A stretch of 64,000 nt of DNA, from NCBI GenBank assembly GCA_003165795.1, contig PMWW01000186.1, positions 29,227-93,226 of the forward strand. The letters are read 5' to 3'. Each line of letters opens with the position of its first letter. Positions within the stretch are counted from its first letter, which is position 1. This document shows positions 1 to 64,000 of this stretch, in pieces. This stretch comes from Acidobacteriaceae bacterium (lineage in GTDB: Bacteria; Acidobacteriota; Terriglobia; Terriglobales; Acidobacteriaceae). Below the pieces are notes generated by a model that saw only the letters and a program-made list of their open reading frames with translations, was not told the origin of the DNA and made no database searches. The translations under genes were made by a program, and so were the position numbers.

Positions 1-59
1 GGCAGTTGGCATTTGGCAGTTGGCAGTTGGCTCTTAGCTTTTAGTTCTTAGCTGTTAGC
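1..59. repeat. Heptad-periodic array 1
   Basis: Eight consecutive 7-nt units of the type GGCAGTT, GGCATTT, GGCTCTT, AGCTTTT, AGCTGTT follow each other without a phase slip. The first two or three bases are near constant and the rest vary. The same 7-nt rhythm recurs at eight other intergenic places in this window. Confidence 0.8.
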
Positions 60-121
60 CCGCGAGATCGCTACGAGGAGTAATTGCGCGAGCCTACTTC
101 ACAAATTGCCGTAGGTCAGAT

Positions 122-255
122 TTGTGTCAGGGCACGACTTTTTAGTCGTGCCGTAGCTGCGTTTTAAAAGGACGGCTTTAGCCGCTGAGGACAGGGGCTG
201 AAGCCCGCCGGAGAAGGGACCTTTTCGGCCCGGCTGAAGCCGGGCCCTGACACAA
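122..255. repeat. Hairpin element with TTGTGTCAGGGC terminal inverted repeats (family C)
   Basis: The left end TTGTGTCAGGGC and right end GCCCTGACACAA are perfect 12-bp inverted repeats 134 bp apart. Inside are GGCACGAC/GTCGTGCC around a TTTTTA loop and CCCGGC/GCCGGG around TGAA at the far end. The layout (hairpin at each end, opposite orientation) matches the other families here but the end sequence differs. No coding potential was seen between base 60 and 493. Confidence 0.6.
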
Positions 256-397
256 GGCGCCTCGTACGATTCATAAGATGGGGCCTAACCACTAGCCATT
301 GGCTTTCAGCGTGCGGGTTTCTTATGAGGAGGCCAATTGCATACTGAGGGAAATGAACACCCAGTCGACTCCCACCGTGCACCGCGGTCTCTCGTCT

Positions 398-463
398 GCT
401 AAGAGCTAATAGCCAAGAGCTAAGAGCCTGAATGCTGAGTGCTGAATGCTGAATGCTGACTGG
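398..463. repeat. Heptad-periodic array 2
   Basis: Nine units such as GCTAAGA, GCTAATA, GCCAAGA, GCTGAGT, GCTGAAT run up to about 30 bases before the dehydrogenase start. One unit carries an extra base. An upstream in-frame ATG at 446 lies inside this array and is not believed to be the start. Confidence 0.75.
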
Positions 464-493
464 CTCCTCTTCAATGCTAGTATTTTCCTGACC

Positions 494-1537
494 ATGACCA
501 GACGCATCGCAGTTGTTCCCGGAGACGGCATCGGCAAGGAAGTTATCCCCAATGCACTCGAAGTGGTTCGCGCCACGGGCGCGTCCGTCGAGTTCACCAC
601 CTTCGATTGGGGAGCGGACCGCTACCTGATCGACGGCACCACCATCCCCGCCGACGGATTCCACATGCTGGCCCGTGACTTCGACGCCGTCTTCGTCGGC
701 GCGCTCGGCGATCCCCGCGTGCCCACTAACATTCACGCCAAGGAAATTCTGCTGGGCATGCGCTTCAAGATGGACCTCTACGCCAACGTGCGTCCGGTGC
801 GCCTGCTCGACGCTTCCCTTTGCCCGCTGAAGAACGTCACGCCCGACGACATCAACTTCACCGTCATCCGCGAAAACACCGAAGGCGTTTACATGGACAT
901 GGGCGGCAACTTCAAGATGGGCATGCCGGAAGAAGTCGCCACCCAGGAGGACATCAATACCCGTAAAGGAGTGGAGCGAGTCATTCATTTCGCCTTCAAG
1001 TACGCCCGCGACAACGGCCGCAAGAAAGTCATGATGTCGGACAAGTCGAACGTGATGACCTACGCCGGAGGCCTGTGGCAGCGCGTGTTTAAGGAAGTGG
1101 CGCAGCAGTATCCCGAGATCCAGACGCAGCACATGTACGTCGACGCGCTCTGCCTGCAGATGGTGCGCGATCCAAAATCGCTCGACGTGATCGTCACCAA
1201 CAATATGTTCGGCGACATCGTCACCGACCTGGCCGCGGCGCTGCAAGGCGGGCTGGGCATGGCCGCTAGCGGCAACATTCATCCCGGGCGGACTTCGATG
1301 TTCGAGCCGGTACACGGCTCCGCTCCGCCGATCGCGGGAAAAAATATGGCCAATCCCATGGGCTCGATTCTGACCGCAGCGATGATGCTGGCGCATCTCG
1401 GCCTCAATGCCGAAGCACAGAAGATCGAGAACGCGGTGCTGGACGCTGTCCGCGAGAAGAAGACCACGGTGGATGTCGGGGGATCACTGGGAACAAAGGA
1501 GTGCGCGGCCTGGATCGCGGAGCGGGTGGCGAAGTAG
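494..1537 (+). CDS. Isocitrate/isopropylmalate dehydrogenase family protein
   Basis: This 347-residue protein is an NAD(P)-dependent beta-decarboxylating hydroxy-acid dehydrogenase. The N-terminus ITRRIAVVPGDGIGKEV-like motif (MTRRIAVVPGDGIG at residues 1-14), the substrate loop with RENTEGVY near residue 135, DALCLQMV near 218, the metal-site segment NNMFGDIVTDLAA and EPVHGSAPPIAGK are all family hallmarks. The 3-isopropylmalate (leucine synthesis) and tartrate branches are both possible, so no symbol is given. The start at 494 puts the conserved glycine motif at the usual distance; the upstream ATG at 446 falls in a repeat array. No other leucine gene is adjacent. Confidence 0.9.
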   Translation: MTRRIAVVPGDGIGKEVIPNALEVVRATGASVEFTTFDWGADRYLIDGTTIPADGFHMLARDFDAVFVGALGDPRVPTNIHAKEILLGMRFKMDLYANVRPVRLLDASLCPLKNVTPDDINFTVIRENTEGVYMDMGGNFKMGMPEEVATQEDINTRKGVERVIHFAFKYARDNGRKKVMMSDKSNVMTYAGGLWQRVFKEVAQQYPEIQTQHMYVDALCLQMVRDPKSLDVIVTNNMFGDIVTDLAAALQGGLGMAASGNIHPGRTSMFEPVHGSAPPIAGKNMANPMGSILTAAMMLAHLGLNAEAQKIENAVLDAVREKKTTVDVGGSLGTKECAAWIAERVAK

Positions 1538-1539
1538 TT

Positions 1540-1571
1540 GCTGTTCGCTATTCGCTGTTCGCCATTCGCTT
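1540..1571. repeat. Heptad-periodic array 3
   Basis: Units GCTGTTC, GCTATTC, GCTGTTC and GCCATTC follow the dehydrogenase stop codon directly. The remainder of the gap to 1893 holds the hairpin element at 1743-1858 and no gene that could be supported. Confidence 0.65.
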
Positions 1572-1742
1572 TGGCCAAGAAGCGCGTTGAATGAAACAGC
1601 CTGCGACGTTGCGAGCGAGACAGGCGAGAGAACGGGTTGGCGACCTCGCGGCGGGACGCAAATAAAGTAGCCCCGTTTCGAGCGTGAAGAGTTCTCATAG
1701 CTAAGGACGCCCCTGATAAGCACGGTCTGATTAAGTTTGTTG

Positions 1743-1858
1743 TTGAAAGGGACGGCCCTTCAGGCCGTCCGTAAGGTAACTGCAAATTGATTCCGGCTTT
1801 AGCTAAAGCCCGACATTCAAGAGACTCGTACGGCACGGCTGAAGCCGTGCCCTTTCAA
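1743..1858. repeat. Paired-hairpin element with TTGAAAGGG ends
   Basis: The left end is TTGAAAGGG followed by stem GGACGGCC/GGCCGTCC with a CTTCA loop. The right end is stem GGCACGGC/GCCGTGCC with a TGAA loop followed by CCCTTTCAA, so the ends are inverted repeats. Between them, 1795-1810 is a perfect 16-bp palindrome, GGCTTTAGCTAAAGCC. Right-half relatives occur near 17753 and 21473. Confidence 0.65.
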
Positions 1859-1893
1859 ACCCGATTTATGAGATAGCTTCCAATTATCTGGAC

Positions 1894-3132
1894 TTACGCC
1901 GACACGGCCGCCTTCTTCTCTGCCTTCGCCGCCTTTTGGGCTAGCGTCAGCTGCTTCCGCAGAATCCGTATTCCGGCATCCACATGCTTTTCTTCCAGCA
2001 GAAATGGCGTGAGGAAGCGCAGCACGTTGTCCTGGGTCACGTTGATCAGCAGGCCGTTGGCGAGGGCGCCGTCCATGATCGGCTTGCCGGGGATATTCAG
2101 CTGCAGCGCCTGAATCGCGCCGACGCCGCGCACCTCGGTCGCGATATCGAACTTGTCGACCAGCTCGCGCAGCTTCTGCGAGAAGTACGCGCCCACGCGG
2201 CGCACCCGCTCCAGCAGCTTCTCGTCTTCCAGGATCGCCAGATATTCCAGCGCCACGCGGCAAGTCAGTGGACCACCGCCAAAGGTTGTGCCGTGTTTGC
2301 CGGGCGTGATGTGCTGGGCGAAATGCTCTTTGGCGAGAAACGCGCCCAACGGCAGGCCGGCGGCAATGGGCTTGGCAATGCAGACCACATCCGGCGTGAC
2401 CCCGAAATGATGGAAGGCGAACAGCTGCCCGGTGCGGCCCAGTCCGCACTGGATCTCGTCGAAGATGAGCGCGGCCTGGTGCTGATCGGCCAGCTCGCGG
2501 CAGGCCAGCAGAAAATCCGGCGTGCTCTCCTGAATGCCGCCTTCGCCCTGGATGGGCTCCAGCACGATGCCGCAGACTTTCTCGTCCATGGCGTGGCGCA
2601 GCGCTTCTGCGTCGTTGAGCGGGACGAAGCGCACGCCTTCCAGCATAGGATCGAAATCCTGGCGATACTTTGCCTGGCCGGTGAGGGCCAGCGCGCCCAT
2701 GGTGCGACCATGGAAAGAATTGTCGAGCGCGATGACGATCGACTTCTCCGGACTGCCCACCGCGTGCCCGGCGGCGCGCACCAGCTTCAGCGCGCCCTCA
2801 ATCGCTTCAGTGCCGCTGTTGGAGAAGAAGGCGCGGTCCATCCCCGAGGCGTTGCACAGCTTCTCGGCCAGCAGCCCCTGGTACTCGTTGTAGTAGAGGT
2901 TGGAGACGTGGATGATCTTGGCCGCCTGGTCGCGAATGACCTTCACGATGCGGGGATGCGCGTGACCCAGCGCGTTGACGCCCAGCCCGGTGAGGAAGTC
3001 GAGATAGCGCCGGCCCTCGACGTCATAAACGTACACGCCCTTGCCGCGGGCAATGGCCAGCGGGTAGCGGGCATAGGTATTCAGCAGATACTTCTGTTCA
3101 CGATCGACGATCTCTTGATAAACGGACACCAT
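1894..3132 (-). CDS. argD: Class III aminotransferase, acetylornithine aminotransferase-like
   Basis: This 412-residue protein is a PLP-dependent fold-type I aminotransferase that moves an amino group to a 2-oxo acid; acetylornithine (arginine synthesis) is the best guess for the donor. Visible marks are FFSNSGTEAIEGALKLVR near residue 100, FHGRTMGALALTG near 143, EPIQGEGGI near 197, the metal-free cofactor Asp in LIFDEIQCGLGRTG near 226, and the Schiff-base lysine in CIAKPIAAGLPLGAF near 255. The last 20 residues are an Ala/Lys-rich tail. Ornithine or 4-aminobutyrate aminotransferase are alternatives. It stands alone and is followed downstream by repeats. Confidence 0.85.
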   Translation of the reverse strand: MVSVYQEIVDREQKYLLNTYARYPLAIARGKGVYVYDVEGRRYLDFLTGLGVNALGHAHPRIVKVIRDQAAKIIHVSNLYYNEYQGLLAEKLCNASGMDRAFFSNSGTEAIEGALKLVRAAGHAVGSPEKSIVIALDNSFHGRTMGALALTGQAKYRQDFDPMLEGVRFVPLNDAEALRHAMDEKVCGIVLEPIQGEGGIQESTPDFLLACRELADQHQAALIFDEIQCGLGRTGQLFAFHHFGVTPDVVCIAKPIAAGLPLGAFLAKEHFAQHITPGKHGTTFGGGPLTCRVALEYLAILEDEKLLERVRRVGAYFSQKLRELVDKFDIATEVRGVGAIQALQLNIPGKPIMDGALANGLLINVTQDNVLRFLTPFLLEEKHVDAGIRILRKQLTLAQKAAKAEKKAAVSA

Positions 3133-3219
3133 GATGACCTCGCAAAAGTTTTATTGTAACGTGCCGATGGGAGTCCTTGATTCCTCACCAAGGTTGAATG
3201 CTCGTGGGCAGACAGTCCA

Positions 3220-3538
3220 GGTAGAGCGGGCCTTCAGGCCCGCGTCAACGGCTTCGCCAACTTTGGGAGCCCCGCAGGGGCGGCACGGAAAACCCGACTG
3301 TCGTACCTACGGAGTCTGTGTCATAACCCTGTCGCCGCTCCGCGGCTCGTTCAAATTTCCCACTTTACCCGGCGCTCACGCGCCGGGCTAACTTCATAGC
3401 CGCCGCTGCGCGGCTGGCTCGATGGAAATTTCGAGACATTGTCCCACCCTACTTTTCGATTCCGAGCTACGACACAGACACCTACGGCACTCGGATTCTT
3501 TGGCGGCTTCGACGCTGGCCAGAAGGCCAGCTCTACCC
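3220..3538. repeat. Large family A element with a family D element nested inside
   Basis: The left end is GGTAGAGC with stem GCGGGCC/GGCCCGC and then GCGTC. The right end is the mirror: GACGCTGGCC, a short loop, GGCCAGCTCTACC. Similarity continues inward on both sides (CGGCTTCGCCAA against TTGGCGGCTTCG), and again at CTACGGAGTCTGTGTC against GACACAGACACCTACGG. The centre, 3332-3418, holds a different repeat type (family D). The element fills most of the gap between 3133 and 3640; no gene was seen there. Confidence 0.65.
3332..3418. repeat. Family D hairpin repeat
   Basis: Three GC-rich hairpins follow each other: CGCCGCTCCGCGGC, then CCCGGCGCTCACGCGCCGGG followed by CTAACTTCAT, then GCCGCTGCGCGGC. 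The same order with different stem bases is found at 4278-4360. Confidence 0.6.
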
Positions 3539-3640
3539 TCCGACCTCTATCGAGGCCGCAAACTGCCACTCACAAAAATCAACCCGTCCGTGATCGATAT
3601 CACAGATGTCGGTTCGGCCTTCCCGCTAGACTTTTGGCAT

Positions 3641-4219
3641 ATGTTGAGCGAGAAACAATTCCGCGAACGGGCCAAGACTGAACTCCGCCAGATTGCAAAT
3701 CAAGTATTGAGCGTAGCCACCGACCGCGACATCTATTGGCGGCTGGAGCGCGAGATCGTCCAGCTCAATCCGCAACTGCGCAACGCTCGCAGCGCCTTCC
3801 TCGATCTGGTGCGCGCCGCCTACGCCGACGCCACTGCCGCGCGCGTGCTTCGCCTGCTGGATGGGCAAGACTGCGCGATCTCGTTGCCGCGGGTGCTGGC
3901 GCAACTGGCAAACTATCCGCAACTATTGCACGACCGCATTACCGAGCGCGAGTGCGCCGCCGATCAGGCCGCGCTGGCGCAGGCTGCCGAAAATCTGAAG
4001 CAGGTCAGCGAGCCGCACTTCGCCCATCACGAGCGAACGCTCTCGGCGCTGGCCGCTACGCATCGCGCGACCGACGCGGCCATCGATCTCACGATCTCGA
4101 CGGTTAAGACCTACTACTGGATTGTGGCTGACAGCTACATCGATCTGGACATCAAGCACGCTGAAGACCCGATGGAGATTTTTTCCTCGGCCTGGACAGT
4201 GCCTGCGCTGGCGAAGTGA
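3641..4219 (+). CDS. AbiU2-like HEPN-fold protein (tentative)
   Basis: This 192-residue all-helical soluble protein resembles the HEPN AbiU2 group: an N-terminal helix rich in charged residues, a segment SAFLDLVRAAYADATAARVLR around residues 51-70 where that family has its conserved Arg-Ala-Tyr helix, then SEPHFAHHERT at 123-133 and a C-terminal helix with YIDLDIKHAED. AbiU2 is named from an abortive-infection protein; a role here is inference. The start at 3641 was chosen because the longer frame from 3422 runs through the repeat element. No partner gene is adjacent. Confidence 0.55.
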   Translation: MLSEKQFRERAKTELRQIANQVLSVATDRDIYWRLEREIVQLNPQLRNARSAFLDLVRAAYADATAARVLRLLDGQDCAISLPRVLAQLANYPQLLHDRITERECAADQAALAQAAENLKQVSEPHFAHHERTLSALAATHRATDAAIDLTISTVKTYYWIVADSYIDLDIKHAEDPMEIFSSAWTVPALAK

Positions 4220-4277
4220 GGGCCGACAATAAAAGCAGATCCCTCGCCGGGCTGAAGAGACTGGGTCGCGACTGGTG

Positions 4278-4360
4278 TCGCCGCTCCGCGGCTCAGACTA
4301 ATTCCCACTTGACCGGGGCCTCACGGCCCCGGCTAACATCATCCCGCCGCGTTGCGGCTG
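4278..4360. repeat. Family D hairpin repeat, second copy
   Basis: The order is CGCCGCTCCGCGGC, then CCGGGGCCTCACGGCCCCGG followed by CTAACATCAT, then GCCGCGTTGCGGC. Compared with 3332-3418 the central stem has changed on both sides and still pairs. Confidence 0.6.
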
Positions 4361-4462
4361 TTACGGCTACTATTGCGCAGCTCTGGTTCCACTGGAAAAT
4401 TGCAGTTGCGGTTGCAACCCAGTCTCTGAAGGCCGACTCGCGGCGAGAAAAGAAACGCCTTG

Positions 4463-4489
4463 AACGCCGACCTGAAGGTCGACTTTACC
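4463..4489. repeat. Degenerate family A half element
   Basis: GAACGCCGACC TGAA GGTCGACTTTACC is the right-hand end of a family A element with two changes (TTTACC for TCTACC). No matching left end was found in the 4220-4460 stretch, which otherwise holds only the family D copy. Confidence 0.45.
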
Positions 4490-4523
4490 TTTTAGCGCCG
4501 CTCGCCCTTCGCGGGTGCGAGCC

Positions 4524-5369
4524 CTAGCGCACCGAAATCAATGCCACTGCGACCAGGGCCCCTACGATGCCGGCGTTTTGCATCGCCGAGGTGCGTTGCT
4601 TCAACAGCACGCGGGCCAGAATGACGGTGCTGGCGGGATAGAGCGACGATAGGACGGCAGCTACGTCCAGCCGTCCGTGACGGGTGGCGGCGATGAAGAG
4701 TGCATTGGCGCCGGAATCGAACAGACCTGAAAGCAGAATAGGAACCAGAGCTAGGCGGAGCGGGCGGGAATCGTGGGAGGAGAAAGCCACGATGATCAGC
4801 ATGAGCAAAGTGGAGGCGACACGCGCCGCCACCAACGGCCAGAAAATGCCGTGATGGCCGGCTTGCCGCCCGGCGACCAGGAAAAGTCCGAACATCACTC
4901 CGGCCAGAACGGCGAGCCCCAGACCGCGGTGGGAGTCGATGTTGCCGTCGGGCCGCGCGACAAACCAGACGCTCACCAGGGCGAGGGCGAAGCCTGTCAG
5001 TTGCAAACCGCCGGGAGTGCCTTCGGAGCGAATGCCAACCAGAACGGGCAAGATGGCGGTTAGAACTGAGGCCACTGGCGCGACCATGCCCATCCGCCCA
5101 ATAGCGAGTCCCTGGTACAGCGCAGCGACACCGAATGCGCCTGCCACGCCAGCCACGACTCCCCAGTAGAGCGATGAGAGTGGGGGGACCGGCTCGCGGG
5201 TAAGCCAAGCCAGGGTAAGCATGAGAACCAAGCCGCAGGCGTGCGCTGCCGCCACCACGCGAAAGACGTTGGCCCGCAGGGTAGCGATGCCGCCGGCGAA
5301 ATCGCCTGCACCCCAAACTCCGGCGGTCGCTACACTGAGGGCCGCGCCTGTCACCGTTCCCGAGTTCAT
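4524..5369 (-). CDS. EamA/DMT-family membrane transporter
   Basis: This 281-residue inner-membrane protein has about ten hydrophobic helices arranged as two EamA halves, roughly residues 6-140 and 150-280. The N-terminus GVWGAGDFAGGIA and the end of the second half LSSLYPASTVILARVLLKQR are typical of the drug/metabolite transporter superfamily. Substrate cannot be read from the sequence; members export amino acids, nucleotides or other small metabolites. It is transcribed away from the sensor kinase at 5.7 kb and has no clear operon partner. Confidence 0.85.
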   Translation of the reverse strand: MNSGTVTGAALSVATAGVWGAGDFAGGIATLRANVFRVVAAAHACGLVLMLTLAWLTREPVPPLSSLYWGVVAGVAGAFGVAALYQGLAIGRMGMVAPVASVLTAILPVLVGIRSEGTPGGLQLTGFALALVSVWFVARPDGNIDSHRGLGLAVLAGVMFGLFLVAGRQAGHHGIFWPLVAARVASTLLMLIIVAFSSHDSRPLRLALVPILLSGLFDSGANALFIAATRHGRLDVAAVLSSLYPASTVILARVLLKQRTSAMQNAGIVGALVAVALISVR

Positions 5370-5577
5370 GACGGTTACAGCCTATCGCATTACCGACACA
5401 TTCGGTCGCTAGGTAAGCGACGATATAGAAAGCAGTAACCGGCCCCGCTGCCCGCAGCCTTTAGGCAAAGAAGGGGTTTACAACTCATTGGCCGGGGGCG
5501 GGTTATAGAGGAGGGGTACATGTGCTTTAGTTAACCGGAAGATGATTTTAAATTTCACAGGAAGATTCCAAAAATAA

Positions 5578-5606
5578 TATTATTGAGCTTCATGCCGATC
5601 TATAAT
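5578..5606 (+). promoter_or_regulatory. Possible -10 box upstream of the sensor kinase
   Basis: TATAAT at 5601-5606 lies in an AT-rich stretch that stands out from the GC-rich surroundings. No good -35 box is present. If it is used, transcription would begin near 5613 and the GTG at 5608 could not be the start codon. Confidence 0.3.
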
Positions 5607-5691
5607 TGTGGAAGCTGCTCAAAAGCCGAGGGTTATTAAGTTCTGGATGGCTGAAAGCGTGGCATCCAAGTTGCTGATTCAAGAGAGGCCG

Positions 5692-8565
5692 ATGGATCGT
5701 GATCCATTGGTGTGTCTTCCCCATCAGCCACCAGATCCGATGGTTCGAGACTTACAAACGCGCTTTTTCGCTGTTTTCCTGGCCCTGCTCAGCGTTGCCG
5801 CCATCGCCTTCGCCTGGATCAATTTCCAAAAAGAGCGGGAGACGCTTACTGCTTACGACGGGGTTTGGTGGGTCGAAGATGGCGGGCATCTGCGGGCCCA
5901 GCGGGTCGATGCCGACGGCCCCGGTCAGAAGGCCGGAATCAAGCCCGAGGACAGACTGGTCGCCATCGACGGACGGAACGTGACCAACGTTGGCAGCATG
6001 GAACGCCAACTCTACCGGATTGGGGTTTGGTCGAAAGCCGATTACTCCCTGGTGCGGCAGGGGGTCCCGGTAGAAGCGCCGCTGATTCTGGCACCGGCGG
6101 ACCGGTCGTTCTATGGCGGGCTGCGGCTGATTGCGCTGGTCTACCTGGGCATAGGCCTATATGTCCTGCTGCGACGTTGGACCGCGCCCAAGAGCGCGCA
6201 CTTCTACATTTTCTGTCTGGTATCGTTCATTTTTTATTCGTTCCACTACACCGGAAAGTTCAACGATTTCGACTGGATCGTTTATTGGTCGAACGTAGTC
6301 GCGTGGCTGTTGCAGCCGGCGCTATTCCTGCATTTTTCGCTGACCTTCCCGGAACGCAAGGCCGTGCTCAACCGTCGCCGGTGGCTTATTCCGGCGGTAT
6401 ATATGCCCGGCGCAGTTCTTCTGGCCGCACACATTTCGGTCATCTACTGGCTGCAGCCCAGCGAACTGCTGCGCTGGAACCTCGACCGGTTGGAATGGGT
6501 ATACCTGGCGGCGTACTTCGTGGCGGCGACCTTCACCCTTTGGCACAGCTACCGTCACGCCGAATCGGCCATCTTGCGGCAGCAGATGAAGTGGGTAACG
6601 CGGGGAACCATCCTGTCGGTTGCCCCGTTCACGGTGTTCTACATCATCCCCTATCTTTTCGGTAGCGTGTCCAGTTGGGGAATGAAGATTTCGGTGCTGT
6701 CGCTGGTGTTTTTGCCGCTGACGTTCGGCTACGCCATCTTCCGCTACCGGCTGATGGACGTAGACCTGATCTTCAAGCGCGGCATGGCCTACACCATTGC
6801 AGCCGGCGCCATCACCGCAGCCTACTTTGGCGCGGTAGGCGTGGCGTCCGTGCTGTTTCACCAGAATTTTCCCAGCGCCGGACCCCTCGGCTTGGTGGTT
6901 GCCATCGCCGTAACCGCGTTGCTGTTCGATCCCTTTAAGAACTGGGTGCAGGACTATCTCGACAAGTTTTTCTACCGCAAGCGTTATGACTACCGGAAGA
7001 CGCTGATCGAATTTGGCCGCGATCTGAACTCGGAAACCGATCTCGACCAGATGCTTACCTCGATTGTCGATCGGTTGTCGCGAACTTTGATGGTGGACCG
7101 GCTGGCCATCTTCCTTTCTAATCCCGATGACCCGGAGCAGTTTTCTTTGGCCAAGTCGTATGGCATTGCCAACACCGGCGGCCTGGATTTCGACTTCCTG
7201 CACGTGGAGCGGCCGGAGTGGCAGGCGGGCCATTTGTTCTTCGACAACACCAATCAGGCGGTGCGCGAGAGTCCATCAGGGCGCGACACCATTCGCCGTC
7301 TGGAGTTGAACTATTATATTCCCTGTACGGTGATGAACCGCATAATCGCCGTCCTGGGGCTGGGCAAGACGGCGGAAGGCGATTTCCTGTCCAGCGAGGA
7401 CGTACAACTGCTGGAGACGCTGGCCGGCTACATCGGCATCGCGATCCAGAATGCGCGTTTGTATAAATCTCTGGAGGAGAAGGCAGGTCAATACGAGCGG
7501 CTGAAGGAGTTCAACGAAAACATCGTGGAGTCCATCAGCGTAGGCGTGCTGGCGGTCGATCTGGAAGACCGCATCGAATCGTGGAACTCGCAGATGGAAG
7601 TCATGTTTGCCCTGCCTCGCCTGGAGGCGCTGGGCCGCGCTCTGGGGGAAGTGCTGCCGCCGGCGTTTCTGGAAGAGTATCACCGGCTGCGTCCCGGCCA
7701 GGGCATTCATAATCTGTACAAGTTCAGGCTGGGCACGACCGTGGGCGACACCCGGGTGACCAACATCGCGATTGCGCCGCTGGTGGCAAAGAACTTCAGT
7801 GTCATTGGCCGGCTGATCATCGTGGACGACATTACCGAGCGGATTGACCTGGAGTCACAGCTCACGCAGGCGGAGAAGCTGTCGTCCATCGGCTTGCTGG
7901 CGGCGGGTGTCGCCCATGAAGTGAACACCCCGCTGGCGGTCATCTCTTCTTACGCGCAGATGCTGGCCAAGCAGCTGCATGGGGACGATAAGCAGTCGGT
8001 GCTGCTGGACAAGATCACCAAGCAAACCTTCCGCGCCTCGGAGATCGTCAACAGCCTGCTGAACTTCTCGCGCACCTCGGTCGGGGAATTCGGCGACGTC
8101 GATTTGAACCGCGTCATCAAAGATACGTTAACTTTGCTGGAGCACCAGTTCAAGACCGCCGGCATTAAGGTGGAGCAGGACCTGCATCCCGACTTGCCGG
8201 CCATTCACGGCAATACCGGCAAGCTACAGCAGGTCTTCTTGAACTTGTTTCTCAACGCGAAAGACGCGATGCCGGGCGGCGGCCGGCTGACCATCAGCAC
8301 GCTCAACGGTCACCGGGCGCAGGTGAAGGTTTCCGATACCGGAAGCGGGATCGCGCAGGAAAACATTCACCGCATCTACGATCCATTTTTCACCACCAAG
8401 AACAAGCCCAACCCCGGTCACAGCGGCGGCACCGGACTGGGGCTTTCGGTGACCTACGGAATCATTCAGGAGCATGCCGGCAAGATCCGGGTGGACAGCG
8501 TCCCCGGCCGCGGCACCACCTTTACCATGGAATTCCCCCTAGTACGAAAGGCGGTCAGTGCCTGA
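5692..8565 (+). CDS. PDZ-GAF-PAS sensor histidine kinase
   Basis: This large membrane sensor (957 residues from the ATG at 5692) phosphorylates the response regulator that overlaps its 3' end. Order of parts: membrane anchor at about 25-45, an extracytoplasmic PDZ-like domain at 58-130 (GPGQKAGIKPEDRLVAIDG), about eight membrane helices to 415, GAF domain at 440-595, PAS at 605-720, HisKA with phospho-acceptor His742 in AAGVAHEVNTPLAV, and an HATPase domain with N, G1 and G2 boxes (NLFLNAKDAM, VSDTGSGIA, GGTGLGLS). The frame is open back to GTG 5608, but a possible -10 box at 5601 and GAGAGG before 5692 favour the later start. The PDZ domain suggests sensing of an envelope protein state. Confidence 0.85.
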   Translation: MDRDPLVCLPHQPPDPMVRDLQTRFFAVFLALLSVAAIAFAWINFQKERETLTAYDGVWWVEDGGHLRAQRVDADGPGQKAGIKPEDRLVAIDGRNVTNVGSMERQLYRIGVWSKADYSLVRQGVPVEAPLILAPADRSFYGGLRLIALVYLGIGLYVLLRRWTAPKSAHFYIFCLVSFIFYSFHYTGKFNDFDWIVYWSNVVAWLLQPALFLHFSLTFPERKAVLNRRRWLIPAVYMPGAVLLAAHISVIYWLQPSELLRWNLDRLEWVYLAAYFVAATFTLWHSYRHAESAILRQQMKWVTRGTILSVAPFTVFYIIPYLFGSVSSWGMKISVLSLVFLPLTFGYAIFRYRLMDVDLIFKRGMAYTIAAGAITAAYFGAVGVASVLFHQNFPSAGPLGLVVAIAVTALLFDPFKNWVQDYLDKFFYRKRYDYRKTLIEFGRDLNSETDLDQMLTSIVDRLSRTLMVDRLAIFLSNPDDPEQFSLAKSYGIANTGGLDFDFLHVERPEWQAGHLFFDNTNQAVRESPSGRDTIRRLELNYYIPCTVMNRIIAVLGLGKTAEGDFLSSEDVQLLETLAGYIGIAIQNARLYKSLEEKAGQYERLKEFNENIVESISVGVLAVDLEDRIESWNSQMEVMFALPRLEALGRALGEVLPPAFLEEYHRLRPGQGIHNLYKFRLGTTVGDTRVTNIAIAPLVAKNFSVIGRLIIVDDITERIDLESQLTQAEKLSSIGLLAAGVAHEVNTPLAVISSYAQMLAKQLHGDDKQSVLLDKITKQTFRASEIVNSLLNFSRTSVGEFGDVDLNRVIKDTLTLLEHQFKTAGIKVEQDLHPDLPAIHGNTGKLQQVFLNLFLNAKDAMPGGGRLTISTLNGHRAQVKVSDTGSGIAQENIHRIYDPFFTTKNKPNPGHSGGTGLGLSVTYGIIQEHAGKIRVDSVPGRGTTFTMEFPLVRKAVSA

Positions 8566-9991
8566 AGCAACCGTAAGCCAAATGACTTCGGGCCTGGAAG
8601 AGTTTTCCTCTCTGGGTTCGGTGCTGATCGTTGACGACGAAGCGGCCATTCGCGAGTCCCTGCAAACTCTGCTGGAATTTGAAGGCTACTCGGTGGAAAC
8701 GGCGAACGACGGACAGGAAGGCCTGACCCGGATCGCCGAGCATCCTTTTGACCTGGTGCTGATGGACTTTGCCTTGCCGGAGCGCAACGGCATCGAGATC
8801 CTGCGCGACATCCGCGAGCGCGACTCCGAACTGCCGGTCATCATGATCACCGCCTACGGCACGGTGGAAAATGCGGTCAACGCCATGCAGGCTGGCGCCA
8901 CCAACTTCATCCAGAAGCCGTGGGACAACGAGAAGCTGCTGGCCGACGTACGCACCGCGGTCGGCCGCCGGCGCGCCGAAGAAGAAGTCATTCAGCTCAA
9001 GCGCGCGCTCAAGCAGCGCTACAACTTCGAGCACATCATTGGCAAGAGCGAGCCCATGCTGCGCATCTTCGATCTGGTGGCACAAGTGGCGCCCAGCCGC
9101 TCCACCATCCTGTTGCAGGGTGAGAGCGGGACCGGCAAGGAGTTGATCGCCAAAGCCATTCACATGAACTCGCCGCGCAAGGACCGCGCGTTCATCCCGG
9201 TAAACACGGGCTCCGTGCCCAGCGATCTGCTGGAGTCCACGCTGTTCGGCCACGTGAAAGGCGCTTTCACCAGCGCCATCGCCAGCAAAAAGGGGCTCTT
9301 CGAGGTCGCGGATCGGGGAACGCTCTTCCTCGACGAGATTGGCACCATGAACCTGGAAACCCAGGCGAAAATCCTGCGCGTTTTGCAGGACCGCAAGTTC
9401 ATGCACCTGGGCGGCATCAACGAAATTCAGGTCGACGTGCGCATCATCGCCGCCACCAACGTCGATCTCCGGCAACAGGTGAAGGAAGGCAAATTCCGCG
9501 AAGACCTTTTCTACCGGCTGAACGTGATCACCGTCGATTTGCCGCCGCTCCGCCAGCGGAAAAACGACATTCCGCCGCTGGTGGAATACTTCATCGTCAA
9601 ATTCGCAAAAGAGAATGGCCGGCCTCCGCTGCACGTGATGCCGGAAGCGCTGCGGCCGCTGCTGGACTACGACTGGCCAGGCAATGTGCGCGAGTTGGAG
9701 AATGTCATCGAACGGGCCGTGGTATTAGCCACCGGTTCGAGCTTGATGCCCGATCTGCTGCCGGAAAACCTGACCGGTCGCGGCAGTAACTTTGCGGTCA
9801 TGGACCATCATCCCGACGCTTCCCTGTTCGAGATCATCGAAAACTGCGAACGGCGGGTGATCGGCGATATGCTGGAGAAGTGCGGCTGGAACCAGACCGA
9901 GGCGGCCGACCGGTTTCGTATTCCGTTGTCTACTCTCAACCAGAAGATCAAGCGGCTGAATATCGAGATCAAGAAGAAGGGGCGGGAGTAA
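8558..9991 (+). CDS. NtrC-family sigma-54-dependent response regulator
   Basis: This 477-residue cytoplasmic activator has a receiver domain (residues 20-135, phospho-acceptor Asp70 in LVLMDFALP), an AAA+ domain (Walker A GESGTGKE at 188-195, Walker B FLDEIG at 257-262) and a Fis-type helix-turn-helix at about 440-472. It activates RNA polymerase holding sigma-54. It overlaps the kinase gene by 8 bases, so the two are one two-component system. The sigma-54 contact loop reads GAFTSA (235-240) instead of the usual GAFTGA. The start GTG at 8558 gives the overlap; an ATG at 8582 is the alternative. Confidence 0.92.
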   Translation: MPEATVSQMTSGLEEFSSLGSVLIVDDEAAIRESLQTLLEFEGYSVETANDGQEGLTRIAEHPFDLVLMDFALPERNGIEILRDIRERDSELPVIMITAYGTVENAVNAMQAGATNFIQKPWDNEKLLADVRTAVGRRRAEEEVIQLKRALKQRYNFEHIIGKSEPMLRIFDLVAQVAPSRSTILLQGESGTGKELIAKAIHMNSPRKDRAFIPVNTGSVPSDLLESTLFGHVKGAFTSAIASKKGLFEVADRGTLFLDEIGTMNLETQAKILRVLQDRKFMHLGGINEIQVDVRIIAATNVDLRQQVKEGKFREDLFYRLNVITVDLPPLRQRKNDIPPLVEYFIVKFAKENGRPPLHVMPEALRPLLDYDWPGNVRELENVIERAVVLATGSSLMPDLLPENLTGRGSNFAVMDHHPDASLFEIIENCERRVIGDMLEKCGWNQTEAADRFRIPLSTLNQKIKRLNIEIKKKGRE

Positions 9992-10002
9992 AGGCCGCAC
10001 TT

Positions 10003-10029
10003 GGCATTTGGCATTTAGCATTTGGCGCT
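10003..10029. repeat. Heptad-periodic array 4
   Basis: GGCATTT, GGCATTT, AGCATTT and GGCGCT follow the regulator gene. Confidence 0.6.
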
Positions 10030-10199
10030 GAGTCATGAGCGTTCCGCCGTTCCGCTAAACGATCTGCGCTTGCCGGTTCAGCGCCACGCGACGAATCGTA
10101 AATACCCCATCTGCTTGGTCGCTTGAAGTTAGTCTTCCGTCCTGCAAGACGGTTCCCATAACTACCATCGGCGGCAGGACTGAATGCTGATTGCGAACC

Positions 10200-10234
10200 G
10201 CCAAGTGCCAAATGCTAACTGCCAAATGCCGACT
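10200..10234. repeat. Heptad-periodic array 5
   Basis: GCCAAGT, GCCAAAT, GCTAACT, GCCAAAT and GCCGACT are in unbroken register. The rest of the 9992-10345 gap holds a small CCGTC/GACGG hairpin near 10137 and no gene. Confidence 0.65.
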
Positions 10235-10345
10235 TCCACTTGTCACACCTGAACGTGAGATGCGTCACAGCCTAGACGTGCAAACTCGGAACACAATTAC
10301 AGCAGGATGGGTAGCGGAGAAGGGGCGTCTGGCGGGAGGGCGATC

Positions 10346-10714
10346 ATGTCCGAAGACAAGCGCGATGTGCTGGAAGTATTGCGTTACGAGCTAAACTTCA
10401 TCGAACAGGGCGGTTACGGAAACTGGTATAGCACCCCCTGGGGTCCAGCTTCCATTTTCCAGGACTCGCTCTCGTGTCCCAATCATGGCGATCCCACGCG
10501 GCCACACGCCTGTCACGAGTGCCTACTCTACGACTTTGTGCCTGAGGAATACCGCACCGAGGACGTGCCGTGTCACCATATCCCACTGAATCGCCACGGA
10601 GTTACGGTCGCAAGTCCGAACCAGACCGAAGACGAGCTGCGGGAAAACGTAAAGCACTGGCTGAAGCGGACCATCGCGAAAATCGAGGCGGATCGCGTCA
10701 AGCAGAGAGCCTGA
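10346..10714 (+). CDS. Small Cys/His-rich protein of unknown function
   Basis: This 122-residue soluble protein was not recognised. It has a central cluster of possible metal ligands, CPNHGD near residue 43, HACHECLL near 54 and PCHHIPL near 74, followed by a charged C-terminal helix. The cluster suggests a zinc or iron-sulfur site, which is inference. GGAGG seven bases before the ATG at 10346 decides the start over an upstream in-frame ATG at 10307. A clear terminator follows, so it is probably a single-gene unit. Confidence 0.75.
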   Translation: MSEDKRDVLEVLRYELNFIEQGGYGNWYSTPWGPASIFQDSLSCPNHGDPTRPHACHECLLYDFVPEEYRTEDVPCHHIPLNRHGVTVASPNQTEDELRENVKHWLKRTIAKIEADRVKQRA

Positions 10715-10733
10715 TTGGTCTGCATTCACCCTG

Positions 10734-10767
10734 CACTCCGCGTCTGCGTCGCGGAGTGTTTCATTTT
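10734..10767 (+). terminator. Rho-independent terminator
   Basis: Stem CACTCCGCG (10734-10742) pairs perfectly with CGCGGAGTG (10750-10758) and is followed by TTTCATTTT. It lies just after the Cys/His-rich gene. Confidence 0.8.
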
Positions 10768-10861
10768 GGAACAGAAAGTCGGTTAATTTGCTGCTTCTGC
10801 GGTTTCGTGGCGCCCATTTGCAGTTAGAATTCGGCGGTACCCAGGACTCCCGGAGCGCTTA

Positions 10862-11380
10862 ATGAAACGCAGCTTTGCCGCTCTTGACCCGCAACAGGCT
10901 TTGCATGTTGCCGTCATCATCGAGGAACGTAATGCCGAACTCTACCGACGATTCTCGGAGATGTTCCTTGAGTTCGGCGACCGCCAGTCGCTGGAAATCG
11001 CGGATGTCTTCTGGGAAATGGCGATCGAGGAAGGGGGTCACAGTTCCCTGCTGCAAAGCAAATACGCACAACAATATGGAAATCTAGTTTGCATAATAAC
11101 GGAAGAGGACCTGGTGGAGTTCATCGAGGTCCCCAAACTGGAGGAGGGCGACCTGTTCGCCGGTGACGCCGACAACCGGCCCAACGCGCGCGAGCATGCC
11201 CTGCAGGTGGCGCTCAAGGCGGAAGTTAGTGCGCACCTTTTCTACGCGAATCTGGCGGAAAGCACACCGCCGGGGCCGCTGCTCCGCATCTACCAGGATC
11301 TGGCGCAAATGGAAGGTAGCCACGTCGCCTTTTTAGAAGGGAAACTGGAGCGCGATCCCGCTACCGACAATATCCACTGA
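10862..11380 (+). CDS. Ferritin-like diiron-fold protein (rubrerythrin-like)
   Basis: This 172-residue protein is predicted to form a four-helix bundle. Candidate iron ligands are spaced as in rubrerythrin/ferritin-like proteins: EERNAELY near residue 21, EEGGHSSLL near 59 (ExxH), KAEVSAHLFY near 120 and MEGSHVAFLE near 152 (second ExxH). There is no C-terminal rubredoxin domain. Members handle peroxide or store or deliver iron; which applies here cannot be read from the sequence. It stands alone after a terminator. Confidence 0.75.
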   Translation: MKRSFAALDPQQALHVAVIIEERNAELYRRFSEMFLEFGDRQSLEIADVFWEMAIEEGGHSSLLQSKYAQQYGNLVCIITEEDLVEFIEVPKLEEGDLFAGDADNRPNAREHALQVALKAEVSAHLFYANLAESTPPGPLLRIYQDLAQMEGSHVAFLEGKLERDPATDNIH

Positions 11381-11479
11381 AACCCGCTCTCGGCGGTGGC
11401 TGCTACAAGAAAGGGCTGCGCGGATAGCGAGGTCGGCGGGCAATCCGGCGCTGCGATTATCAATCGACAGCCACTGCTT

Positions 11480-11971
11480 CTACGGCTTGCTCAAGTCTGC
11501 GGGAAATGACTTGAACTCCACCTGCCGTTGCACAGTTTTCTCGGCACCTTTGGCATCGGTTGCGTGCTGAATCAGGGTACCTTTCATCACGTGAAAGCCT
11601 TCCTGGGTCGGCTGCTTACCGGTGGCGATGGTCATCAATCCGGTGAAGCCGTACCAGACGCCGTGGACCGGCTTGGTATTGAAGGTCAGACGATCGCCGG
11701 CGAGGGAGGTCTTATCGAAGAACTGATCGATGACTTGACCCTTATCGGTGTCGGTATCGCCGAACCGCGAGACATAGCCGGAGAGCCTGCCATCCTGCAC
11801 CGTCAGCTGGACGAACTCTCCTTCCCGCAGGAAGGTGTACATTCCGGAAATATCGTCGGCGGGACTGCTCTTGGCGTTGTCCTGTGGCGCGGAAGAGTGG
11901 GGCGGGCGGGCAACGGCGAGGGACAGCAAGCAGCCGGCCAGTGCCAGCAGGATTAGGCATCTACGAATCAT
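11480..11971 (-). CDS. Secreted protein of unknown function
   Basis: This 163-residue protein starts with MIRRCLILLALAGCLLSLAVA, an export signal; LALAGC at residues 8-13 could be a lipobox but lies close to the N-terminus, so cleavage after AVA is equally possible. The mature part contains a beta-rich region (GMYTFLREGEFVQLTVQDGRLSG, then GVWYGFTGLM) that resembles small extracellular lipid- or ligand-binding folds, but no family was recognised. A longer frame upstream (to 12253) runs into the divergent TonB gene and is not credible. Confidence 0.65.
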   Translation of the reverse strand: MIRRCLILLALAGCLLSLAVARPPHSSAPQDNAKSSPADDISGMYTFLREGEFVQLTVQDGRLSGYVSRFGDTDTDKGQVIDQFFDKTSLAGDRLTFNTKPVHGVWYGFTGLMTIATGKQPTQEGFHVMKGTLIQHATDAKGAEKTVQRQVEFKSFPADLSKP

Positions 11972-12098
11972 GAGTACACCTGTCTCCAGCATCATTGCAC
12001 GGGGCCGCCAGATTGCGAAGTAGTATATCCGCGCCACTAATGGGGCCGCGAGGACGTGCGATTTTCGATATAATCCGGGTAAAGCCACCCGGTAGAGG

Positions 12099-13802
12099 AT
12101 GATGTCGGAAGTCACGGCAGCGAGGCCCCAGCGCGATGTTTCCGCCGAAGATGCTCCGGTATTGCTGTGCGAACTCGAACCGTGGCATCGGGTCTTTCTA
12201 CGCAACCTGGGCGACCTGATTTTCCAGCGTGAGCCTCCTCCAGCTGCAACCACAGCCGCGCCCGTCCCCGTAGGAAAAGACTACTTCATTCGCACCGGCA
12301 TTGCTCCGGCGAGCTTTGCCGAATCGTACGCTTCTCACATCGCGTTCGTTATAGTTGTCTACCTGGTTTGCACGCTACCGTTTTTCAATCGGTCGCCGCA
12401 ATTGCGGTCGCCTTTCGAGAACACCAAGCTCGAATACTATCCGGTCAGCGAGTACCTGCCGCCCATCAACACCGCGCAAAAGGCGGCGATGAAGTCGCGC
12501 AAGGGTGCTCCTAAGCTGGCCAAGCAGGAGATTCTGTCGGTCCCGCCGAACCCGGATAACACCCACCAGACCATCATCACGCCGCCCAAGGTCAAGCTGA
12601 ACCACGACGTGGCTTTGCCGAACATTGTGGCGTGGACTCCCATCCCGTCAGCCCAGCCGGTGGCCGCTTCCGCGCGATCGGTTTCGCAGTTGAAGGTGCC
12701 GCAATTCGATCCGCAGGTGGTGGGGCCGGCAGCCGATGTTTCGCAGCTCAAAGAGAAGCTGCAGTTGCCCACGTTGCCACAGCCGTCGGTGGTTGAGCCT
12801 CCGCTGACGGCCGACCAATTGAAATTGCAGCCGGGCCAGCTCAACATGGGGCAGATGGAGCCGCAGGTGGCCGCGCCTAAACTGGCGGTGCCGGTGCAGC
12901 GCGCCAGCGGGGTCGGCGATAGCGGCGCCAAGAATGTTCCGCCGTCGCCCAACGTGCAGAACCTGCCGTCGTCGCAGGGACAGGGCCAGCTCATCGCGCT
13001 GGGGCTGAATCCATCTGACGTTCACGGACCAATCTCCATGCCCAACGGAAATCGCAGTGGAGAGTTTCACGCTTCGCCGGGCGGCAAAGCGGACGCGCCG
13101 GGCACGCCCAACGTGGTGGCCATGGGCAATGCCGACAGCGGAGGCGGTCATGCGGGAAACGGCCCGGCGGGCATCATGGTTGGCGCAGCACCACCGGGAG
13201 CGAACACTTCAGCGGTAGCGGGAACTCCGGCGCCTGGTGGAATTCTGGCGAAATCGTCTTCGGCCAGTTCTACGAATCCGGACTTAGAAGCGCGGAAGCG
13301 AATGATTGCCGCGGCCATGAAGCCGTCGTTGCCGAGCATGCACGATCGTCCAGCGGCAACGCCACCTGCAACCTTGCCCGAGGACCCTGATCGCAGCATC
13401 GAGCAGCGGATCTTCGGCAGCAGGCGCTCCTACTCGCTGATCATGAACATGCCCAACCTTACCTCCGCCACGGGCAGCTGGATCATTCGATTTGCGGAGT
13501 TGAAGCAGAGTGACGACAAGAGCGCGCTGACGGCGCCGGTGGTGACCACCAAGGTTGATCCTGCCTACCCGCCCGACGTGCTGCGCGATCACGTGGAAGG
13601 CACGGTGACGCTCTACGCCATCATTCGCACTGACGGCACGGTGGATGATATCCGGGTCCTCGACAGCCTGGATTCCCGCCTTGACGAGAACGCAGTGCAT
13701 GCCTTATCGCGCTGGCACTTCCGCCCCGGCATCAAGAATGGCGAGCCGGTCGCCGTCGAAGCGGTGGTGCAGATTCCCTTCCGCATGAAGCGGCTGCAGT
13801 AA
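12099..13802 (+). CDS. TonB-family energy-transducer-like protein
   Basis: The 567 residues contain a cytoplasmic N-terminus, one membrane helix at about 88-103 (HIAFVIVVYLVCTLPFF), a long Pro/Gln/Gly/Ser-rich periplasmic spacer at 120-460, and a C-terminal TonB domain at about 480-565 with VDPAYPPDVLRDHVEGTV and ALSRWHFRPGIKNGEPVAV. TonB proteins pass energy from the inner membrane to outer-membrane transporters. This one is more than twice the usual TonB length because of the spacer. No ExbB/ExbD gene is nearby. Two ATGs overlap (12099 and 12102); AGAGG just upstream favours the second. Confidence 0.85.
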   Translation: MMSEVTAARPQRDVSAEDAPVLLCELEPWHRVFLRNLGDLIFQREPPPAATTAAPVPVGKDYFIRTGIAPASFAESYASHIAFVIVVYLVCTLPFFNRSPQLRSPFENTKLEYYPVSEYLPPINTAQKAAMKSRKGAPKLAKQEILSVPPNPDNTHQTIITPPKVKLNHDVALPNIVAWTPIPSAQPVAASARSVSQLKVPQFDPQVVGPAADVSQLKEKLQLPTLPQPSVVEPPLTADQLKLQPGQLNMGQMEPQVAAPKLAVPVQRASGVGDSGAKNVPPSPNVQNLPSSQGQGQLIALGLNPSDVHGPISMPNGNRSGEFHASPGGKADAPGTPNVVAMGNADSGGGHAGNGPAGIMVGAAPPGANTSAVAGTPAPGGILAKSSSASSTNPDLEARKRMIAAAMKPSLPSMHDRPAATPPATLPEDPDRSIEQRIFGSRRSYSLIMNMPNLTSATGSWIIRFAELKQSDDKSALTAPVVTTKVDPAYPPDVLRDHVEGTVTLYAIIRTDGTVDDIRVLDSLDSRLDENAVHALSRWHFRPGIKNGEPVAVEAVVQIPFRMKRLQ

Positions 13803-13805
13803 GGC

Positions 13806-13840
13806 AGCCGTCAGCTCTCAGCCGTCAGCATTCAGCCATC
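13806..13840. repeat. Heptad-periodic array 6
   Basis: CAGCCGT, CAGCTCT, CAGCCGT, CAGCATT and CAGCCAT run in register directly after the TonB-domain gene. Confidence 0.65.
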
Positions 13841-13930
13841 GGGCATTCCAGGCTCTTGAGGATCCGACTCGAAATTCGCCGGTTAATTTCGATTTAGACG
13901 GGTTTCAGAGTCGGCGTGGTCCCGCGAGCC

Positions 13931-14071
13931 GGGTAGAGCGGCGCTTCAGCGCCGCGTCCACTGCGGAAGAACAAATTGCTTGAGCCATGACGGTCACTTA
14001 AATGACCGTCATGGCTCAAGCTTCGTAGTGTGGCGCAATCCCGGGCGCCAGCCTAAAGGCTGGCTCTACCC
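13931..14071. repeat. Family A paired-hairpin element
   Basis: Ends are GGGTAGAGC with stem GCGGCGC/GCGCCGC, and stem GCCAGCC/GGCTGGC followed by TCTACCC. The centre (13979-14020) is a perfect 18-bp hairpin, CTTGAGCCATGACGGTCA against its complement around a 6-nt loop. Outside the TAGAGC ends the flanks are also inverted copies (TTTCAGAGTCGGC near 13905, CCAACTCTGAAA near 14080), so the mobile or conserved unit may be about 190 bp. Confidence 0.7.
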
Positions 14072-14123
14072 GGTCTATGCCAACTCTGAAATCGTTCTAG
14101 TGCGAAGGATCGAGCCCTGGCCA

Positions 14124-14158
14124 CTGACAACTGATTGCTGATTGCCGACTGCTGAAGC
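14124..14158. repeat. Heptad-periodic array 7
   Basis: CTGACAA, CTGATTG, CTGATTG, CCGACTG and CTGAAGC end three bases before the stop codon of the peptidase gene on the other strand. No gene was seen in the 13803-14161 gap. Confidence 0.65.
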
Positions 14159-14161
14159 CTC

Positions 14162-15877
14162 TTACTCCTTCTCGCTCTCGGCCCGCGCTTTGGCGAATTC
14201 GTCTCCCGGCTGCCAGCCAATTAGCGCCGGCTGATTGGCGGCTTGCCATCCCAGCGCGATTCCGAAGCGAGCCATCACGGCATCGCCACGGAAATCCATA
14301 TCCGGATGGTACTTGTCACTGGGCTGATGGTAATGCTTGGCCACGTAGTCTTGCGCTTGTTGCATGCCCCATTGGCGATCGTGGCCCTGATACTTATCGC
14401 CTTCATCGATGGAGAACGCGGGCACACCGGCACGGGCGAAGCTGAAATGGTCAGAGCGATAGTAGTGGCCGGCGCCGGGCTGTGAGTCGGGTACGATGGT
14501 CAGCCCGAATTCCTGGGCGGTGCGTTCGACGACAGGATAAAAATTTGTCCGCTCGGCACCCGCCACGTTCACTTCCTCGGGAACTCCCAGCGGCGGCACA
14601 TTGTCATAGTTCAGGTCCAACGCGATTTCATTCGCCGGCACGGGCGGATGTTTGCCCAGATATTCGGAGCCGCGCAGCCCTTGTTCCTCCGCGGTGACGG
14701 CGGCGAAGTAGATCGAGCGCTTCGGCTGCTGGCGGGCAGCGGCAAATGCTCGCGCAATCTCCAGCAGGATGCCGCAACCGGTGGCATTATCCTGCGCGCC
14801 GTTATAAATGTTGTCGGGATAGGTGCCCGGCACAATTCCAAGGTGGTCATAATGCGCGGTGTAGACTACGCCCTGTTCTTTCAGCTGGGGACCGGAGCCG
14901 GGCAGCTTGGCGACAACGTTGTTGGAATCGAAGCGGCGAACCTGGCTGACCATGTGCGCTTTCAGTTTCGCCGGCAGTGGGACAGCTTTGAAGCCTGGCT
15001 TTTGCGCCGCGGCTATCATCTCGTCAAGGTCCATACCACAGGCCTGCGCCAGCTTGCGGGCCGCGTCAAACTGGATCCACGACGCGATGCTTAGCTTCGG
15101 GGCGGGATCGTCGCGCAAGTAGGCACGCTCGCCTGACCATGAGCTGCGAACCACGCTCCAGGGATAGCTGGCCATGTCGGTTTTGTGGATCAGGATGACG
15201 CCCGCTGCTCCCTTACGCGCGGCCTGCTCGAATTTGTAGGTCCAGCGGCCGTAGTAGGTCAGCGCCTTGCCGGCGAAAAATTTCGGATCGTCCGACGGCG
15301 GCTCATTGACCAGCATGAGCAGTAGCTTGCCCTTCACGTCCACATCTTGGTAGTCGTTCCAGTTGAACTCGGGAGCATCGATGCCGTAGCCGATCCACAC
15401 GATGCCGGCGTCGAGGTCATTCTGCGTCTTGCCGGTCTCATCCATGGCGACAAAATCCCGGCGGTAGATCAGGTCAATCGGATCGCCGCTGTTGGGAACG
15501 ACGGTGAGGGTGGAAACATCTTGAGTAGCGATGCCTTCCATCGGAACCCTCTGCAAGTAAGTTCCGTTTTCCCCGGCAGGCTTCAGCCCATACAGAGCAA
15601 ACTGGGTCGCGATGTACGCCGCGGCAATGTCGCCGCCGCGCTGGCCGGTGCCGCGGCCTTCCAATAAATCGTTGGCCAGAAAACGCACCTGAGCGCGAAT
15701 CTTTTCCGCATCGACGTTAGCCATGGCCTGCTCCGCCGCAGGAGGCAGCGCCGCAACACGGGGGACCGCTGCATCGGGCGTGGCAGAGGCAGCGGGTTCG
15801 GAGGGGCGAGCAGCCTGCCCAATCAGCCGGCCGGCAAGCAGTAGGGTGAGCAAGGAAACGAGTAGCGGTTTATGCAA
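14162..15877 (-). CDS. Secreted M28-family zinc aminopeptidase with PA domain
   Basis: The 571-residue protein has a signal peptide (MHKPLLVSLLTLLLAGRLIG), a PA domain insert at about 140-290, and an M28 peptidase domain. Zinc and catalytic residues are visible in order: His in YTAHYDHLG, Asp in GAQDNATG, the Glu pair in TAEEQGLRGSE, Asp in LNYDNVPP and His in KHYHQPSDKY. Such enzymes remove N-terminal residues from peptides outside the cytoplasm. It has no operon partner. Confidence 0.9.
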   Translation of the reverse strand: MHKPLLVSLLTLLLAGRLIGQAARPSEPAASATPDAAVPRVAALPPAAEQAMANVDAEKIRAQVRFLANDLLEGRGTGQRGGDIAAAYIATQFALYGLKPAGENGTYLQRVPMEGIATQDVSTLTVVPNSGDPIDLIYRRDFVAMDETGKTQNDLDAGIVWIGYGIDAPEFNWNDYQDVDVKGKLLLMLVNEPPSDDPKFFAGKALTYYGRWTYKFEQAARKGAAGVILIHKTDMASYPWSVVRSSWSGERAYLRDDPAPKLSIASWIQFDAARKLAQACGMDLDEMIAAAQKPGFKAVPLPAKLKAHMVSQVRRFDSNNVVAKLPGSGPQLKEQGVVYTAHYDHLGIVPGTYPDNIYNGAQDNATGCGILLEIARAFAAARQQPKRSIYFAAVTAEEQGLRGSEYLGKHPPVPANEIALDLNYDNVPPLGVPEEVNVAGAERTNFYPVVERTAQEFGLTIVPDSQPGAGHYYRSDHFSFARAGVPAFSIDEGDKYQGHDRQWGMQQAQDYVAKHYHQPSDKYHPDMDFRGDAVMARFGIALGWQAANQPALIGWQPGDEFAKARAESEKE

Positions 15878-16096
15878 GGAACGGTTCTCCTGTTGGTCGA
15901 ATGCAGATGCAGGAAAATCATTATTTCACGGGAAACCACCGGCGACCCCAGAGTGGGACACTCGGCGGTGAAGGTGGTGTGTCGTCCCCGAGGGACTCGG
16001 CGTTCTTCTCGACGCCTACCCAGCGCTGAAGCGCGGGCTATCTTATTTCGTCCTGCTTCGCCGGACTGGGATGTCGCGGACGGAGCCATTCCTTAG

Positions 16097-16435
16097 TATG
16101 GCGACCTCATCTTCGACAGCGCCGGCTCGATTTACGGCACCACCAGCGGCAACAGCTCTAACTTCGGCTCGGTGTACAAGCTGACCAACTCCGGAGGAAG
16201 CGGGACGGAAACTACGCTGTACGCCTTCACCGGAGGCGCGGACGGATTTTCCCCCATGGGCGGAGTGACGTTCGATCGCGCCGGGAACCTTTGCGGCACC
16301 ATGGACACGGGCGTGTTCGAGTTGTCGCCCTCGGGCGGCGGCTGGACCGAGACGGTCCTGCAGAAATCAGATTCCTCTCGCCAAAGGCAGGCGCTCTTAA
16401 TGACAATTCTTGAAACAGGAGCGACGAACTCGTAG
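16097..16435 (+). pseudogene. Remnant of a GloVer-repeat protein
   Basis: From 16097 the frame reads YGDLIFDSAGSIYGTTSGN, then VYKLTNSGGSGTETTLYAF and GGVTFDRAGNLCG, then GVFELSPSGGGWTETVL, which is about two tandem GloVer (TIGR03803-type) units of a secreted beta-propeller-like protein. There is no signal peptide, the first unit begins abruptly after a stop codon at 16094, and the frame drifts into non-repeat sequence before its stop. The usual proteins have ten or more units, so this is a truncated leftover. The preceding 15878-16096 stretch holds only a degenerate hairpin repeat near 16020. Confidence 0.7.
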
Positions 16436-16507
16436 AAATATCACCCTAGTGTGGTGTCATCTGTCTGGTCACGTGCCCGGCCATCCCTCTTCCGTTACAC
16501 TAGCAGT

Positions 16508-17605
16508 TTGAATCGCATCGCTGTTCAAACTCCGTCCCGTCCCTACGAAGTGCTGATTGAGCGCGGCTTGCTAGGCTCGACCGCCGCGACCCTGCGCGAC
16601 ATGATTGCGCCGGGAGCGCGGGTCTTCGCGCTGACGTCGCCGCCGGTTCGCAAGCACTATGGCAACCTGCTGCGCAAGAGCTTTGCTAAGTCGGGACATA
16701 AATTCGAGCTACTGGTAATGCCCGACGGCGAGCGCTGGAAGACGCTCTCGCAGTTGGAAAAACTTGCGGCCAAAATGATGCGGCACGGCGCCGACCGGCA
16801 GTCGGTACTGCTCGCTCTGGGAGGCGGCGTGGTGGGCGATGTGGGCGCGTTCCTGGCTTCCATCTTCATGCGCGGCATTCCCGTGGTGCAGATTCCGACC
16901 ACGCTGCTGGCGCAAGTCGACTCCTCCGTGGGCGGCAAGACGGGCGTCAATCTGAAAGCCGGCAAGAACCTGCTGGGGACGTTTCACCAACCGCTGGCCG
17001 TACTGGCCGATCCTGACGTGCTGAAGACTCTGCCCGAGCGCGAATATCGCTCGGGACTATTTGAGGCGATGAAGTACGGCGTGATTCGCAATCCTGCGAT
17101 CTTCGAGATGATGGAGTCAAACAGCAACGCTCTGCTGCGCCGTGACGGCGCGCCGCTGGAGACACTGATCACGGAATGCATTCGGGTGAAGGCCGAGGTG
17201 GTGAGCGCCGACGAACGGGAGAGCGGGGAACGCCGCATCCTGAATTTTGGCCACACCATCGGCCACGCGCTGGAGGCGGAGACCAACTACCGGCGCCTGC
17301 TGCACGGCGAAGCCGTGGGCTGGGGCATGATCGCCGCCGCCATGATCGCCGCCAGCATGCAGATCACCGACACGCGAACGGCGCAGCGCATCCTTTCCCT
17401 GGTCCTCGCCTACGGGCCGTTGCCGAAGCTGCCGGTAGACAGCCGGAGCGTGATGAAGCGGCTGCTCTCCGACAAGAAGACGGTCGGCGGCGTCCCGCAT
17501 TTTGTTTTGCCCACCGCCATCGGCAAGGTCGAGGTGGTCAACAACGTACCCACGCGCACCGCCATCCAGGCGATCAAAGAGATCAAGTATTTGTCGAAAG
17601 TGTAG
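16508..17605 (+). CDS. aroB: 3-dehydroquinate synthase
   Basis: AroB converts DAHP to 3-dehydroquinate, the second step of the shikimate pathway, using NAD and a divalent metal. The NAD/metal core LALGGGVVGDVGAFLA, then IPTTLLAQVDSSVGGKTGVN, and the zinc-ligand motif NFGHTIGHALE followed by HGEAVGWGM are all present. The start is uncertain: TTG at 16508 gives a normal 365-residue enzyme beginning LNRIAVQTPSRPYEV, while the frame is open back to a GTG at 16451. No strong ribosome site precedes either. Confidence 0.92.
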   Translation: MNRIAVQTPSRPYEVLIERGLLGSTAATLRDMIAPGARVFALTSPPVRKHYGNLLRKSFAKSGHKFELLVMPDGERWKTLSQLEKLAAKMMRHGADRQSVLLALGGGVVGDVGAFLASIFMRGIPVVQIPTTLLAQVDSSVGGKTGVNLKAGKNLLGTFHQPLAVLADPDVLKTLPEREYRSGLFEAMKYGVIRNPAIFEMMESNSNALLRRDGAPLETLITECIRVKAEVVSADERESGERRILNFGHTIGHALEAETNYRRLLHGEAVGWGMIAAAMIAASMQITDTRTAQRILSLVLAYGPLPKLPVDSRSVMKRLLSDKKTVGGVPHFVLPTAIGKVEVVNNVPTRTAIQAIKEIKYLSKV

Positions 17606-17678
17606 CGCAAGTTTCGTGGTGACGGTCGCGCAGTCGTCCCCAGTTATGAAGTCATTTAACAGGTACGCGAGCAGTCAA

Positions 17679-17753
17679 ATGAAAGTACCTCAGGGGCTAA
17701 AGCCCAGGCCTGAGTCAATTCATTGCGGCGCGGCTGAAGCCGTGCCCCTTCAA
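17679..17753. repeat. Paired-hairpin element, CCCCTTCAA end
   Basis: GGGGCTAAAGCCC is followed by a spacer and by CGGC TGAA GCCG then TGCCCCTTCAA. The right half matches the right end of the 1743-1858 element. It sits between aroB and the methyltransferase gene. Confidence 0.5.
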
Positions 17754-17778
17754 AATCGACTACACGAGATTTGCTTCC

Positions 17779-18570
17779 ATGCCTGAGCAGAACAAACCGG
17801 CGCCAAGCCAGCGCATTGTGGGCGCTGCTCCGGCGGGCGCGCGCGATGAAGCAGCGGCCGCTGACGCGGTGCGCGACATGTTCACCTCGATTGCGCCACG
17901 CTACGATTTGCTGAACCACGTGCTCTCCATGAACATCGACCGGGTGTGGTGGAAGCGTACGGCGCGCTTGTTCTCCGAGGTTTTGCGCCGTCCCAATGCC
18001 CAGGCGCTCGACCTGTGTTGCGGCACCGGCGACATGACCTTTGCTTTGCATCGTCGCCTGAAGGGCGCGCCCACCAAACTGATTGGCGCCGACTTTTCGC
18101 ACGCCATGCTGGTTCGCGCCGAGCGGAAGGCGGGCAATCGGGACATTCGCTGGGTCGAGGCGGACGCGCTGAATCTGCCCTTCGCGTCCGGCCAGTTTCA
18201 GTTGGTCACGTCGGCCTTCGGCTTTCGCAACCTGGCCAACTACGATCGCGGGCTGGCGGAGATCTATCGCGTGCTCGCTCCCAACGGCGAAGTCGGCATC
18301 CTCGACTTTGGCGAGCCCCAAGGGCTGATCGGCAAACTCTATCGCGTGTACTTCCGTCGCGTGCTGCCGGCTATCGGGACGATGATCTCGGGAGTGAGCG
18401 GGCCGTATGCGTATCTGCCGGCATCGGTGCTACGCTTCCCTTCCCCGGACGAGATGCTACAACGCATGCGCGCCGCCGGCTTTCGCCAGGTCTCGTGGAC
18501 GCCATATACGTTTGGGATTGCGGGGCTGTATCGGGGGAAGAAGGCAGCGACTAGTTGTAACCCTGAGTGA
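17779..18570 (+). CDS. ubiE: Demethylmenaquinone/ubiquinone methyltransferase
   Basis: This 263-residue class I SAM methyltransferase carries out the final C-methylation of menaquinone. Family marks are MFTSIAPRYDLLNHVLSMNIDRVWW near residue 33, SAM-binding LDLCCGTGDMT near 76, ADALNLPF near 132, TSAFGFRNLANYDRGLAE near 150 and PNGEVGILDFGEPQG near 173. As the window also has futalosine-pathway genes (33-35 kb), menaquinone is the likely product, and menG would be an equally good name. It is about 26 kb from those genes. Confidence 0.9.
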   Translation: MPEQNKPAPSQRIVGAAPAGARDEAAAADAVRDMFTSIAPRYDLLNHVLSMNIDRVWWKRTARLFSEVLRRPNAQALDLCCGTGDMTFALHRRLKGAPTKLIGADFSHAMLVRAERKAGNRDIRWVEADALNLPFASGQFQLVTSAFGFRNLANYDRGLAEIYRVLAPNGEVGILDFGEPQGLIGKLYRVYFRRVLPAIGTMISGVSGPYAYLPASVLRFPSPDEMLQRMRAAGFRQVSWTPYTFGIAGLYRGKKAATSCNPE

Positions 18571-18583
18571 CCTGAAAGGTAAC

Positions 18584-18973
18584 TTAGCACTTACAGTAAA
18601 TATGGAATTGCTTCTGCGCAACGCCGTGCTCGATTGCAAACGGCAACAATATAGTGACGACGCAATCAACGCCAATGATGGTATATCGTGCAGCCCTTAC
18701 CATGTGCATGATCGGATCAGCAGTCAAGATTTCCTTGTAGCCGAGTGTTTTGTTTTCCCCTCGATGGCATAACCAAATAAGCGTGAAGTACATTGCATTC
18801 ACAATTCCACCAATACCTGCGGCCCACCAGAGCCCGTCCAGAACATTCTGGGTGAAACAGTCGCCGTGAGTCATAAGCAAAATAAATGCGACTAACTGAA
18901 CAGTTGCAAATCCCGTGATTGCGTCAGCATATAGTTCGAGTTGCTTCACCAATTCTTTTGTCTCGTACATCAT
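18584..18973 (-). CDS. Small membrane protein of unknown function
   Basis: The 129 residues form about four hydrophobic helices: ITGFATVQLVAFILLM, a helix around GLWWAAGIGGIVNAMYFTLIWL, and ARYTIIGVDCVVTILLPFAI, with a short Lys/Cys tail. No family was recognised. The gene is visibly AT-richer than its neighbours, which hints at recent acquisition. The 147-base gap behind its start shows nothing further. Confidence 0.55.
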   Translation of the reverse strand: MMYETKELVKQLELYADAITGFATVQLVAFILLMTHGDCFTQNVLDGLWWAAGIGGIVNAMYFTLIWLCHRGENKTLGYKEILTADPIMHMVRAARYTIIGVDCVVTILLPFAIEHGVAQKQFHIYCKC

Positions 18974-19120
18974 GTCCCAGCTCCTGGATGACTCGCAGAG
19001 AATTTCGAAGTTGTCAAATTATGGCCCTTGCACGCAGGAGAGGACCACTACCCGTATTAAGTCCGCCTGTCTACAGTACACCTTGAACGCGATCCCGAGC
19101 TGCTATCCATTAATTCCTAG

Positions 19121-20173
19121 CTAGTCCCCATTCTTGAAGCTGTCGCGCAAGGCATCCTCCACCGTGTACTGAATCACGCGGGGATAGTCGGCGCCGAGGA
19201 ATTGCTGTAGACGTCCGGTATCCATGGTGTAGGAGCCGAGCATGTAAGGCATGGCTTCGGGCGGGATCGACGAGATGCCCAACGTCCACAAGAAGCGCAG
19301 CACGGCGCGAAAGGCGGCGCGCGTAGGGACACGCTTGATGGTGGCCTGGGCCAGCTCCGCGCACTGCTGGATGGTGAGCGACTCGCCCCGGCCGGCAACA
19401 TTCATGATCGTGATAGGCGGGTCGGTGTTGGGCCGGTTCAGCAGCAGGACGAGCAGGCGCGCCATGTCATCCACGTGCAGGAACTGCAAGCGATTTTCCA
19501 GATATTTCTCGCCGCGGGGCAACATCAGAGGAAGGCGCCTGCCTTCAGCGCGCATACGGGCAGCGCGCTTGCTTTTACCGAGCGGGGTGCCGCGCAAAGC
19601 TCCTACCATGTAGTTCTGCATGGCGGCGCCGGTGAAGATATGCGGTCGCAGGAGGTAGATGCGGCAGTCGCCGAGGCTTTCGGCGCGATAGCGCACCACC
19701 TCATCGCTCTCGCGCTTGTGAATGGCGTACGGCAGAGTGTGTGCGCGCAGCGGCGCGTCTTCTCGTACCGGGCCCGCGGTTTCCGGACCGTAGGCGGCAA
19801 CGCTACTGGGAAAGATGAATTGCCTGACGGCACCGCCGGTGCGATTGACGACGCTCACCGCTTCCATCAAGCGCGCCGTGCCGGCCACGTTGATCTGCCA
19901 CATGTGTTCTACGTCGAGAACGCCGGTGGGCTGGGGATCGAGGACGAAAGCCAGGTGGACGACGGACTGCGCACCGGTCTGGCGCAACAGATCGATCAGT
20001 TGCCGGCAGCAAGCCTCACGGCCCAGGTCCATCTGTTCAAACCGGAAGAGCGCCGAACTTTCGGGTGGGCGCCGGTCTACGCCCACCACGCGAAAGTCGG
20101 ACAGCAACGGAAGCAGTCTGGTTCCCAGGTTCCCCGATATTCCCGTGACCAGCACCGTCCGTTCCGATGGCAT
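19121..20173 (-). CDS. NAD-dependent epimerase/dehydratase (extended SDR)
   Basis: The 350-residue protein begins MPSERTVLVTGISGNLGTRLL, with a Gly-rich NAD-binding loop at residues 10-16. It has VVHLAFVLDP near 80, a serine pair FPSSVAAYG near 135 and the catalytic pair in LPYAIHKRESDE (YxxxK) near 160. The substrate is unknown; a nucleotide sugar or another sugar derivative is possible. The start ATG lies two bases after the stop codon of the upstream isomerase gene, so the two are co-transcribed. The 20620 start of the long frame lies within that gene. Confidence 0.8.
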   Translation of the reverse strand: MPSERTVLVTGISGNLGTRLLPLLSDFRVVGVDRRPPESSALFRFEQMDLGREACCRQLIDLLRQTGAQSVVHLAFVLDPQPTGVLDVEHMWQINVAGTARLMEAVSVVNRTGGAVRQFIFPSSVAAYGPETAGPVREDAPLRAHTLPYAIHKRESDEVVRYRAESLGDCRIYLLRPHIFTGAAMQNYMVGALRGTPLGKSKRAARMRAEGRRLPLMLPRGEKYLENRLQFLHVDDMARLLVLLLNRPNTDPPITIMNVAGRGESLTIQQCAELAQATIKRVPTRAAFRAVLRFLWTLGISSIPPEAMPYMLGSYTMDTGRLQQFLGADYPRVIQYTVEDALRDSFKNGD

Positions 20174-20175
20174 GA

Positions 20176-21246
20176 CTACTTCGGCGGAGCTCCAGGGTTG
20201 GGAGGCGGAGCGTTGCCCCTCATGGGCGGCCCACCGGGGCCACCGGGACGGATGATGCCCGGCGCCGGCGGCGGCGCTTCCGGTCCAAAGTAGGCGTCGT
20301 TCAATACCGGCGTAACTGCGGTCTGTAGTTGCTGAATCTTGTCGTTGTACATCTGCCGTTGCAGCGTCGTAGAGATGGTGGTCTTCACATCGCTCAGCGG
20401 AATCTGACGCACCGAAACCACCTTGTAGAAGTAAAAAGCAGAGGGATCGCTGAACAACTGCGAAACCTCGCCCGCTTTCAAACTGAAGACCGCCTCGTGG
20501 GCCTCGGGCAGCGAACCCGGTCGGCGGGCGCCCACATTCACGTCCGGAGCAGGGGTGCTGATGCCGGAGTGCTCCATGGCCTCTTTTTCCAGCTTGGCCG
20601 GATCTTCGCCGGCGATCCAACGCTGCCTGATCTTCTCGGCGTAAGCCTGTTCGTCAGCCGGGCTGGGCTTGGGTTTGTCAGCGCCAGGCTGGGCGTGCGG
20701 GATGATGATGCGCAGCAACGTGGCTTCCAGGTATTTCTTGCTGTTCTGGTCGTAATAGTCCTGGATCTGCTGGTCCGTGGGATGCGCGTACTCTTCCATG
20801 TAATGCCGGTTGACCGACTCGGCCAGGACATTGTTTTTGTAGAAGGTGAAGATCTGCTGTACTTTGGGATCGTTCTCCAAACCAAGCTGACGCGCCACGT
20901 CGGCAAAGGTCAGCAGCTTGGCATATTGGATGGCGAATTTCCGCTTCACGTCAGGCGGGACGGGGCCTTTGTCGGCGGGCTGAAGAGCGTTGGTCAGCTG
21001 TTCAAACTGCTCGCGAGTCATACTGCTAACGCAACCGGCCGGCGGCTTGGACTCACAGGCGCCTTTCAGCGTGATGACGGGCTCATTCATGGGCACGTTG
21101 CTGGCGTCCGGTGGGGCCGGCGCGTTCGCGCTTTGCCCGTTTGCCCCGGCCACGGGCGGTGGTGGTGGTGAACTCGGCTGCTGGCCGTAGCCAGTGCAGG
21201 TGATGGCACACGTCATCGCGAGCGCCAATAATGTGGAACGTTGCAT
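20176..21246 (-). CDS. Secreted PpiC/SurA-type peptidyl-prolyl isomerase
   Basis: This 356-residue periplasmic folding factor has a signal peptide (MQRSTLLALAMTCAITCTGYG), a Pro-rich linker, a SurA-like N-terminal helical domain at about 80-190 and a parvulin domain at about 190-310 (LLRIIIPHAQPG, LEKEAMEHSG, VFSLKAGEVSQLF, FYFYKVVSVRQ). The tail after residue 325 is a Pro/Gly-rich low-complexity stretch. GGAGG ten bases before the start supports 21246. It leads a two-gene unit with the SDR gene. Confidence 0.85.
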   Translation of the reverse strand: MQRSTLLALAMTCAITCTGYGQQPSSPPPPPVAGANGQSANAPAPPDASNVPMNEPVITLKGACESKPPAGCVSSMTREQFEQLTNALQPADKGPVPPDVKRKFAIQYAKLLTFADVARQLGLENDPKVQQIFTFYKNNVLAESVNRHYMEEYAHPTDQQIQDYYDQNSKKYLEATLLRIIIPHAQPGADKPKPSPADEQAYAEKIRQRWIAGEDPAKLEKEAMEHSGISTPAPDVNVGARRPGSLPEAHEAVFSLKAGEVSQLFSDPSAFYFYKVVSVRQIPLSDVKTTISTTLQRQMYNDKIQQLQTAVTPVLNDAYFGPEAPPPAPGIIRPGGPGGPPMRGNAPPPNPGAPPK

Positions 21247-21400
21247 GAAGTGGTAATCCTCCGGAATAGTGCCGCCCGAGGCGGTGCAGATGGATGCAAA
21301 AAATCGTACCACATCAAGCGAAGGATGCGGGAAATCATAGGGCGGGGATAGTGGATCAATCATTGAAAAATACGCTAAGGACGATCTGAACAAGTCCATT

Positions 21401-21473
21401 GCAAGGGATTCGCGGCTAAAGCCCTTATTGCATATCAAATATTTACGGAGCGCCTGAAGGCCGTCCCCTTCAA
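21401..21473. repeat. Paired-hairpin element, CCCCTTCAA end (degenerate)
   Basis: GGCTAAAGCC on the left and CGCCTGAAGGCCGTCCCCTTCAA on the right follow the arrangement of 17679-17753, with imperfect stems. Confidence 0.4.
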
Positions 21474-21589
21474 CGTGCAGACTTAATCAGAGCATCCCTG
21501 AATTGCAGCAACGCTAAAACTGACGGTTAACGTGTCCGGAGGTGCTTTCGGTTGGCGGATTTCCAGCAGAGCGTGAATAATCGAACGAT

Positions 21590-23011
21590 ATGACGGACGC
21601 CGCCAGCACGGCCGGCATGCAGCGGGAGAAGAAGGCGGTTGCCCTTAACTCCATTTTTGCTGCCGTCGCCATCACTCTGATGAAGGTTGTGGTTGGGATC
21701 GGGACCGGCAGTTTGGGCATTCTCTCCGAAGCCGCCCACTCGGGACTCGACCTGGTAGCGGCAGCCATCACCTACTTCTCGGTACGCGTCTCCGACAAAC
21801 CCGCCGATGCCGAGCACCAGTACGGGCACGGCAAGATCGAAAGTTTCTCCGCCTTTTTGGAAACTGGCCTGCTGCTGCTGACCTGCGTATGGATCGTCTA
21901 TGAAGCCGGCAAGCGGCTGTTCTTTCATTCCGTGGAAATCGAACCCACGGTTTGGGCGTTTCTGGTCATGGGCACCTCCATGGTGGCGGACTTCTGGCGT
22001 TCGCGACGGCTGCGGCGCATCGCCGACAAGTACCACAGTCAGGCACTGCAGGCCGACGCCCTGCACTTCAATACTGATATCTGGTCCAGCGGAGTGGTGA
22101 TTTTAGGGCTCGCTCTGGTGCTGCTTGGCCGACACTATTCCCTGTCCTGGATGGCCAAAGCCGATCCCATCGCCGCGCTCGTCGTAGCTTGCATCGTGGT
22201 GTACGTAAGTTGGCGCCTGGCGCGGCAGACCATCGACACGTTACTGGACGCCGCGCCCGCCGGCATTCGCGGCCGCATCATTCAAGAGGTCTATCGCGTC
22301 AAGGGGGTACTGGAGGTTGACCGGGTGCGCATTCGCCGCGCGGGCAGCCTCTACTTTGCCGACGTCTCGGTGGGGATGTCGCGCAACGTGACCTTCCAAA
22401 AGTCGGAGCAGGTGTCCAACGAAGTGGCCTCGCGTATCCGGGCGCTGTTGCCCGACGCCGATGTCGTGGTCAACGCTTTGGCCCGCGCCAGCCGCCAGGA
22501 GAGCTTGTTCGACCGCATCCGCGCCGTCGCCACCCGCAACAATCTCAACGTACATGACATCAGCGTGCAGGACATGGGCGGACAGCTTCACGTGGAACAG
22601 CACGTTGAACTGGATGAACGGCTCAGCTTGAAGGAAGCCCATGATCGCGTAACTCGCCTGGAAGCCGAGATGAAGCAGGAGGTGAGTGAGATCTCCAGCA
22701 TCCTGACCCATATCGAGAGCGAACCGGCAACCATCGAAACCAGCGATGGCCCCCTCCCCGCACCCGGTTTCGAGCAGCGCTTTCAGGCGGTCGCGGCGAG
22801 CTTCCCCGAAGTGGTGGACATGCACGACCTCACGTTCAAGCGAGTGGGAGGACGGCTCTACGCCTCGCTGCACATCACCATGCAGGATGATCTGCCGCTG
22901 GCGCGCGTACACGACATCCAGACCGCAGTGGAAGGCCGCTGCCGGCAGGAAGTTCCCGAGCTGTTCCGGGTGTTGATCCATCCCGAGCCGCAGACCGACA
23001 ACCGGCGATAG
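21590..23011 (+). CDS. Cation diffusion facilitator with extended C-terminus
   Basis: The 473-residue inner-membrane protein exports divalent metal ions (Zn, Co, Fe or Mn) in exchange for protons. Residues 18-210 hold six membrane helices with the metal-site pairs in SEAAHSGLDLV (H and D) and in the fifth helix region HFNTDIWSSG. The usual C-terminal dimerisation domain is at about 215-300. Two more segments of the same type follow, at about 300-385 (NLNVHDISVQDMGGQLHVEQHVEL) and 395-470 (VVDMHDLTFKRVGGRLYASLHI), so the protein is about 160 residues longer than usual. It ends 15 bases before the frame of the next gene. Confidence 0.88.
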   Translation: MTDAASTAGMQREKKAVALNSIFAAVAITLMKVVVGIGTGSLGILSEAAHSGLDLVAAAITYFSVRVSDKPADAEHQYGHGKIESFSAFLETGLLLLTCVWIVYEAGKRLFFHSVEIEPTVWAFLVMGTSMVADFWRSRRLRRIADKYHSQALQADALHFNTDIWSSGVVILGLALVLLGRHYSLSWMAKADPIAALVVACIVVYVSWRLARQTIDTLLDAAPAGIRGRIIQEVYRVKGVLEVDRVRIRRAGSLYFADVSVGMSRNVTFQKSEQVSNEVASRIRALLPDADVVVNALARASRQESLFDRIRAVATRNNLNVHDISVQDMGGQLHVEQHVELDERLSLKEAHDRVTRLEAEMKQEVSEISSILTHIESEPATIETSDGPLPAPGFEQRFQAVAASFPEVVDMHDLTFKRVGGRLYASLHITMQDDLPLARVHDIQTAVEGRCRQEVPELFRVLIHPEPQTDNRR

Positions 23012-23083
23012 GACGACTGCCTTGGGTTGACCGGGCTGCGCACGCGGCCTAACATTACCGCCAGCGGGACCGAGGTCCTCGGC

Positions 23084-25501
23084 ATGGTTGGCCAGGTAGT
23101 CTCCCACTATCACATCGTGGGGAAACTCGGTGGTGGTGGCATGGGGTTGGTCTACGAGGCGGAAGACACCCGTCTGGGCCGCCACGTTGCGCTGAAGTTC
23201 ATTCCAGAAAATCTAGTCAACGATCGCAAGGCCCTGGACCGCTTTGTGCGCGAAGCCCGCGCCGCCTCGCAGTTAAACCATCCCGGCATCTGCACCATCT
23301 ACGACATTGAAGACGTCGACGGCCAGCCCTTCATCGTCATGGAGAAGCTGGAGGGCGTCAGCCTGAAGGACCGCATGCGCGGCGAGCCGATGGAGGTGGA
23401 GGAGATCCTCGACATCGGTATCCAGGTGGCGGATGCGCTGGCCGCTTGTCATGCCAAGGGAATCATCCATCGCGATATCAAGCCGGCCAACATCTTTCTC
23501 ACCAAGAGCGGGCAGGTCAAGATCCTCGACTTTGGATTGGTCAAGTTGTCAGGGACCCAGTGGAACGATCCGATGTCGCAGGAGGACCCGCTGTCGGTGG
23601 CCGGAGACATATTCGGCACCGCAGTCTACATGTCGCCGGAGCAGGCGCGCGGCGAAGAACTCGATCCGCGCACCGACTTGTTCTCCCTCGGTGTCGTGAT
23701 CTACCAGATGGCGACCGGCAAGAAGCCCTTTGCCGGAAACAATGCCGTCACCACGCTGGAGGCGGTGCTCAACAAGAAGCCGACGCCTCCGCTTAAGCTC
23801 AATCCGAATCTTCCGCCCGATCTGGAAGGCATCCTGGGCCGGGCGATGGAAAAGGACCGGGGCAATCGCTATCCCAATGCGTTGGCAATGAAGTCTGATC
23901 TGCAAGCGCTGAAGAAGGAAACTGATCCCGGCTTAACCACTAGTGGCCGGATGCGGTCACCTTTTCCTTATCGCATTGCGACCAGCACATTTCAAACTTC
24001 CAGCAGGCTACAGACCTATCTGCTGCTGGCGGTCAGTGCGGTGCTGGTGATGGTGCTGACGCTGGCGGGACTGTGGTGGTTCAAGCACCGTCAGGGCGCG
24101 GGTGCAAGCGCGGCGAAGAACACGATTGCGGTGCTGCCGTTGCAAAACGTAAACGGCGATATCAGCGTGGATTTCCTCCGCTTCGCGCTGGCCGACGAAA
24201 TCGCCAACGTTCTGACTTACACCCGAACCCTCGACGTTCGTCCTTCTTCGCTCACGCGAAAGTTTGGAGGCAACGATGTCGATCCCCAAAAAGTCGGCCG
24301 CGAGTTGCACGTGGCAACTGTGCTGACCGGACACTTCTTGAAGCAAGGCGACAACCTGCTGGTCACCCTGGAGGCGATCGACGTTCGCGACGACCGCTTG
24401 CTGTGGCAGACCAACTTCACCGCACCCGCGCAGGATCTCATCGCTCTGCAGTCCGACATGGCGGCCCAACTCCGCCAGGGATTGCTGCCGACGCTGGGCG
24501 TGGCGGGCGGACTGGTCGCTACCGGAACTCGTCCCCAAAATCCCGAGGCTTACGATCTCTACCTGCATAGCCTGGCGCTGCCTCATGATCCGGGACCGAA
24601 CAAGGATGCCATCGCGGTGCTGCAGCACGTGGTGCAGATGGATCCCCGCTACGCGCCGGCCTGGGAGGAGCTGGGTCTGCGGGCCTACTACGACGCTACC
24701 TATTCGAACGGTGGCGAAACCATGTATCAACTCTCCAACCAGGCTTGCGAGCGGGCTTTGGCGCTCGATCCGAATCTGACCGTCGCCGCTGGCCAGTTGA
24801 TCACCAACCGCGTGGAGCGGGGCGAGTTGGGCAAGGCCTATCAAGCCGCGCAGGCGCTGGTCAAACGCCGCCCGGAAAGCGCCCAGGCCCACTTCGTCAT
24901 GAGCTACGTGTATCGCTATGCGGGGATGCTGGAACAAGCTGCCGGCGAATGCGATACGGCGCTCGCCCTCGATCCCGGCAATTACGTCTTCCGCTCCTGT
25001 GCCTGGGCCTTCATGGAGCTGGGCAAGACCGATCGAGCTGCGGATTTCATCCGCCTGGACGCCGGCTCGCAATGGGCCGCCTATATCACGCCGTCACTTC
25101 TCTTGCGGGCAGGAAAGATTCCAGAAGCGAAAGAAGCCGTGAAGCGGATGCCGACGGCCCCGCGCTATCACCGCGATTTGCTGGAAGCTTGTTTGCAACT
25201 GCGGCCCGCGTCGGACCTGGACCGCATCGCACGTGAAGCGGAAACCAGTTTTCCCGCCGATCCCGATCCCGAGACCTGGTATTACGAGGGATCGCTTTTT
25301 GCCTACTGCGGAAAAAAGCAAGCGGCGCTGCACCTGCTGCAAAGCGCGGTCGAGAACAACTATTGCGCCTATTCTAACCTGCTGTCCGACCCGCTGCTGG
25401 CCAAGCTGCGCGCCGATCCGGACATCGATAAGCTCTTGACCTCGGCCCATCAGTGCCAGGAGGATGCGATCGGGGCCTCGAACCGGGCGCCTGGCCGCTG
25501 A
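23084..25501 (+). CDS. Membrane Ser/Thr protein kinase with TPR sensor domain
   Basis: The protein (805 residues from ATG 23084) has a Hanks-type kinase domain at about 8-280: [24 protein letters not shown], catalytic loop [20 protein letters not shown], and [22 protein letters not shown] membrane helix at about 305-327 follows ([21 protein letters not shown]), then a FlgO-like domain and TPR helices to the end. It phosphorylates Ser/Thr on partner proteins; the periplasmic TPR region likely senses or binds another protein. A TTG at 23027 is an alternative start. It may be co-transcribed with the CDF gene. Confidence 0.88.
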
Positions 25502-25643
25502 GCCGCCCGGCATTTAGACTTGGCCGTTTTCCGTTAAACTTGCCGGTTTCTTTGCTGCCCACCGGCTTCCATGCAACTCGTGATTTTCCGCTTGCTTCTG
25601 TATTAGGAGGAGTAAAATTCAGTTTAGAAGAGGGCTGTAGCTG

Positions 25644-25670
25644 CGGACGAAATTGCTCCGTCCGGAGAGG
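25644..25670 (+). promoter_or_regulatory. Candidate leader hairpin near the ribosome site of the HPF-sigma gene
   Basis: CGGACG (25644-25649) can pair with CGTCCG (25659-25664). Alternatively CTCC (25656-25659) can pair with GGAG (25664-25667), the probable ribosome site. The two pairings exclude each other. This may be chance. Confidence 0.3.
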
Positions 25671-25677
25671 CCTTAGC

Positions 25678-26712
25678 ATGAATGTTCAGATCAGCTACAA
25701 GATTTCCAAGACACCCGACCTCGAAAAACTCATCAACCAACAAGTGGAAAAACTGGGCCGCTACCTCCAGGTATTTCGTCCTGACTTGGTGCACCTGAAG
25801 GGCGCGGTCGAGGAAAACTCGCGTCACGGTTTCGATGTGTCGCTGAATCTGCGGCTGGCCTCGGGACAAATGGCGGCGCAGGAGAGCAGTGCAACGGTCA
25901 TCGCGGCCATCAAGGCTGGGTTCGAGGACCTGAAGGAGCAGTTGAACAAGCACAAGGAGTTGTTGCGCAAGCAGCACCAGTGGCCACGCCGTCGCGGTCG
26001 CGGAAGCGTGGTTGGCACGGTCCCCTTCGAAGACACCGTGGCGGCGGTTAAACCGGAACAAATTTCTTCCGGCGATATCTCCCAGTACGTGAACGTCAAT
26101 CTGCCGCGATTGAAGCGCTTTATCCAGCGCGAACTGACGCATCGTGAAGAGGAGGGCATCCTTGAGTTCGGCCAGGTCGAAGTGGAGGATGTGGTCAGCG
26201 AAGCCATCGCCAACGCTCTCAGCGAGCCGCCCGGCAAACCCGAGCGCATAAAGCTGGAGCCCTGGATCCACCGTCTGGCAATGCAGGCGATCGACAGCCT
26301 GGCCTTCGACGGTGGCGGCGACGATCAGGTCCCGCTGGAGCGTTCGCACGGGACGCAGAATGTGCTGGCCAGCGACGAAGCCCGGCTGCAATTCCACCAG
26401 CCGGACGAAAAGCTGTTCGAGGAAAACGTGATTCCCGATCTCGCCGCCAACAATCCCGAAGAATTGGCGGCACGACACGAACTCATCGACCTGGTAGAGA
26501 CGACCTTGCGCGAGGCCGGGCGCACCGAGCGGGAAGCTTTCATCCTGTACACGGTGGAAGGTTTCACCCTGGAAGAGATCGCCGATATCACCAACCATGC
26601 AGTGGAGGAGGTGCGCGCGGCCATTGGCAAGGCCCGCGAACATCTGCAACGCGCCTTGCCTATCAAAGACCCTCTGAAAGACAGGCTGGTGGAGTATTCC
26701 AAGAGCGCCTGA
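25678..26712 (+). CDS. Ribosome hibernation factor (HPF/RaiA)-sigma-70-like fusion protein
   Basis: Residues 1-100 of this 344-residue protein look like the HPF/RaiA fold (first residues MNVQISYKISKTPDLEKLI, then RHGFDVSLNLRLASGQM and SATVIAAIKAGFEDLKEQL), which binds the 30S decoding site. After a basic linker (PRRRGRGS, 103-110), residues 134-210 resemble sigma-70 region 2 (VEDVVSEAIANALSE, EPWIHRLAMQAID) and 268-328 resemble region 4 with a helix-turn-helix (REAFILYTVEGFTLEEIADI). HPF proteins normally end near residue 100-190 with a dimerisation tail, not a sigma part. GGAGAGG eight bases before ATG 25678 fixes the start. A gene for an eRF1-like protein follows 69 bases later. The joint function is inference. 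Confidence 0.75.
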   Translation: MNVQISYKISKTPDLEKLINQQVEKLGRYLQVFRPDLVHLKGAVEENSRHGFDVSLNLRLASGQMAAQESSATVIAAIKAGFEDLKEQLNKHKELLRKQHQWPRRRGRGSVVGTVPFEDTVAAVKPEQISSGDISQYVNVNLPRLKRFIQRELTHREEEGILEFGQVEVEDVVSEAIANALSEPPGKPERIKLEPWIHRLAMQAIDSLAFDGGGDDQVPLERSHGTQNVLASDEARLQFHQPDEKLFEENVIPDLAANNPEELAARHELIDLVETTLREAGRTEREAFILYTVEGFTLEEIADITNHAVEEVRAAIGKAREHLQRALPIKDPLKDRLVEYSKSA

Positions 26713-26781
26713 TTCAGGGGGCTGCCGGGCGTCCCCCTCATGCAATCGCAAGACGAGACAACTTGAACAGGAGAAACCGGA

Positions 26782-27948
26782 ATGATCACACGAGATGACA
26801 TCCGAGAACTCGCTAACTTCCAGTCACCGGAGGGTTGCGCGATTACCTTTTACTACCAACCCTCGACGCTCCTCAACAAATCGCATCGCGAAGAAGCCAT
26901 CCTGGTGAAAGACCTGATCCGCGACGCTTTGCGGGAGGTGGAAAAGCATGGCAAGAACGGCCGCACCCGCGCCGACCTGGAGCGTATCAACCAAATGGTT
27001 GACCCGGTCCGGGGCAATGGAGGCAAGGCGAAAGCCATTTTTGCCTGCGGCGCCCAGGGATTCTGGCGTGAATTCGACATTCCCGCCCAGCTGTTGAAGC
27101 CGAAGGTTGCGATTAGCCAGCGCTTTCATCTGAAGCCACTGGCTGCGGTGCTGGACGGCGAGCAGCGCGCCCTGGTTCTACTGGCCGATCGCACCAAGGC
27201 GCGGGTCTTCGAGATGGTGAATGACAGCATCACCGAGAAGGAAGACTTCATCAACGAACTCACGCGACGGGGCAAGAGCGACGGCTACGCCGGCTACGAC
27301 GCCGGCCATGCCGAGCGCAAGCAGATGAACGAAGCCATGCAGCACTTCAAACTGGTTGCCGAGCACATCGAGCAATACTTCGAGCGCGGCGGCCGCGACC
27401 GCTTGCTGATCGGCTGCCGGGATGACGTGTGGTCCGAGATCGAGCCGCATCTGCAGTCGCTGGCCAAGCAGCGTTTAGTCGGCCACTTCCGCATCGATCC
27501 CAAAGTCGCCACTCCCGAACAGGTCAAGCAAATGGCGCGCGATCATCTCGCCGAGTACAACACCGGGGTGAAGCAGGACCTCATCCGCGAAGTGATCGGC
27601 GAGGCGCATCGCAACGGACGCGGCGCCATTGGATTGCGTCGCGTCCTGCGCTCGCTGGAGACCGGCGAGGTCTTGACTCTATTGCTGGGCTCGAATTTCC
27701 AGGCCCCCGGAGTGAAGTGCTATCACTGCGGTCATATGGACCTGCATGCGGCCCCGGAGTGCGCGGTCTGCGGAAAAGAGAACACCGAATTGGAGGACAT
27801 CGGCGACGCCATGGTGGGACACGCGATCCGCACCGGCGTGGAACTTGTTTATGTACCCGACGACGAAGAGTTCGATCGCATCGGACGGATTGCCGCTCTG
27901 CTGCGCTTCCGCGCAGATCAGAACACGGCGGAGAAAGCCGCCAGCTAG
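26782..27948 (+). CDS. Bacterial eRF1-like protein (baeRF family)
   Basis: The 388 residues follow the layout of archaeal/eukaryotic release factor 1: an N-terminal domain, a central domain (about 120-250, LVLLADRTKARVFEM, GRDRLLIGCRDDVWSEIEPHL), and a C-terminal L7Ae-like domain ending in IGRIAALLRFRA. The peptide-release GGQ loop is replaced by GYAGYDAGHAER (168-179). A zinc ribbon with Cys313, Cys316, Cys327 and Cys330 is inserted near the C-terminus. Such proteins are thought to act on stalled or inactive ribosomes. It is probably co-transcribed with the HPF-sigma gene. Confidence 0.75.
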   Translation: MITRDDIRELANFQSPEGCAITFYYQPSTLLNKSHREEAILVKDLIRDALREVEKHGKNGRTRADLERINQMVDPVRGNGGKAKAIFACGAQGFWREFDIPAQLLKPKVAISQRFHLKPLAAVLDGEQRALVLLADRTKARVFEMVNDSITEKEDFINELTRRGKSDGYAGYDAGHAERKQMNEAMQHFKLVAEHIEQYFERGGRDRLLIGCRDDVWSEIEPHLQSLAKQRLVGHFRIDPKVATPEQVKQMARDHLAEYNTGVKQDLIREVIGEAHRNGRGAIGLRRVLRSLETGEVLTLLLGSNFQAPGVKCYHCGHMDLHAAPECAVCGKENTELEDIGDAMVGHAIRTGVELVYVPDDEEFDRIGRIAALLRFRADQNTAEKAAS

Positions 27949-28303
27949 CGTCGTCAGGCGGAATGTGGAAGGTTGTGCTCAGGCACAGCCGCTGCTGTGC
28001 CTGGGCTTTCGAAGATCGCCGCAGAGTCGAGTCGGGGGTAGTTTTTGCCTCTGCGCTGAGAACTCCGAAGATTATGGCCAGCCGTTCGAGCGGTTCCAAC
28101 GGACCACCTTCCCCGCGCTAACTGCGCCCCGGCGGTACGGAACCTCCGCTTGGTGTGCAATCTATTGCAACTGGCTCTCTTATTTCTTGACATAGGTCGT
28201 CTGGTGGTATCTACTATCGCCTATAGTTTCAAACGGTTAGACTTGCGCCTCAGAGTTTCCTCTTTGGAACCGTAGCTGCAGTAATCTGTATTGAATTTAA
28301 GAC
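27949..28303. other. Intergenic region with one hairpin
   Basis: The only clear structure is CAGGCACAGC (27980-27989) with GCTGTGCCTG (27994-28003) around CGCT, without a T run; it could end or stabilise the eRF1-like transcript. No gene was supported. Confidence 0.5.
28187..28215 (+). promoter_or_regulatory. Possible sigma-70 promoter
   Basis: A perfect TTGACA at 28187-28192 is followed 17 bases later by a weak -10 (TCTACT, overlapping TATCTA and TACTAT) about 90 bases before the SurA-like gene. Confidence 0.35.
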
Positions 28304-29374
28304 ATGCTCCCGGACAAAGTAGCTCTTCCTAGCTGGCCGGGAAGATGTGTTTTGACGTACCACGGTGAAGCTCGGGGAGAAAGGCTGGCGCTTTTGTTCA
28401 GAGCTGTAAACGAACTAATTAAGACTCGAGTCGTTTCTCATTTTTTGCTGGCAGGTGTTCTGGTTGCCGCGGGACACGCGCAATCAGCTGCCAGCTCAGG
28501 TTCTTCGACCCCATCCACCACGCCGACGCCTGCGTCCGTGAACAGCACCCCGGCGAGCGAGCGAGTCGTCCTCAAAGTTGGGAACGTGCAGATGACCCAG
28601 GCGCAGTTCGAGTCGCTGGTGAGCGACTTGGAGGCACAGCAGGGGCCTGCCGATCTGAGCCGCAAAGCCATAGGTGACAACTATGCGTCGCTGCTCATGC
28701 TCTCTCAGCAGGCCGTCGCCAACCACTTGGACAGCTCGCCCGAGGTCCTCCGCCAGTTGGCCATTGATCGCACCCAGATCCTGTCCAACGCTGAATTCGC
28801 CAAGCTGAAGAGTGAGGCCAAGCCCACACCCGAAGAAATCAGCGCCTATTACTCGGCTCATTTGGCGGATTACGATGTGCTGCAACTTCGCCGGCTGTTC
28901 GTCTGGAAGAAGAGCCCCAGCGCCAAGGATGGACGGGGGATGAGTGCGCAAGACGCCCAGGCACTGGCCGACGCGGTTCGTCAGACTTCTGTCACCGGTA
29001 CGGACCCCAAGAAGCTGATCCACGATCCCGATAATGCCGTGCTGGACAACGCTCCTCTCACCTTTGAGCGAGGCGAGATGCCGGCAAAGATGGACCAGGC
29101 AGCCTTCGCACTCACCAAGGAGGGCGAGTGGACGGTGTTTGAGGACACTCCCGAGTCCCTGGTTCTGCTTCAGTTGGTCAAGCGCAGCCGCCTCGCTCTG
29201 AAGGAAGTCTCGCCCCAGATCGAAAAGAAGCTGCAAGCTGAGAAATTGCGAGAAGAGTTGGATGGGTTGAAAAAGAAAAGCGGTATCTGGATGGACGAGC
29301 AATACTTCGCGGCTAACGCGAAGACATCCGCCGCCAGTAAACAGCCTCAAGCTGCGGCCCAAGACAAGCAGTAA
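28304..29374 (+). CDS. Secreted SurA/PpiC-like folding factor
   Basis: The protein has an N-terminal hydrophobic signal (HFLLAGVLVAAGHAQS, residues 46-61 of the 356-residue frame), a Ser/Thr/Pro linker, a SurA-type helical domain (VVLKVGNVQMTQAQFESLV) and a weak parvulin-like domain (LTFERGEMPAKMDQAAFAL, TPESLVLLQLVKRS). It probably assists protein folding in the periplasm. The signal lies about 45 residues in, so the true start may be further downstream at a non-ATG codon. It precedes the BNR protein gene by 22 bases and probably forms an operon with it. Confidence 0.75.
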   Translation: MLPDKVALPSWPGRCVLTYHGEARGERLALLFRAVNELIKTRVVSHFLLAGVLVAAGHAQSAASSGSSTPSTTPTPASVNSTPASERVVLKVGNVQMTQAQFESLVSDLEAQQGPADLSRKAIGDNYASLLMLSQQAVANHLDSSPEVLRQLAIDRTQILSNAEFAKLKSEAKPTPEEISAYYSAHLADYDVLQLRRLFVWKKSPSAKDGRGMSAQDAQALADAVRQTSVTGTDPKKLIHDPDNAVLDNAPLTFERGEMPAKMDQAAFALTKEGEWTVFEDTPESLVLLQLVKRSRLALKEVSPQIEKKLQAEKLREELDGLKKKSGIWMDEQYFAANAKTSAASKQPQAAAQDKQ

Positions 29375-29396
29375 GCAGTAAGGAGAGAGGGTAAAG

Positions 29397-30992
29397 ATGA
29401 AAACAAGAACGCTCTGCTACATTACGCTGCCAATACTGATGATGGTTGCGTTTGTGCTTAACCCAGCATCGGCCGTGGCCCAGAAGACCACCACCGGTAT
29501 CGACTGCTCGCAGATTGCGGCGAAGCACTTACTGCAGCAGGACAACCAGCGCGCCGGCTTGACCTTGATGGAATGCGGCGTAATCCCCCGGGCCAAAGGG
29601 GCCGGCGCGGGAGCTGAAGAAGACGCGCCTCAGTTACCTCCCAACGTCTTGGTTAGCAACCGTTCCTGCTCCTCGGGCAGCAGCTGCACCCATAGCGAAA
29701 GCATGGTGTGGCACAGCACCGTGCCCAATAACAACACCGTTGTGGTCAACTATAACGACGACTACCCAGGTAACGGTTCGAACTATTCCGGTACGTCCTA
29801 CTCTACCGATAACGGCGCAACCTTCACCCAGATGCTGCCACCACCCTTTGCCACCGGCCATGGCACCAACTATGGCGATCCGCTGATGGTTTACAACTCG
29901 AAGTTGGGCCTGTGGTTTGGGGGCGACCTGGCGACCGCCTGCGGCGGCTTCGGCGTCGGCCTGTGGAGCTCTCCCGACGGTCAGAACTGGACTGCGGCAT
30001 CCTGCGCCCATAACGGCGACAACGATGACCGCCCCTCGATGTGGGTGGACAACAATCCCTACAGCGCGGTTTACGGCCGCATGTACGTTTCTCTTAACAA
30101 CTTTAACATTGACGGTGGGGCACTTTTCGTTACCCACTCTGACGACGGCGTCACCTGGAGCACTGCGGTCCAACTCTCGACCAGCTTCATCCGCGACGTG
30201 CAGCTGACAGGCGCAATACCTGGCCCGCCGCCGCCGAACGCCAGATATTTCAGCACGGTATTTTCCGCCGCCATGGATGAAGGCGGAGGCGGTCTCAGCA
30301 CCCGCCAGAACGTCTTCTACCGCTCGCTCGATGGCGGCGTCACCTGGACCAACACCGTTACGGGTCCGCGCTTCAACGCGGCCGGTGACGGCACCTGCCC
30401 GTCCAACAGCTACTTCGCTTACATGCATCCCATCTGGCGGCACATGGGATGGGGCGAGCCCGGAGTTGGCCCGGGTGGCGTAGTCCACTACGTTTACGCC
30501 GGCCAAGGGTCGCTTTCGACAGGCGACATTTTCTACGTACGTTCCGCGGATAACGGCCAAACCTGGTCGTCACCGATCCTCCTCAATACTCCGGAAACAA
30601 ATCAGTATCAAAGCCACTGGATGCCGTCGCTCTCGGTGAACTACAACCCGACTGGATTTACCCAGCCCGGCAACGTAACGGTCTCGTGGTATGACCGCCG
30701 CGAAGCTACCACCGCCTGCAACGAGGTGACCGATCCGGGATGCAGCTACTATCGCTATGGCATTCAATCGGCCGACAACGGCGTCACCTGGGGACCGAAT
30801 GTTCAGATCAGTGACCAGCTTATCCCGCAGCCGGCCCAGGACGACCCGGAAATTCAGCCCTGCTATGCGGGCGACTACGACTACAGCACCGCGTTGGGCA
30901 ACACTGCCTACGTAACCTGGACCGACGGACGCGTCGCAGTGGGAGGCGTTCAGGTGCAGAACGAGGAGTTTGACGCAGTCCCCGAGCCGTAG
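29397..30992 (+). CDS. Secreted BNR/Asp-box (sialidase-fold) protein
   Basis: The 531-residue exported protein has a signal peptide (TLCYITLPILMMVAFVLNPASAVA) and several Asp-box turns: STDNGATFT, SSPDGQNWT, SDDGVTWS, SLDGGVTWT, SADNGQTWS and SADNGVTWG. Such boxes mark six-bladed sialidase-type propellers. The Arg triad and Tyr of true sialidases cannot be placed with confidence, so a glycosidase or simple binding role are both possible. A strong terminator follows, so this gene closes the operon begun at 28304. Confidence 0.75.
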   Translation: MKTRTLCYITLPILMMVAFVLNPASAVAQKTTTGIDCSQIAAKHLLQQDNQRAGLTLMECGVIPRAKGAGAGAEEDAPQLPPNVLVSNRSCSSGSSCTHSESMVWHSTVPNNNTVVVNYNDDYPGNGSNYSGTSYSTDNGATFTQMLPPPFATGHGTNYGDPLMVYNSKLGLWFGGDLATACGGFGVGLWSSPDGQNWTAASCAHNGDNDDRPSMWVDNNPYSAVYGRMYVSLNNFNIDGGALFVTHSDDGVTWSTAVQLSTSFIRDVQLTGAIPGPPPPNARYFSTVFSAAMDEGGGGLSTRQNVFYRSLDGGVTWTNTVTGPRFNAAGDGTCPSNSYFAYMHPIWRHMGWGEPGVGPGGVVHYVYAGQGSLSTGDIFYVRSADNGQTWSSPILLNTPETNQYQSHWMPSLSVNYNPTGFTQPGNVTVSWYDRREATTACNEVTDPGCSYYRYGIQSADNGVTWGPNVQISDQLIPQPAQDDPEIQPCYAGDYDYSTALGNTAYVTWTDGRVAVGGVQVQNEEFDAVPEP

Positions 30993-31018
30993 ATGTAACG
31001 TTTAGCACGCACACTTAA

Positions 31019-31050
31019 GGAGGGCAGGAAATTGCTGCCCTCCTTTTTTT
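31019..31050 (+). terminator. Rho-independent terminator
   Basis: Perfect 9-bp stem GGAGGGCAG / CTGCCCTCC around GAAATTG, followed by seven T residues. The remainder of 31051-31272 shows nothing. Confidence 0.92.
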
Positions 31051-31272
31051 GGAGATCATTCACAGTCCCGGCCCGCATCGCAGGTTCAGGATCGCTCTCG
31101 GCTATATTGCATTTGATCTTCCGCAATGAACGGTGTGACGCTGGCTTAGCAAGCCCGTAGATTTCGGCACTGACTTAATTTTCCGTCAGATCACTACCCA
31201 GATTTCCCCGCGACGCCTCCTGCCGCCGTTCGTGCTATCCTCTGGCCGTTCGTTGCTGAGTAGGAGATTGGC

Positions 31273-32493
31273 ATGAAGTTTACTCGCCGCAATTTTATTG
31301 CTACAGCCGCTCTCGGTTCCGCGTCGCTCGCGCTCGATCTGCAAGGACAGAACCAGCCCGCTCCCGCGTCCGGTTCCTTGCCCAAGAAGCCAGTCATCAT
31401 CTGCGCCGCCAATGGCTACAACTATCTCGATCGCGGTTACGCCGTGCTGACCGGTGGCGGCGACACTCTGGACGCGGTAATGCAGGTGATCACCGGACCG
31501 GAAGACGATCCCAATGACGACAGCGTGGGACTGGGCGGCCTGCCGAACGAGGATTGCGTGGTCGAACTGGATGCCTGCTGCATGCACGGGCCGACGCGCA
31601 TGGCAGGGTCCGTGGCCGGCGTACGCGACATCAAGAATGTTTCGCTCTTGGCGAAGACGGTGATGGAGCATACCGGACACGTGATGCTGGTGGGCGAGGG
31701 CGCACAGCAGTTTGGATTCAAGATGGGCTTTCCCAAGGAAAACCTCTTGACCGAGCGCTCGCGTAAGACCTGGCAACTGTGGCGCGAGACCATGTCCAGC
31801 GACGATTGGTGGGGACCGGGGCTGGCGTCTCCTAAATTCAAGTTTCCCGATACTGCCGGAAACGTCTCTGAGTATTACGACGAACGCATCGAGCGGATGG
31901 AGAAGCTGGCGGCTAGGATCGGCATTGAGCCGGAGTTCCGCATGGCTGCCATCGAACGCGTTCTGCATCCGCCGACTGGCACGATTCACTGCTCGTCAGT
32001 GAACGAGAAGGGCGAGATGTCGGGCGCAACCACCACCAGCGGGCTGGCGTGGAAGATTGCTGGACGCGCGGGCGACTCCCCGATCATCGGCGCCGGAAGT
32101 TATACCGATCAGGATGTCGGTTCGGCAGGAGCGACAGGTAACGGCGAGGAGAACATCAAAGTCGTGGGTGCGCACACCATCGTGGAGAACATGCGGCGCG
32201 GTATGTCACCTCAGGAAGCCGGCATGGATGCTTTGAAGCGTATCGTGCGCAACTACGAAGGCTATCCGGAGAAGCTGCAATATATCGACATGAGCTATTA
32301 CATTCTGCGCAAGGACGGCGTGTACGCGGGAGTGTGCCTGTGGAGCGGTCCGCCGGAACATCTGCGGCGCTTTGCCGTACACGACAGCGATGGCAAGCGC
32401 TATGAGACGGCGGTGGCGCTGTATCAGGGAGCGTCACTGGGCTGGCCGCCAATGCCGGGGAGGAAACATCTGGCGCCGGAGCAGAAGCGTTGA
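31273..32493 (+). CDS. Tat-exported N(4)-(beta-N-acetylglucosaminyl)-L-asparaginase family protein
   Basis: This 406-residue Ntn-hydrolase family member cleaves sugar-asparagine or asparagine-type bonds after splitting itself into two chains. A twin-arginine signal is seen (FTRRNFIATAALGSASLAL). The alpha part has GGDTLDAVMQVI and GLGGLPNEDC. The beta chain should begin at Thr237 in PPTG-TIHCSS, followed by GATTTSGLAWKIAGRAGDSPIIGAGSY, the family signature. The residue before the Thr is Gly instead of the usual Asp. It is a single gene behind a terminator. Confidence 0.85.
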   Translation: MKFTRRNFIATAALGSASLALDLQGQNQPAPASGSLPKKPVIICAANGYNYLDRGYAVLTGGGDTLDAVMQVITGPEDDPNDDSVGLGGLPNEDCVVELDACCMHGPTRMAGSVAGVRDIKNVSLLAKTVMEHTGHVMLVGEGAQQFGFKMGFPKENLLTERSRKTWQLWRETMSSDDWWGPGLASPKFKFPDTAGNVSEYYDERIERMEKLAARIGIEPEFRMAAIERVLHPPTGTIHCSSVNEKGEMSGATTTSGLAWKIAGRAGDSPIIGAGSYTDQDVGSAGATGNGEENIKVVGAHTIVENMRRGMSPQEAGMDALKRIVRNYEGYPEKLQYIDMSYYILRKDGVYAGVCLWSGPPEHLRRFAVHDSDGKRYETAVALYQGASLGWPPMPGRKHLAPEQKR

Positions 32494-32508
32494 CCTCTGT
32501 AACATCGA

Positions 32509-32805
32509 ATGTTACGCTCTATCTCGGTGGTTAAGTCCTTCAGGCACAAAGGCGTTGAGAGGTTCTTTCTCACTGGCTCAAAAGCGGGCATACAAGCAAA
32601 ACACGCGCCCCGGCTCCGTATTCTGCTAACCACCCTGAATTTGGCATCTACGCCGCTGGATATGAACCGGGACGGGTGGGGATGGCATCCGCTGAAAGGC
32701 AATCTGAGGGGACACTGGGCCGTCGCGGTCAGCGGCAATTGGCGATTGACGTTCTCGTTCGACGGCGAGGACGCGATTCTCGTTGATTACTGGGATTACC
32801 ACTAG
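32509..32805 (+). CDS. higB: HigB/RelE-type mRNA interferase toxin
   Basis: The 98-residue protein matches the HigB group of RelE-fold toxins: VVKSFRHKGVERFFLTGSKAG near the start, HAPRLRILLTTLN, GWGWHPLKGNLRGHWAVAVSGNWRLTF and the ending VDYWDYH, which carries the family's C-terminal His. Such toxins cut mRNA on the ribosome. The antitoxin gene follows after 8 bases, toxin first as is usual for higBA. A GTG at 32527 is an alternative start. Confidence 0.88.
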   Translation: MLRSISVVKSFRHKGVERFFLTGSKAGIQAKHAPRLRILLTTLNLASTPLDMNRDGWGWHPLKGNLRGHWAVAVSGNWRLTFSFDGEDAILVDYWDYH

Positions 32806-32813
32806 GAACGAAC

Positions 32814-33101
32814 ATGATGATGCACAATCCAGCCAGTCCGGGGGAACTTCTCCGGGAGTTCATGGGGGACCGCAGCGTAACGGAGTTGGCCAAGCACATT
32901 GGCGTGGCGCGGGCTACGCTGTCGCGCATTCTGAACGGGAGAAATGCCGTGAGCGTGGACCTCAGCATCCGCTTGGGTGAGGCGCTCTCGCTCTCCCCGG
33001 ATTTCTTCGCCAAGGCGCAGCTCCAGTACGACCTCTGGCGCAGGTCGCAGAAGAAACGCCGCACCATCAAGCCGCTTGTCGCAGCTCTTGCTTCCAGGTG
33101 A
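32814..33101 (+). CDS. higA: HigA-type Xre antitoxin
   Basis: The 95 residues contain an N-terminal PASPGELLREFM segment and an Xre helix-turn-helix (VTELAKHIGVARATLSRILNGRN) at about 22-45, followed by SIRLGEALSLSPDFFAKAQ. The family binds and neutralises HigB and represses the operon. It directly follows the toxin gene. Confidence 0.88.
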   Translation: MMMHNPASPGELLREFMGDRSVTELAKHIGVARATLSRILNGRNAVSVDLSIRLGEALSLSPDFFAKAQLQYDLWRRSQKKRRTIKPLVAALASR

Positions 33102-33157
33102 GGAGCAGCGGAGCAACCGGTTGAGGCTTCATACGAAATCCCATCGGCACAGCTGAC

Positions 33158-34348
33158 CTACACAGTGACTGTAACCGTCGTCTCGGTCCGGGTCACGGGC
33201 CGGTAAAGCGTGTCGCGCTCGAAGGGGATGCGGCCGGCTTCGGTGATCAGGCGAATCAGGTCCTGACGCTGCAGGCCTTGCGGCGTGGTCGCCCCGGCGT
33301 CGTGATAAATCTTCTCTTCCACCACGGTGCCGTCGATGTCGTCGGCGCCGAAGCGCAGTGTGATCTGCGCCATCTTCGGCGTCACCATCTGCCAGTAAGA
33401 CTTGATGTGCGGGAAGTTGTCGAGCACCAGCCGCGACACCGCAATCTGTTTCAGATCGAGCATGCCGGTGGTCTTGGGCAGGTGCTGCAGCGGCGTGTTC
33501 TCGGGATGGAACGCCAGTGGGATAAACGTCTGGAAGCCGTGGGTGTCGTCCTGTAGCGCGCGCAGCTTGAGCAGATGATCGACGCGGTCTTCGTCGTTCT
33601 CGACGTGACCGTAAAGCATGGTGGCATTCGACTTCAGGCCAACTTCATGCGCGGTGCGCGCGATCTGTAACCAGTCGTCGCCGTCAATCTTGTGATCGCA
33701 AATGATGTGCCGGATGCGATCGGAGAAAATCTCGGCGCCGCCGCCGGGCATGGAATCGAGTCCCGCTTCCTTGAATTTGATCAGCACCTCGCGCGGCGAC
33801 ATCTTGCCGATCTTGGAGAAGAAGGCGATCTCCACCATGGTGAACGCCTTGAGGTGCACCTGCGGAAAACGCTCTTTCAAGCCCGCAATGAGATCGATGT
33901 AGTACTGAAACGGCAGGTCGGGGTGCAGGCCGCCTACGATGTGGAACTCGGTGATGGCTTCGCTGTAGCCGGAGCCAGCCGTGCTCCAGACCTCTTCCAG
34001 CGCCATGGTGTAAGCGCCGGGAACGTCCTTCTTGCGGCCGAAGGCGCACAAGCGGCAAGCTGCTACGCAGACGTTGGTGTAATTGATGTGGCGATTGACG
34101 TTGAAGTAGGCGAGGTCGCCGTGCATCCGCTCGCGAACGTGATTGGCCAGCCAGCCGACGGCCAGAATGTCGCCCGAGCCATAGAGCGCCAGCGCATCGT
34201 CAGACGAGAGACGTTCCTGGGCCATGACTTTGTCGTGGATCGGGCGCAGCCGAGGATCGTCGGTCTGAAAGGGGTGCAGCTTCTTGGCGGAAGACGTCGA
34301 GTGGCAGAACATCTTCTTAATAGTAACCCAGGTAAGCTGCATCATCAC
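33158..34348 (-). CDS. mqnE: Aminodeoxyfutalosine synthase (radical SAM)
   Basis: MqnE joins a SAM-derived adenosyl group to a chorismate-derived enolpyruvyl benzoate, the second step of the futalosine menaquinone route. The 396-residue protein has the radical SAM cluster motif CVAACRLCAFGR (CxxxCxxC) near residue 91, FHIVGGLHPDLPFQYY near 135, DSMPGGGAEIFSDRIRHIIC near 195 and FIPLAFHPENTPLQH near 268. It is followed, after a repeat element, by a UbiA-type prenyltransferase gene upstream on the same strand, which fits one pathway. Confidence 0.9.
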   Translation of the reverse strand: MMMQLTWVTIKKMFCHSTSSAKKLHPFQTDDPRLRPIHDKVMAQERLSSDDALALYGSGDILAVGWLANHVRERMHGDLAYFNVNRHINYTNVCVAACRLCAFGRKKDVPGAYTMALEEVWSTAGSGYSEAITEFHIVGGLHPDLPFQYYIDLIAGLKERFPQVHLKAFTMVEIAFFSKIGKMSPREVLIKFKEAGLDSMPGGGAEIFSDRIRHIICDHKIDGDDWLQIARTAHEVGLKSNATMLYGHVENDEDRVDHLLKLRALQDDTHGFQTFIPLAFHPENTPLQHLPKTTGMLDLKQIAVSRLVLDNFPHIKSYWQMVTPKMAQITLRFGADDIDGTVVEEKIYHDAGATTPQGLQRQDLIRLITEAGRIPFERDTLYRPVTRTETTVTVTV

Positions 34349-34353
34349 AGCTC

Positions 34354-34491
34354 GGATAGAGCGGGCCTTCAGGCCCGCGTTCCATCGCTACTAAATTTAT
34401 GGCTTCGAGTGCTGAGATCGTTTCGATCTCAACACTCGAAGCTGAAGCATTTCTTGACCATCAGACGCAGGCCTGAAGGCCTGCTCTACCC
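34354..34491. repeat. Family A paired-hairpin element
   Basis: Ends are GATAGAGC with stem GCGGGCC/GGCCCGC, and GCAGGCC/GGCCTGC followed by TCTACCC. The central hairpin has 18-bp arms (34403-34420, 34424-34441) around TTT with one mismatch. It lies between mqnE and mqnP. Confidence 0.7.
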
Positions 34492-34510
34492 AAGTTTTCA
34501 CGCGCGAAGC

Positions 34511-35374
34511 CTATCGACCCAGCAGCAAATCCCCCGCGATGAAGAACAGGAACGCCATCGAGACCAGGCCGTTCATGGTGAAGAAGGCAGCATTCACCCG
34601 GCTGAGGTCGTCGTGCTTAACCAGCGAGTGTTCGTAGATCAGGAGCAGCGCCACAAAAACCACGCCCACGATGGCGATCTTTCCCAATCCAAAAGCCACG
34701 ACCATCCAGGTCAGTAACACGACTGTCATCACGTGAAAGGCCCGGGCGATGCCCAGCGCTTTGCGAATGCCGAACGCTTTGGGAACGGAATAGACGCAGG
34801 CGGCGCGATCGAAGTCATAGTCCTGGCAGGCATAGAGGATGTCGAAACCGGCGCCCCAAAAGATGACCGCTGCAGTCAGAATCAAGATTCGCGGATCGAG
34901 CGAGCCACGCACCGCGACCCAGGCAGCCGCCGGTGCGATGCCCATCGCCAGCCCCAGCACGACGTGCGACCAGCGGGTAAAGCGCTTGGTGAAGGAGTAC
35001 AGGAACACGATGCCGAGCGCCACCGGCGACAAGTAGAACGCCAGCGGATTCAGTTCGTAAGCAGCCAGAATCAGAATCGCCGACGTGACTACGACAAACC
35101 AGGTGACGAATGACTTGCTGAGTTTGCCGGCCGGCAGCGCGCGGATATTAGTACGCGGATTGGCGGCGTCGATGGTCACATCCGCCAGCCGGTTGAAGGC
35201 CATGGCCGCCGAACGCGCCGCCACCAGGGCGACAACGATCCACAACGACGTTCGCAGATTAGGAATGCCACGCGCGGCCAGCACAGCCCCGGTCAGGCCG
35301 AAGGGGAGCGTGAGGACGGAGTGCTCCCACTTGATCATCTCCAGGGTGGTGCCAATGCTGCGAAACAGGGCCAC
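34511..35374 (-). CDS. mqnP: UbiA-type prenyltransferase, MqnP-like
   Basis: The 287-residue inner-membrane protein has about eight helices and the two Asp-rich motifs that bind prenyl diphosphate through magnesium: NRLADVTID near residue 61 and DILYACQDYDFDR near 183. It probably attaches the prenyl chain to the naphthoate ring precursor. The nearby mqnE points to the futalosine branch; a 4-hydroxybenzoate prenyltransferase is the alternative. Confidence 0.85.
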   Translation of the reverse strand: MALFRSIGTTLEMIKWEHSVLTLPFGLTGAVLAARGIPNLRTSLWIVVALVAARSAAMAFNRLADVTIDAANPRTNIRALPAGKLSKSFVTWFVVVTSAILILAAYELNPLAFYLSPVALGIVFLYSFTKRFTRWSHVVLGLAMGIAPAAAWVAVRGSLDPRILILTAAVIFWGAGFDILYACQDYDFDRAACVYSVPKAFGIRKALGIARAFHVMTVVLLTWMVVAFGLGKIAIVGVVFVALLLIYEHSLVKHDDLSRVNAAFFTMNGLVSMAFLFFIAGDLLLGR

Positions 35375-35437
35375 GGATTGATTCTAACGTGGAGCGCAGG
35401 ATTTCCGCAGGGGTCGTCATGCGAGGGTCGTGCGACA

Positions 35438-35561
35438 GATTCCTCGCGGGCTGAATAGCTCGTTGAAAAATTGGAAAAGCAGATCCCTCACCAACTAAAG
35501 TTGGTTCGGGATGACAAAATGAAGAACTTGCTACGGCGTAGCTAAAGCTACGCCCCTTCAA
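35438..35561. repeat. Family B paired-hairpin element, copy 1
   Basis: The element starts GATTCCTCG and ends CCCCTTCAA. It holds CCAACTAAAGTTGG (35491-35504), then GGATGACAAAAT, then GGCGTAGC/GCTACGCC around TAAA (35535-35554). Two other copies follow the same plan with different first stems. Confidence 0.65.
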
Positions 35562-35583
35562 AGAACAAGGTCTCGACAGGTAC

Positions 35584-36393
35584 TCAGCTCATGCCCTGGG
35601 GCAGCGGGCGGCGTGCCCATTGGCGCTCCCAGGCGGGCACCGTGACCCGCTCGGCCACGGCAGCAGGTTTGCGTGCCCAGCAAACCAGGCGGGTACCGAA
35701 AGGCAGGTTGAGGTAGCGAATCAGGTGCCGCTCGCAGTCCAGAAGCAACACCATCGCCGAGTTGGCCCAATTAAGCTGCCGGGCCGAATACCGATAGCGC
35801 TCAATGGACCGGCTGAAGATGTTCCTTCCGATGCGCTCGATGACGGCGGGCAAAAATCCTGACGCCACCAGGTAGGACACGCGCGAAACTTCGAAGCCTG
35901 AGTTGTTGAGCTTGCGGCGCAGCTCGCTTGCGGTGTAGCGCCGCTGATGGCCGCGGGCTTCGTCCTTCTCTCCCCAAAGCGATGGGTATGCGGGAACGGT
36001 CAGGCACAGCAAGCCACCGTCGGTGAGTACGCGACGCCATTCGCGCAAGGTGGCGCGGTCATCGGGAACAGTCTGCAGAATGTCGCCGGCGACGACGGCG
36101 GCAAACGAGTTGGAAGTGAAACCTAGTTCTTCCGGGCTGCTACAAATGAGATTGCGGCCACCTTCAATTTGCTGAAAGGCCAGAGCCGCAAGCGAGTAGT
36201 GCGCATTGACGGCGTGGATCCCGGGCGAGTCGCAAGCGTCTAATTGGGCACTGCAGCCGAAGTCGAGGACACGGGCCTTACGGTTGTCGTGCAGGGCTTG
36301 CACCACCGCTTCGCGCAGCAGCTTGCGTCGCGCAATGTGCCACCACGCGGAGCGTTCGCGCCGCAGTACGTCGAACTCGAACTGAGCGTCCAT
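35584..36393 (-). CDS. SAM-dependent methyltransferase
   Basis: This 269-residue protein has a class I SAM-binding fold: VLDFGCSAQLDACD near residue 42, AVVAGDILQTVPDDRATLREWRRVL near 98 and GGLLCLTVPAYPSLWG near 126, followed by HQRRYTASELRRKLNNSGFEV, typical of the methyltransferase type 11 group often found beside glycan genes. Substrate unknown. It marks one edge of the polysaccharide region. Confidence 0.8.
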   Translation of the reverse strand: MDAQFEFDVLRRERSAWWHIARRKLLREAVVQALHDNRKARVLDFGCSAQLDACDSPGIHAVNAHYSLAALAFQQIEGGRNLICSSPEELGFTSNSFAAVVAGDILQTVPDDRATLREWRRVLTDGGLLCLTVPAYPSLWGEKDEARGHQRRYTASELRRKLNNSGFEVSRVSYLVASGFLPAVIERIGRNIFSRSIERYRYSARQLNWANSAMVLLLDCERHLIRYLNLPFGTRLVCWARKPAAVAERVTVPAWERQWARRPLPQGMS

Positions 36394-36490
36394 GCGGAGG
36401 ACCTCGTCCCATCCGGTACAAGGATAGTTTACGGGATGCGGATGGGTGGCGGCTGATTATCACAGCGATTCAGCGACCATCAAGACGGCG

Positions 36491-36615
36491 GATTCTTCGT
36501 GGGCTGAAGCGGCGGCTGAAAAACTCCGACACGCGGACCCCTCACCGGCTGACGCCGGTTCAGGATGACAAAATAAGAGCTTCCGACCGGCATAGCTAAA
36601 GCAACGCCCCTTCAA
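36491..36615. repeat. Family B paired-hairpin element, copy 2
   Basis: It starts GATTCTTCG and ends CGCCCCTTCAA; the first stem is ACCGGC/GCCGGT around TGAC (36544-36559). It shares TGAAAAA and GGATGACAAAAT blocks with copy 1. The second stem is degraded. The 36394-36704 gap holds no gene. Confidence 0.6.
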
Positions 36616-36704
36616 AAACATGTCGAACCCGACTCTTTCCGCAGCCCGCAAAGTTGCGCTCCTTCAAAACTGGAAGCTCAGGATTGGCTTCGGCGGAGAC
36701 TGAC

Positions 36705-37643
36705 CTACCCGCTCGCCTGCACCGCCGAACGGAAATAGTCCAGCGACATTCGCAGGCCAGTCTGCAGATCGATCTTCGGCTCCCAGTCGAGCAGGCGTTT
36801 TGCTTTGCTGATGTCGGGACGGCGCTGCCGGGGATCGTCTTGCGGCAAAGGCTCGAAGCGAATGTTGCTGCTGGAAGCGGTGATATCGAGCACGACCTTC
36901 GCACATTCCAGGATGGTGAATTCGCCGGGATTGCCAATGTTGGTAGGTCCATGCTCGTCTGATTTTGCCAGCGCCAGAATGCCCCTTACCTCGTCGCTAA
37001 CGTAACAGAAGCTGCGGGTCTGCGAACCATCGCCGTAAACCGTGAGGTCCTCGCCGCGCAACGCCTGCTTCATGAAGTTAGAAATCACGCGGCCATCGTT
37101 GATCTGCAGCCGCGGGCCATAGGTGTTGAAGATGCGGACGATGCGGGTATCGACCGTGCGGTGGCGATGATAAGCCATGGTGGCCGCCTCGGCGAAGCGC
37201 TTGGCCTCGTCGTAGACCGAGCGCGGGCCGACGGGATTCACGTGTCCCCAGTAGGTTTCCTTTTGGGGATGCTCCAGCGGATCGCCATAACACTCGGAGG
37301 TCGAGGCCAGCAGGAACTTCGCCTGGTATTCTTTCGCCAATTCCAGGCAGTTCATCGTACCCACGGAGCCGACTCGGAGGGTCTCAATCGCGTGTTCGAT
37401 ATAGTCGACGGGGCTGGCGGGCGAGGCCAGATGGAAGACGTAATCCACTTTGCCGAAGTCGAAAGGCCGGGATACGTCCTGCTCGCGAAACTCGAAGCGC
37501 GGATCATTGCGGAGATGGTTGATGTTGGCCATCCGGCCAGTCAGCAGATTATCGGCGCAGACCACCGAATCGCCCTGTGCCAGCAAAGCATCGCACAGAT
37601 GGGAACCGACAAAGCCCGCACCACCTGTCACCAATACACGCAT
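36705..37643 (-). CDS. uxs: UDP-glucuronate decarboxylase (UDP-xylose synthase)-like
   Basis: This 312-residue extended SDR has [14 protein letters not shown] for NAD binding, [11 protein letters not shown] near residue 70, [17 protein letters not shown] near 110 and catalytic YxxxK in [10 protein letters not shown] near 143, followed by [21 protein letters not shown]. These are the hallmarks of UDP-xylose synthases, which remove CO2 from UDP-glucuronate. It is probably transcribed with the next epimerase gene upstream, 56 bases away. Confidence 0.85.
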
Positions 37644-37699
37644 AGTTAGAGATTCTTTCAGAAAGCCGAGTCACGCCAGGCGCCAGCGGTCCCAGCTTT

Positions 37700-38692
37700 T
37701 CACACCCGGACCAAAACACCGCGCTTGCGCAAACGTGCCCGCTGATCTTCGATGATGCTTTCCAGCCCGGCCTGCAGGGACACCGTCGGCTCGTAGCCGA
37801 TGAGCTTATTGACCTTGGTGATGTCGGGAACGCGCCGCACCATATCTTCGAAACCTGCCTCGTAGGCCGTGCTGTACGGAATGAAAACGATGGGCGAGTG
37901 CGACCCGGTCATTTGCTTGATCCGTTCGGCCAACTCCAGGATGGTGACCTCGTGCGTGCCGCCCACGTTGTACACTTCGCCGTTCGCCTCGGGATGGGCC
38001 GCGATACCGACCAAGGCGTTGACCGCGTCGTTCACGTGGGTAAAGCAGCGGCTCTGGCTACCGTCGCCGAACACCGTGATGTCGGCCCCGGTCAGCGCCT
38101 GGGTAACGAAATTGGGGATGACCATGCCATACTGGCCAATCTGTCGCGGCCCTACGGTATTGAACAGCCGGGCAATGACGGTAGGGACCTTTCGTTCTTT
38201 CCAGTAGGCGATGGCCAGAAACTCGTCGATGGCCTTGGAACAGGCATAACTCCAACGGCTTTTGTTGGTCGGTCCCCACACCATGTCATCATCTTCACGA
38301 AAAGGGACTTGCTCCCGCTTGCCGTACACCTCGGAAGTTGAAGTGATGAGCACGCGCTTGCGCTTGGTCTCGGCTAGTTCCAGCACGATCTCGGTACAGC
38401 GAATGTTGGTCTCGATAGTGCGCACCGGACTATCCATGATCAGGCGCACGCCCACGGCCGCCGCCAGATGGTAGATGACGTCGCAAAGATCCACCAGTTC
38501 CGCCATCAGATGAGTGTTGGTGACGCTATCGATGTGGTAGGTGAACTGAGGGTGGATCTTGAGATGCTGAATATTGGCGATGGAACCGGTCGAGAGATCG
38601 TCGATTATATATACCTCGTCGCCCAGATCGAGGTGCCGTTCGGCAAGGTGAGAGCCGATGAAACCGGCCCCCCCGGTAATGAGGATCTTCAA
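37700..38692 (-). CDS. NAD-dependent nucleotide-sugar epimerase/dehydratase
   Basis: This 330-residue extended SDR starts MKILITGGAGFIGSHLAERH. It has YHLAAAVGVRLIMDSPVRTI near residue 70, ITSTSEVYGKREQVPF near 116 and the catalytic YxxxK in WSYACSKAIDE near 148, then RLFNTVGPRQIGQYGMVIPNF. It is a UDP-glucose 4-epimerase-like or 4,6-dehydratase-like enzyme; the exact sugar cannot be read. It is probably in one operon with the UDP-xylose synthase-like gene. Confidence 0.8.
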   Translation of the reverse strand: MKILITGGAGFIGSHLAERHLDLGDEVYIIDDLSTGSIANIQHLKIHPQFTYHIDSVTNTHLMAELVDLCDVIYHLAAAVGVRLIMDSPVRTIETNIRCTEIVLELAETKRKRVLITSTSEVYGKREQVPFREDDDMVWGPTNKSRWSYACSKAIDEFLAIAYWKERKVPTVIARLFNTVGPRQIGQYGMVIPNFVTQALTGADITVFGDGSQSRCFTHVNDAVNALVGIAAHPEANGEVYNVGGTHEVTILELAERIKQMTGSHSPIVFIPYSTAYEAGFEDMVRRVPDITKVNKLIGYEPTVSLQAGLESIIEDQRARLRKRGVLVRV

Positions 38693-38815
38693 TAGCGTTT
38701 CTCCGGAATACCTTTAGATTACTGTGCCGCAGGCAGGAGCGCAAACGCCGTGATCCAGGTCACGGCAGGCGCAACCGCCAAGCCGTATAATCGCCGGTTT
38801 TGTTGGTACTGATCT

Positions 38816-40072
38816 ATGGCCCACCGCGAAGCGGACTTGCTTATCATTGGCGCTGGAATTGTGGGCCTGGCAACCGCGCTGGAAGTCACGCGGCGCTTGC
38901 CCACGCTGCACATGGTCGTGGTCGAGAAAGAGAACCACGTAGCCGCTCACCAGACCGGACACAACAGTGGCGTCATTCACTCCGGACTGTACTACAAGAC
39001 AGGCTCGCTGAAGGCGCGCAATTGCGTGGCTGGCGCGGCTGCGATGAAGCGCTTCTGCCAGGAGCAGAGCATCCCTTACGAAGAGTGCGGGAAGGTAGTG
39101 GTGGCGACCACCCGCGAGGAACTTCCGCGGTTGGAGCAACTGCAGCAGCGTGGAATCGCCAACACTGTTCCCGGTTTGCGAATGCTGCAACGCGAGCAGT
39201 TGCGCGAAATCGAGCCCCACTGCGAAGGGCTTGCCGCCCTGCACGTCCCCAGCACCGGAATTGTTGACTACACCGTGGTCGCGCAAGAATATGCCGAGTT
39301 GATCGGTCGCGCGGGCGGGGAGATCGTATTCAACGCTAAGGTCGTGGGACTGAGCGAGGATGGCGCTACCAATGTCGTTGAGACTCGGGCCGGGACCTTC
39401 CGGGCGCGCTACGTCATCAACTGCGCTGGTCTGTACAGCGACGCGATCACGCGCATGACCGGCGTGCAAACCGATTTGCAGATTATTCCCTTCCGCGGCG
39501 AGTACTACGAAGTACGACCTGAGGGGCGCAGCTTGGTGAAGGCACTCATCTACCCAGTTCCTGATCCGCGCTTCCCGTTTCTGGGAGTGCATTTCACGCG
39601 GCGCGTAAATGGCAGCGTCGAAGCCGGACCGAATGCTCTGCTGGCTTTCCGGCGCGAGGGATACACCGGCACGCCGCCCGATCTGGGCGAAGCGATGGAG
39701 ACGCTGCGCTTCCCCGGCTTCTGGAAGATGGCAGGCAAACACTGGCAGATGGGGCTGGCTGAGCAATATCGATCGTGGGTGAAGCCGGCCTTCGTGAAGG
39801 CCCTGCAAAGGATGGTGCCGGAGCTGACGGAAGCAGACCTGACGCAGGGCGGCTCCGGGGTGCGGGCCCAGGCAGTCGATAGGAATGGAAACCTGGTGGA
39901 CGACTTCCACTTCGTGCACAGCCGCAACATGATCCACGTGTGCAACGTGCCCTCGCCGGCGGCAACTGCTTCTCTGGAGATTGGCAAAGAGATTGTTGAC
40001 ATGATGGCCGAGCGCTTCAATCTGCCGCGGGCCAGAAGCGAACCCACGGTCTCGCATCATGCTAAGCTTTAG
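38816..40072 (+). CDS. lhgO: L-2-hydroxyglutarate oxidase
   Basis: The 418-residue FAD enzyme oxidises L-2-hydroxyglutarate to 2-oxoglutarate and passes electrons to the membrane. The FAD motif LLIIGAGIVGLATALEV at 8-24 and the DAO-fold segment HQTGHNSGVIHSGLYYKTGSLKARNC near residue 44 are diagnostic. The ending QGGSGVRAQAVDRNGNLVDDFHF is also typical. The stop codon overlaps the frame of the next epimerase gene, so the two are translated from one message. Confidence 0.85.
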   Translation: MAHREADLLIIGAGIVGLATALEVTRRLPTLHMVVVEKENHVAAHQTGHNSGVIHSGLYYKTGSLKARNCVAGAAAMKRFCQEQSIPYEECGKVVVATTREELPRLEQLQQRGIANTVPGLRMLQREQLREIEPHCEGLAALHVPSTGIVDYTVVAQEYAELIGRAGGEIVFNAKVVGLSEDGATNVVETRAGTFRARYVINCAGLYSDAITRMTGVQTDLQIIPFRGEYYEVRPEGRSLVKALIYPVPDPRFPFLGVHFTRRVNGSVEAGPNALLAFRREGYTGTPPDLGEAMETLRFPGFWKMAGKHWQMGLAEQYRSWVKPAFVKALQRMVPELTEADLTQGGSGVRAQAVDRNGNLVDDFHFVHSRNMIHVCNVPSPAATASLEIGKEIVDMMAERFNLPRARSEPTVSHHAKL

Positions 40073-40074
40073 TG

Positions 40075-41067
40075 ATGGCGCAATATCTGGTCACGGGCGC
40101 GGCGGGATTCGTAGGTTCGGCCCTGGTACGTGCATTGCTGGAGCGCGGCGAACGGGTCCGCGGCTTCGACAATTTCGAAACCGGTAGACGGGAAAATCTG
40201 CGAGACGTTTTGTCGCAAATCGACTTTCGCGAGGCCGACCTACTGGACCTTGATGCAGTGACGTCGGCGTGCACGGGAGTGGACTATGTTTTGCATCAGG
40301 CCGCGGTCCCGTCAGTCCCGAAATCGGTTGCCGATCCCGCGCGCAGCAATCGCGTCAACGTTGACGGCACAGTGAACCTGCTCATCGCGGCCCGCGATGG
40401 CAAGGTGAAGCGCGTGGTGTACGCGGCTTCGTCTTCCGCCTATGGCGATACTCCGACGTTGCCCAAGCGCGAAGACATGATGGCCTCGCCCATTTCACCC
40501 TACGCGGTTTCTAAGCTGGCGGGCGAAATGTATATGAAGTCGTTTTACCGCGTGTACGGACTGCCCACCGTCAGCCTGCGCTACTTCAACATCTTCGGTC
40601 CGCGGCAGGACCCGACGTCGCAATATTCAGCGGTGCTGGCCAAGTTCATTACCCAGATGCTGCGCGGCGAGCGGCCTACGATTTATGGCGATGGCGAGCA
40701 GTCGCGCGATTTTAATTACATCGACAATGCCGTGGCGGCCAACCTGCTGGCGGCAACCGCTCCTGAGGCCGAGGTTGCCGGAGAGATGTTCAACATTGCC
40801 ACCGGACATCGCTTCAGCCTGAATGAAACTTTTCAGCTGTTGAAACCGATGACCGGCTACACCGGCGATGTTGATTACGCTCCCGAGCGTGCCGGCGACG
40901 TGAAACATTCTCTGGCTGACATCTCACGAGCGGCGCAGAAGCTGAACTATCGACCGCTAGTGGACTTCAAGCAAGGTTTGGAGCGGACGGTGGCCTGGTA
41001 TCGGATGGCCGAATCCGCGCCGCAAGGTCAGTTTGCGGCGAAAACGCAGAGCGTCAGTCGGGGCTAA
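40075..41067 (+). CDS. NAD-dependent nucleotide-sugar epimerase
   Basis: The 330-residue extended SDR begins MAQYLVTGAAGFVGSALVRAL. It has LHQAAVPSVPKSVADP near residue 75, ASSSAYGDTPTLPKRED near 120 and the catalytic YxxxK in SPYAVSKLAGEMY near 143, then RYFNIFGPRQDPTSQYS and a WbpP/UDP-N-acetylglucosamine 4-epimerase-like C-terminus. The ATG at 40075 sits two bases after the lhgO stop. It probably supplies a sugar for the glycan genes further on. Confidence 0.8.
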   Translation: MAQYLVTGAAGFVGSALVRALLERGERVRGFDNFETGRRENLRDVLSQIDFREADLLDLDAVTSACTGVDYVLHQAAVPSVPKSVADPARSNRVNVDGTVNLLIAARDGKVKRVVYAASSSAYGDTPTLPKREDMMASPISPYAVSKLAGEMYMKSFYRVYGLPTVSLRYFNIFGPRQDPTSQYSAVLAKFITQMLRGERPTIYGDGEQSRDFNYIDNAVAANLLAATAPEAEVAGEMFNIATGHRFSLNETFQLLKPMTGYTGDVDYAPERAGDVKHSLADISRAAQKLNYRPLVDFKQGLERTVAWYRMAESAPQGQFAAKTQSVSRG

Positions 41068-41100
41068 AACAGTTGCTGGAAAGATCACTTTTATAGTGCT

Positions 41101-41130
41101 TTGAAGGGGCGCAGCTTTAGAGGCTGCGGA
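41101..41130. repeat. Family B half element
   Basis: TTGAAGGGGCGCAGC TTTA GAGGCTGCG is the reversed end hairpin of a family B unit without the rest. Confidence 0.4.
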
Positions 41131-41150
41131 AAAAATCGGGCCTTCAGTAT

Positions 41151-41276
41151 TTGAAGGGGCGCACCTTCAGGTGCGCCGTACAACCCCCTTATTTTTGTCA
41201 CCACGAACCAGCTTTAGCCGGTGAGGGACCTGCTTTTCGGGCTTTTTCAGCAGCCGACTTCAGCGGGCGACAAGTG
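41151..41276. repeat. Family B paired-hairpin element, copy 3 (reversed)
   Basis: It starts TTGAAGGGGC with stem GCGCACC/GGTGCGC around TTCA and runs through ATTTTTGTCACC and stem CCAGC/GCCGG around TTTA. It then has GTGAGGGACCTGCTTTT and CTTTTTCAGCAGCCG. On the other strand this is the same order of blocks as at 35438 and 36491. Confidence 0.6.
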
Positions 41277-41298
41277 CGGATGAGAACAACGGAATCTG

Positions 41299-41367
41299 CC
41301 GCCGGCTGAAGCCGGCTCAAGAGGAAAAAATGAGTCTCACGGCGTAGCTAAAGCTGCGCCTCTTCAA
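41299..41367. repeat. Family B element, copy 4 (partial)
   Basis: GCCGGC TGAA GCCGGC, then TCAAGAGG, AAAAAATGAGTCTCACGGCGTAGC and CTCTTCAA repeat the two-hairpin plan. The 41068-41431 gap consists almost entirely of these elements. Confidence 0.5.
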
Positions 41368-41431
41368 AGCGCAAATGTAGTCCAATTCTTGGCAGGCACC
41401 CTAACCTGCATTTTCCACGAAAGGAATTTTC

Positions 41432-41959
41432 ATGGCCCGTCAACCCGGCGTTTATGCCACCTTCGATACCAGCGAAGGAACCATCGTCGTCCGTCTGTTT
41501 GAAGACGAAGCTCCCATCACGGTAAAGAACTTCATCGAACTTGCCGAGGGCTCGCGCGAGTGGACCCACCCGCAGACTCGCAGCAAGAGTAAGACTCCGC
41601 TCTACGACGGAACCATCTTTCACCGCGTGATTCCCGACTTCATGGTCCAGGGCGGAGATCCGGCCGGCACCGGCATGGGCGGCCCCGGCTACCAATTCCA
41701 GGACGAGACCAAGGGCTCGCCGCACAAGTTCGACAAGCCGGGCAAGCTGGCCATGGCCAACAGCGGTCCCGGAACGAACGGCTCGCAGTTCTTCATCACC
41801 GTGGCGGCGACACCATGGCTGACCGGCAATCACACCATTTTCGGAGAGGTAGTCGAAGGGCAGGACATCGCCGACAAGATGACCACTCTCCCGCGCAGTC
41901 GCCAGGACAAGCCCAACAAGGATGTGGTGCTGAATTCGGTGAAGATCGAAAGAGTATAG
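41432..41959 (+). CDS. Cyclophilin-type peptidyl-prolyl isomerase
   Basis: This 175-residue cytoplasmic isomerase has all core cyclophilin segments: [19 protein letters not shown], then [24 protein letters not shown] with the catalytic Arg-Ile-Asp-Phe-Met-Gln cluster, [20 protein letters not shown] and [12 protein letters not shown]. It lacks a signal peptide. AAAGGAA nine bases before the ATG supports the start. Confidence 0.92.
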
Positions 41960-41970
41960 TTCGCTGGCGG

Positions 41971-43059
41971 CTACTTCTTCACCAGTTCCGCAAACACTTT
42001 CTCGTACTTCTGCGCGATGGCTTCCCAGCGATAGAGCGCGTCGGCGCGCTGCTTGGCGCTCGCGGCTAGCTGTTCGCGAGCGGCGGGATCGTCGAGCATC
42101 GATTGCAACTTCGCGGCGAGATCGGCTTCGGATTTGTCATAACGAATCGCTGCATCGCCGGCGGTCTCCGCGTTTTCCGGTGTGTCGAGATAGAGCACCG
42201 GATTGCTGGCGGCCATGGCTTCGATGAGTGCGGGATGCACTCCGCCAATCTCGCAGGCGAAGACGAAGACGCCGGCGTGCTTCTGCAGCGCCCAGTAGCC
42301 GTCACCGTAGATCGCGCCAGTGAAGCGCACGCGCTCGTCGCCCAGCGATTTCAGCCGCTCGATGTAGCCGGCATCGTAGGGGTTGTCGCCGACAATGACC
42401 AGCGGCCAGTCGCTGCGTACCTTGCGCCAACTGCGCAGCACCAGGTCGGGATTGTTCTCCGGCTCCAGGCGGCTGACGTAGAGCACGTAACGGCCCGACT
42501 CAAGATTGAGGCCGTTCAGGTTGTAATCGCCCGCCGGCATCTCCGAGCCGTAGCCGATCACTAATGACTCGCTGCCGTACTTGGCGAGGTAATAGTCGTG
42601 AATCGCCCGCGCGTCAGTGACCAGCTGGTTGGAGCTGAACGATGACATCCATTCGCAGAGATGCAGCACCTGCGCGCCCAGGCCGGCCCACTTCTCGCGC
42701 TTGCGGTCGAGGCCGTCGACGTTGAGCACCACCGGCTTGCCGAACAGGCGCGGAATGTAGGCGAACGGACTGTTGGCGACGTTGCACAGCAGCACGATAT
42801 CGTTGTCGCTGAAGGCGACATGCACGGCGGCGAAGAAGGTGCTGACCCAGGTGTCAAGGTGCTTCTCGTGCAGGCTGGGAACGATGATGCGGCGGACGCG
42901 GCGGTCGTAAACGTCGTCAGGACGGGTGAAGGCGCGGCGGCAATAGACCGTGACCTGATGGCCGTGATCGGCGAAGCGCGAGGCAATCTGCTCGGCAAAG
43001 CGTTCGAAGCCGCCATAGCGATTGGGAATGCCGCGAGTTCCGACGATGGTGATTTTCAT
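41971..43059 (-). CDS. Glycosyltransferase family 4 (DUF1972-type)
   Basis: The 362-residue GT-B enzyme begins MKITIVGTRGIPNRYGGFERFAE, a DUF1972 rhamnosyltransferase-like start that binds the acceptor. The donor half has VLYVSRLEPENNPDLVLR near 215, VGDNPYD near 245 and GGVHPALIEAMAASNPVLYL near 286, where the Glu after Pro-Ala binds the nucleotide sugar. It adds a sugar to a lipid-linked glycan at the inner membrane. The start at 43059 rather than 43080 was chosen because the protein family starts with MKI. Confidence 0.85.
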   Translation of the reverse strand: MKITIVGTRGIPNRYGGFERFAEQIASRFADHGHQVTVYCRRAFTRPDDVYDRRVRRIIVPSLHEKHLDTWVSTFFAAVHVAFSDNDIVLLCNVANSPFAYIPRLFGKPVVLNVDGLDRKREKWAGLGAQVLHLCEWMSSFSSNQLVTDARAIHDYYLAKYGSESLVIGYGSEMPAGDYNLNGLNLESGRYVLYVSRLEPENNPDLVLRSWRKVRSDWPLVIVGDNPYDAGYIERLKSLGDERVRFTGAIYGDGYWALQKHAGVFVFACEIGGVHPALIEAMAASNPVLYLDTPENAETAGDAAIRYDKSEADLAAKLQSMLDDPAAREQLAASAKQRADALYRWEAIAQKYEKVFAELVKK

Positions 43060-43068
43060 GAGAGAAGC

Positions 43069-43110
43069 AGCAATTAGCAACTAGCAACTAGCAGCTAGCA
43101 ATTAGCAACC
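43069..43110. repeat. Heptad-periodic array 8
   Basis: Six units, AGCAATT, AGCAACT, AGCAACT, AGCAGCT, AGCAATT, AGCAACC, lie between the GT4 and GT2 genes. Confidence 0.75.
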
Positions 43111-43127
43111 CCGAGCGATGTCTGCAA

Positions 43128-44327
43128 TTATTTTTCCGCATCGACGGCTCTCGGAGTATTGCTGAACCACCATAGCAAATCGCGGTCGGAGACGCGGCGA
43201 CGGGACTGAATGATGGCCCGCTTGCGGCGAATGCTGTCGCGCACCTTCCACCAGTAAATCACCGCCGACCACAGACGTCGATCGCGCACCGCCGCATATC
43301 CAAACGTCATAATGTCGCGCCACAGCACCGGAAAGAACAGCCGCCGGCACAGCCATCCAGAAGCGTTCTTGCCGCGCATGAGGAAACGGTTCTTGGCCGA
43401 GTGCCAGTTGATGATCAGCGGCAGGTCTTTGCGCCGCTCGGGCGTCACCCGCCGCACATGCCATGCGACGGCAGCCGGCGTGTACAGGCACTTCCAGCCC
43501 ATCACCTGCGCGCGCCAGGCCAGATCGCCGTCTTCGCGGAAGGCGAAGAAGTCCTCATCGAAGAACTCGCCTTCGACCGAGACAGCCTCGATGAAGTCAC
43601 GCCGGAAGAATGCCGCTGCGCCGCTGGCGCCGAAGACGTACTGCACGCGGTCGTACCGGCCATGATCGAGTTCTTCGGCGCCGCGATCGAGATGGCGCAT
43701 GTTCGGCGTGAAGTAGATGCCGGTGGAGTCGATGATGTTCGTCCTGCGCGGGTCGGGAGCAATTCCAGATGCCCCATCAGGACTGTATTCTTGGAAGGGT
43801 AGGCCTTCAGGTGTGCCGTAAAGGCCCGGGTAGAGCGAGCCTTCAGGCTCGCGTTCCGAGCTCTCTGAACTATGGTCGGACTCTGAGGTCTTCGACCTCA
43901 GAGCCCGACCAGCTTTCTTGCTGCTGCTGGACGCAACCCTAAAGGGTTGCTCTACCCCGTGAGGGGCAGGATCCCAGCGCAGCAGCTTGCCGCACAGGGA
44001 GCCAGCATCGGGATGGGCTTCGCCGGCCGCCACCAGCTGGGTCACGAAGTTCGGACTGAGTACGACATCGGGATTCAGGCACAGCACCCATTCGCCGCGC
44101 GCAACGCGGATCGCCTGGTTCTGCCCGGCAGCGAATCCCACATTGCAATCATTGTAGAAGACTCGCCATTTTGCTTCGACCTGCTTCAGCCGCGCGCGCG
44201 TGCCGTCCTCAGAGGCGTTGTCGATGATGATCACTTCGAGGTCGGGATAGTCGAGGAGCGCGAGTGCACCGAAACATTCGTCAAGGTATTGCGCCGAATT
44301 CCAGGTGACGATGGTGATGGAGACCAT
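43128..44327 (-). CDS. Glycosyltransferase family 2 with an in-frame repeat insertion
   Basis: The 399-residue protein starts MVSITIVTWNSAQYLDECF and has the GT-A motifs IIIDNASEDGT (35-42), CLNPDVVLSP (83-92) with the DxD-like Asp, and RREDFIEAV/FFAFREDGDLAWRA near 241 and 260. Residues about 122-190 (VEQPFRVASSSSKKAGRAL and on) are encoded by a family A element plus a family B hairpin, and do not look like GT2 sequence; on each side the normal sequence continues, KLLRWDPAP and DPRRTNIIDSTGIYF. The reading frame stays open. Function of the enlarged protein is uncertain. Confidence 0.85.
   Translation of the reverse strand: MVSITIVTWNSAQYLDECFGALALLDYPDLEVIIIDNASEDGTRARLKQVEAKWRVFYNDCNVGFAAGQNQAIRVARGEWVLCLNPDVVLSPNFVTQLVAAGEAHPDAGSLCGKLLRWDPAPHGVEQPFRVASSSSKKAGRALRSKTSESDHSSESSEREPEGSLYPGLYGTPEGLPFQEYSPDGASGIAPDPRRTNIIDSTGIYFTPNMRHLDRGAEELDHGRYDRVQYVFGASGAAAFFRRDFIEAVSVEGEFFDEDFFAFREDGDLAWRAQVMGWKCLYTPAAVAWHVRRVTPERRKDLPLIINWHSAKNRFLMRGKNASGWLCRRLFFPVLWRDIMTFGYAAVRDRRLWSAVIYWWKVRDSIRRKRAIIQSRRRVSDRDLLWWFSNTPRAVDAEK
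43791..43823. repeat. Family B-type half hairpin inside the GT2 gene
   Basis: TTGGAAGGGTAGGCC TTCA GGTGTGCCGTA parallels the TTGAAGGGGCGCACC end at 41151. It abuts the family A element. Confidence 0.45.
43828..43958. repeat. Family A paired-hairpin element inside the GT2 coding sequence
   Basis: Ends are GGGTAGAGC with stem GCGAGCC/GGCTCGC, and GCAACCC/GGGTTGC followed by TCTACCCC. The central hairpin has 18-bp arms (43873-43890, 43894-43911) around TTC with one mismatch, the same geometry as at 34354-34491. Confidence 0.75.
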
Positions 44328-44389
44328 TGGGCTAGAACACTACCCGCCCAAAATCCCGTTTAAAGGGGAGCAGGTTATGAAACGCCGAT

Positions 44390-44845
44390 TTATCGACAGT
44401 CACTCAAACTCGGCTTTTCTCGCGCTTTGAGGTTTGGCCAGCGGAAAGCACCTGTTACCCCGAAAAACAGGCCGAGCGCAATAGCAACCCAACCCAGAAA
44501 GCCGTTTCCGGTGGTCTCAACGAACCCTCGGTGCAGTCCAAGTTCCACGTTAATAGAGTAGGCGTTCCATGCGGCCGCGACGGCGAAATATACGCCGACG
44601 ACAGTGAGCCACACGCCAGCCCAGAGTCGGTTGTAGATTGCGGCGATGGAAGCGGGTAGCACCGAGAGTAGAAGTGCGGTTGCGCTTACGATTTCTGGCC
44701 AACTGTCGTTCTTTCCAAGGGTAAACAACATCACGGGTGCAACGAGAAGCAGGTAGGCTGCGCCGAGCAGGATTCCCCCAGAGATCGCTATCCAAGAGAC
44801 CGTAATTTTGAACGTGCTGCTTTGCGAAACGCCAAGCAGGGCCAT
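44390..44845 (-). CDS. Small membrane protein of unknown function
   Basis: The 151 residues form four hydrophobic helices (ITVSWIAISGGILLGAAYLL, IVSATALLLSVLPASIAAIY, GVWLTVVGVYFAVAAAW, WVAIALGLFFGVTGAF) with short loops and a charged tail. No family was recognised. It lies inside the polysaccharide region but nothing in the sequence ties it to that job. GC content is a little lower than that of its neighbours. Confidence 0.6.
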   Translation of the reverse strand: MALLGVSQSSTFKITVSWIAISGGILLGAAYLLLVAPVMLFTLGKNDSWPEIVSATALLLSVLPASIAAIYNRLWAGVWLTVVGVYFAVAAAWNAYSINVELGLHRGFVETTGNGFLGWVAIALGLFFGVTGAFRWPNLKAREKPSLSDCR

Positions 44846-44949
44846 TGCTTAATCCTCAAGGTCCTTCTCAGTAGCCACAAGTGTACGTCCTGAACGACAA
44901 ATCGGGTTAGCTGGCGTAAACAAGCCGTGTCGTAACTTTCACTGCCGGT

Positions 44950-46383
44950 TTAGTACGCTCCCCTGCCGGAGAGAACGATGGGTATCGTGCGCAGGAAAAT
45001 CTTGGTGTCGAGCCATAGCGACCAGTTGTCGATGTACTTGAGGTCGAGCTGCATCCAGCGGTTGAAGTCCACGTGGTTGCGGCCTTCTAATACCCAGGTG
45101 CAGGTGAGCCCGGGGCGCATACGCAGCCGCCGCCGCTGCCAGTCTTCGTATTGCTCCACTTCCTCGGGAACTGCGGGGCGCGGACCGACGAACGACATTT
45201 CTCCGCAGAAGACGTTCCAGAGCTGCGGCAGTTCGTCGAGGCTGAAGCGGCGCAGCCAGCGTCCGACGGTTGTGATCCGTGGGTCGTCGCTGATCTTGAA
45301 TACCGGGCCATCTAGCTCGTTGAGCTGATGAAGTTCGGCGCGCATCTGCTCGGCGTTGTTAATCATGGAGCGAAACTTGAAGAGCATGAAGCGCCGGCCG
45401 CCCAGACCACAGCGTGTCTGACGAAAGAGCACCGGCCCAGGCGAGGCAACGCGAATCATGGCTGCGATGCACAGCAACAAGGGCGAAAGCACGGCCAGCG
45501 AGACAACCGAAAGCGCCACGTCGAAGATTCGCTTGAAGAAGAGGCGCAACTCGCTGTCGGGTGCGCTCGACAGGCTGAGCAGCTGGACCTCGCGGAAATT
45601 TTCCAAATAAACCCGCGAATAGGCGGCGGGCAGAAACTCCAACTGCACTCGGGTGCGGATTCCGAGGTCGGCGCAGTGTTGCATCACCGGCTCCAAGCGG
45701 GCCAACTCCTGCAGGTCCACGGCAAAGACAATCTCGTCCACCACATGGTTCTGCAGAATGCTGCCTACGGAACTGAGGGGGAAGACTTCATACCCGCCAA
45801 GATTGGGAGTAGGCGAATCGCCGGAGTCGGGATCGACGAAGCCGACTAGCCGAAGTCCCATGCCGCGGCTTTCTTCGATGAGAGTCGCCATCTCTCGCGC
45901 GCGCGGCCCGCAACCGATGATCAGCAGGTAGTGATAGCGGCCCAGGCGCTCGCGCATCCAGGAGACGCCGGAGTAGGAAGCGGCGCGCCCCAGCAGAAGC
46001 AGCACAAAATCCGACACGCCGATCAGCAAGACATAGGTCCGGCTTACATCCACGCGGCGGAAAAGATACAAGCCGGCATAGATCACAACCAGCACCATGG
46101 CAAGCTGGCTGACAATGTTCAGGATGAGCTGAATGGGATTGCTGAGCTCGATGTCGCGATAGAAAGTGGAAAAATATCCCACCGCCGCCCACACCACCAG
46201 AAACGCGAGCAGCAGCGGGAGATAGTGACCGAAAGGATAAATTCCCGGCAGATGAGCGCTGAAGAACTCGAACCGGACCAACTGGCTGCGCAGTAGATAG
46301 GCAACGACGAAGGCGACGCAGGTCACCCCCAGGTCGTGCAGCAGCGTAATCGTACTAAGTAGCTTGGAACGTCGATCGAACAC
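44950..46383 (-). CDS. Undecaprenyl-phosphate sugar phosphotransferase (WbaP/WcaJ-like)
   Basis: This 477-residue enzyme transfers a sugar-1-phosphate from a nucleotide sugar to undecaprenyl phosphate, starting a glycan repeat unit. The N-terminal 120 residues contain four to five membrane helices; a NAD-like domain follows (LLIIGCGPRAREMATLIEE at 152-170). The C-terminal catalytic domain starts near 283 (FKRIFDVALSVVSLAVLSPLL) and includes VLFRQTRCGLGGRRFMLFKFRSM and DELPQLWNVFCGEMSFVGPRPAVPEE. Confidence 0.92.
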   Translation of the reverse strand: MFDRRSKLLSTITLLHDLGVTCVAFVVAYLLRSQLVRFEFFSAHLPGIYPFGHYLPLLLAFLVVWAAVGYFSTFYRDIELSNPIQLILNIVSQLAMVLVVIYAGLYLFRRVDVSRTYVLLIGVSDFVLLLLGRAASYSGVSWMRERLGRYHYLLIIGCGPRAREMATLIEESRGMGLRLVGFVDPDSGDSPTPNLGGYEVFPLSSVGSILQNHVVDEIVFAVDLQELARLEPVMQHCADLGIRTRVQLEFLPAAYSRVYLENFREVQLLSLSSAPDSELRLFFKRIFDVALSVVSLAVLSPLLLCIAAMIRVASPGPVLFRQTRCGLGGRRFMLFKFRSMINNAEQMRAELHQLNELDGPVFKISDDPRITTVGRWLRRFSLDELPQLWNVFCGEMSFVGPRPAVPEEVEQYEDWQRRRLRMRPGLTCTWVLEGRNHVDFNRWMQLDLKYIDNWSLWLDTKIFLRTIPIVLSGRGAY

Positions 46384-46623
46384 AATAACTGTTGTTCTCT
46401 ACCGTTGGATGCAATGAACAATCCAATCCAGCGGTTTCGCCAGCTGTGGACGTCGGCGAAGAAAGGCGCAGGAACGGAGACGGCCCTAGCGTCGGAATGC
46501 GCTCTTCTACAGTAACTGTAGCAGGGATTCTCGCCGTAATGCCAGTAGTGTAGGCTAGATTGGTACCGCTGCAGCGGCGCTCCACGCATAGAACGTTTGC
46601 TGTCCAAAGCCATACTGCCATTA

Positions 46624-48159
46624 ATGAACTCTGATCGACCAACCACCTCGACTGCTACATTTCCAGTCGCTGTACCCGGCGGGAGTGGACCGCAGCCGAC
46701 ACGGGTCGGACATTTTCTCGACGGCGCGATTTTCCTCTGCTTCGCCGGGTTCGTTATCTTGTTGCCGCACTCCATCAAAGGAGCGCAGCACGCGTGGCAA
46801 ATTGCTTTGGTGCTTTGGCTGGTGAAGCTGGCGATGGGACGGCGGCGCCCATACCCGCAACCGCTGTCGGCACCACTGCTGGCCTACGTCACGCTGAGCG
46901 GTATTTCCACCGCGTTGAGCCCGGACCCGAACCTGAGCTGGGACCGCATGAAGATTGTGTGCCTGGTGCTGGTGGGCATCGTGTTCGCGCAAAACCTGCG
47001 GCGACTGAAGCAGGTGCGCACGTTGCTGTTCCTGCTTATCCTGTCCGGCCTAGCGGCCGCCGGCTTTACCGCCTGGCAATACACCTACGGGATAGGAGTG
47101 CGAGTTGCTTACATTTTGCCGGTCGGGCCACTGTACCAGGCGCATATTTTTCACGATGACATCATCCAGAGCATCAACGGCCACGCGGTGCATACTCCGG
47201 CGGAACTGAACCGAATTGTCACTGAGAGTCCGCCGGGCAAGTGGCTTCGCATTAACTATGTTCGCGGCTATCCGTTCCACAAAAAGGAAACGTTGGTGAC
47301 GCGCGAGCAGATCATGGGGAGCGGTTTCGGCACGCAATCGCTACAGTTCGCCCGCGGCAGGCCATTCAAAGCGCAGGGCACGTTGGGCCATTACGTAGTT
47401 TTCGCCGAGATGCTGATGCAGATCGGCTGCATGACTTGGGCGATGCTGTTGAGTACGTCTCCGCGCAAGAAAGGATGGCAACTGCTGTTTGCTGGGACCT
47501 TCCTGGCCTTGACGGCGGCGCTGTTTCTGACAGAAACTCGCGCGGCGCTTGCCGGGCTGGCGATCGGCTGCTTTGTCGCCGTGGTGATTCTTACCGGAAA
47601 GCGGTTGCGGATCTGGGCCTGCGTCGTCCTGCTGGTACTGGTGATCGCCGCGACCGCCTGGATCCATCACACGCGCGGGCCACTGGGGCTGAGTGCTCGC
47701 GATCCGGGAACCCAATTTCGTACCATGATGTGGGAAGACGGGCTTCGCCTGATTGGGCAGCACCCGTGGTTTGGCGTGGGCATGGAGACCATTCGCAATC
47801 ACTGGACGGAGTGGAATATCCGGGCCTACACGTTTTTCCATGACGAGAGCCATTTCCACTCCGACATGATGCAGATCGCGGTGGAGCGCGGCTTGCCGGC
47901 GCTGGCTGCATGGCTGTGGTTCGTGATTGCCTATTTGATTTTTCTCTTGCGACTGATTCGCAAGACTCGCCAGCGCAGCCGCTTCGCCACCGGTGTGGTC
48001 GCCGGCGTGCTGGCCAGCTTCGTCGCCTTCCAAACCACGGCCCTGGTGCACTATGACCTGGGAATAGAATCGGTGGCGATGATTTTGTTCTTCTATTTTG
48101 GATTGGCCATGGCGATTGATCGCATGGTACAAGATCCCGCGGCGATCGATGTACAGTAA
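46624..48159 (+). CDS. O-antigen ligase-family membrane protein with PDZ-like insert
   Basis: The 511-residue protein has about ten membrane helices. The Wzy/WaaL ligase signature is in the C-terminal half: ALFLTETRAALAGLAIG, MWEDGLRLIGQHPWFGVGMETIR and the loop with DESHFHSDMMQIAVERGL. Between helices, residues about 159-229 form a PDZ-like domain (AYILPVGPLYQAHIFHDDII, then QSINGHAVHTPAELNRIV). Members attach or polymerise glycans on the periplasmic side. The ATG at 46624 is preferred over 46597 because the longer form has no extra signature. The GT39 gene follows 9 bases on. Confidence 0.85.
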   Translation: MNSDRPTTSTATFPVAVPGGSGPQPTRVGHFLDGAIFLCFAGFVILLPHSIKGAQHAWQIALVLWLVKLAMGRRRPYPQPLSAPLLAYVTLSGISTALSPDPNLSWDRMKIVCLVLVGIVFAQNLRRLKQVRTLLFLLILSGLAAAGFTAWQYTYGIGVRVAYILPVGPLYQAHIFHDDIIQSINGHAVHTPAELNRIVTESPPGKWLRINYVRGYPFHKKETLVTREQIMGSGFGTQSLQFARGRPFKAQGTLGHYVVFAEMLMQIGCMTWAMLLSTSPRKKGWQLLFAGTFLALTAALFLTETRAALAGLAIGCFVAVVILTGKRLRIWACVVLLVLVIAATAWIHHTRGPLGLSARDPGTQFRTMMWEDGLRLIGQHPWFGVGMETIRNHWTEWNIRAYTFFHDESHFHSDMMQIAVERGLPALAAWLWFVIAYLIFLLRLIRKTRQRSRFATGVVAGVLASFVAFQTTALVHYDLGIESVAMILFFYFGLAMAIDRMVQDPAAIDVQ

Positions 48160-48168
48160 GAAGCCAGC

Positions 48169-49881
48169 GTGAATGCAACCACTGCGATCCCGTCGAACCG
48201 CATAAACGATTTGGCCGGCCGAAGCGCGCGGCCGAAGTGGTGGATTCCTGCCCTCCTGCTGACGCTGTTTGCGCTGCAATCGTTGTGGTTCATTCAAACG
48301 CAGTCGCTTACTTACGATGAGCCGGGACACATCATCGCCGGCCTGCAGGCCTGGCAGCAAGGCCGGTTCGAGATGTGGACCGACCATCCGCCGCTGGGCC
48401 GCTTCTGGCTGATGCTACCGATAGCACGCGCTAAGGTTGCGATTACGTCGGAACCGCTGGCGCGCGGCTATCACGTGAGCGCCATGCAGCCGGGGCCGGA
48501 GTGGCTGGCGTGGCACACGCGTCCCATGAATACTTTGCTGGGCATCGCCCTCGGAATCACGTTGTGGTTCGCGAGCCGCCGCTTGTTCTCCGAAGGCGCA
48601 GCTAATGTCGCGCTCGCGCTGTTCGCCTTCACGCCGTCGCTGATCGCACACTTTTCGGTGACGACCACTGACGGCATCGGCGCGCTATTTGTTTTTCTTA
48701 CTGCTTGCCAAGTGGTGTTGTGGCGGAGAAATCCAAGTCGTGGACAGACTGTGCTGATGGGGCTGGTGTTGGGCGGATTGCTGCTGGCAAAGCTCTACAC
48801 GCCGCCCGAGATGCTGCTGGCGTTGATCCTGATGCTGGTGCTGCGACGCGACGGCAGCTTGAGCTTAGCCAAGCTGCGCGACTGGAACTCCGCCCCGCCC
48901 CGTGCAAAATCGGCACGGTCCGGGGTCCACTGGAAACCGGCTCTGGCCGCGCTGGGCATCGCACTGCTGACGTGGTGGGCAGGATATCTGTTTCACGTTT
49001 CACATCTGAAGGTCGGCGATGGGCAGGTTGTCGCGACGTTTCCCAACCGCGCGACCAAGACGTGGGCGACGAAGTCGAAAGCGCAGCTAAACCTGCTGTT
49101 GCCTGGGGGCGAATACATCGAGGGATTCCGCGAAGTCGCGCTCAGCAACCGGCGCGGACGCGCGGCGTGGTTTCTAGGGAAAATTTATCCCAAGGGCGGC
49201 ATCAAGGCTTACTATCCGGTCGCCATCGCGCTGAAGTGGCCGGCGATTTTGCTGGCCCTCTTCTTTGCCAGCCTGCTACTCGGGGTCCGTAAGACATGTC
49301 GTGCTCCGGGCGATCTGTTGATTACCTGTTTGTTCGGACTGGTGTTTCTCGCATTTGTCTTGCAGTCACGATTTGCCATCGGCGAGCGCCACATCCTGCC
49401 GCTGTATCCCTTCGCACTGTTGATAGCGGGTGGCATCTGGGAGCACGCTCGCAAACATCGCCTCGGCATGGCGGTGGTGATACTGGCGCTTTGTTTGAAT
49501 GCCGCTGACGCGTTGCGCTATGCGCCGGACTACCTGGCTTACTTCAACGTATTTGTGAAGCCGGAGAACAGCTGGCGGCTGCTCACCGACAGCAATCTTG
49601 ATTGGGGACAAGGCCTGCTGGCACTGCGCAACTATGAACAGCAGCATCCGGGCGAAACTCTGCACCTCGCCTACTTCGGATCGGTTGATCCCACATTGTA
49701 TGGGGTGCGTGCGGTGCCACTCCCGCCTGGCCAGACAGTCGATGGCAAGGTTGTCGCCGGTGCGAGTTGTCTGTCAGGACAAGTGCTGGATGACAGCAAC
49801 GGCTATCGCTGGCTGTGGCCCTATCAGCCGCGACAGGTACTGGACCATGCCATGTGGATGTTCGATACGGGAGCCAAGTGA
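48169..49881 (+). CDS. GT39-type (PMT-like) membrane glycosyltransferase
   Basis: This 570-residue integral membrane protein has ten or more helices and the GT39/ArnT-type first loop TYDEPGHIIAGLQAWQQGRFEMWTDHPPLGRFW, in which the Asp-Glu pair is catalytic. The end has DSNLDWGQGLLALRNYEQQH, a second family mark. It takes a sugar from a polyprenyl-phosphate donor. The GTG start at 48169 lies nine bases after the ligase stop, so the two genes are one unit. It is followed by a family A element. Confidence 0.88.
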   Translation: MNATTAIPSNRINDLAGRSARPKWWIPALLLTLFALQSLWFIQTQSLTYDEPGHIIAGLQAWQQGRFEMWTDHPPLGRFWLMLPIARAKVAITSEPLARGYHVSAMQPGPEWLAWHTRPMNTLLGIALGITLWFASRRLFSEGAANVALALFAFTPSLIAHFSVTTTDGIGALFVFLTACQVVLWRRNPSRGQTVLMGLVLGGLLLAKLYTPPEMLLALILMLVLRRDGSLSLAKLRDWNSAPPRAKSARSGVHWKPALAALGIALLTWWAGYLFHVSHLKVGDGQVVATFPNRATKTWATKSKAQLNLLLPGGEYIEGFREVALSNRRGRAAWFLGKIYPKGGIKAYYPVAIALKWPAILLALFFASLLLGVRKTCRAPGDLLITCLFGLVFLAFVLQSRFAIGERHILPLYPFALLIAGGIWEHARKHRLGMAVVILALCLNAADALRYAPDYLAYFNVFVKPENSWRLLTDSNLDWGQGLLALRNYEQQHPGETLHLAYFGSVDPTLYGVRAVPLPPGQTVDGKVVAGASCLSGQVLDDSNGYRWLWPYQPRQVLDHAMWMFDTGAK

Positions 49882-49914
49882 CAGCTAGACCGGCTTCAGA
49901 GTTGTTCGAGACCA

Positions 49915-50056
49915 GGTAGAGCCAGCCTTCAGGCTGGCGCCCAAGATCGACCCCCATCTTAAAGCTGGAGTTGCCACGGTCATTGCATGACCACCGTGGC
50001 AACTCCAGCAAGGTATTTTTTCGCGACGAACGCGGCGCTGAAGCGCCGCTCTACCC
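49915..50056. repeat. Family A paired-hairpin element
   Basis: Ends are GGTAGAGC with stem GCCAGCC/GGCTGGC, and GCGGCGC/GCGCCGC followed by TCTACCC. The centre has 17-bp arms (49964-49980, 49993-50009) around a 12-nt loop that contains GGTCAT/ATGACC. TTCAGAGTTG lies 20 bases outside the left end, as at 13905. Confidence 0.7.
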
Positions 50057-50121
50057 GCACTCGCCGGACTAAAATTCCTCCCGGGTCGCGCATCAACCCG
50101 ACGGTCAGCCGGGCCTCAGCT

Positions 50122-51039
50122 TTACTTCCCTGCCCCAATGGCGTTCCACTGAAACTGAATGACCTCGCCGAAGTGGGCCATGACAAATTGCGCACTGTGT
50201 CCGCCGGGATAGATATGGAACTCGTGCGGAATGCCGCGCGAGGTCAGCAGCTTATCCAACACCTGCGCGCCCTGCTCGAAGCCGAAGTCGTCGTTGTTGC
50301 CCACATCGAAATAAATCTTCAGGCGCTTGAGACTGGCGGCACTGTCGGTGCGCGCGAAGGAGAAGACATTGTTGCGATCGAAGTAAGCGGGCGAACCGAA
50401 GACCTCGCCCAGCAGCGCACCGGGAGAGCCAGGCGCGCCCGAGCTCATGTCCTTGGGTAGCCCGGGCATGAGCGCCGGCATCTGCGCGCTGACTGCGGCA
50501 AACTGATTGGGAAATTTGAAAGTCAGCCGCAGCGCTCCATAGCCGCCCATGGAAATGCCGGTGATGCCGCGGCTGGAAGGTGTCCCTTGCGCGCGATATT
50601 TCTTTTCCATCTGCGGCATGAACTCTTTCAGCAAGAAGTCCTCGTAGCGCAGCTTGCCGTCTTCCGAGTTGAGGTAAAAGCTGTGACCGCCGCTGGGGGC
50701 CAGGATCACGAAGTCGCCGATCTTGCCCTGACGGCGCAGCTCCGAAACCACGTCCCATCCACCGAAGTTGAGCAGAGACTGCTCGTTGTCGCCCAGACCG
50801 TGCAGGAAATAGAGCACCGGATAGCGGCGCGTCTTGTCGTCGTCGAAGCCGGGCGGCAGAAACGCACAGTATCGAACCGGGCGCTTCAGAATTTCTGACT
50901 TGATGAGCGAACACTCGGCGCGGCCCTGCGCGTGAAGCAGCGGAGCAACGCAGAGAGCGATCAGCAGAATCGCTAAACGAGTAAGAAGACCAGTTTGTTT
51001 CGACTTCAGGCCTGAGTTCCGAAGGATTACCAATTTCAT
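50122..51039 (-). CDS. Exported alpha/beta-hydrolase esterase (PF00756 type)
   Basis: The 305 residues begin with a signal segment (LTRLAILLIALCVAPLLHA). The hydrolase core has PVLYFLHGLGDNEQSLL (oxyanion region), nucleophile Ser in GITGISMGGYGALR near residue 166, and Asp/His candidates in YFDVGNNDDFGFEQG and HIYPGGHSAQFV. Substrate unknown; feruloyl, acetyl or trehalose-type esters are possible. Its ATG shares the ATGA with the stop of the RES gene, so translation may be coupled to the toxin gene. Confidence 0.8.
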   Translation of the reverse strand: MKLVILRNSGLKSKQTGLLTRLAILLIALCVAPLLHAQGRAECSLIKSEILKRPVRYCAFLPPGFDDDKTRRYPVLYFLHGLGDNEQSLLNFGGWDVVSELRRQGKIGDFVILAPSGGHSFYLNSEDGKLRYEDFLLKEFMPQMEKKYRAQGTPSSRGITGISMGGYGALRLTFKFPNQFAAVSAQMPALMPGLPKDMSSGAPGSPGALLGEVFGSPAYFDRNNVFSFARTDSAASLKRLKIYFDVGNNDDFGFEQGAQVLDKLLTSRGIPHEFHIYPGGHSAQFVMAHFGEVIQFQWNAIGAGK

Positions 51040-51476
51040 TTCTTGATTCTCGGGTCAAAAGGATACTTCACACTGGATTTGATGCGCAGCCGCGCGGCGT
51101 CGGGATGAAGCGGGTTAAGCATGACGTTGAAGGTGGCAGGAACGAGCGCGCTAGGCATACGCAACAAACCGGACCGCCGTTCGCGAAGCCACGTCGTTCC
51201 CAGCCCGCGAGTGACCTCAAGACGCTTAGTCCAGTCCGCCGGAAGAGTGCTCGCGTCCAGATGTTCCAGCGAAACCCGAGCGTCCACTTCCACGCCAAGC
51301 AACGTGTAATGCGGAGGAACGTCGTTGGCACTGGTGTGGGCGCAGGCTTCCAGTAAAGCTCCCGCCGGCGTTTCCGCCAGGTAGACAACCGGCAAGCCGC
51401 GTTCATGCCAGCGACCAGGAGCGCGCAATCCGCCCGCGCCCGCCAAGTCTCGATGCCGGCTGACGCGCCACAGCAT
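51036..51476 (-). CDS. RES-domain toxin (NAD+-degrading type)
   Basis: The protein (146 residues from ATG 51476) contains the RES core: WRVSRHRDLAGAGGLRAPGRWHERGLPVVYLAETPAGALLEACAH, which holds the Arg-Glu-Ser-type catalytic residues, and a C-terminal RRSGLLRMPSALVPATFNVMLNP. Members cut NAD+ by phosphorolysis. It starts just after the Xre antitoxin stop codon; TTG at 51482 is the alternative start. It then runs into the esterase gene by an ATGA overlap. Confidence 0.85.
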   Translation of the reverse strand: MLWRVSRHRDLAGAGGLRAPGRWHERGLPVVYLAETPAGALLEACAHTSANDVPPHYTLLGVEVDARVSLEHLDASTLPADWTKRLEVTRGLGTTWLRERRSGLLRMPSALVPATFNVMLNPLHPDAARLRIKSSVKYPFDPRIKK

Positions 51477-51478
51477 CG

Positions 51479-51898
51479 TCAAACAAACATACCTTCATCG
51501 ATCTGGACAAGCAGCTCTTCGACCATACGGCTGCCGGTGTCGGTCTTCAGCGTTTCCAACGGAGCGCGACCGCGGAGGCGAGGATGCGGTCGCCGGAGCC
51601 ACGCCAGCGCCCGTTCGCGCGATCCGTATACCGATTTTGCCTGCGACAGGAGACGAGCGACACGCAAGACGCGATCGGACTCCGCCACCGTTAGCTTCTC
51701 GCGGCGCGACCGGCGGTGTTGCAGCGTGCGCAACGGGACCACCAGAGCGTCGATCTCCGGCCGGGTGATACCCAGCGCTACCAGGCGGTTGATGGCGGAG
51801 GTGGGGAGCTGCTGCTCAACCATCTCCAGCATTTGCTGGTCCGTCTTCGGAACAGGAACGCCCAGCCATTCGCCTATCTGCTGATGGAGAACTGACAT
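51479..51898 (-). CDS. Xre/MbcA/ParS-type antitoxin
   Basis: This 139-residue protein is the partner of the RES toxin. It has an N-terminal helical part (QQIGEWLGVPVPKTDQQ), a segment GITRPEIDALVVPLRTLQHRRSRREKL typical of the group, and a C-terminal toxin-binding domain (DUF2384-like) AESDRVLRVARLLSQAKSVYGSRERALAWLRRPHPRLRGRAPLE. ATG at 51898 is preferred over 51937, which begins with unrelated residues. The unit is antitoxin, toxin, esterase. Confidence 0.85.
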   Translation of the reverse strand: MSVLHQQIGEWLGVPVPKTDQQMLEMVEQQLPTSAINRLVALGITRPEIDALVVPLRTLQHRRSRREKLTVAESDRVLRVARLLSQAKSVYGSRERALAWLRRPHPRLRGRAPLETLKTDTGSRMVEELLVQIDEGMFV

Positions 51899-51964
51899 GA
51901 TTACCTCATCTACATTATGCCATAGACTTGATGGCAAATTGTAGCCATTCGATGCGCCCAGCTC

Positions 51965-53343
51965 TTATTCGTATTTCAGGGTCTGCACCGGGTCCAAACG
52001 CGCGGCGCGGCTGGCGGGATACAGGCCAGCCAACAAGCTGACCACGATGGAGAAAGCGATGGCAGCGCCGATCAGCCAAGGAGGCAGAATCCACACCGCC
52101 TCCGACGGAAGCTGATGGCGATGCAAATAGACCGAGGTCCCGACATTAATCGCCTTGCCGATGGCGAAGCCCAGCGCGATGCCGAGCACGCCGCCGAAGA
52201 AGCCCATGGCTCCGGCTTCGGCGAAGAACAGCCGCTTCACGTCGCGATCGCTAGCGCCGATGGCTTTCATTATGCCAATTTCGCGGCGCCGCTCCAGCAC
52301 CGCCATCACCAGGGTGTTGACGATGGCCAGCGTGGCCACGGCCAGCGCCAGCGATCCGAAGATGCCGAGAAAGAGATCGAGCACGGTAAAGAAGCGGCGC
52401 AGGCTCTTAGTGGCGTCGAGCACGGAAAATGTACGGAAGCCCATCTTGCTGATCGCGTCCTGCACCTGCGCGACCTTGCCCGGATCTTTAACTCGCACGG
52501 TGAGCGTCATGTACGTTTTGCCACCGCCGCGCAGCGAGCTGCGCATATCGGTAAAGTCCGACATGTTCAGCTTCTCGGTCAAATCGACGGGCAGAAAAAT
52601 GCGGCCGCGCGAGACCGTCCTCATGCCGCCGTAGGGCTCTTCGTCAATGATGCCGACCACCTTCAACAATTGCGACTTACGTACGACGGAGAAGCCGTAG
52701 TTGTCGTCGCTTTTCGAGCTGCCGCTCGTCTGTGCGGCCGGAATTTGCGGCCGCCCCGAGCTGTCGGCATCGGCGGCCAGCGACTGATGCTCGCCGTAGC
52801 GCAACGCAACTTCCCTGCCAATCAGCTCCTTCGGATTCTTGGGATCGAGCTCCTTGGCGAAATCATTCAGCAGGATGACTTCGCCGGCATCGGAGCCAGA
52901 GAAGAACTTGCCTTGCAGATTATCGAATGCCTCGTTCTCGCGCGCCGACATGGGCAGGCCGGTAACGAACCCGAAATGAGTTTGGCCGTCATACACGATC
53001 TGGCCCATCACCCGGACCTCGGGTTCGACCTCGGTGACGTACTCCAGGTGCGCCATCTTGTCGCGCGATGACTCGTCGAGCACGGGAGCGTTTTCCGGAT
53101 GCTGGTCCTTCCGGTCTTCTTCGCGATCGAAGCCGCGGAAATCCTGCTTCGAAGTAACGAAGACGGTGTCGAACATTCCCGAGCCTGCCAGTCGGCGCGT
53201 GGCCAGCTGTTGCAGTCCCACACCGAGGGACAACATGGCGACCAGCGACGCGACGCCGACCGCGATGCCCACCGTCGTCAATCCATTGCGCAACTTGGAT
53301 TGCCGCAGGTTGCGAACGGCCAGCTCGAAAAGGTCATAGCCCT

Positions 53344-53347
<4 letters not shown>
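51965..53347 (-). CDS. MacB/LolC-like ABC transporter permease
   Basis: The 460-residue inner-membrane protein has an N-terminal helix (LTTVGIAVGVASLVAMLSLGVGLQQL), a large periplasmic domain at about 45-320 and three C-terminal helices with the FtsX-domain motif VMAVLERRREIGIMKAIGASDRDV. MacB-type proteins push substrates through the periplasm instead of crossing the membrane themselves. The ATPase gene overlaps by 4 bases. Substrate unknown. Confidence 0.88.
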
Positions 53348-54084
<737 letters not shown>

Positions 54085-54174
54085 GATTGTGCCGGGCGCA
54101 CTTGCCCTACATCGGACATACGAAAATAGAAACCCGTCAGCTCACAGAAAGGTGTAACGATTTGTAAAGGTGAC

Positions 54175-54284
54175 AGTAGAGCCGACCTTCAGGTCAGCGT
54201 CACGCGCCTATTCACGTTAAGCTGAATCTGGGATTCAGCTTTTCCTGGTCACGCAGGAACGCGGCGCTAAAGCGCCGCTCTACC
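54175..54284. repeat. Family A paired-hairpin element (short)
   Basis: Ends are AGTAGAGC with stem GCCGACC/GGTCAGC (one mismatch), and GCGGCGC/GCGCCGC followed by TCTACC. The central hairpin is AAGCTGAATC/GATTCAGCTT around TGG (54219-54241). Confidence 0.65.
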
Positions 54285-54285
54285 T

Positions 54286-55479
54286 TTACCGTTCGACGGC
54301 CAAGCCCACGGCATTGCCGCCGCCGAGACAAAGGGCGGCGATTCCCTTGTGTACGTCGCGACGAATCATCTCGTAGAGAAGGGTGGTCAAAATGCGCGCG
54401 CCGCTGGCGCCGATGGGATGTCCGAGCGCGACCGCGCCACCGTTCACGTTGACCCGGTTGAGATCGAGTCCGAGCTCGCGGGTTACGCCAAGCGCGGCAA
54501 CAGAAAACGCCTCGTTAATTTCGTAAAGGTCCACGTCCTGGTTCTTCCATCCCGTCTTCTGCCAGAGCCGGCGAACGGTTTCGACCGGCGCCATCATCAC
54601 CCACGCGGGAGCGATGCCGCTGCCGGCCTGGGCGACAATGCGCGCCAGCGGCCTCAGCCCAAGGTCTTTTGCCTTAGCGGCCGACATGAGCACCAGGGCC
54701 GAGGCACCGTCGTTGACGCCGGGCGCGTTGCCGGCGGTCACGGTGCCATCCTTCTTGAAGGCCGGCTTCAGGCCGCGTAAGGCTTCGATGGTGGAGTCCT
54801 CGCGGGGCGACTCATCTTTGGTGAAGAACACTGGAGGCGCACCCCTCTTTTTCGCCGGCAGCTCGACGGGCACGATCTGGTCTTTGAAGCGACATTCTTT
54901 GATCGCGCTCACGGCCTTGCGATGCGAGTTTAGGGCGTACTCGTCCTGCTCCTCGCGCGCGATGCAATACTTGCCGGCAACATTCTCGGCGGTGTTGCCC
55001 ATGTGGTAATCGTTGTAAACATCCCACAAGCCGTCATGCACCATGGAATCGACGACCTTTTGATCGCCCAAGCGGAAACCTTTGCGCGCATTCTGCAGCA
55101 GATAAGGCGCGTTGCTCATGCTCTCCATGCCGCCGGCGAGCACGATTTGCGCGTTGCCGGTCTGGATGGCCTGCTGGCCGAGCGCAACCGCTTTCAGTCC
55201 CGAACCGCAAACCTTGTTGATGGTCATGGCGCTGACACTGTCGGAAAGCCCGCCGCCGAGAGCGGCCTGGCGCGCGGGATTCTGGCCCAGTCCGGCGGAA
55301 ACAACGTTGCCCATGATGCATTCGTCAACGAGGTTAGGATCGATGCCGGCGCGCTTGACTGCCTCGCGGACGACGATAGCGCCCAATTGCGGCGCGGTGA
55401 AATCGGAAAGCGAACCCTGAAACTTCCCGATCGGGGTGCGTACCGCGGATACGATGACAACGTCTTCCAACCCAGTCAT
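54286..55479 (-). CDS. Acetyl-CoA acetyltransferase (thiolase)
   Basis: The 397-residue enzyme joins or splits acyl-CoA units. It has the nucleophile Cys in [15 protein letters not shown] near residue 88, [13 protein letters not shown] near 112, [21 protein letters not shown] with catalytic His near 353, and the second Cys in [16 protein letters not shown] near 383. It begins [28 protein letters not shown] ten bases before ATG 55479 supports this start over 55572. It stands alone. Confidence 0.92.
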
Positions 55480-55535
55480 GAATGCTTGAGCTCCTGCGAT
55501 GAAATGATCAACGAACATTATAAGATGGAGCTGCC

Positions 55536-56273
55536 TTGGCCACGGACGCACAAATCCGGCCCGAAATTCCATTGGCTTCGCGCCGTTCGAAACGGCTGCT
55601 GGCGCCCTGGTGGCACACCGCCATCCTGATCGCGGTGCTGTTGCTGGCTTCGGTCAACGGCATGCGCGGCAAGCATCGGTTGGCCGCCGAAAGCAAAGTG
55701 CCGCAATACCTGTGGAGCATGGCCTGGGAGTGGGTCCTGGCCGGCTTCGTCTGGCTCGGCACGCGCAAACGCATGCGCCTGCGCGATCTGATTGGCGGAC
55801 GCTGGGCGACGGCGGAAGATTTCTTCCTCGACGTGGTGTATGCCGGCGCGTTCTGGATATGCGCGCTGATTGTGTTGGGCGCGGGCGCCAAGCTGATGCA
55901 TCTGGACCAGGCGGGCAAGATCGAAGCCATGCGCAAGCAGTTGGGATTTCTGACGCCAGGATCGAACCTGGAGCTGGCGGTGTGGTTCGGCGTAAGCCTG
56001 ACTGCCGGCTTCTGCGAAGAGATCATCTTCCGCGGATATCTGCAGCGGCAGTTTGCCGCGATGAGCAATTCGATGCTGCTTGGAGTGCTGCTTTCGGCGG
56101 TGGTGTTTGGAGCGGCACACGGGTACGAAGGGGCCGCGCGCATGGTCCTGATCGGAATTTACGGTTTAATGTTTGGGCTACTCGCATGGTGGCGAAAGAG
56201 CCTGCGCGCGGGAATGATGGCGCACGCGTGGCACGACGCGCTGAGCGGCACAGTTTTACGGATGCTGGAATAG
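55536..56273 (+). CDS. CPBP-family intramembrane metalloprotease
   Basis: The 245-residue membrane protein has six or so helices and the CPBP (CAAX protease/bacteriocin-processing) motifs: [15 protein letters not shown] near residue 155, AAHGYEG near 190 and [12 protein letters not shown] near 228, whose Glu and His residues are the metal site. Targets are unknown. TTG at 55536 follows a GGAG six bases away and is the preferred start. It is divergent from the thiolase gene with 56 bases between. Confidence 0.82.
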
Positions 56274-56384
56274 CCAGTGTTTATGCGGCCCCTACGTACA
56301 TACGCAGGCGACGATACGAATACAGCCAGAGCGCGGCGAGCGCTCTTCAATCCTCGAGAGGCGACCAGGGGTGGCGTGCGTCCG

Positions 56385-56400
56385 CGATGCGCGCGCATCG
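56385..56400. repeat. Perfect 16-bp palindrome
   Basis: CGATGCGCGCGCATCG is its own reverse complement and is followed at 56408 by six T residues. It could be a weak end signal for the CPBP gene or a protein-binding site for the promoter just after it. Confidence 0.35.
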
Positions 56401-56415
56401 ATGTGCGTTTTTTGC

Positions 56416-56444
56416 TTGACTATTTTTTTCAATGACTCTATACA
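56416..56444 (+). promoter_or_regulatory. Strong sigma-70 promoter
   Basis: TTGACT (56416-56421) and TATACA (56439-56444) are separated by exactly 17 bases in an AT-rich island. Transcription would begin near 56451, about 60 bases ahead of the small lysine-rich gene. Confidence 0.7.
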
Positions 56445-56511
56445 ACTAACAAATTGCGATGAAATGAATGTCGCAATGTTCCATGACAAATGGAAAGGGA
56501 GAATAGAAACC

Positions 56512-56574
56512 ATGGCAACGAAAAAGGCTGCAAAAAAGGCTAAGAAGGCGGCAAAGAAGTCGAAGAAGCACTAA
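56512..56574 (+). CDS. 20-residue lysine/alanine-rich basic protein
   Basis: The reading frame encodes Met-Ala-Thr followed by alternating Lys-Lys and Ala-Ala pairs and ends Lys-Lys-His; ten or more of 20 residues are Lys. It resembles the tail of histone H1-like and HU-like bacterial proteins and would bind nucleic acid, but is far too short to be one. GGGAGA lies nine bases before the ATG, a strong promoter at 56416 and a terminator at 56596 frame it. Upstream in-frame ATGs at 56464 and 56476 have no good ribosome site. Confidence 0.65.
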   Translation: MATKKAAKKAKKAAKKSKKH

Positions 56575-56595
56575 TCGCCTTCGACCGTACGAACC

Positions 56596-56626
56596 GGGGG
56601 ACGCGCAAGCGTTCCCCTTCGCTTTT
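56596..56626 (+). terminator. Rho-independent terminator with GCAA loop
   Basis: GGGGGACGC pairs with GCGTTCCCC (one G-T pair) around a GCAA tetraloop, followed by TTCGCTTTT. It ends the small lysine-rich transcript and lies close to the stop codon of the opposing helicase gene. Confidence 0.7.
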
Positions 56627-56631
56627 GAGCG

Positions 56632-59600
56632 CTAAGTCACTTTTGCTGGGCGGCTGGCGGGCGGAGTGGAGAGCGGCGCCTCCTGCGCGGGACAGATACT
56701 GTGATACGAACATCTCCCGCAGCCCTGGCTGGGCTTAGGATCAAATTCTCCGGCAATAATTTTCGCGGCCACCTCCGCCACCTTGTTCTCCGCCTCCAGA
56801 AGCTGCTGCGGAGAACGCTGCGATTCAACGGCGCTGCCGTTCTGCAGATTGATGAAGACCAGAGCGGAGGGCTTGTGTCCCAGGCGGCGGGCGGCGAGAG
56901 CGTAAATGGAAAGCTGAAGGCTGTCGTCAGCATCTTCCTGGGTCTTCGGCCTGCCAGTCTTGTAGTCAACGATCACCACCTCACCGCCGTCCACGCCATC
57001 CAACCGGTCAAATCTGCCCGACACCTTAGCTCCGCCGATTTCGACTTTGAAGCGCTGCTCAGTCTGGAGGATCTCGCCGCGCGAGCGTCCGAGTTCGGAG
57101 CGCAACAGCGCGGTGAGCTGATGGCGGCCATCTTTCTCGTAGAGCGCGCGCTGCAGCGGCTCGTCAATCTTCGACTTGGAAAGTTCGTCGAGGAAGCAAG
57201 CAATCACGGTTTCCTCGTCGGGTGGGCGGCGGACACGAACGCCGTCGAAATAGGCTTTGAGGGCCAGATGCATGGCGCTACCAAACTGCAGCGCCGCCGA
57301 GGGCTCTTCCGGAAGCCGCCAATCGTAGCGCAGCTTGTATGCCAGCGGGCAGTTTTCGTAGCACTGGATGGCGCTGGCGCTCAGCGCGTGCAGATGCGCA
57401 TCTTCTCGCGGCGGAAGCTGCGTCCATTGCGAAACGTTGGGCAGGAGCTCGGCCGCGGCCTGGATGCGCGGGACCAGCTCGGGTTGCAACACTCGCGACG
57501 CGATCGCATCCTTCAGTACCAGCTTCGCCTCGCTGACGAGTTCGCGAATGTATTTGGTGGGAACCGGATTCTTACCCCGGGCCGCCTTGCCACAGAGATA
57601 CAGCTCGTCCATCGCCCTGGTCATGGATACATAGAACAGCCGACGCTCCTCCTGCGCGTAGAGGACCTTAGGACCAGTCTCAGCCGCAGTGTCGATCCTG
57701 GCGCCAGACGCGGCCGCACTGGCTTGGCGCAACTGCGGCGGGAATTCCACCAACGATTCCTTGTAATTGCCGGGAAACGATGGCGAGGCCACACGCACTA
57801 CGAAGACGCTGCGGAATTCCAAGCCTTTGGCGGCATGAACGGTCATCAGCTGAACCGCCTCATCGATCGGCGCGTTGCCCAATTCGGTGGGAGCGAGCGC
57901 GGCCACCGGATCGTCCTCGTCGGTTTCCTCGAGCACTGTTCCGCCCGCCTCGCGGAAAAGGGTGACGTATTCCAGAAACTCATGCAGCGTGCCGTGCGCA
58001 GCGATTTGCTTGGGCTTGGCGCTCCAGCGCTCGGCAAAATCGAAGAGGCGCCGCAGCGGCATCGATTCCGCCAGCCCGAAGTCGCGCCGCGCGATGTTCA
58101 AGGCATCGGCCATAACGCCGCCGGCGCTGATGAGATCGCGGCGCGCCCGGCGGACCGTCTGCATTACCTCTAAGCCTCCGGGACTTTCTTCCAGCGCCGC
58201 TTCGGCGGAGGCGTCTCTTCCAGCCAACGCGAGCTGGGCGCGGAACCGCTCGGGATCGACCTTGAACTGGGACAACGCCGCGACCCGGAAAAGGGCCACG
58301 GGATGAGCTGAGTCGAGTATCCGTAACACCGCCATGGCATCGCGCAGCTCCGGCGTATCGAACAGATCGACACCTTTGACATGGACCGGAATGCCGCGAC
58401 GATGAAGTTCGGCGACGATCTTCCCGCGATGGTGGTGGCTACGATAGAGCACCGCGAGGTGGCTGAGTTTGGTCTCGGACCGTTGCCGCTGCATGGTCTG
58501 GATTGTGTCTGCGATGAATGTGGCTTCCTGCTCATAGGCGTGGTAGACGACGGCCTGCACAGTTGGCGCGGCCGCGACCATTGCGTCGGTTTCAAGACGC
58601 GCGCAAGTGAGCGGTTGCCGCGGCCAGCCTTCGTCTGCTCCCTCAACGCTTAGAATTTGCGGATTGCACTTGATCGCCTGGTGGGCACAGCGCAGGACCG
58701 GCGGCGTGGAGCGACGGTTCGCCGCCATGGTCACCCGCTGCACGCGATTAGGACCAAATATCTTCACGAACTGATCGAAGGCGCCGCTGGTGGCTCCGCG
58801 AAACTGGTAGATTGCCTGGTCAGGATCGCCGACCGCGAACACGTTGGCCGCTTCTCCGGCCAGCAGGCTGGCGAGTTTGATCTGGGCGACGTTGGAGTCC
58901 TGGAACTCGTCGATGAGAATAAAGCGAGCGCGCCGCTGCTGGCGTTGCAGCACCGACTGGCGGCGGCTGAGCAGATCGACCGCGCGGGTCAGGATGTGGC
59001 CGAAGCTTCCCAGACCTTCCTGCTGTAGCAGATTTTCGGTATAGCGGAAGGCATAGCCAACCTCGCGGCAGCGGCCCAGAATCTCATCGTCCGACATCCC
59101 GCCAGCATCCTTCGACTTCGCCATGCGCGGCAGGGCGATTTCGCCACGTTCGAGTTGCTTCACGTAAGCGTCATAGTGGTCAGGCGTGCGCAATTCGTCG
59201 TGACAACTGCTGAAGAACTTGAGCAGGTCTTCAAGAAATTTTCCCGGACCCGCAGCCTTAGTGTAGTGCTGCAACTTGAGATCGCCGATGCGGCGGCGCA
59301 ACAACACAAACAGATCTTTTTCGTCGAGCAGTTCAAACTTGTTGCCGGCATCGTTCAGCAGACGGTAGCAATAGGAATGAAAGGTATGCGCCTGCAGCCC
59401 GCTGGAGAGCAGCTTGCGCGCAGATTTGGACTGGTCCATCTCGGGATAGAGCGACGCCTGATTTTCGCGCGGATACAAAATTGCAGCGACACGATTAATC
59501 AACTCCGCGGCGGAGTTGCGGGTGTAGGCGACGGCCAGAATTTCGTCGGGGCGGGCGGCTTCGCTTTGGATGAGGTGAGCAATGCGCCGCGCCAGCACCG

Positions 59601-59712
59601 TGGTCTTGCCGGTCCCGGCGCCGGCGACCACCAGCATCGGACCATGGACGTGTTGGATAGCCTGACGCTGCTCGTCGGTGGCTACGAAATGGGAATGGCC
59701 GTTGCTCGACAT
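56632..59712 (-). CDS. UvrD/PcrA-type helicase fused to an AddB/RecB-like nuclease
   Basis: The 1026-residue protein (from ATG 59712) has helicase motifs of superfamily 1: Walker A MLVVAGAGTGKTTVLARRIAH near residue 30, Walker B FILIDEFQDSNVAQ, VGDPDQAIYQFRGA, and LMTVHAAKGLEFRSVFVV. The last 250 residues form a PD-(D/E)XK nuclease: VVIVDYKTGRPK carries the catalytic Asp-Lys. A Cys in CYENCPLAYKLRY and three in QGCGRCSYHSICP fit the four-Cys iron-sulfur cluster of AddB-type nucleases. It likely processes broken DNA ends. The upstream start at 59778 adds no motif. Confidence 0.88.
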   Translation of the reverse strand: MSSNGHSHFVATDEQRQAIQHVHGPMLVVAGAGTGKTTVLARRIAHLIQSEAARPDEILAVAYTRNSAAELINRVAAILYPRENQASLYPEMDQSKSARKLLSSGLQAHTFHSYCYRLLNDAGNKFELLDEKDLFVLLRRRIGDLKLQHYTKAAGPGKFLEDLLKFFSSCHDELRTPDHYDAYVKQLERGEIALPRMAKSKDAGGMSDDEILGRCREVGYAFRYTENLLQQEGLGSFGHILTRAVDLLSRRQSVLQRQQRRARFILIDEFQDSNVAQIKLASLLAGEAANVFAVGDPDQAIYQFRGATSGAFDQFVKIFGPNRVQRVTMAANRRSTPPVLRCAHQAIKCNPQILSVEGADEGWPRQPLTCARLETDAMVAAAPTVQAVVYHAYEQEATFIADTIQTMQRQRSETKLSHLAVLYRSHHHRGKIVAELHRRGIPVHVKGVDLFDTPELRDAMAVLRILDSAHPVALFRVAALSQFKVDPERFRAQLALAGRDASAEAALEESPGGLEVMQTVRRARRDLISAGGVMADALNIARRDFGLAESMPLRRLFDFAERWSAKPKQIAAHGTLHEFLEYVTLFREAGGTVLEETDEDDPVAALAPTELGNAPIDEAVQLMTVHAAKGLEFRSVFVVRVASPSFPGNYKESLVEFPPQLRQASAAASGARIDTAAETGPKVLYAQEERRLFYVSMTRAMDELYLCGKAARGKNPVPTKYIRELVSEAKLVLKDAIASRVLQPELVPRIQAAAELLPNVSQWTQLPPREDAHLHALSASAIQCYENCPLAYKLRYDWRLPEEPSAALQFGSAMHLALKAYFDGVRVRRPPDEETVIACFLDELSKSKIDEPLQRALYEKDGRHQLTALLRSELGRSRGEILQTEQRFKVEIGGAKVSGRFDRLDGVDGGEVVIVDYKTGRPKTQEDADDSLQLSIYALAARRLGHKPSALVFINLQNGSAVESQRSPQQLLEAENKVAEVAAKIIAGEFDPKPSQGCGRCSYHSICPAQEAPLSTPPASRPAKVT

Positions 59713-59887
59713 TGGGCATCCATGCAAACGAAGAAAAAGCGAAGACATTATATCATCTAGCCTCGCCGCAAATCGCAAGAGGATCGACAGGGAGCAAGAG
59801 GCAGCCTTCGTGACCTAGCGATTTGATAGCATTCCTTCCAGGCATGTCGAGCCTGCGTACGGGGAAGGCACGGGAAGGTGGTACCTA

Positions 59888-61003
59888 ATGGGCAAACCCA
59901 GACTGAAACGCATCACGTTAAGAGGCTTCAAATCGATTAAGAACCTAGAGCTAGACATCCATTCACTCAATGTCCTAATAGGCGCCAACGGTGCTGGCAA
60001 GAGTAATCTCGTCTCGTTCTTCAAGATGATCAATGAAATGATGGGCGGCCGCCTCCAACAATATATTGCCGGTGCGGGGAGGTCCCAGTCGGTTCTTCAT
60101 TTCGGTCCGAAAGTAACGCCGCAATTGGAGGGGCACCTTGAATTTGAGGTTGATAACGGAACTGACACTTACTCTATGCGTCTGTTTCATGCTGCGGGTG
60201 ACACGTTGGTATTTGCCGAGGAGACTCTCACCTTTTGGCAGACGCGGTGGCCGAACCCAAAAGTTCTTTCTTTGGGTGCGGGACACCGAGAAACACGCAT
60301 CCCGGACGAGGCTGGTGGAGGTGAACCAACCGCAAAGGTTTTCCGGCATCTTCTAAATCAATGTCGCGTTTATCATTTCCATGACACCTCAGCAACCGCT
60401 AGGGTTCGACAAAGTTGTTATATTGGCGATAATCGCTGGCTGATGCCGGATGCCGGAAACTTGGCCGCCCTCCTTTTCCGGCTGAAGAATGAGGAGGACC
60501 CAAGTGCCTATCAGAGGATAATCAGCACAATACGCTTGATCGTCCCCTTTTTTGAAGATTTTGAACTTGAACCTGCACTACCTAGCAAACAGGACATCCT
60601 ATTGAATTGGCGACACCGACAGGCTGATCAGGTGTTCGGTCCACATCAGCTTTCAGATGGCACTTTGCGCGCAATATGCCTGATAACTCTCCTTCTACAA
60701 CCCGAAGAGGACTTGCCTGATTTGATCATCATCGATGAACCGGAGCTAGGGTTACACCCCTATGCGTTGACCGTCGTAGCGTCGCTATTAAGAAAGGCTG
60801 CTCAACACACCCAGCTGCTGGTTAGCACGCAGTCAAGTTCCTTTCTCGACAGCTTTGAGCCCGAAGAAATCGTCGTAGTCAAACGCGATCAACAAGAATC
60901 TCTGTTCTTGCGACCATCTCCTTCAATTCTCGAATCGTGGCTGGAAGAGTACAGCATGGGAGAAGTGTGGGAAAAGAATGTTATTGGTGGAGGCCCTCAC
61001 TAG
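59888..61003 (+). CDS. AAA family ATPase, OLD/AAA_21-like
   Basis: The 371-residue ATPase has an SMC-like fold: Walker A LNVLIGANGAGKSNLVSFFK near residue 28, an ABC-type signature QLSDGTLRAICL near 256, Walker B LIIIDEPELGLHP near 281 and LLVSTQSSSFLDSF near 312. The gene is AT-richer than the chromosome around it and abuts, with no spacer, a DUF4276 gene. Similar ATPase-nuclease pairs act in phage defence, so that role is suspected. GGAAGGTGG before ATG 59888 supports the start. Confidence 0.8.
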   Translation: MGKPRLKRITLRGFKSIKNLELDIHSLNVLIGANGAGKSNLVSFFKMINEMMGGRLQQYIAGAGRSQSVLHFGPKVTPQLEGHLEFEVDNGTDTYSMRLFHAAGDTLVFAEETLTFWQTRWPNPKVLSLGAGHRETRIPDEAGGGEPTAKVFRHLLNQCRVYHFHDTSATARVRQSCYIGDNRWLMPDAGNLAALLFRLKNEEDPSAYQRIISTIRLIVPFFEDFELEPALPSKQDILLNWRHRQADQVFGPHQLSDGTLRAICLITLLLQPEEDLPDLIIIDEPELGLHPYALTVVASLLRKAAQHTQLLVSTQSSSFLDSFEPEEIVVVKRDQQESLFLRPSPSILESWLEEYSMGEVWEKNVIGGGPH

Positions 61004-61690
61004 ATGGCACGGTTATACATATTTGCGGAGGGCCCTACGGAACAGGTTTTTGCAACAAACTTATTAGCGCCTCATTTGTTAAACACGGGCGTGTACCTGC
61101 AGGCGGCCATTCTCATAGCCCACGCACGCAAGCGGGGCATCGTACATCGTGGCGGCGGGCGTAACTATGTAGCAATGAAGAACGACATCCTCAGGTTCAC
61201 GGCACAAGAGCACAGTTCGGACGTCTTCTTCACGACGATGATTGATCTCTACGCAATTCATCCACATTTCCCCGGGTTGGAGGAATCGCGCAAGATTAGT
61301 CATCTCCCGCTGAAACGAGTGGAGTTTCTCGAACAAGCGTTCGCGCATGACATCGGAGACGAGCGATTTATTCCTCACATTCAGCTGCATGAGTACGAGG
61401 CTTATCTTTTTTGCGACCTTGACTGCTTCTTGGATTTTTATCCGCGGGCTTCCAAAGATATTGACGCCCTCAAAGTTGTCGCAAAATCCTATGAAACGCC
61501 GGAGTTCATCAATGACGGACAACACACTGCTCCGTCCAAACGCATTACCAAGTGCCTGCCGGGTTACGAGGGAGTGAAACCAACGGTGGGCGTTCAAGTC
61601 GCGCAACGTATTGGACTGCAGAAGATCCGCGATGGATGCCCACATTTCCATTCTTGGCTATCTCGACTTGAGCAGTTGGGTGAGGATTAA
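61004..61690 (+). CDS. DUF4276 (TOPRIM-like) protein
   Basis: The 228-residue protein starts LYIFAEGPTEQVFATNLL, the Glu-Gly-x-Thr-Glu motif of DUF4276, and has TTMIDLYAIHPHFPGLEE near 76 with an Asp where TOPRIM folds bind metal, FIPHIQLHEYEAYLFCD near 124 and TAPSKRI near 174. TOPRIM-type proteins cut DNA or RNA. It follows the ATPase stop with no gap, so both are translated together and probably form one complex. Codon use and base content match the ATPase gene, not the neighbours. Confidence 0.8.
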   Translation: MARLYIFAEGPTEQVFATNLLAPHLLNTGVYLQAAILIAHARKRGIVHRGGGRNYVAMKNDILRFTAQEHSSDVFFTTMIDLYAIHPHFPGLEESRKISHLPLKRVEFLEQAFAHDIGDERFIPHIQLHEYEAYLFCDLDCFLDFYPRASKDIDALKVVAKSYETPEFINDGQHTAPSKRITKCLPGYEGVKPTVGVQVAQRIGLQKIRDGCPHFHSWLSRLEQLGED

Positions 61691-61709
61691 CTGAACGGGC
61701 CGCACTCAC

Positions 61710-62480
61710 TCAGGACGTTGCCTGCACAAACAGCTGGATTTCCGCGCGGGCGATGGCCAGCGCGGCGACGGCGGCGGTTTCGGCGCGAAGAATGGTTTCG
61801 CCGAGCGAGGCTGCGATCCATTGCGAGCTGGCGAAACTCTGCAACTCATCTTCAGCCCAGCCGCCCTCGGGGCCGGTGGCAAGGGCGAGGGATGCGACGT
61901 GTTGGTGGGAACGCAAGACTTCGGTGAGTGACACTCCGCGCTCGGTTTCGACGAGGACAACGCGCACCGTGTCGGCATTCGCATCTGAATTCGGCGTGTC
62001 GACCGATACAGGCGCCTTCAGCAACTCCCCCAGCTTGAAGGGATCGGTAATCTCCGGAGGACTCGTGCGACGCGACTGCTCTGATGCTTCGCGGGCGATG
62101 CGGCGCCAGCGTTCGACGCGCTTCTCTGCGGCGATTGCAAGATGCTTCTCGGTGCGGCGAGCGATCACCGGAACGATCGTGGTGACATTCAGCTCGGTAC
62201 ACTTTTCGATTGCCCACTCCATGCGATCGAATTTGAAAATCGCCAGCAATAGAGCTATCGGCGCCCCATCACTTGCGGCGACTTCTTCGCTGAGCGCGAA
62301 CTCGACGCGATCATCGGTAATGCTTGCGATCGCGGCCCGTCGTACTCGATCGCCGCAGGCGACTTCGAACTCCTGTCCGATACGCGCCCGCAGGGTTCGC
62401 GACAAATGTGCGGCGTGGGCGCCGGTCAGGGCAGCGCGGTCGCGGGAGAACTCGTCGGCGATCCAGCGGCGTCGGGTCAT
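61710..62480 (-). CDS. rsmE: 16S rRNA (uracil-1498-N3) methyltransferase
   Basis: The 256-residue SPOUT enzyme methylates U1498 of 16S rRNA using SAM. It has the N-terminal PUA-like segment RRRWIADEFSRDRAALTGAHAAHLSRTLR, then FKFDRMEWAIEKCTELNVTTIVPV, and the knot motifs LATGPEGGWAEDE near 210 and LGETILRAETAAVAALA near 232. It overlaps the next gene by 4 bases. Confidence 0.92.
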   Translation of the reverse strand: MTRRRWIADEFSRDRAALTGAHAAHLSRTLRARIGQEFEVACGDRVRRAAIASITDDRVEFALSEEVAASDGAPIALLLAIFKFDRMEWAIEKCTELNVTTIVPVIARRTEKHLAIAAEKRVERWRRIAREASEQSRRTSPPEITDPFKLGELLKAPVSVDTPNSDANADTVRVVLVETERGVSLTEVLRSHQHVASLALATGPEGGWAEDELQSFASSQWIAASLGETILRAETAAVAALAIARAEIQLFVQATS

Positions 62481-62860
62481 CGAGTGAAGAGTAGCAGAGC
62501 GACGGCGATTGCGATGGCAAGATAGACCCCGCCGAAGAGGCGGTTCTGGCGCGTCAATGCTTCCTCGTCAAACAAGCGGCTGTTGAGCAGGAACTCCAGC
62601 GCCGACACCGCACCGACCAGCACGGCCATGATCAGCCAGCGCTCCTGGTGCATCTGCGCACGCAGCAAAACCGGAACCGCGCATAGCGACAGTCCCAGGT
62701 AGATGATTCCGCCGACGCGGGCCCGCTTGCGGCGCTTGGGATTCTGGTAGCGAACGAGCAAGATGTGCGCCAGTTCGCGCGGCTTGGCCAAACGTGCGAT
62801 CGCCGGCAGCACGGTCACGACCAACAGGAACCAGGCGTAGATGCGGAGAGCTTTATCCAA
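62477..62860 (-). CDS. Small membrane protein of unknown function
   Basis: The 127 residues contain four hydrophobic helices (YAWFLLVVTVLPAIARL, GGIIYLGLSLCAVPVLL, WLIMAVLVGAVSALEFLL, LFGGVYLAIAIAVALLLF) and a basic loop NPKRRKRARVGG. No family was recognised. The 4-base overlap with rsmE shows co-translation. Confidence 0.7.
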   Translation of the reverse strand: MDKALRIYAWFLLVVTVLPAIARLAKPRELAHILLVRYQNPKRRKRARVGGIIYLGLSLCAVPVLLRAQMHQERWLIMAVLVGAVSALEFLLNSRLFDEEALTRQNRLFGGVYLAIAIAVALLLFTR

Positions 62861-62872
62861 GGAGGGCCGGTC

Positions 62873-62916
62873 TTCGCTATTCGCTCTTAGTTCTTAGCCA
62901 TTTAGCTCTTAGCTGG
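62873..62916. repeat. Heptad-periodic array 9
   Basis: TTCGCTA, TTCGCTC, TTAGTTC, TTAGCCA, then (after one extra base) TTAGCTC and TTAGCTG; the array enters the last codons of the DUF433 gene. Confidence 0.65.
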
Positions 62917-63102
62917 CAAGAATTGCATTGCCGCACGGATATCGTCAGGGGTGAGTTGCGGATAGGCAGCAATGAGTTGTTCGGTAGTATCCCCGTCAGC
63001 GATACTGCCGGCAATCACGCTTACCGGCACGCGCGTGCCTTTGATACAGGGACCACCATGATGGATCGCCGGATCGACAATGATTCTATCGCGCCAGTTC
63101 AC
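62902..63102 (-). CDS. DUF433 family protein (antitoxin-like)
   Basis: The 66-residue protein starts at GTG 63102 with VNWRDRIIVDPAIHHGGPCIKGTRVPVSVIAGSIADG, followed by TTEQLIAAYPQLTPDDIRAAM; this is a DUF433 helix-turn-helix domain. DUF433 genes are often paired with a PIN-like DUF5615 toxin, but none follows here. An upstream ATG at 63132 would overlap dnaJ by 8 bases and add unrelated residues. The last codons lie in a heptad array. Confidence 0.75.
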   Translation of the reverse strand: MNWRDRIIVDPAIHHGGPCIKGTRVPVSVIAGSIADGDTTEQLIAAYPQLTPDDIRAAMQFLPAKS

Positions 63103-63124
63103 GTCGCACCTCGATTGATCTGCC

Positions 63125-64000
63125 CTACCCAAAAATCTCTTTGACCTTGTTGAGCAGCGAGCGGCTGACCGGTTTGTTTTCCACCGAGATGGTGGTGTGC
63201 AGCTCCTGCATCAGCTCGCGCTGGCGCTTGCTGAGCTTGGCCGGCGTCTGCACTTTCACTTCGACGAACAGGTCGCCGCGGCCGCGACCGTTCAGTACCG
63301 GCACGCCTTGGTTCTTCAGCTTGAAGATCGATCCGGTTTGCGTGCCTTCCTGAATTCTCAGGGTGTAGTCGTCTTCCAGCGTCGGCACCTGGATCTCGGC
63401 ACCCAGCGCCGCCTGCGAAAACGAGATAGGTACCACGCAGTAAAGGTTCTTGCCTTCGCGCTCGAAGAAGGAATGTTCCTTGGCATGCAGCACGATGTAG
63501 AGATCGCCGGGAGGGCCACCAAAAACGCCGGCCTCGCCTTCGCCCGAGTACAGGATGCGCGCGCCTTCCTCGACACCTGCCGGAACTTTCACCGTCACGA
63601 CACGCTCGCGGGTGACGCGTCCCTGGCCGCGGCAGGTGGTGCAGGGATCGACGATCAGCCTGCCCGATCCCCCGCAGGTGCTGCAGGCGCGGGTGATAGA
63701 GAAGAAGCCTTGCTGATAGCGCATCTGTCCGCGACCGCCGCAGGTGGTGCAGTTGATGGGCGCCTTGCCGGGGGCAACGCCGCTTCCCTTGCAGGGCCCG
63801 CACTCTTCCAGCCGGCGCACTTGGACTTGCTGGGTGACGCCGAAGACCGCTTCCTCGAATTCGAGCGAGAGATCTTCGCGCAGATCGGCGCCGCGTTGCG
63901 CGCGGGTACGGCCGCGTCCGCCCTGGCCGCCAAACATATCGCCGAAGATGTCGCCGAAGATATCTTGAAAGTCGGTGAAGACGGTGGTGTCGAATCCGCC
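63125..64000 (-). CDS. dnaJ: DnaJ chaperone (3' part, runs off the window)
   Basis: The C-terminal 291 residues of the Hsp40 co-chaperone are present. They include the Gly/Phe region (FGDIFGDMFGGQGGRGR), four CxxCxGxG zinc repeats (CGPCKGSG, CTTCGGRG, CSTCGGSG, CTTCRGQG) and both substrate-binding barrels (IPAG-like VPAGVEEGARI; GDLYIVLHAKEHSFFER; GRGRGDLFVEV). The J-domain lies beyond base 64000. DnaJ delivers unfolded proteins to DnaK. Confidence 0.93.
   Translation of the reverse strand, partial: GGFDTTVFTDFQDIFGDIFGDMFGGQGGRGRTRAQRGADLREDLSLEFEEAVFGVTQQVQVRRLEECGPCKGSGVAPGKAPINCTTCGGRGQMRYQQGFFSITRACSTCGGSGRLIVDPCTTCRGQGRVTRERVVTVKVPAGVEEGARILYSGEGEAGVFGGPPGDLYIVLHAKEHSFFEREGKNLYCVVPISFSQAALGAEIQVPTLEDDYTLRIQEGTQTGSIFKLKNQGVPVLNGRGRGDLFVEVKVQTPAKLSKRQRELMQELHTTISVENKPVSRSLLNKVKEIFG

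Follow-up and report, generated by a model that had tools for sequence, protein, structure and literature searches.

The hibernation factors RaiA and Balon can occupy the same ribosome. Of the genes next to Balon, RaiA is the most frequent, and alternative sigma70 genes are also found there (PMC10901736). HPF-baeRF operons have already been described (PMC6514570). Some HPF proteins carry an additional domain, as in the long form, which has the C-terminal domain PF16321, and in the archaeal HPF-CBS fusion HibA (PMC13324472). In E. coli, the hibernation of ribosomes and that of RNA polymerase are co-regulated (Rsd, RMF; PMC6904343). HPF-domain hibernation factors are thus known, but we found no description of an HPF domain joined to a sigma-derived module in the literature searched. 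Such a fusion lies beside a Balon-type gene in the DNA of the acidobacterial soil bacterium analysed here, a contig stretch of 64,000 nucleotides (the window).

Architecture of the fusion and its Balon-type neighbour

The original prediction assigned an HPF/RaiA-type domain to the N-terminus of the fusion, followed by a basic linker and by region 2-like and region 4-like sigma segments, and each of these parts was recovered (Table 1). Pfam placed Ribosomal_S30AE (PF02482) at residues 4-95 (E 1.8e-9, 38.6 bits against a curated cut-off of 23.7) and Sigma70_r4_2 at residues 283-323 (E 2.4e-7, above the cut-off). The NCBIfam model sigma70-ECF TIGR02937 covered residues 135-327 with 49.2 bits against a cut-off of 42.9. 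The AlphaFold2 model, built from 58 aligned sequences, had the beta-alpha-beta-beta-beta-alpha fold of HPF at residues 1-100 (pLDDT about 90), three sigma2-like helices within 131-211 and four sigma4-like helices within 260-326 (both pLDDT about 85). The acidic linker between the two sigma-like domains was modelled as disordered, and the pTM of 0.45 leaves the placement of these domains relative to HPF uncertain. In Foldseek comparisons, the N-terminal part resembled HPF/RaiA with target TM values of 0.8-0.87 (6h4n_x 0.87, 8rd8_D 0.82); 8rd8_D, one of the top structures, is the RaiA that was seen together with Balon on a ribosome. The C-terminal part resembled ECF sigma factors at TM 0.62-0.63, and its nearest structures were the anti-sigma-bound sigma factors 5wuq and 5uxx. 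A profile search against PDB sequences returned sigmaE (7.7e-14) and ribosome-bound HPF (3.6e-9). Since the Pfam and NCBIfam matches, the AlphaFold2 model, the Foldseek results and the PDB profile matches all agree, the architecture of an HPF domain fused to a sigma-like module is real.

Table 1. Features of the fusion-Balon locus, in window coordinates
Feature	Position	Strand	Basis or remark
Fusion gene, HPF/RaiA domain plus sigma-like module, 344 aa	25678..26712	+	Pfam, NCBIfam, AlphaFold2, Foldseek
HPF/RaiA domain, residues 1-100	25678..25977	+	PF02482, AlphaFold2, Foldseek
Basic linker, residues 101-130, sequence PRRRGRG	25978..26067	+	low confidence, pLDDT about 50
Sigma region-2-like three-helix domain, residues 131-211	26068..26310	+	AlphaFold2 helices 131-158, 169-181, 190-211
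Family-specific linker motif FHQPDEKLFEENVIPD, residues 239-254	26392..26439	+	consensus FxQPDExLxxEDxIxD
Sigma region-4-like domain, residues 259-327	26452..26658	+	Sigma70_r4_2 2.4e-7; four helices
Balon-type hibernation factor of baeRF family 10, 388 aa	26782..27948	+	PF18854, AlphaFold2, Foldseek
GYDAGH loop replacing GGQ	27292..27309	+	conserved in the window's family
Cys4 zinc-ribbon motif C313/C316/C327/C330	27718..27771	+	all four Cys kept in each of 23 sequences aligned
Promoter-like element TTGCTT-N15-TAAAAT, ending in a GG[TA]GTA[AG]AAT block	25592..25618	+	conserved ahead of the fusion gene within the window's family; putative function
Short leader hairpin beside ribosome-binding site GGAGAGG	25637..25671	+	7 sequences of the genus

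All homologues keep the start codon at 25678 (ATG). At the end of HPF helix 2 (QLNKHKELLRK), the residues H92, K93 and L96 are invariant. The fusion shares with HPF/RaiA factors both the fold and the basic helix-2 motif of the N-terminal 100 residues. Unlike the long form, it lacks the dimerisation domain PF16321 in a Pfam scan and has the sigma-derived module in its place; the genome's own canonical long HPF, which adjoins rpoN, has PF16321. It also differs from HibA, in which the second module is CBS rather than a sigma-like pair and which is archaeal rather than bacterial. The same architecture occurred in 58 aligned sequences with 24-76% identity to the fusion of the window. Within the genus, dN/dS was mostly 0.1-0.3, a range to be read with synonymous sites close to saturation in places, and the HPF, sigma2, linker and sigma4 segments were all under purifying selection. 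Matches to the fusion in the window's family had no internal stop codons. The conserved architecture and the selection, with dN/dS well below 1 in every segment, exclude the explanation that unrelated frames were merged by chance or annotation, or that the gene is dead; we regard it as practically impossible.

The gene that follows after 69 bases had been described as eRF1-like, and its product can now be named more specifically. It matched baeRF_family10 (PF18854) with an E-value of 1.4e-18 (68 bits against a cut-off of 27.1), and its AlphaFold2 model (pLDDT 84, pTM 0.75) displayed a three-domain eRF1-like fold. The best Foldseek match was 8v9j, the ribosome-bound Msmeg1130/Balon, at TM 0.79, with aRF1 well below. 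The substitution of GYDAGH for GGQ and the Cys4 ribbon, both part of the original prediction, are conserved features (Table 1). The loop contains no glutamine in the window's family, although baeRF family 10 has been noted to keep one. With Balon/baeRF10/Msmeg1130 (PMC10901736, PMC6514570) the protein has in common the Pfam match, the fold, the missing GGQ and a gene beside an HPF-domain gene. It differs from known Balon in that its HPF partner is a sigma-like fusion, and in its NCBIfam score, which at 58.1 bits missed the far higher cut-off of 480 for the Balon-type equivalog (MSMEG_1130 family). By sequence and fold, the partner of the fusion is thus assigned as a Balon-type hibernation factor with predicted A-site binding. 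The earlier proposal that it deals with inactive ribosomes gains from the eRF1-type Balon fold and from the joint presence of RaiA and Balon on one ribosome in the described complex (PMC10901736).

Gene neighbourhood and distribution

In the window's family, the fusion was present in 25 of 37 sampled genomes, and the Balon gene followed 25 of 29 fusions. Every one of the 21 sampled family genomes with the Balon gene also had the fusion (21/21), the two being adjacent in the loci examined; four genomes had the fusion alone and 12 had neither gene (Fisher p 1e-6, uncorrected for relatedness). Four more genomes of the family contained the pair. The fusion was also followed by the Balon gene in two other families, and in a third an unfused HPF of 122 aa preceded a Balon gene, an arrangement of separate genes that may be the older one. 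Elsewhere the neighbours differed. In the sister family, a LysM/SLT lytic transglycosylase gene follows the fusion instead of Balon, and other members adjoin STAS-domain, chaperone or aminotransferase-like genes, with some having no Balon gene nearby. In two members the next gene encodes a STAS-domain protein of the anti-sigma-antagonist type. Because of these different neighbours in the sister family and in other members, Balon is a frequent partner of the fusion and not an obligatory one. The pair is thus conserved across the window's family and at scattered places beyond it, but not universally. The HPF fold, the sigma2 and sigma4 folds and the occurrence of the pair outside this genome, on the absence of any of which the original prediction was to fall, were all found.

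The fusion is spread over at least 11 families of Acidobacteriota, with rare cases in Gemmatimonadota and Pseudomonadota. The figure of at least 11 combines nine families outside the order with that of the window, its sister family and a family of the class. The sister family of the same order had the fusion in 13 of 14 sampled genomes. In a wider sample, 24 of 396 Acidobacteriota genomes matched at E <= 1e-15, which added the nine families outside the order. Full-length matches were obtained in one of 298 Gemmatimonadota genomes and one of 299 Pseudomonadota genomes, and another Pseudomonadota genome had a member that stands alone, lacking the HPF domain and carrying a YQPDE motif. The five Myxococcota genomes sampled gave no match, a number too small to carry weight, and absences in general are soft since the search scores few candidates per genome. 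A restriction of the fusion to Acidobacteriota was rejected on account of the single Gemmatimonadota and Pseudomonadota genomes and of 288 matching plasmid records.

Upstream of the fusion, the leader hairpin had 12 pairs, two of them with compensatory changes, and a consensus energy of -15.7 kcal/mol in seven sequences of the genus; an Rfam search of the leader found no known RNA family. We also considered a regulon marked by the conserved promoter-like element. This idea was rejected, as the pattern matched the genome once at <=1 mismatch, at its own site.

Residues of the sigma-like half and readings of its role

We aligned the 58 fusions with 14 genuine ECF sigmas (13 encoded in the same genome as the window, plus one rhizobial sequence), with the register fixed on the shared motifs WLYRIxxN and VxSRxxRA. 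In Mtb sigmaH, N88 is the wedge that opens the DNA and S182 and R186 read the -35 element, and mutants impair transcription (PMC6411747). The fold positions were common to fusions and ECF sigmas, and the promoter-reading positions were not. The wedge Asn (region 2.3, residue 203) was present in 2 of 58 fusions against 11 of 14 ECF sigmas. Ser or Thr at the S182 equivalent occurred in 4/58 against 11/14, and Arg or Lys at the R186 equivalent in 12/58 against 13/14. The complete recognition motif, seen in five of the 14 ECF sigmas, was found in none of the fusions. The mean net charge was also shifted, from +1.9 in the ECF sigmas to -4.7 in the fusions for sigma4 (p 5e-8), from +1.3 to -3.5 for sigma2 and from 3.9 to 0.6 for the recognition helix; the region 2/4 linker of the fusions has a net charge of -8. 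Distant members have a recognition helix that is acidic or has lost a part, and one of them lacks part of the sigma4 helix-turn-helix.

Other features were retained. The acidic sigma-2.2 face (E-V-V-D-E) is kept, as are L290, the E-I-A core, W196 (55/58) and R151 (56/58). D174 occurs in 49/58 fusions, at a position where ECF sigmas conserve Q174, and E175 in 51/58. In the linker motif, P242 was counted in 53/58, D243 in 42/58, E244 in 47/58 and D254 in 48/58. The corresponding region 2/4 linker of ECF sigmas is acidic, mimics RNA and threads the active-centre cleft of RNA polymerase (PMC6372665). The fusions thus resemble ECF sigma factors (TIGR02937) in the sigma2/sigma4 fold, in sequence similarity and in Trp196, and depart from them in the lost promoter-reading residues, the acidic domains, the QPDE linker and the HPF domain. 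The residue counts indicate that the sigma-like part probably does not function as a sigma that reads promoters. The sequences are most simply explained by a module that can no longer read promoters but has retained, or acquired, the binding of proteins. Its core binding may also be altered, given the change of Q174 to Asp. The retention of R320 in 42/58 and of Arg at position 313 in 31/58 could still be compatible with an unusual promoter recognition.

These results modify the earlier mechanism, in which docking on the ribosome holds or releases a sigma factor. The fusion of an HPF-type domain to a sigma-related module stood, but the idea of a promoter-reading sigma was weakened, as the DNA-reading residues are lost. 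The best reading replaces the ribosome-tethered sigma by a hibernation factor with a sigma-derived arm that does not read promoters. In this scheme the fusion-Balon pair would be a ribosome-hibernation operon. The HPF/RaiA domain would bind the small subunit in its mRNA/decoding channel and stop translation, a role for which the conserved helix-2 motif H92/K93/L96 is the support. The Balon-type protein would occupy the A site of that idle ribosome, in the way Balon does beside RaiA. Judged by homology and model, it is likely that the fusion acts on idle ribosomes through its HPF domain. The C-terminal half would be a former ECF sigma turned into a protein-binding arm, which kept the sigma2/sigma4 scaffold, the acidic sigma-2.2 face and the QPDE linker, and on the parked ribosome this arm would most likely capture a usual partner of sigma factors. 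We favour this reading as a whole, from HPF docking and Balon to the non-promoter arm, with somewhat less assurance than its ribosomal part. The first-choice ligand of the arm would be the RNA polymerase core, so that transcription would be silenced along with translation, and the second choice an anti-sigma factor; the core is put forward as a tentative candidate. If the arm binds either of them, it would be a direct molecular wire from the state of the ribosome to transcription.

Other roles of the sigma-derived half were weighed against the same data. An ordinary ECF sigma, tethered by HPF to idle ribosomes and released to core RNA polymerase to drive a recovery or stress regulon, would explain why TIGR02937 scores above its cut-off, why both sigma folds are present and why W196, L290 and the E-I-A core are kept, and it would suit the alternative sigma70 genes listed among Balon neighbours (PMC10901736). 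It conflicts with the loss of the promoter-opening and -35-reading residues, with the acidic recognition helix and domains, with the member that misses part of its sigma4 helix-turn-helix and with the uniqueness of the operon's promoter-like element in the genome at <=1 mismatch. Once residues and charges had been compared, it was no longer the leading view, and it appears improbable. The sigma-derived half might instead have no role in transcription and serve as an extra ribosome-binding or dimerisation arm, comparable to the extra C-terminal domain in long HPF or to the CBS module in HibA. Other HPF proteins do carry second ribosome-contacting modules (HibA, PMC13324472), PF16321 is found in the genome's long HPF and not in the fusion, and purifying selection acts on all segments. 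However, the acidity of sigma2, linker and sigma4 is unfavourable for contact with rRNA, and the most conserved new motif lies in the linker that in sigmas runs through RNA polymerase, which makes this a possible but not a preferred role.

A mimic of the PhyR type would soak up an anti-sigma factor and free a stress sigma, either upon ribosome idling or solely at times when the protein is not ribosome-bound. Most members scanned matched PhyR_sigma-like PF22233, and the compared PhyR, a degenerate sigma-like domain, is likewise without DNA-reading residues in its sigma4-like helix. The STAS-domain gene after two members and the structural closeness of the sigma half to anti-sigma-held sigmas also point this way, although the latter is a hint only, given the low pTM of the model. 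The fusion differs from PhyR in having no receiver domain (no Pfam match) and in keeping the E-V-V-D-E acidic face, which the compared PhyR does not have. In addition, the genes inspected next to the fusion in the window's family included no evident anti-sigma gene, no NepR-type partner was seen among the neighbours inspected, and no common anti-sigma partner was found for members that span several phyla. We consider such a mimic rather unlikely. In our ranking of the arm, binding of the RNA polymerase core comes ahead of a purely ribosomal function, followed by anti-sigma binding and, last, by a working sigma.

Mobile relatives and tLST orf11

The Pseudomonadota fusion adjoins a large Clp-like ATPase gene and has an Hsp20-like gene nearby. 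In Alphaproteobacteria, a relative is carried on islands that also encode Hsp20, FtsH, Clp and HdeD, and in Burkholderiaceae it adjoins GroES, GroEL and DnaK genes. When plasmids were searched with the Pseudomonadota fusion, 266 of the 288 matching records were covered over at least 80% of the query; they belonged mostly to Klebsiella, Enterobacter, Acinetobacter and Escherichia.

One such protein is orf11 of tLST/LHR, a mobile island for heat resistance in E. coli and Klebsiella; orf11 has been described as staying below 30% identity to all proteins with a known function (PMC8290217). Aligned by hhalign with four orf11 sequences, the acidobacterial family gave a probability of 99.5% and an E-value of 2.2e-22 over 332 columns. 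The separate parts of orf11 also matched the family: HPF with 85% (E 5.8e-6), sigma2 with 96% (E 2.4e-9) and sigma4 with 90% (E 1.7e-6), against E 0.3-0.6 in crossed controls. The QPD motif was identical in all members compared, including the proteobacterial members and tLST orf11. These profile matches identify orf11 as a distant relative of the acidobacterial fusion over its full length, HPF part included. The homology is distant, because a Pfam scan alone detects no HPF domain in orf11. The orf11 of E. coli, Klebsiella, Enterobacter and Acinetobacter thus shares with the fusion the full-length profile match, an HPF-like N-terminus and the QPD linker motif. It differs in its identity of about 21% in the profile alignment, in more degraded HPF and sigma4 parts and in its location within a heat/chlorine-resistance island, with no Balon gene in the stretches read.

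Deletion of orf11 from island-carrying E. coli MG1655 did not reduce heat and chlorine resistance and left lipid oxidation unchanged (PMC8407380). This result counts against the mechanism, although those assays of heat, chlorine and lipid oxidation do not address dormancy. A bridge in which HPF parks the ribosome while the arm captures the RNA polymerase core, silencing both, and which would be plasmid-borne as orf11 too, is a speculative extension, held with less confidence than the core as ligand. The link to the fusion provides a first hypothesis for an unexplained gene of E. coli genomes and of many Klebsiella and Enterobacter plasmids, and the relationship makes the question testable in E. 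coli K-12. Among 5,426 complete E. coli genomes, 144 contained orf11 with at least 80% of its length covered.

Features 5' of the operon

The operon of the HPF-sigma-like fusion gene and the Balon-type (baeRF family 10) gene is preceded by three features.

Features upstream of the fusion gene, in window coordinates
Feature	Position	Location	Conservation
Large TPR-repeat Ser/Thr protein kinase	23027-25501	immediately 5' of the operon in the window's genome	
Promoter-like element TTGC[TG]T-N11-GG[TA]GTA[AG]AAT	25592-25618	5' of the fusion gene	kept across the family
Leader hairpin	25637-25671	adjoins the ribosome-binding site	2 compensatory pairs, 7 genus members

The hairpin could control translation. 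A whole-genome pattern search revealed no second copy of the promoter-like element at one mismatch or fewer. Among the fusion loci whose neighbours were read, a kinase-homologous frame was seen at only one other.

Neighbours and relatives of the fusion

In the sister family of the same order, a LysM/SLT lytic transglycosylase gene lies directly 3' of the fusion gene (loci L062, L064, L070, L071 and others), and the two genes nearly abut or overlap at some loci. At loci L120 and L126 the HPF domain of the fusion is degraded, and a gene for a STAS-domain protein of the anti-sigma-antagonist type is next downstream.

The tLST/LHR heat-resistance island encodes a full-length distant relative of the fusion, the hypothetical protein orf11, between hdeD-GI and trx-GI (L167:9001-10146 on an E. 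coli plasmid; also L168, L173 and L176). A standalone sigma-like protein of one Pseudomonadota genome (G857; L155/L163) retains the YQPDE linker motif and has no HPF domain. The fusion homologue on a Roseomonas mucosa plasmid (L177:3001-4113) is missing part of the sigma4 helix-turn-helix, which is a further argument against promoter reading.

Other HPF-domain genes

The window's genome also encodes a canonical long HPF (L160:5047-5643), in the gene order lptB-rpoN-hpf, and a third PF02482 domain protein at a separate site (L161, near 1017-1298). In another Acidobacteriota family, an unfused 122-aa HPF is encoded 5' of a baeRF family 10-like gene (L078:3975-5526), a pair that possibly represents the ancestral arrangement.
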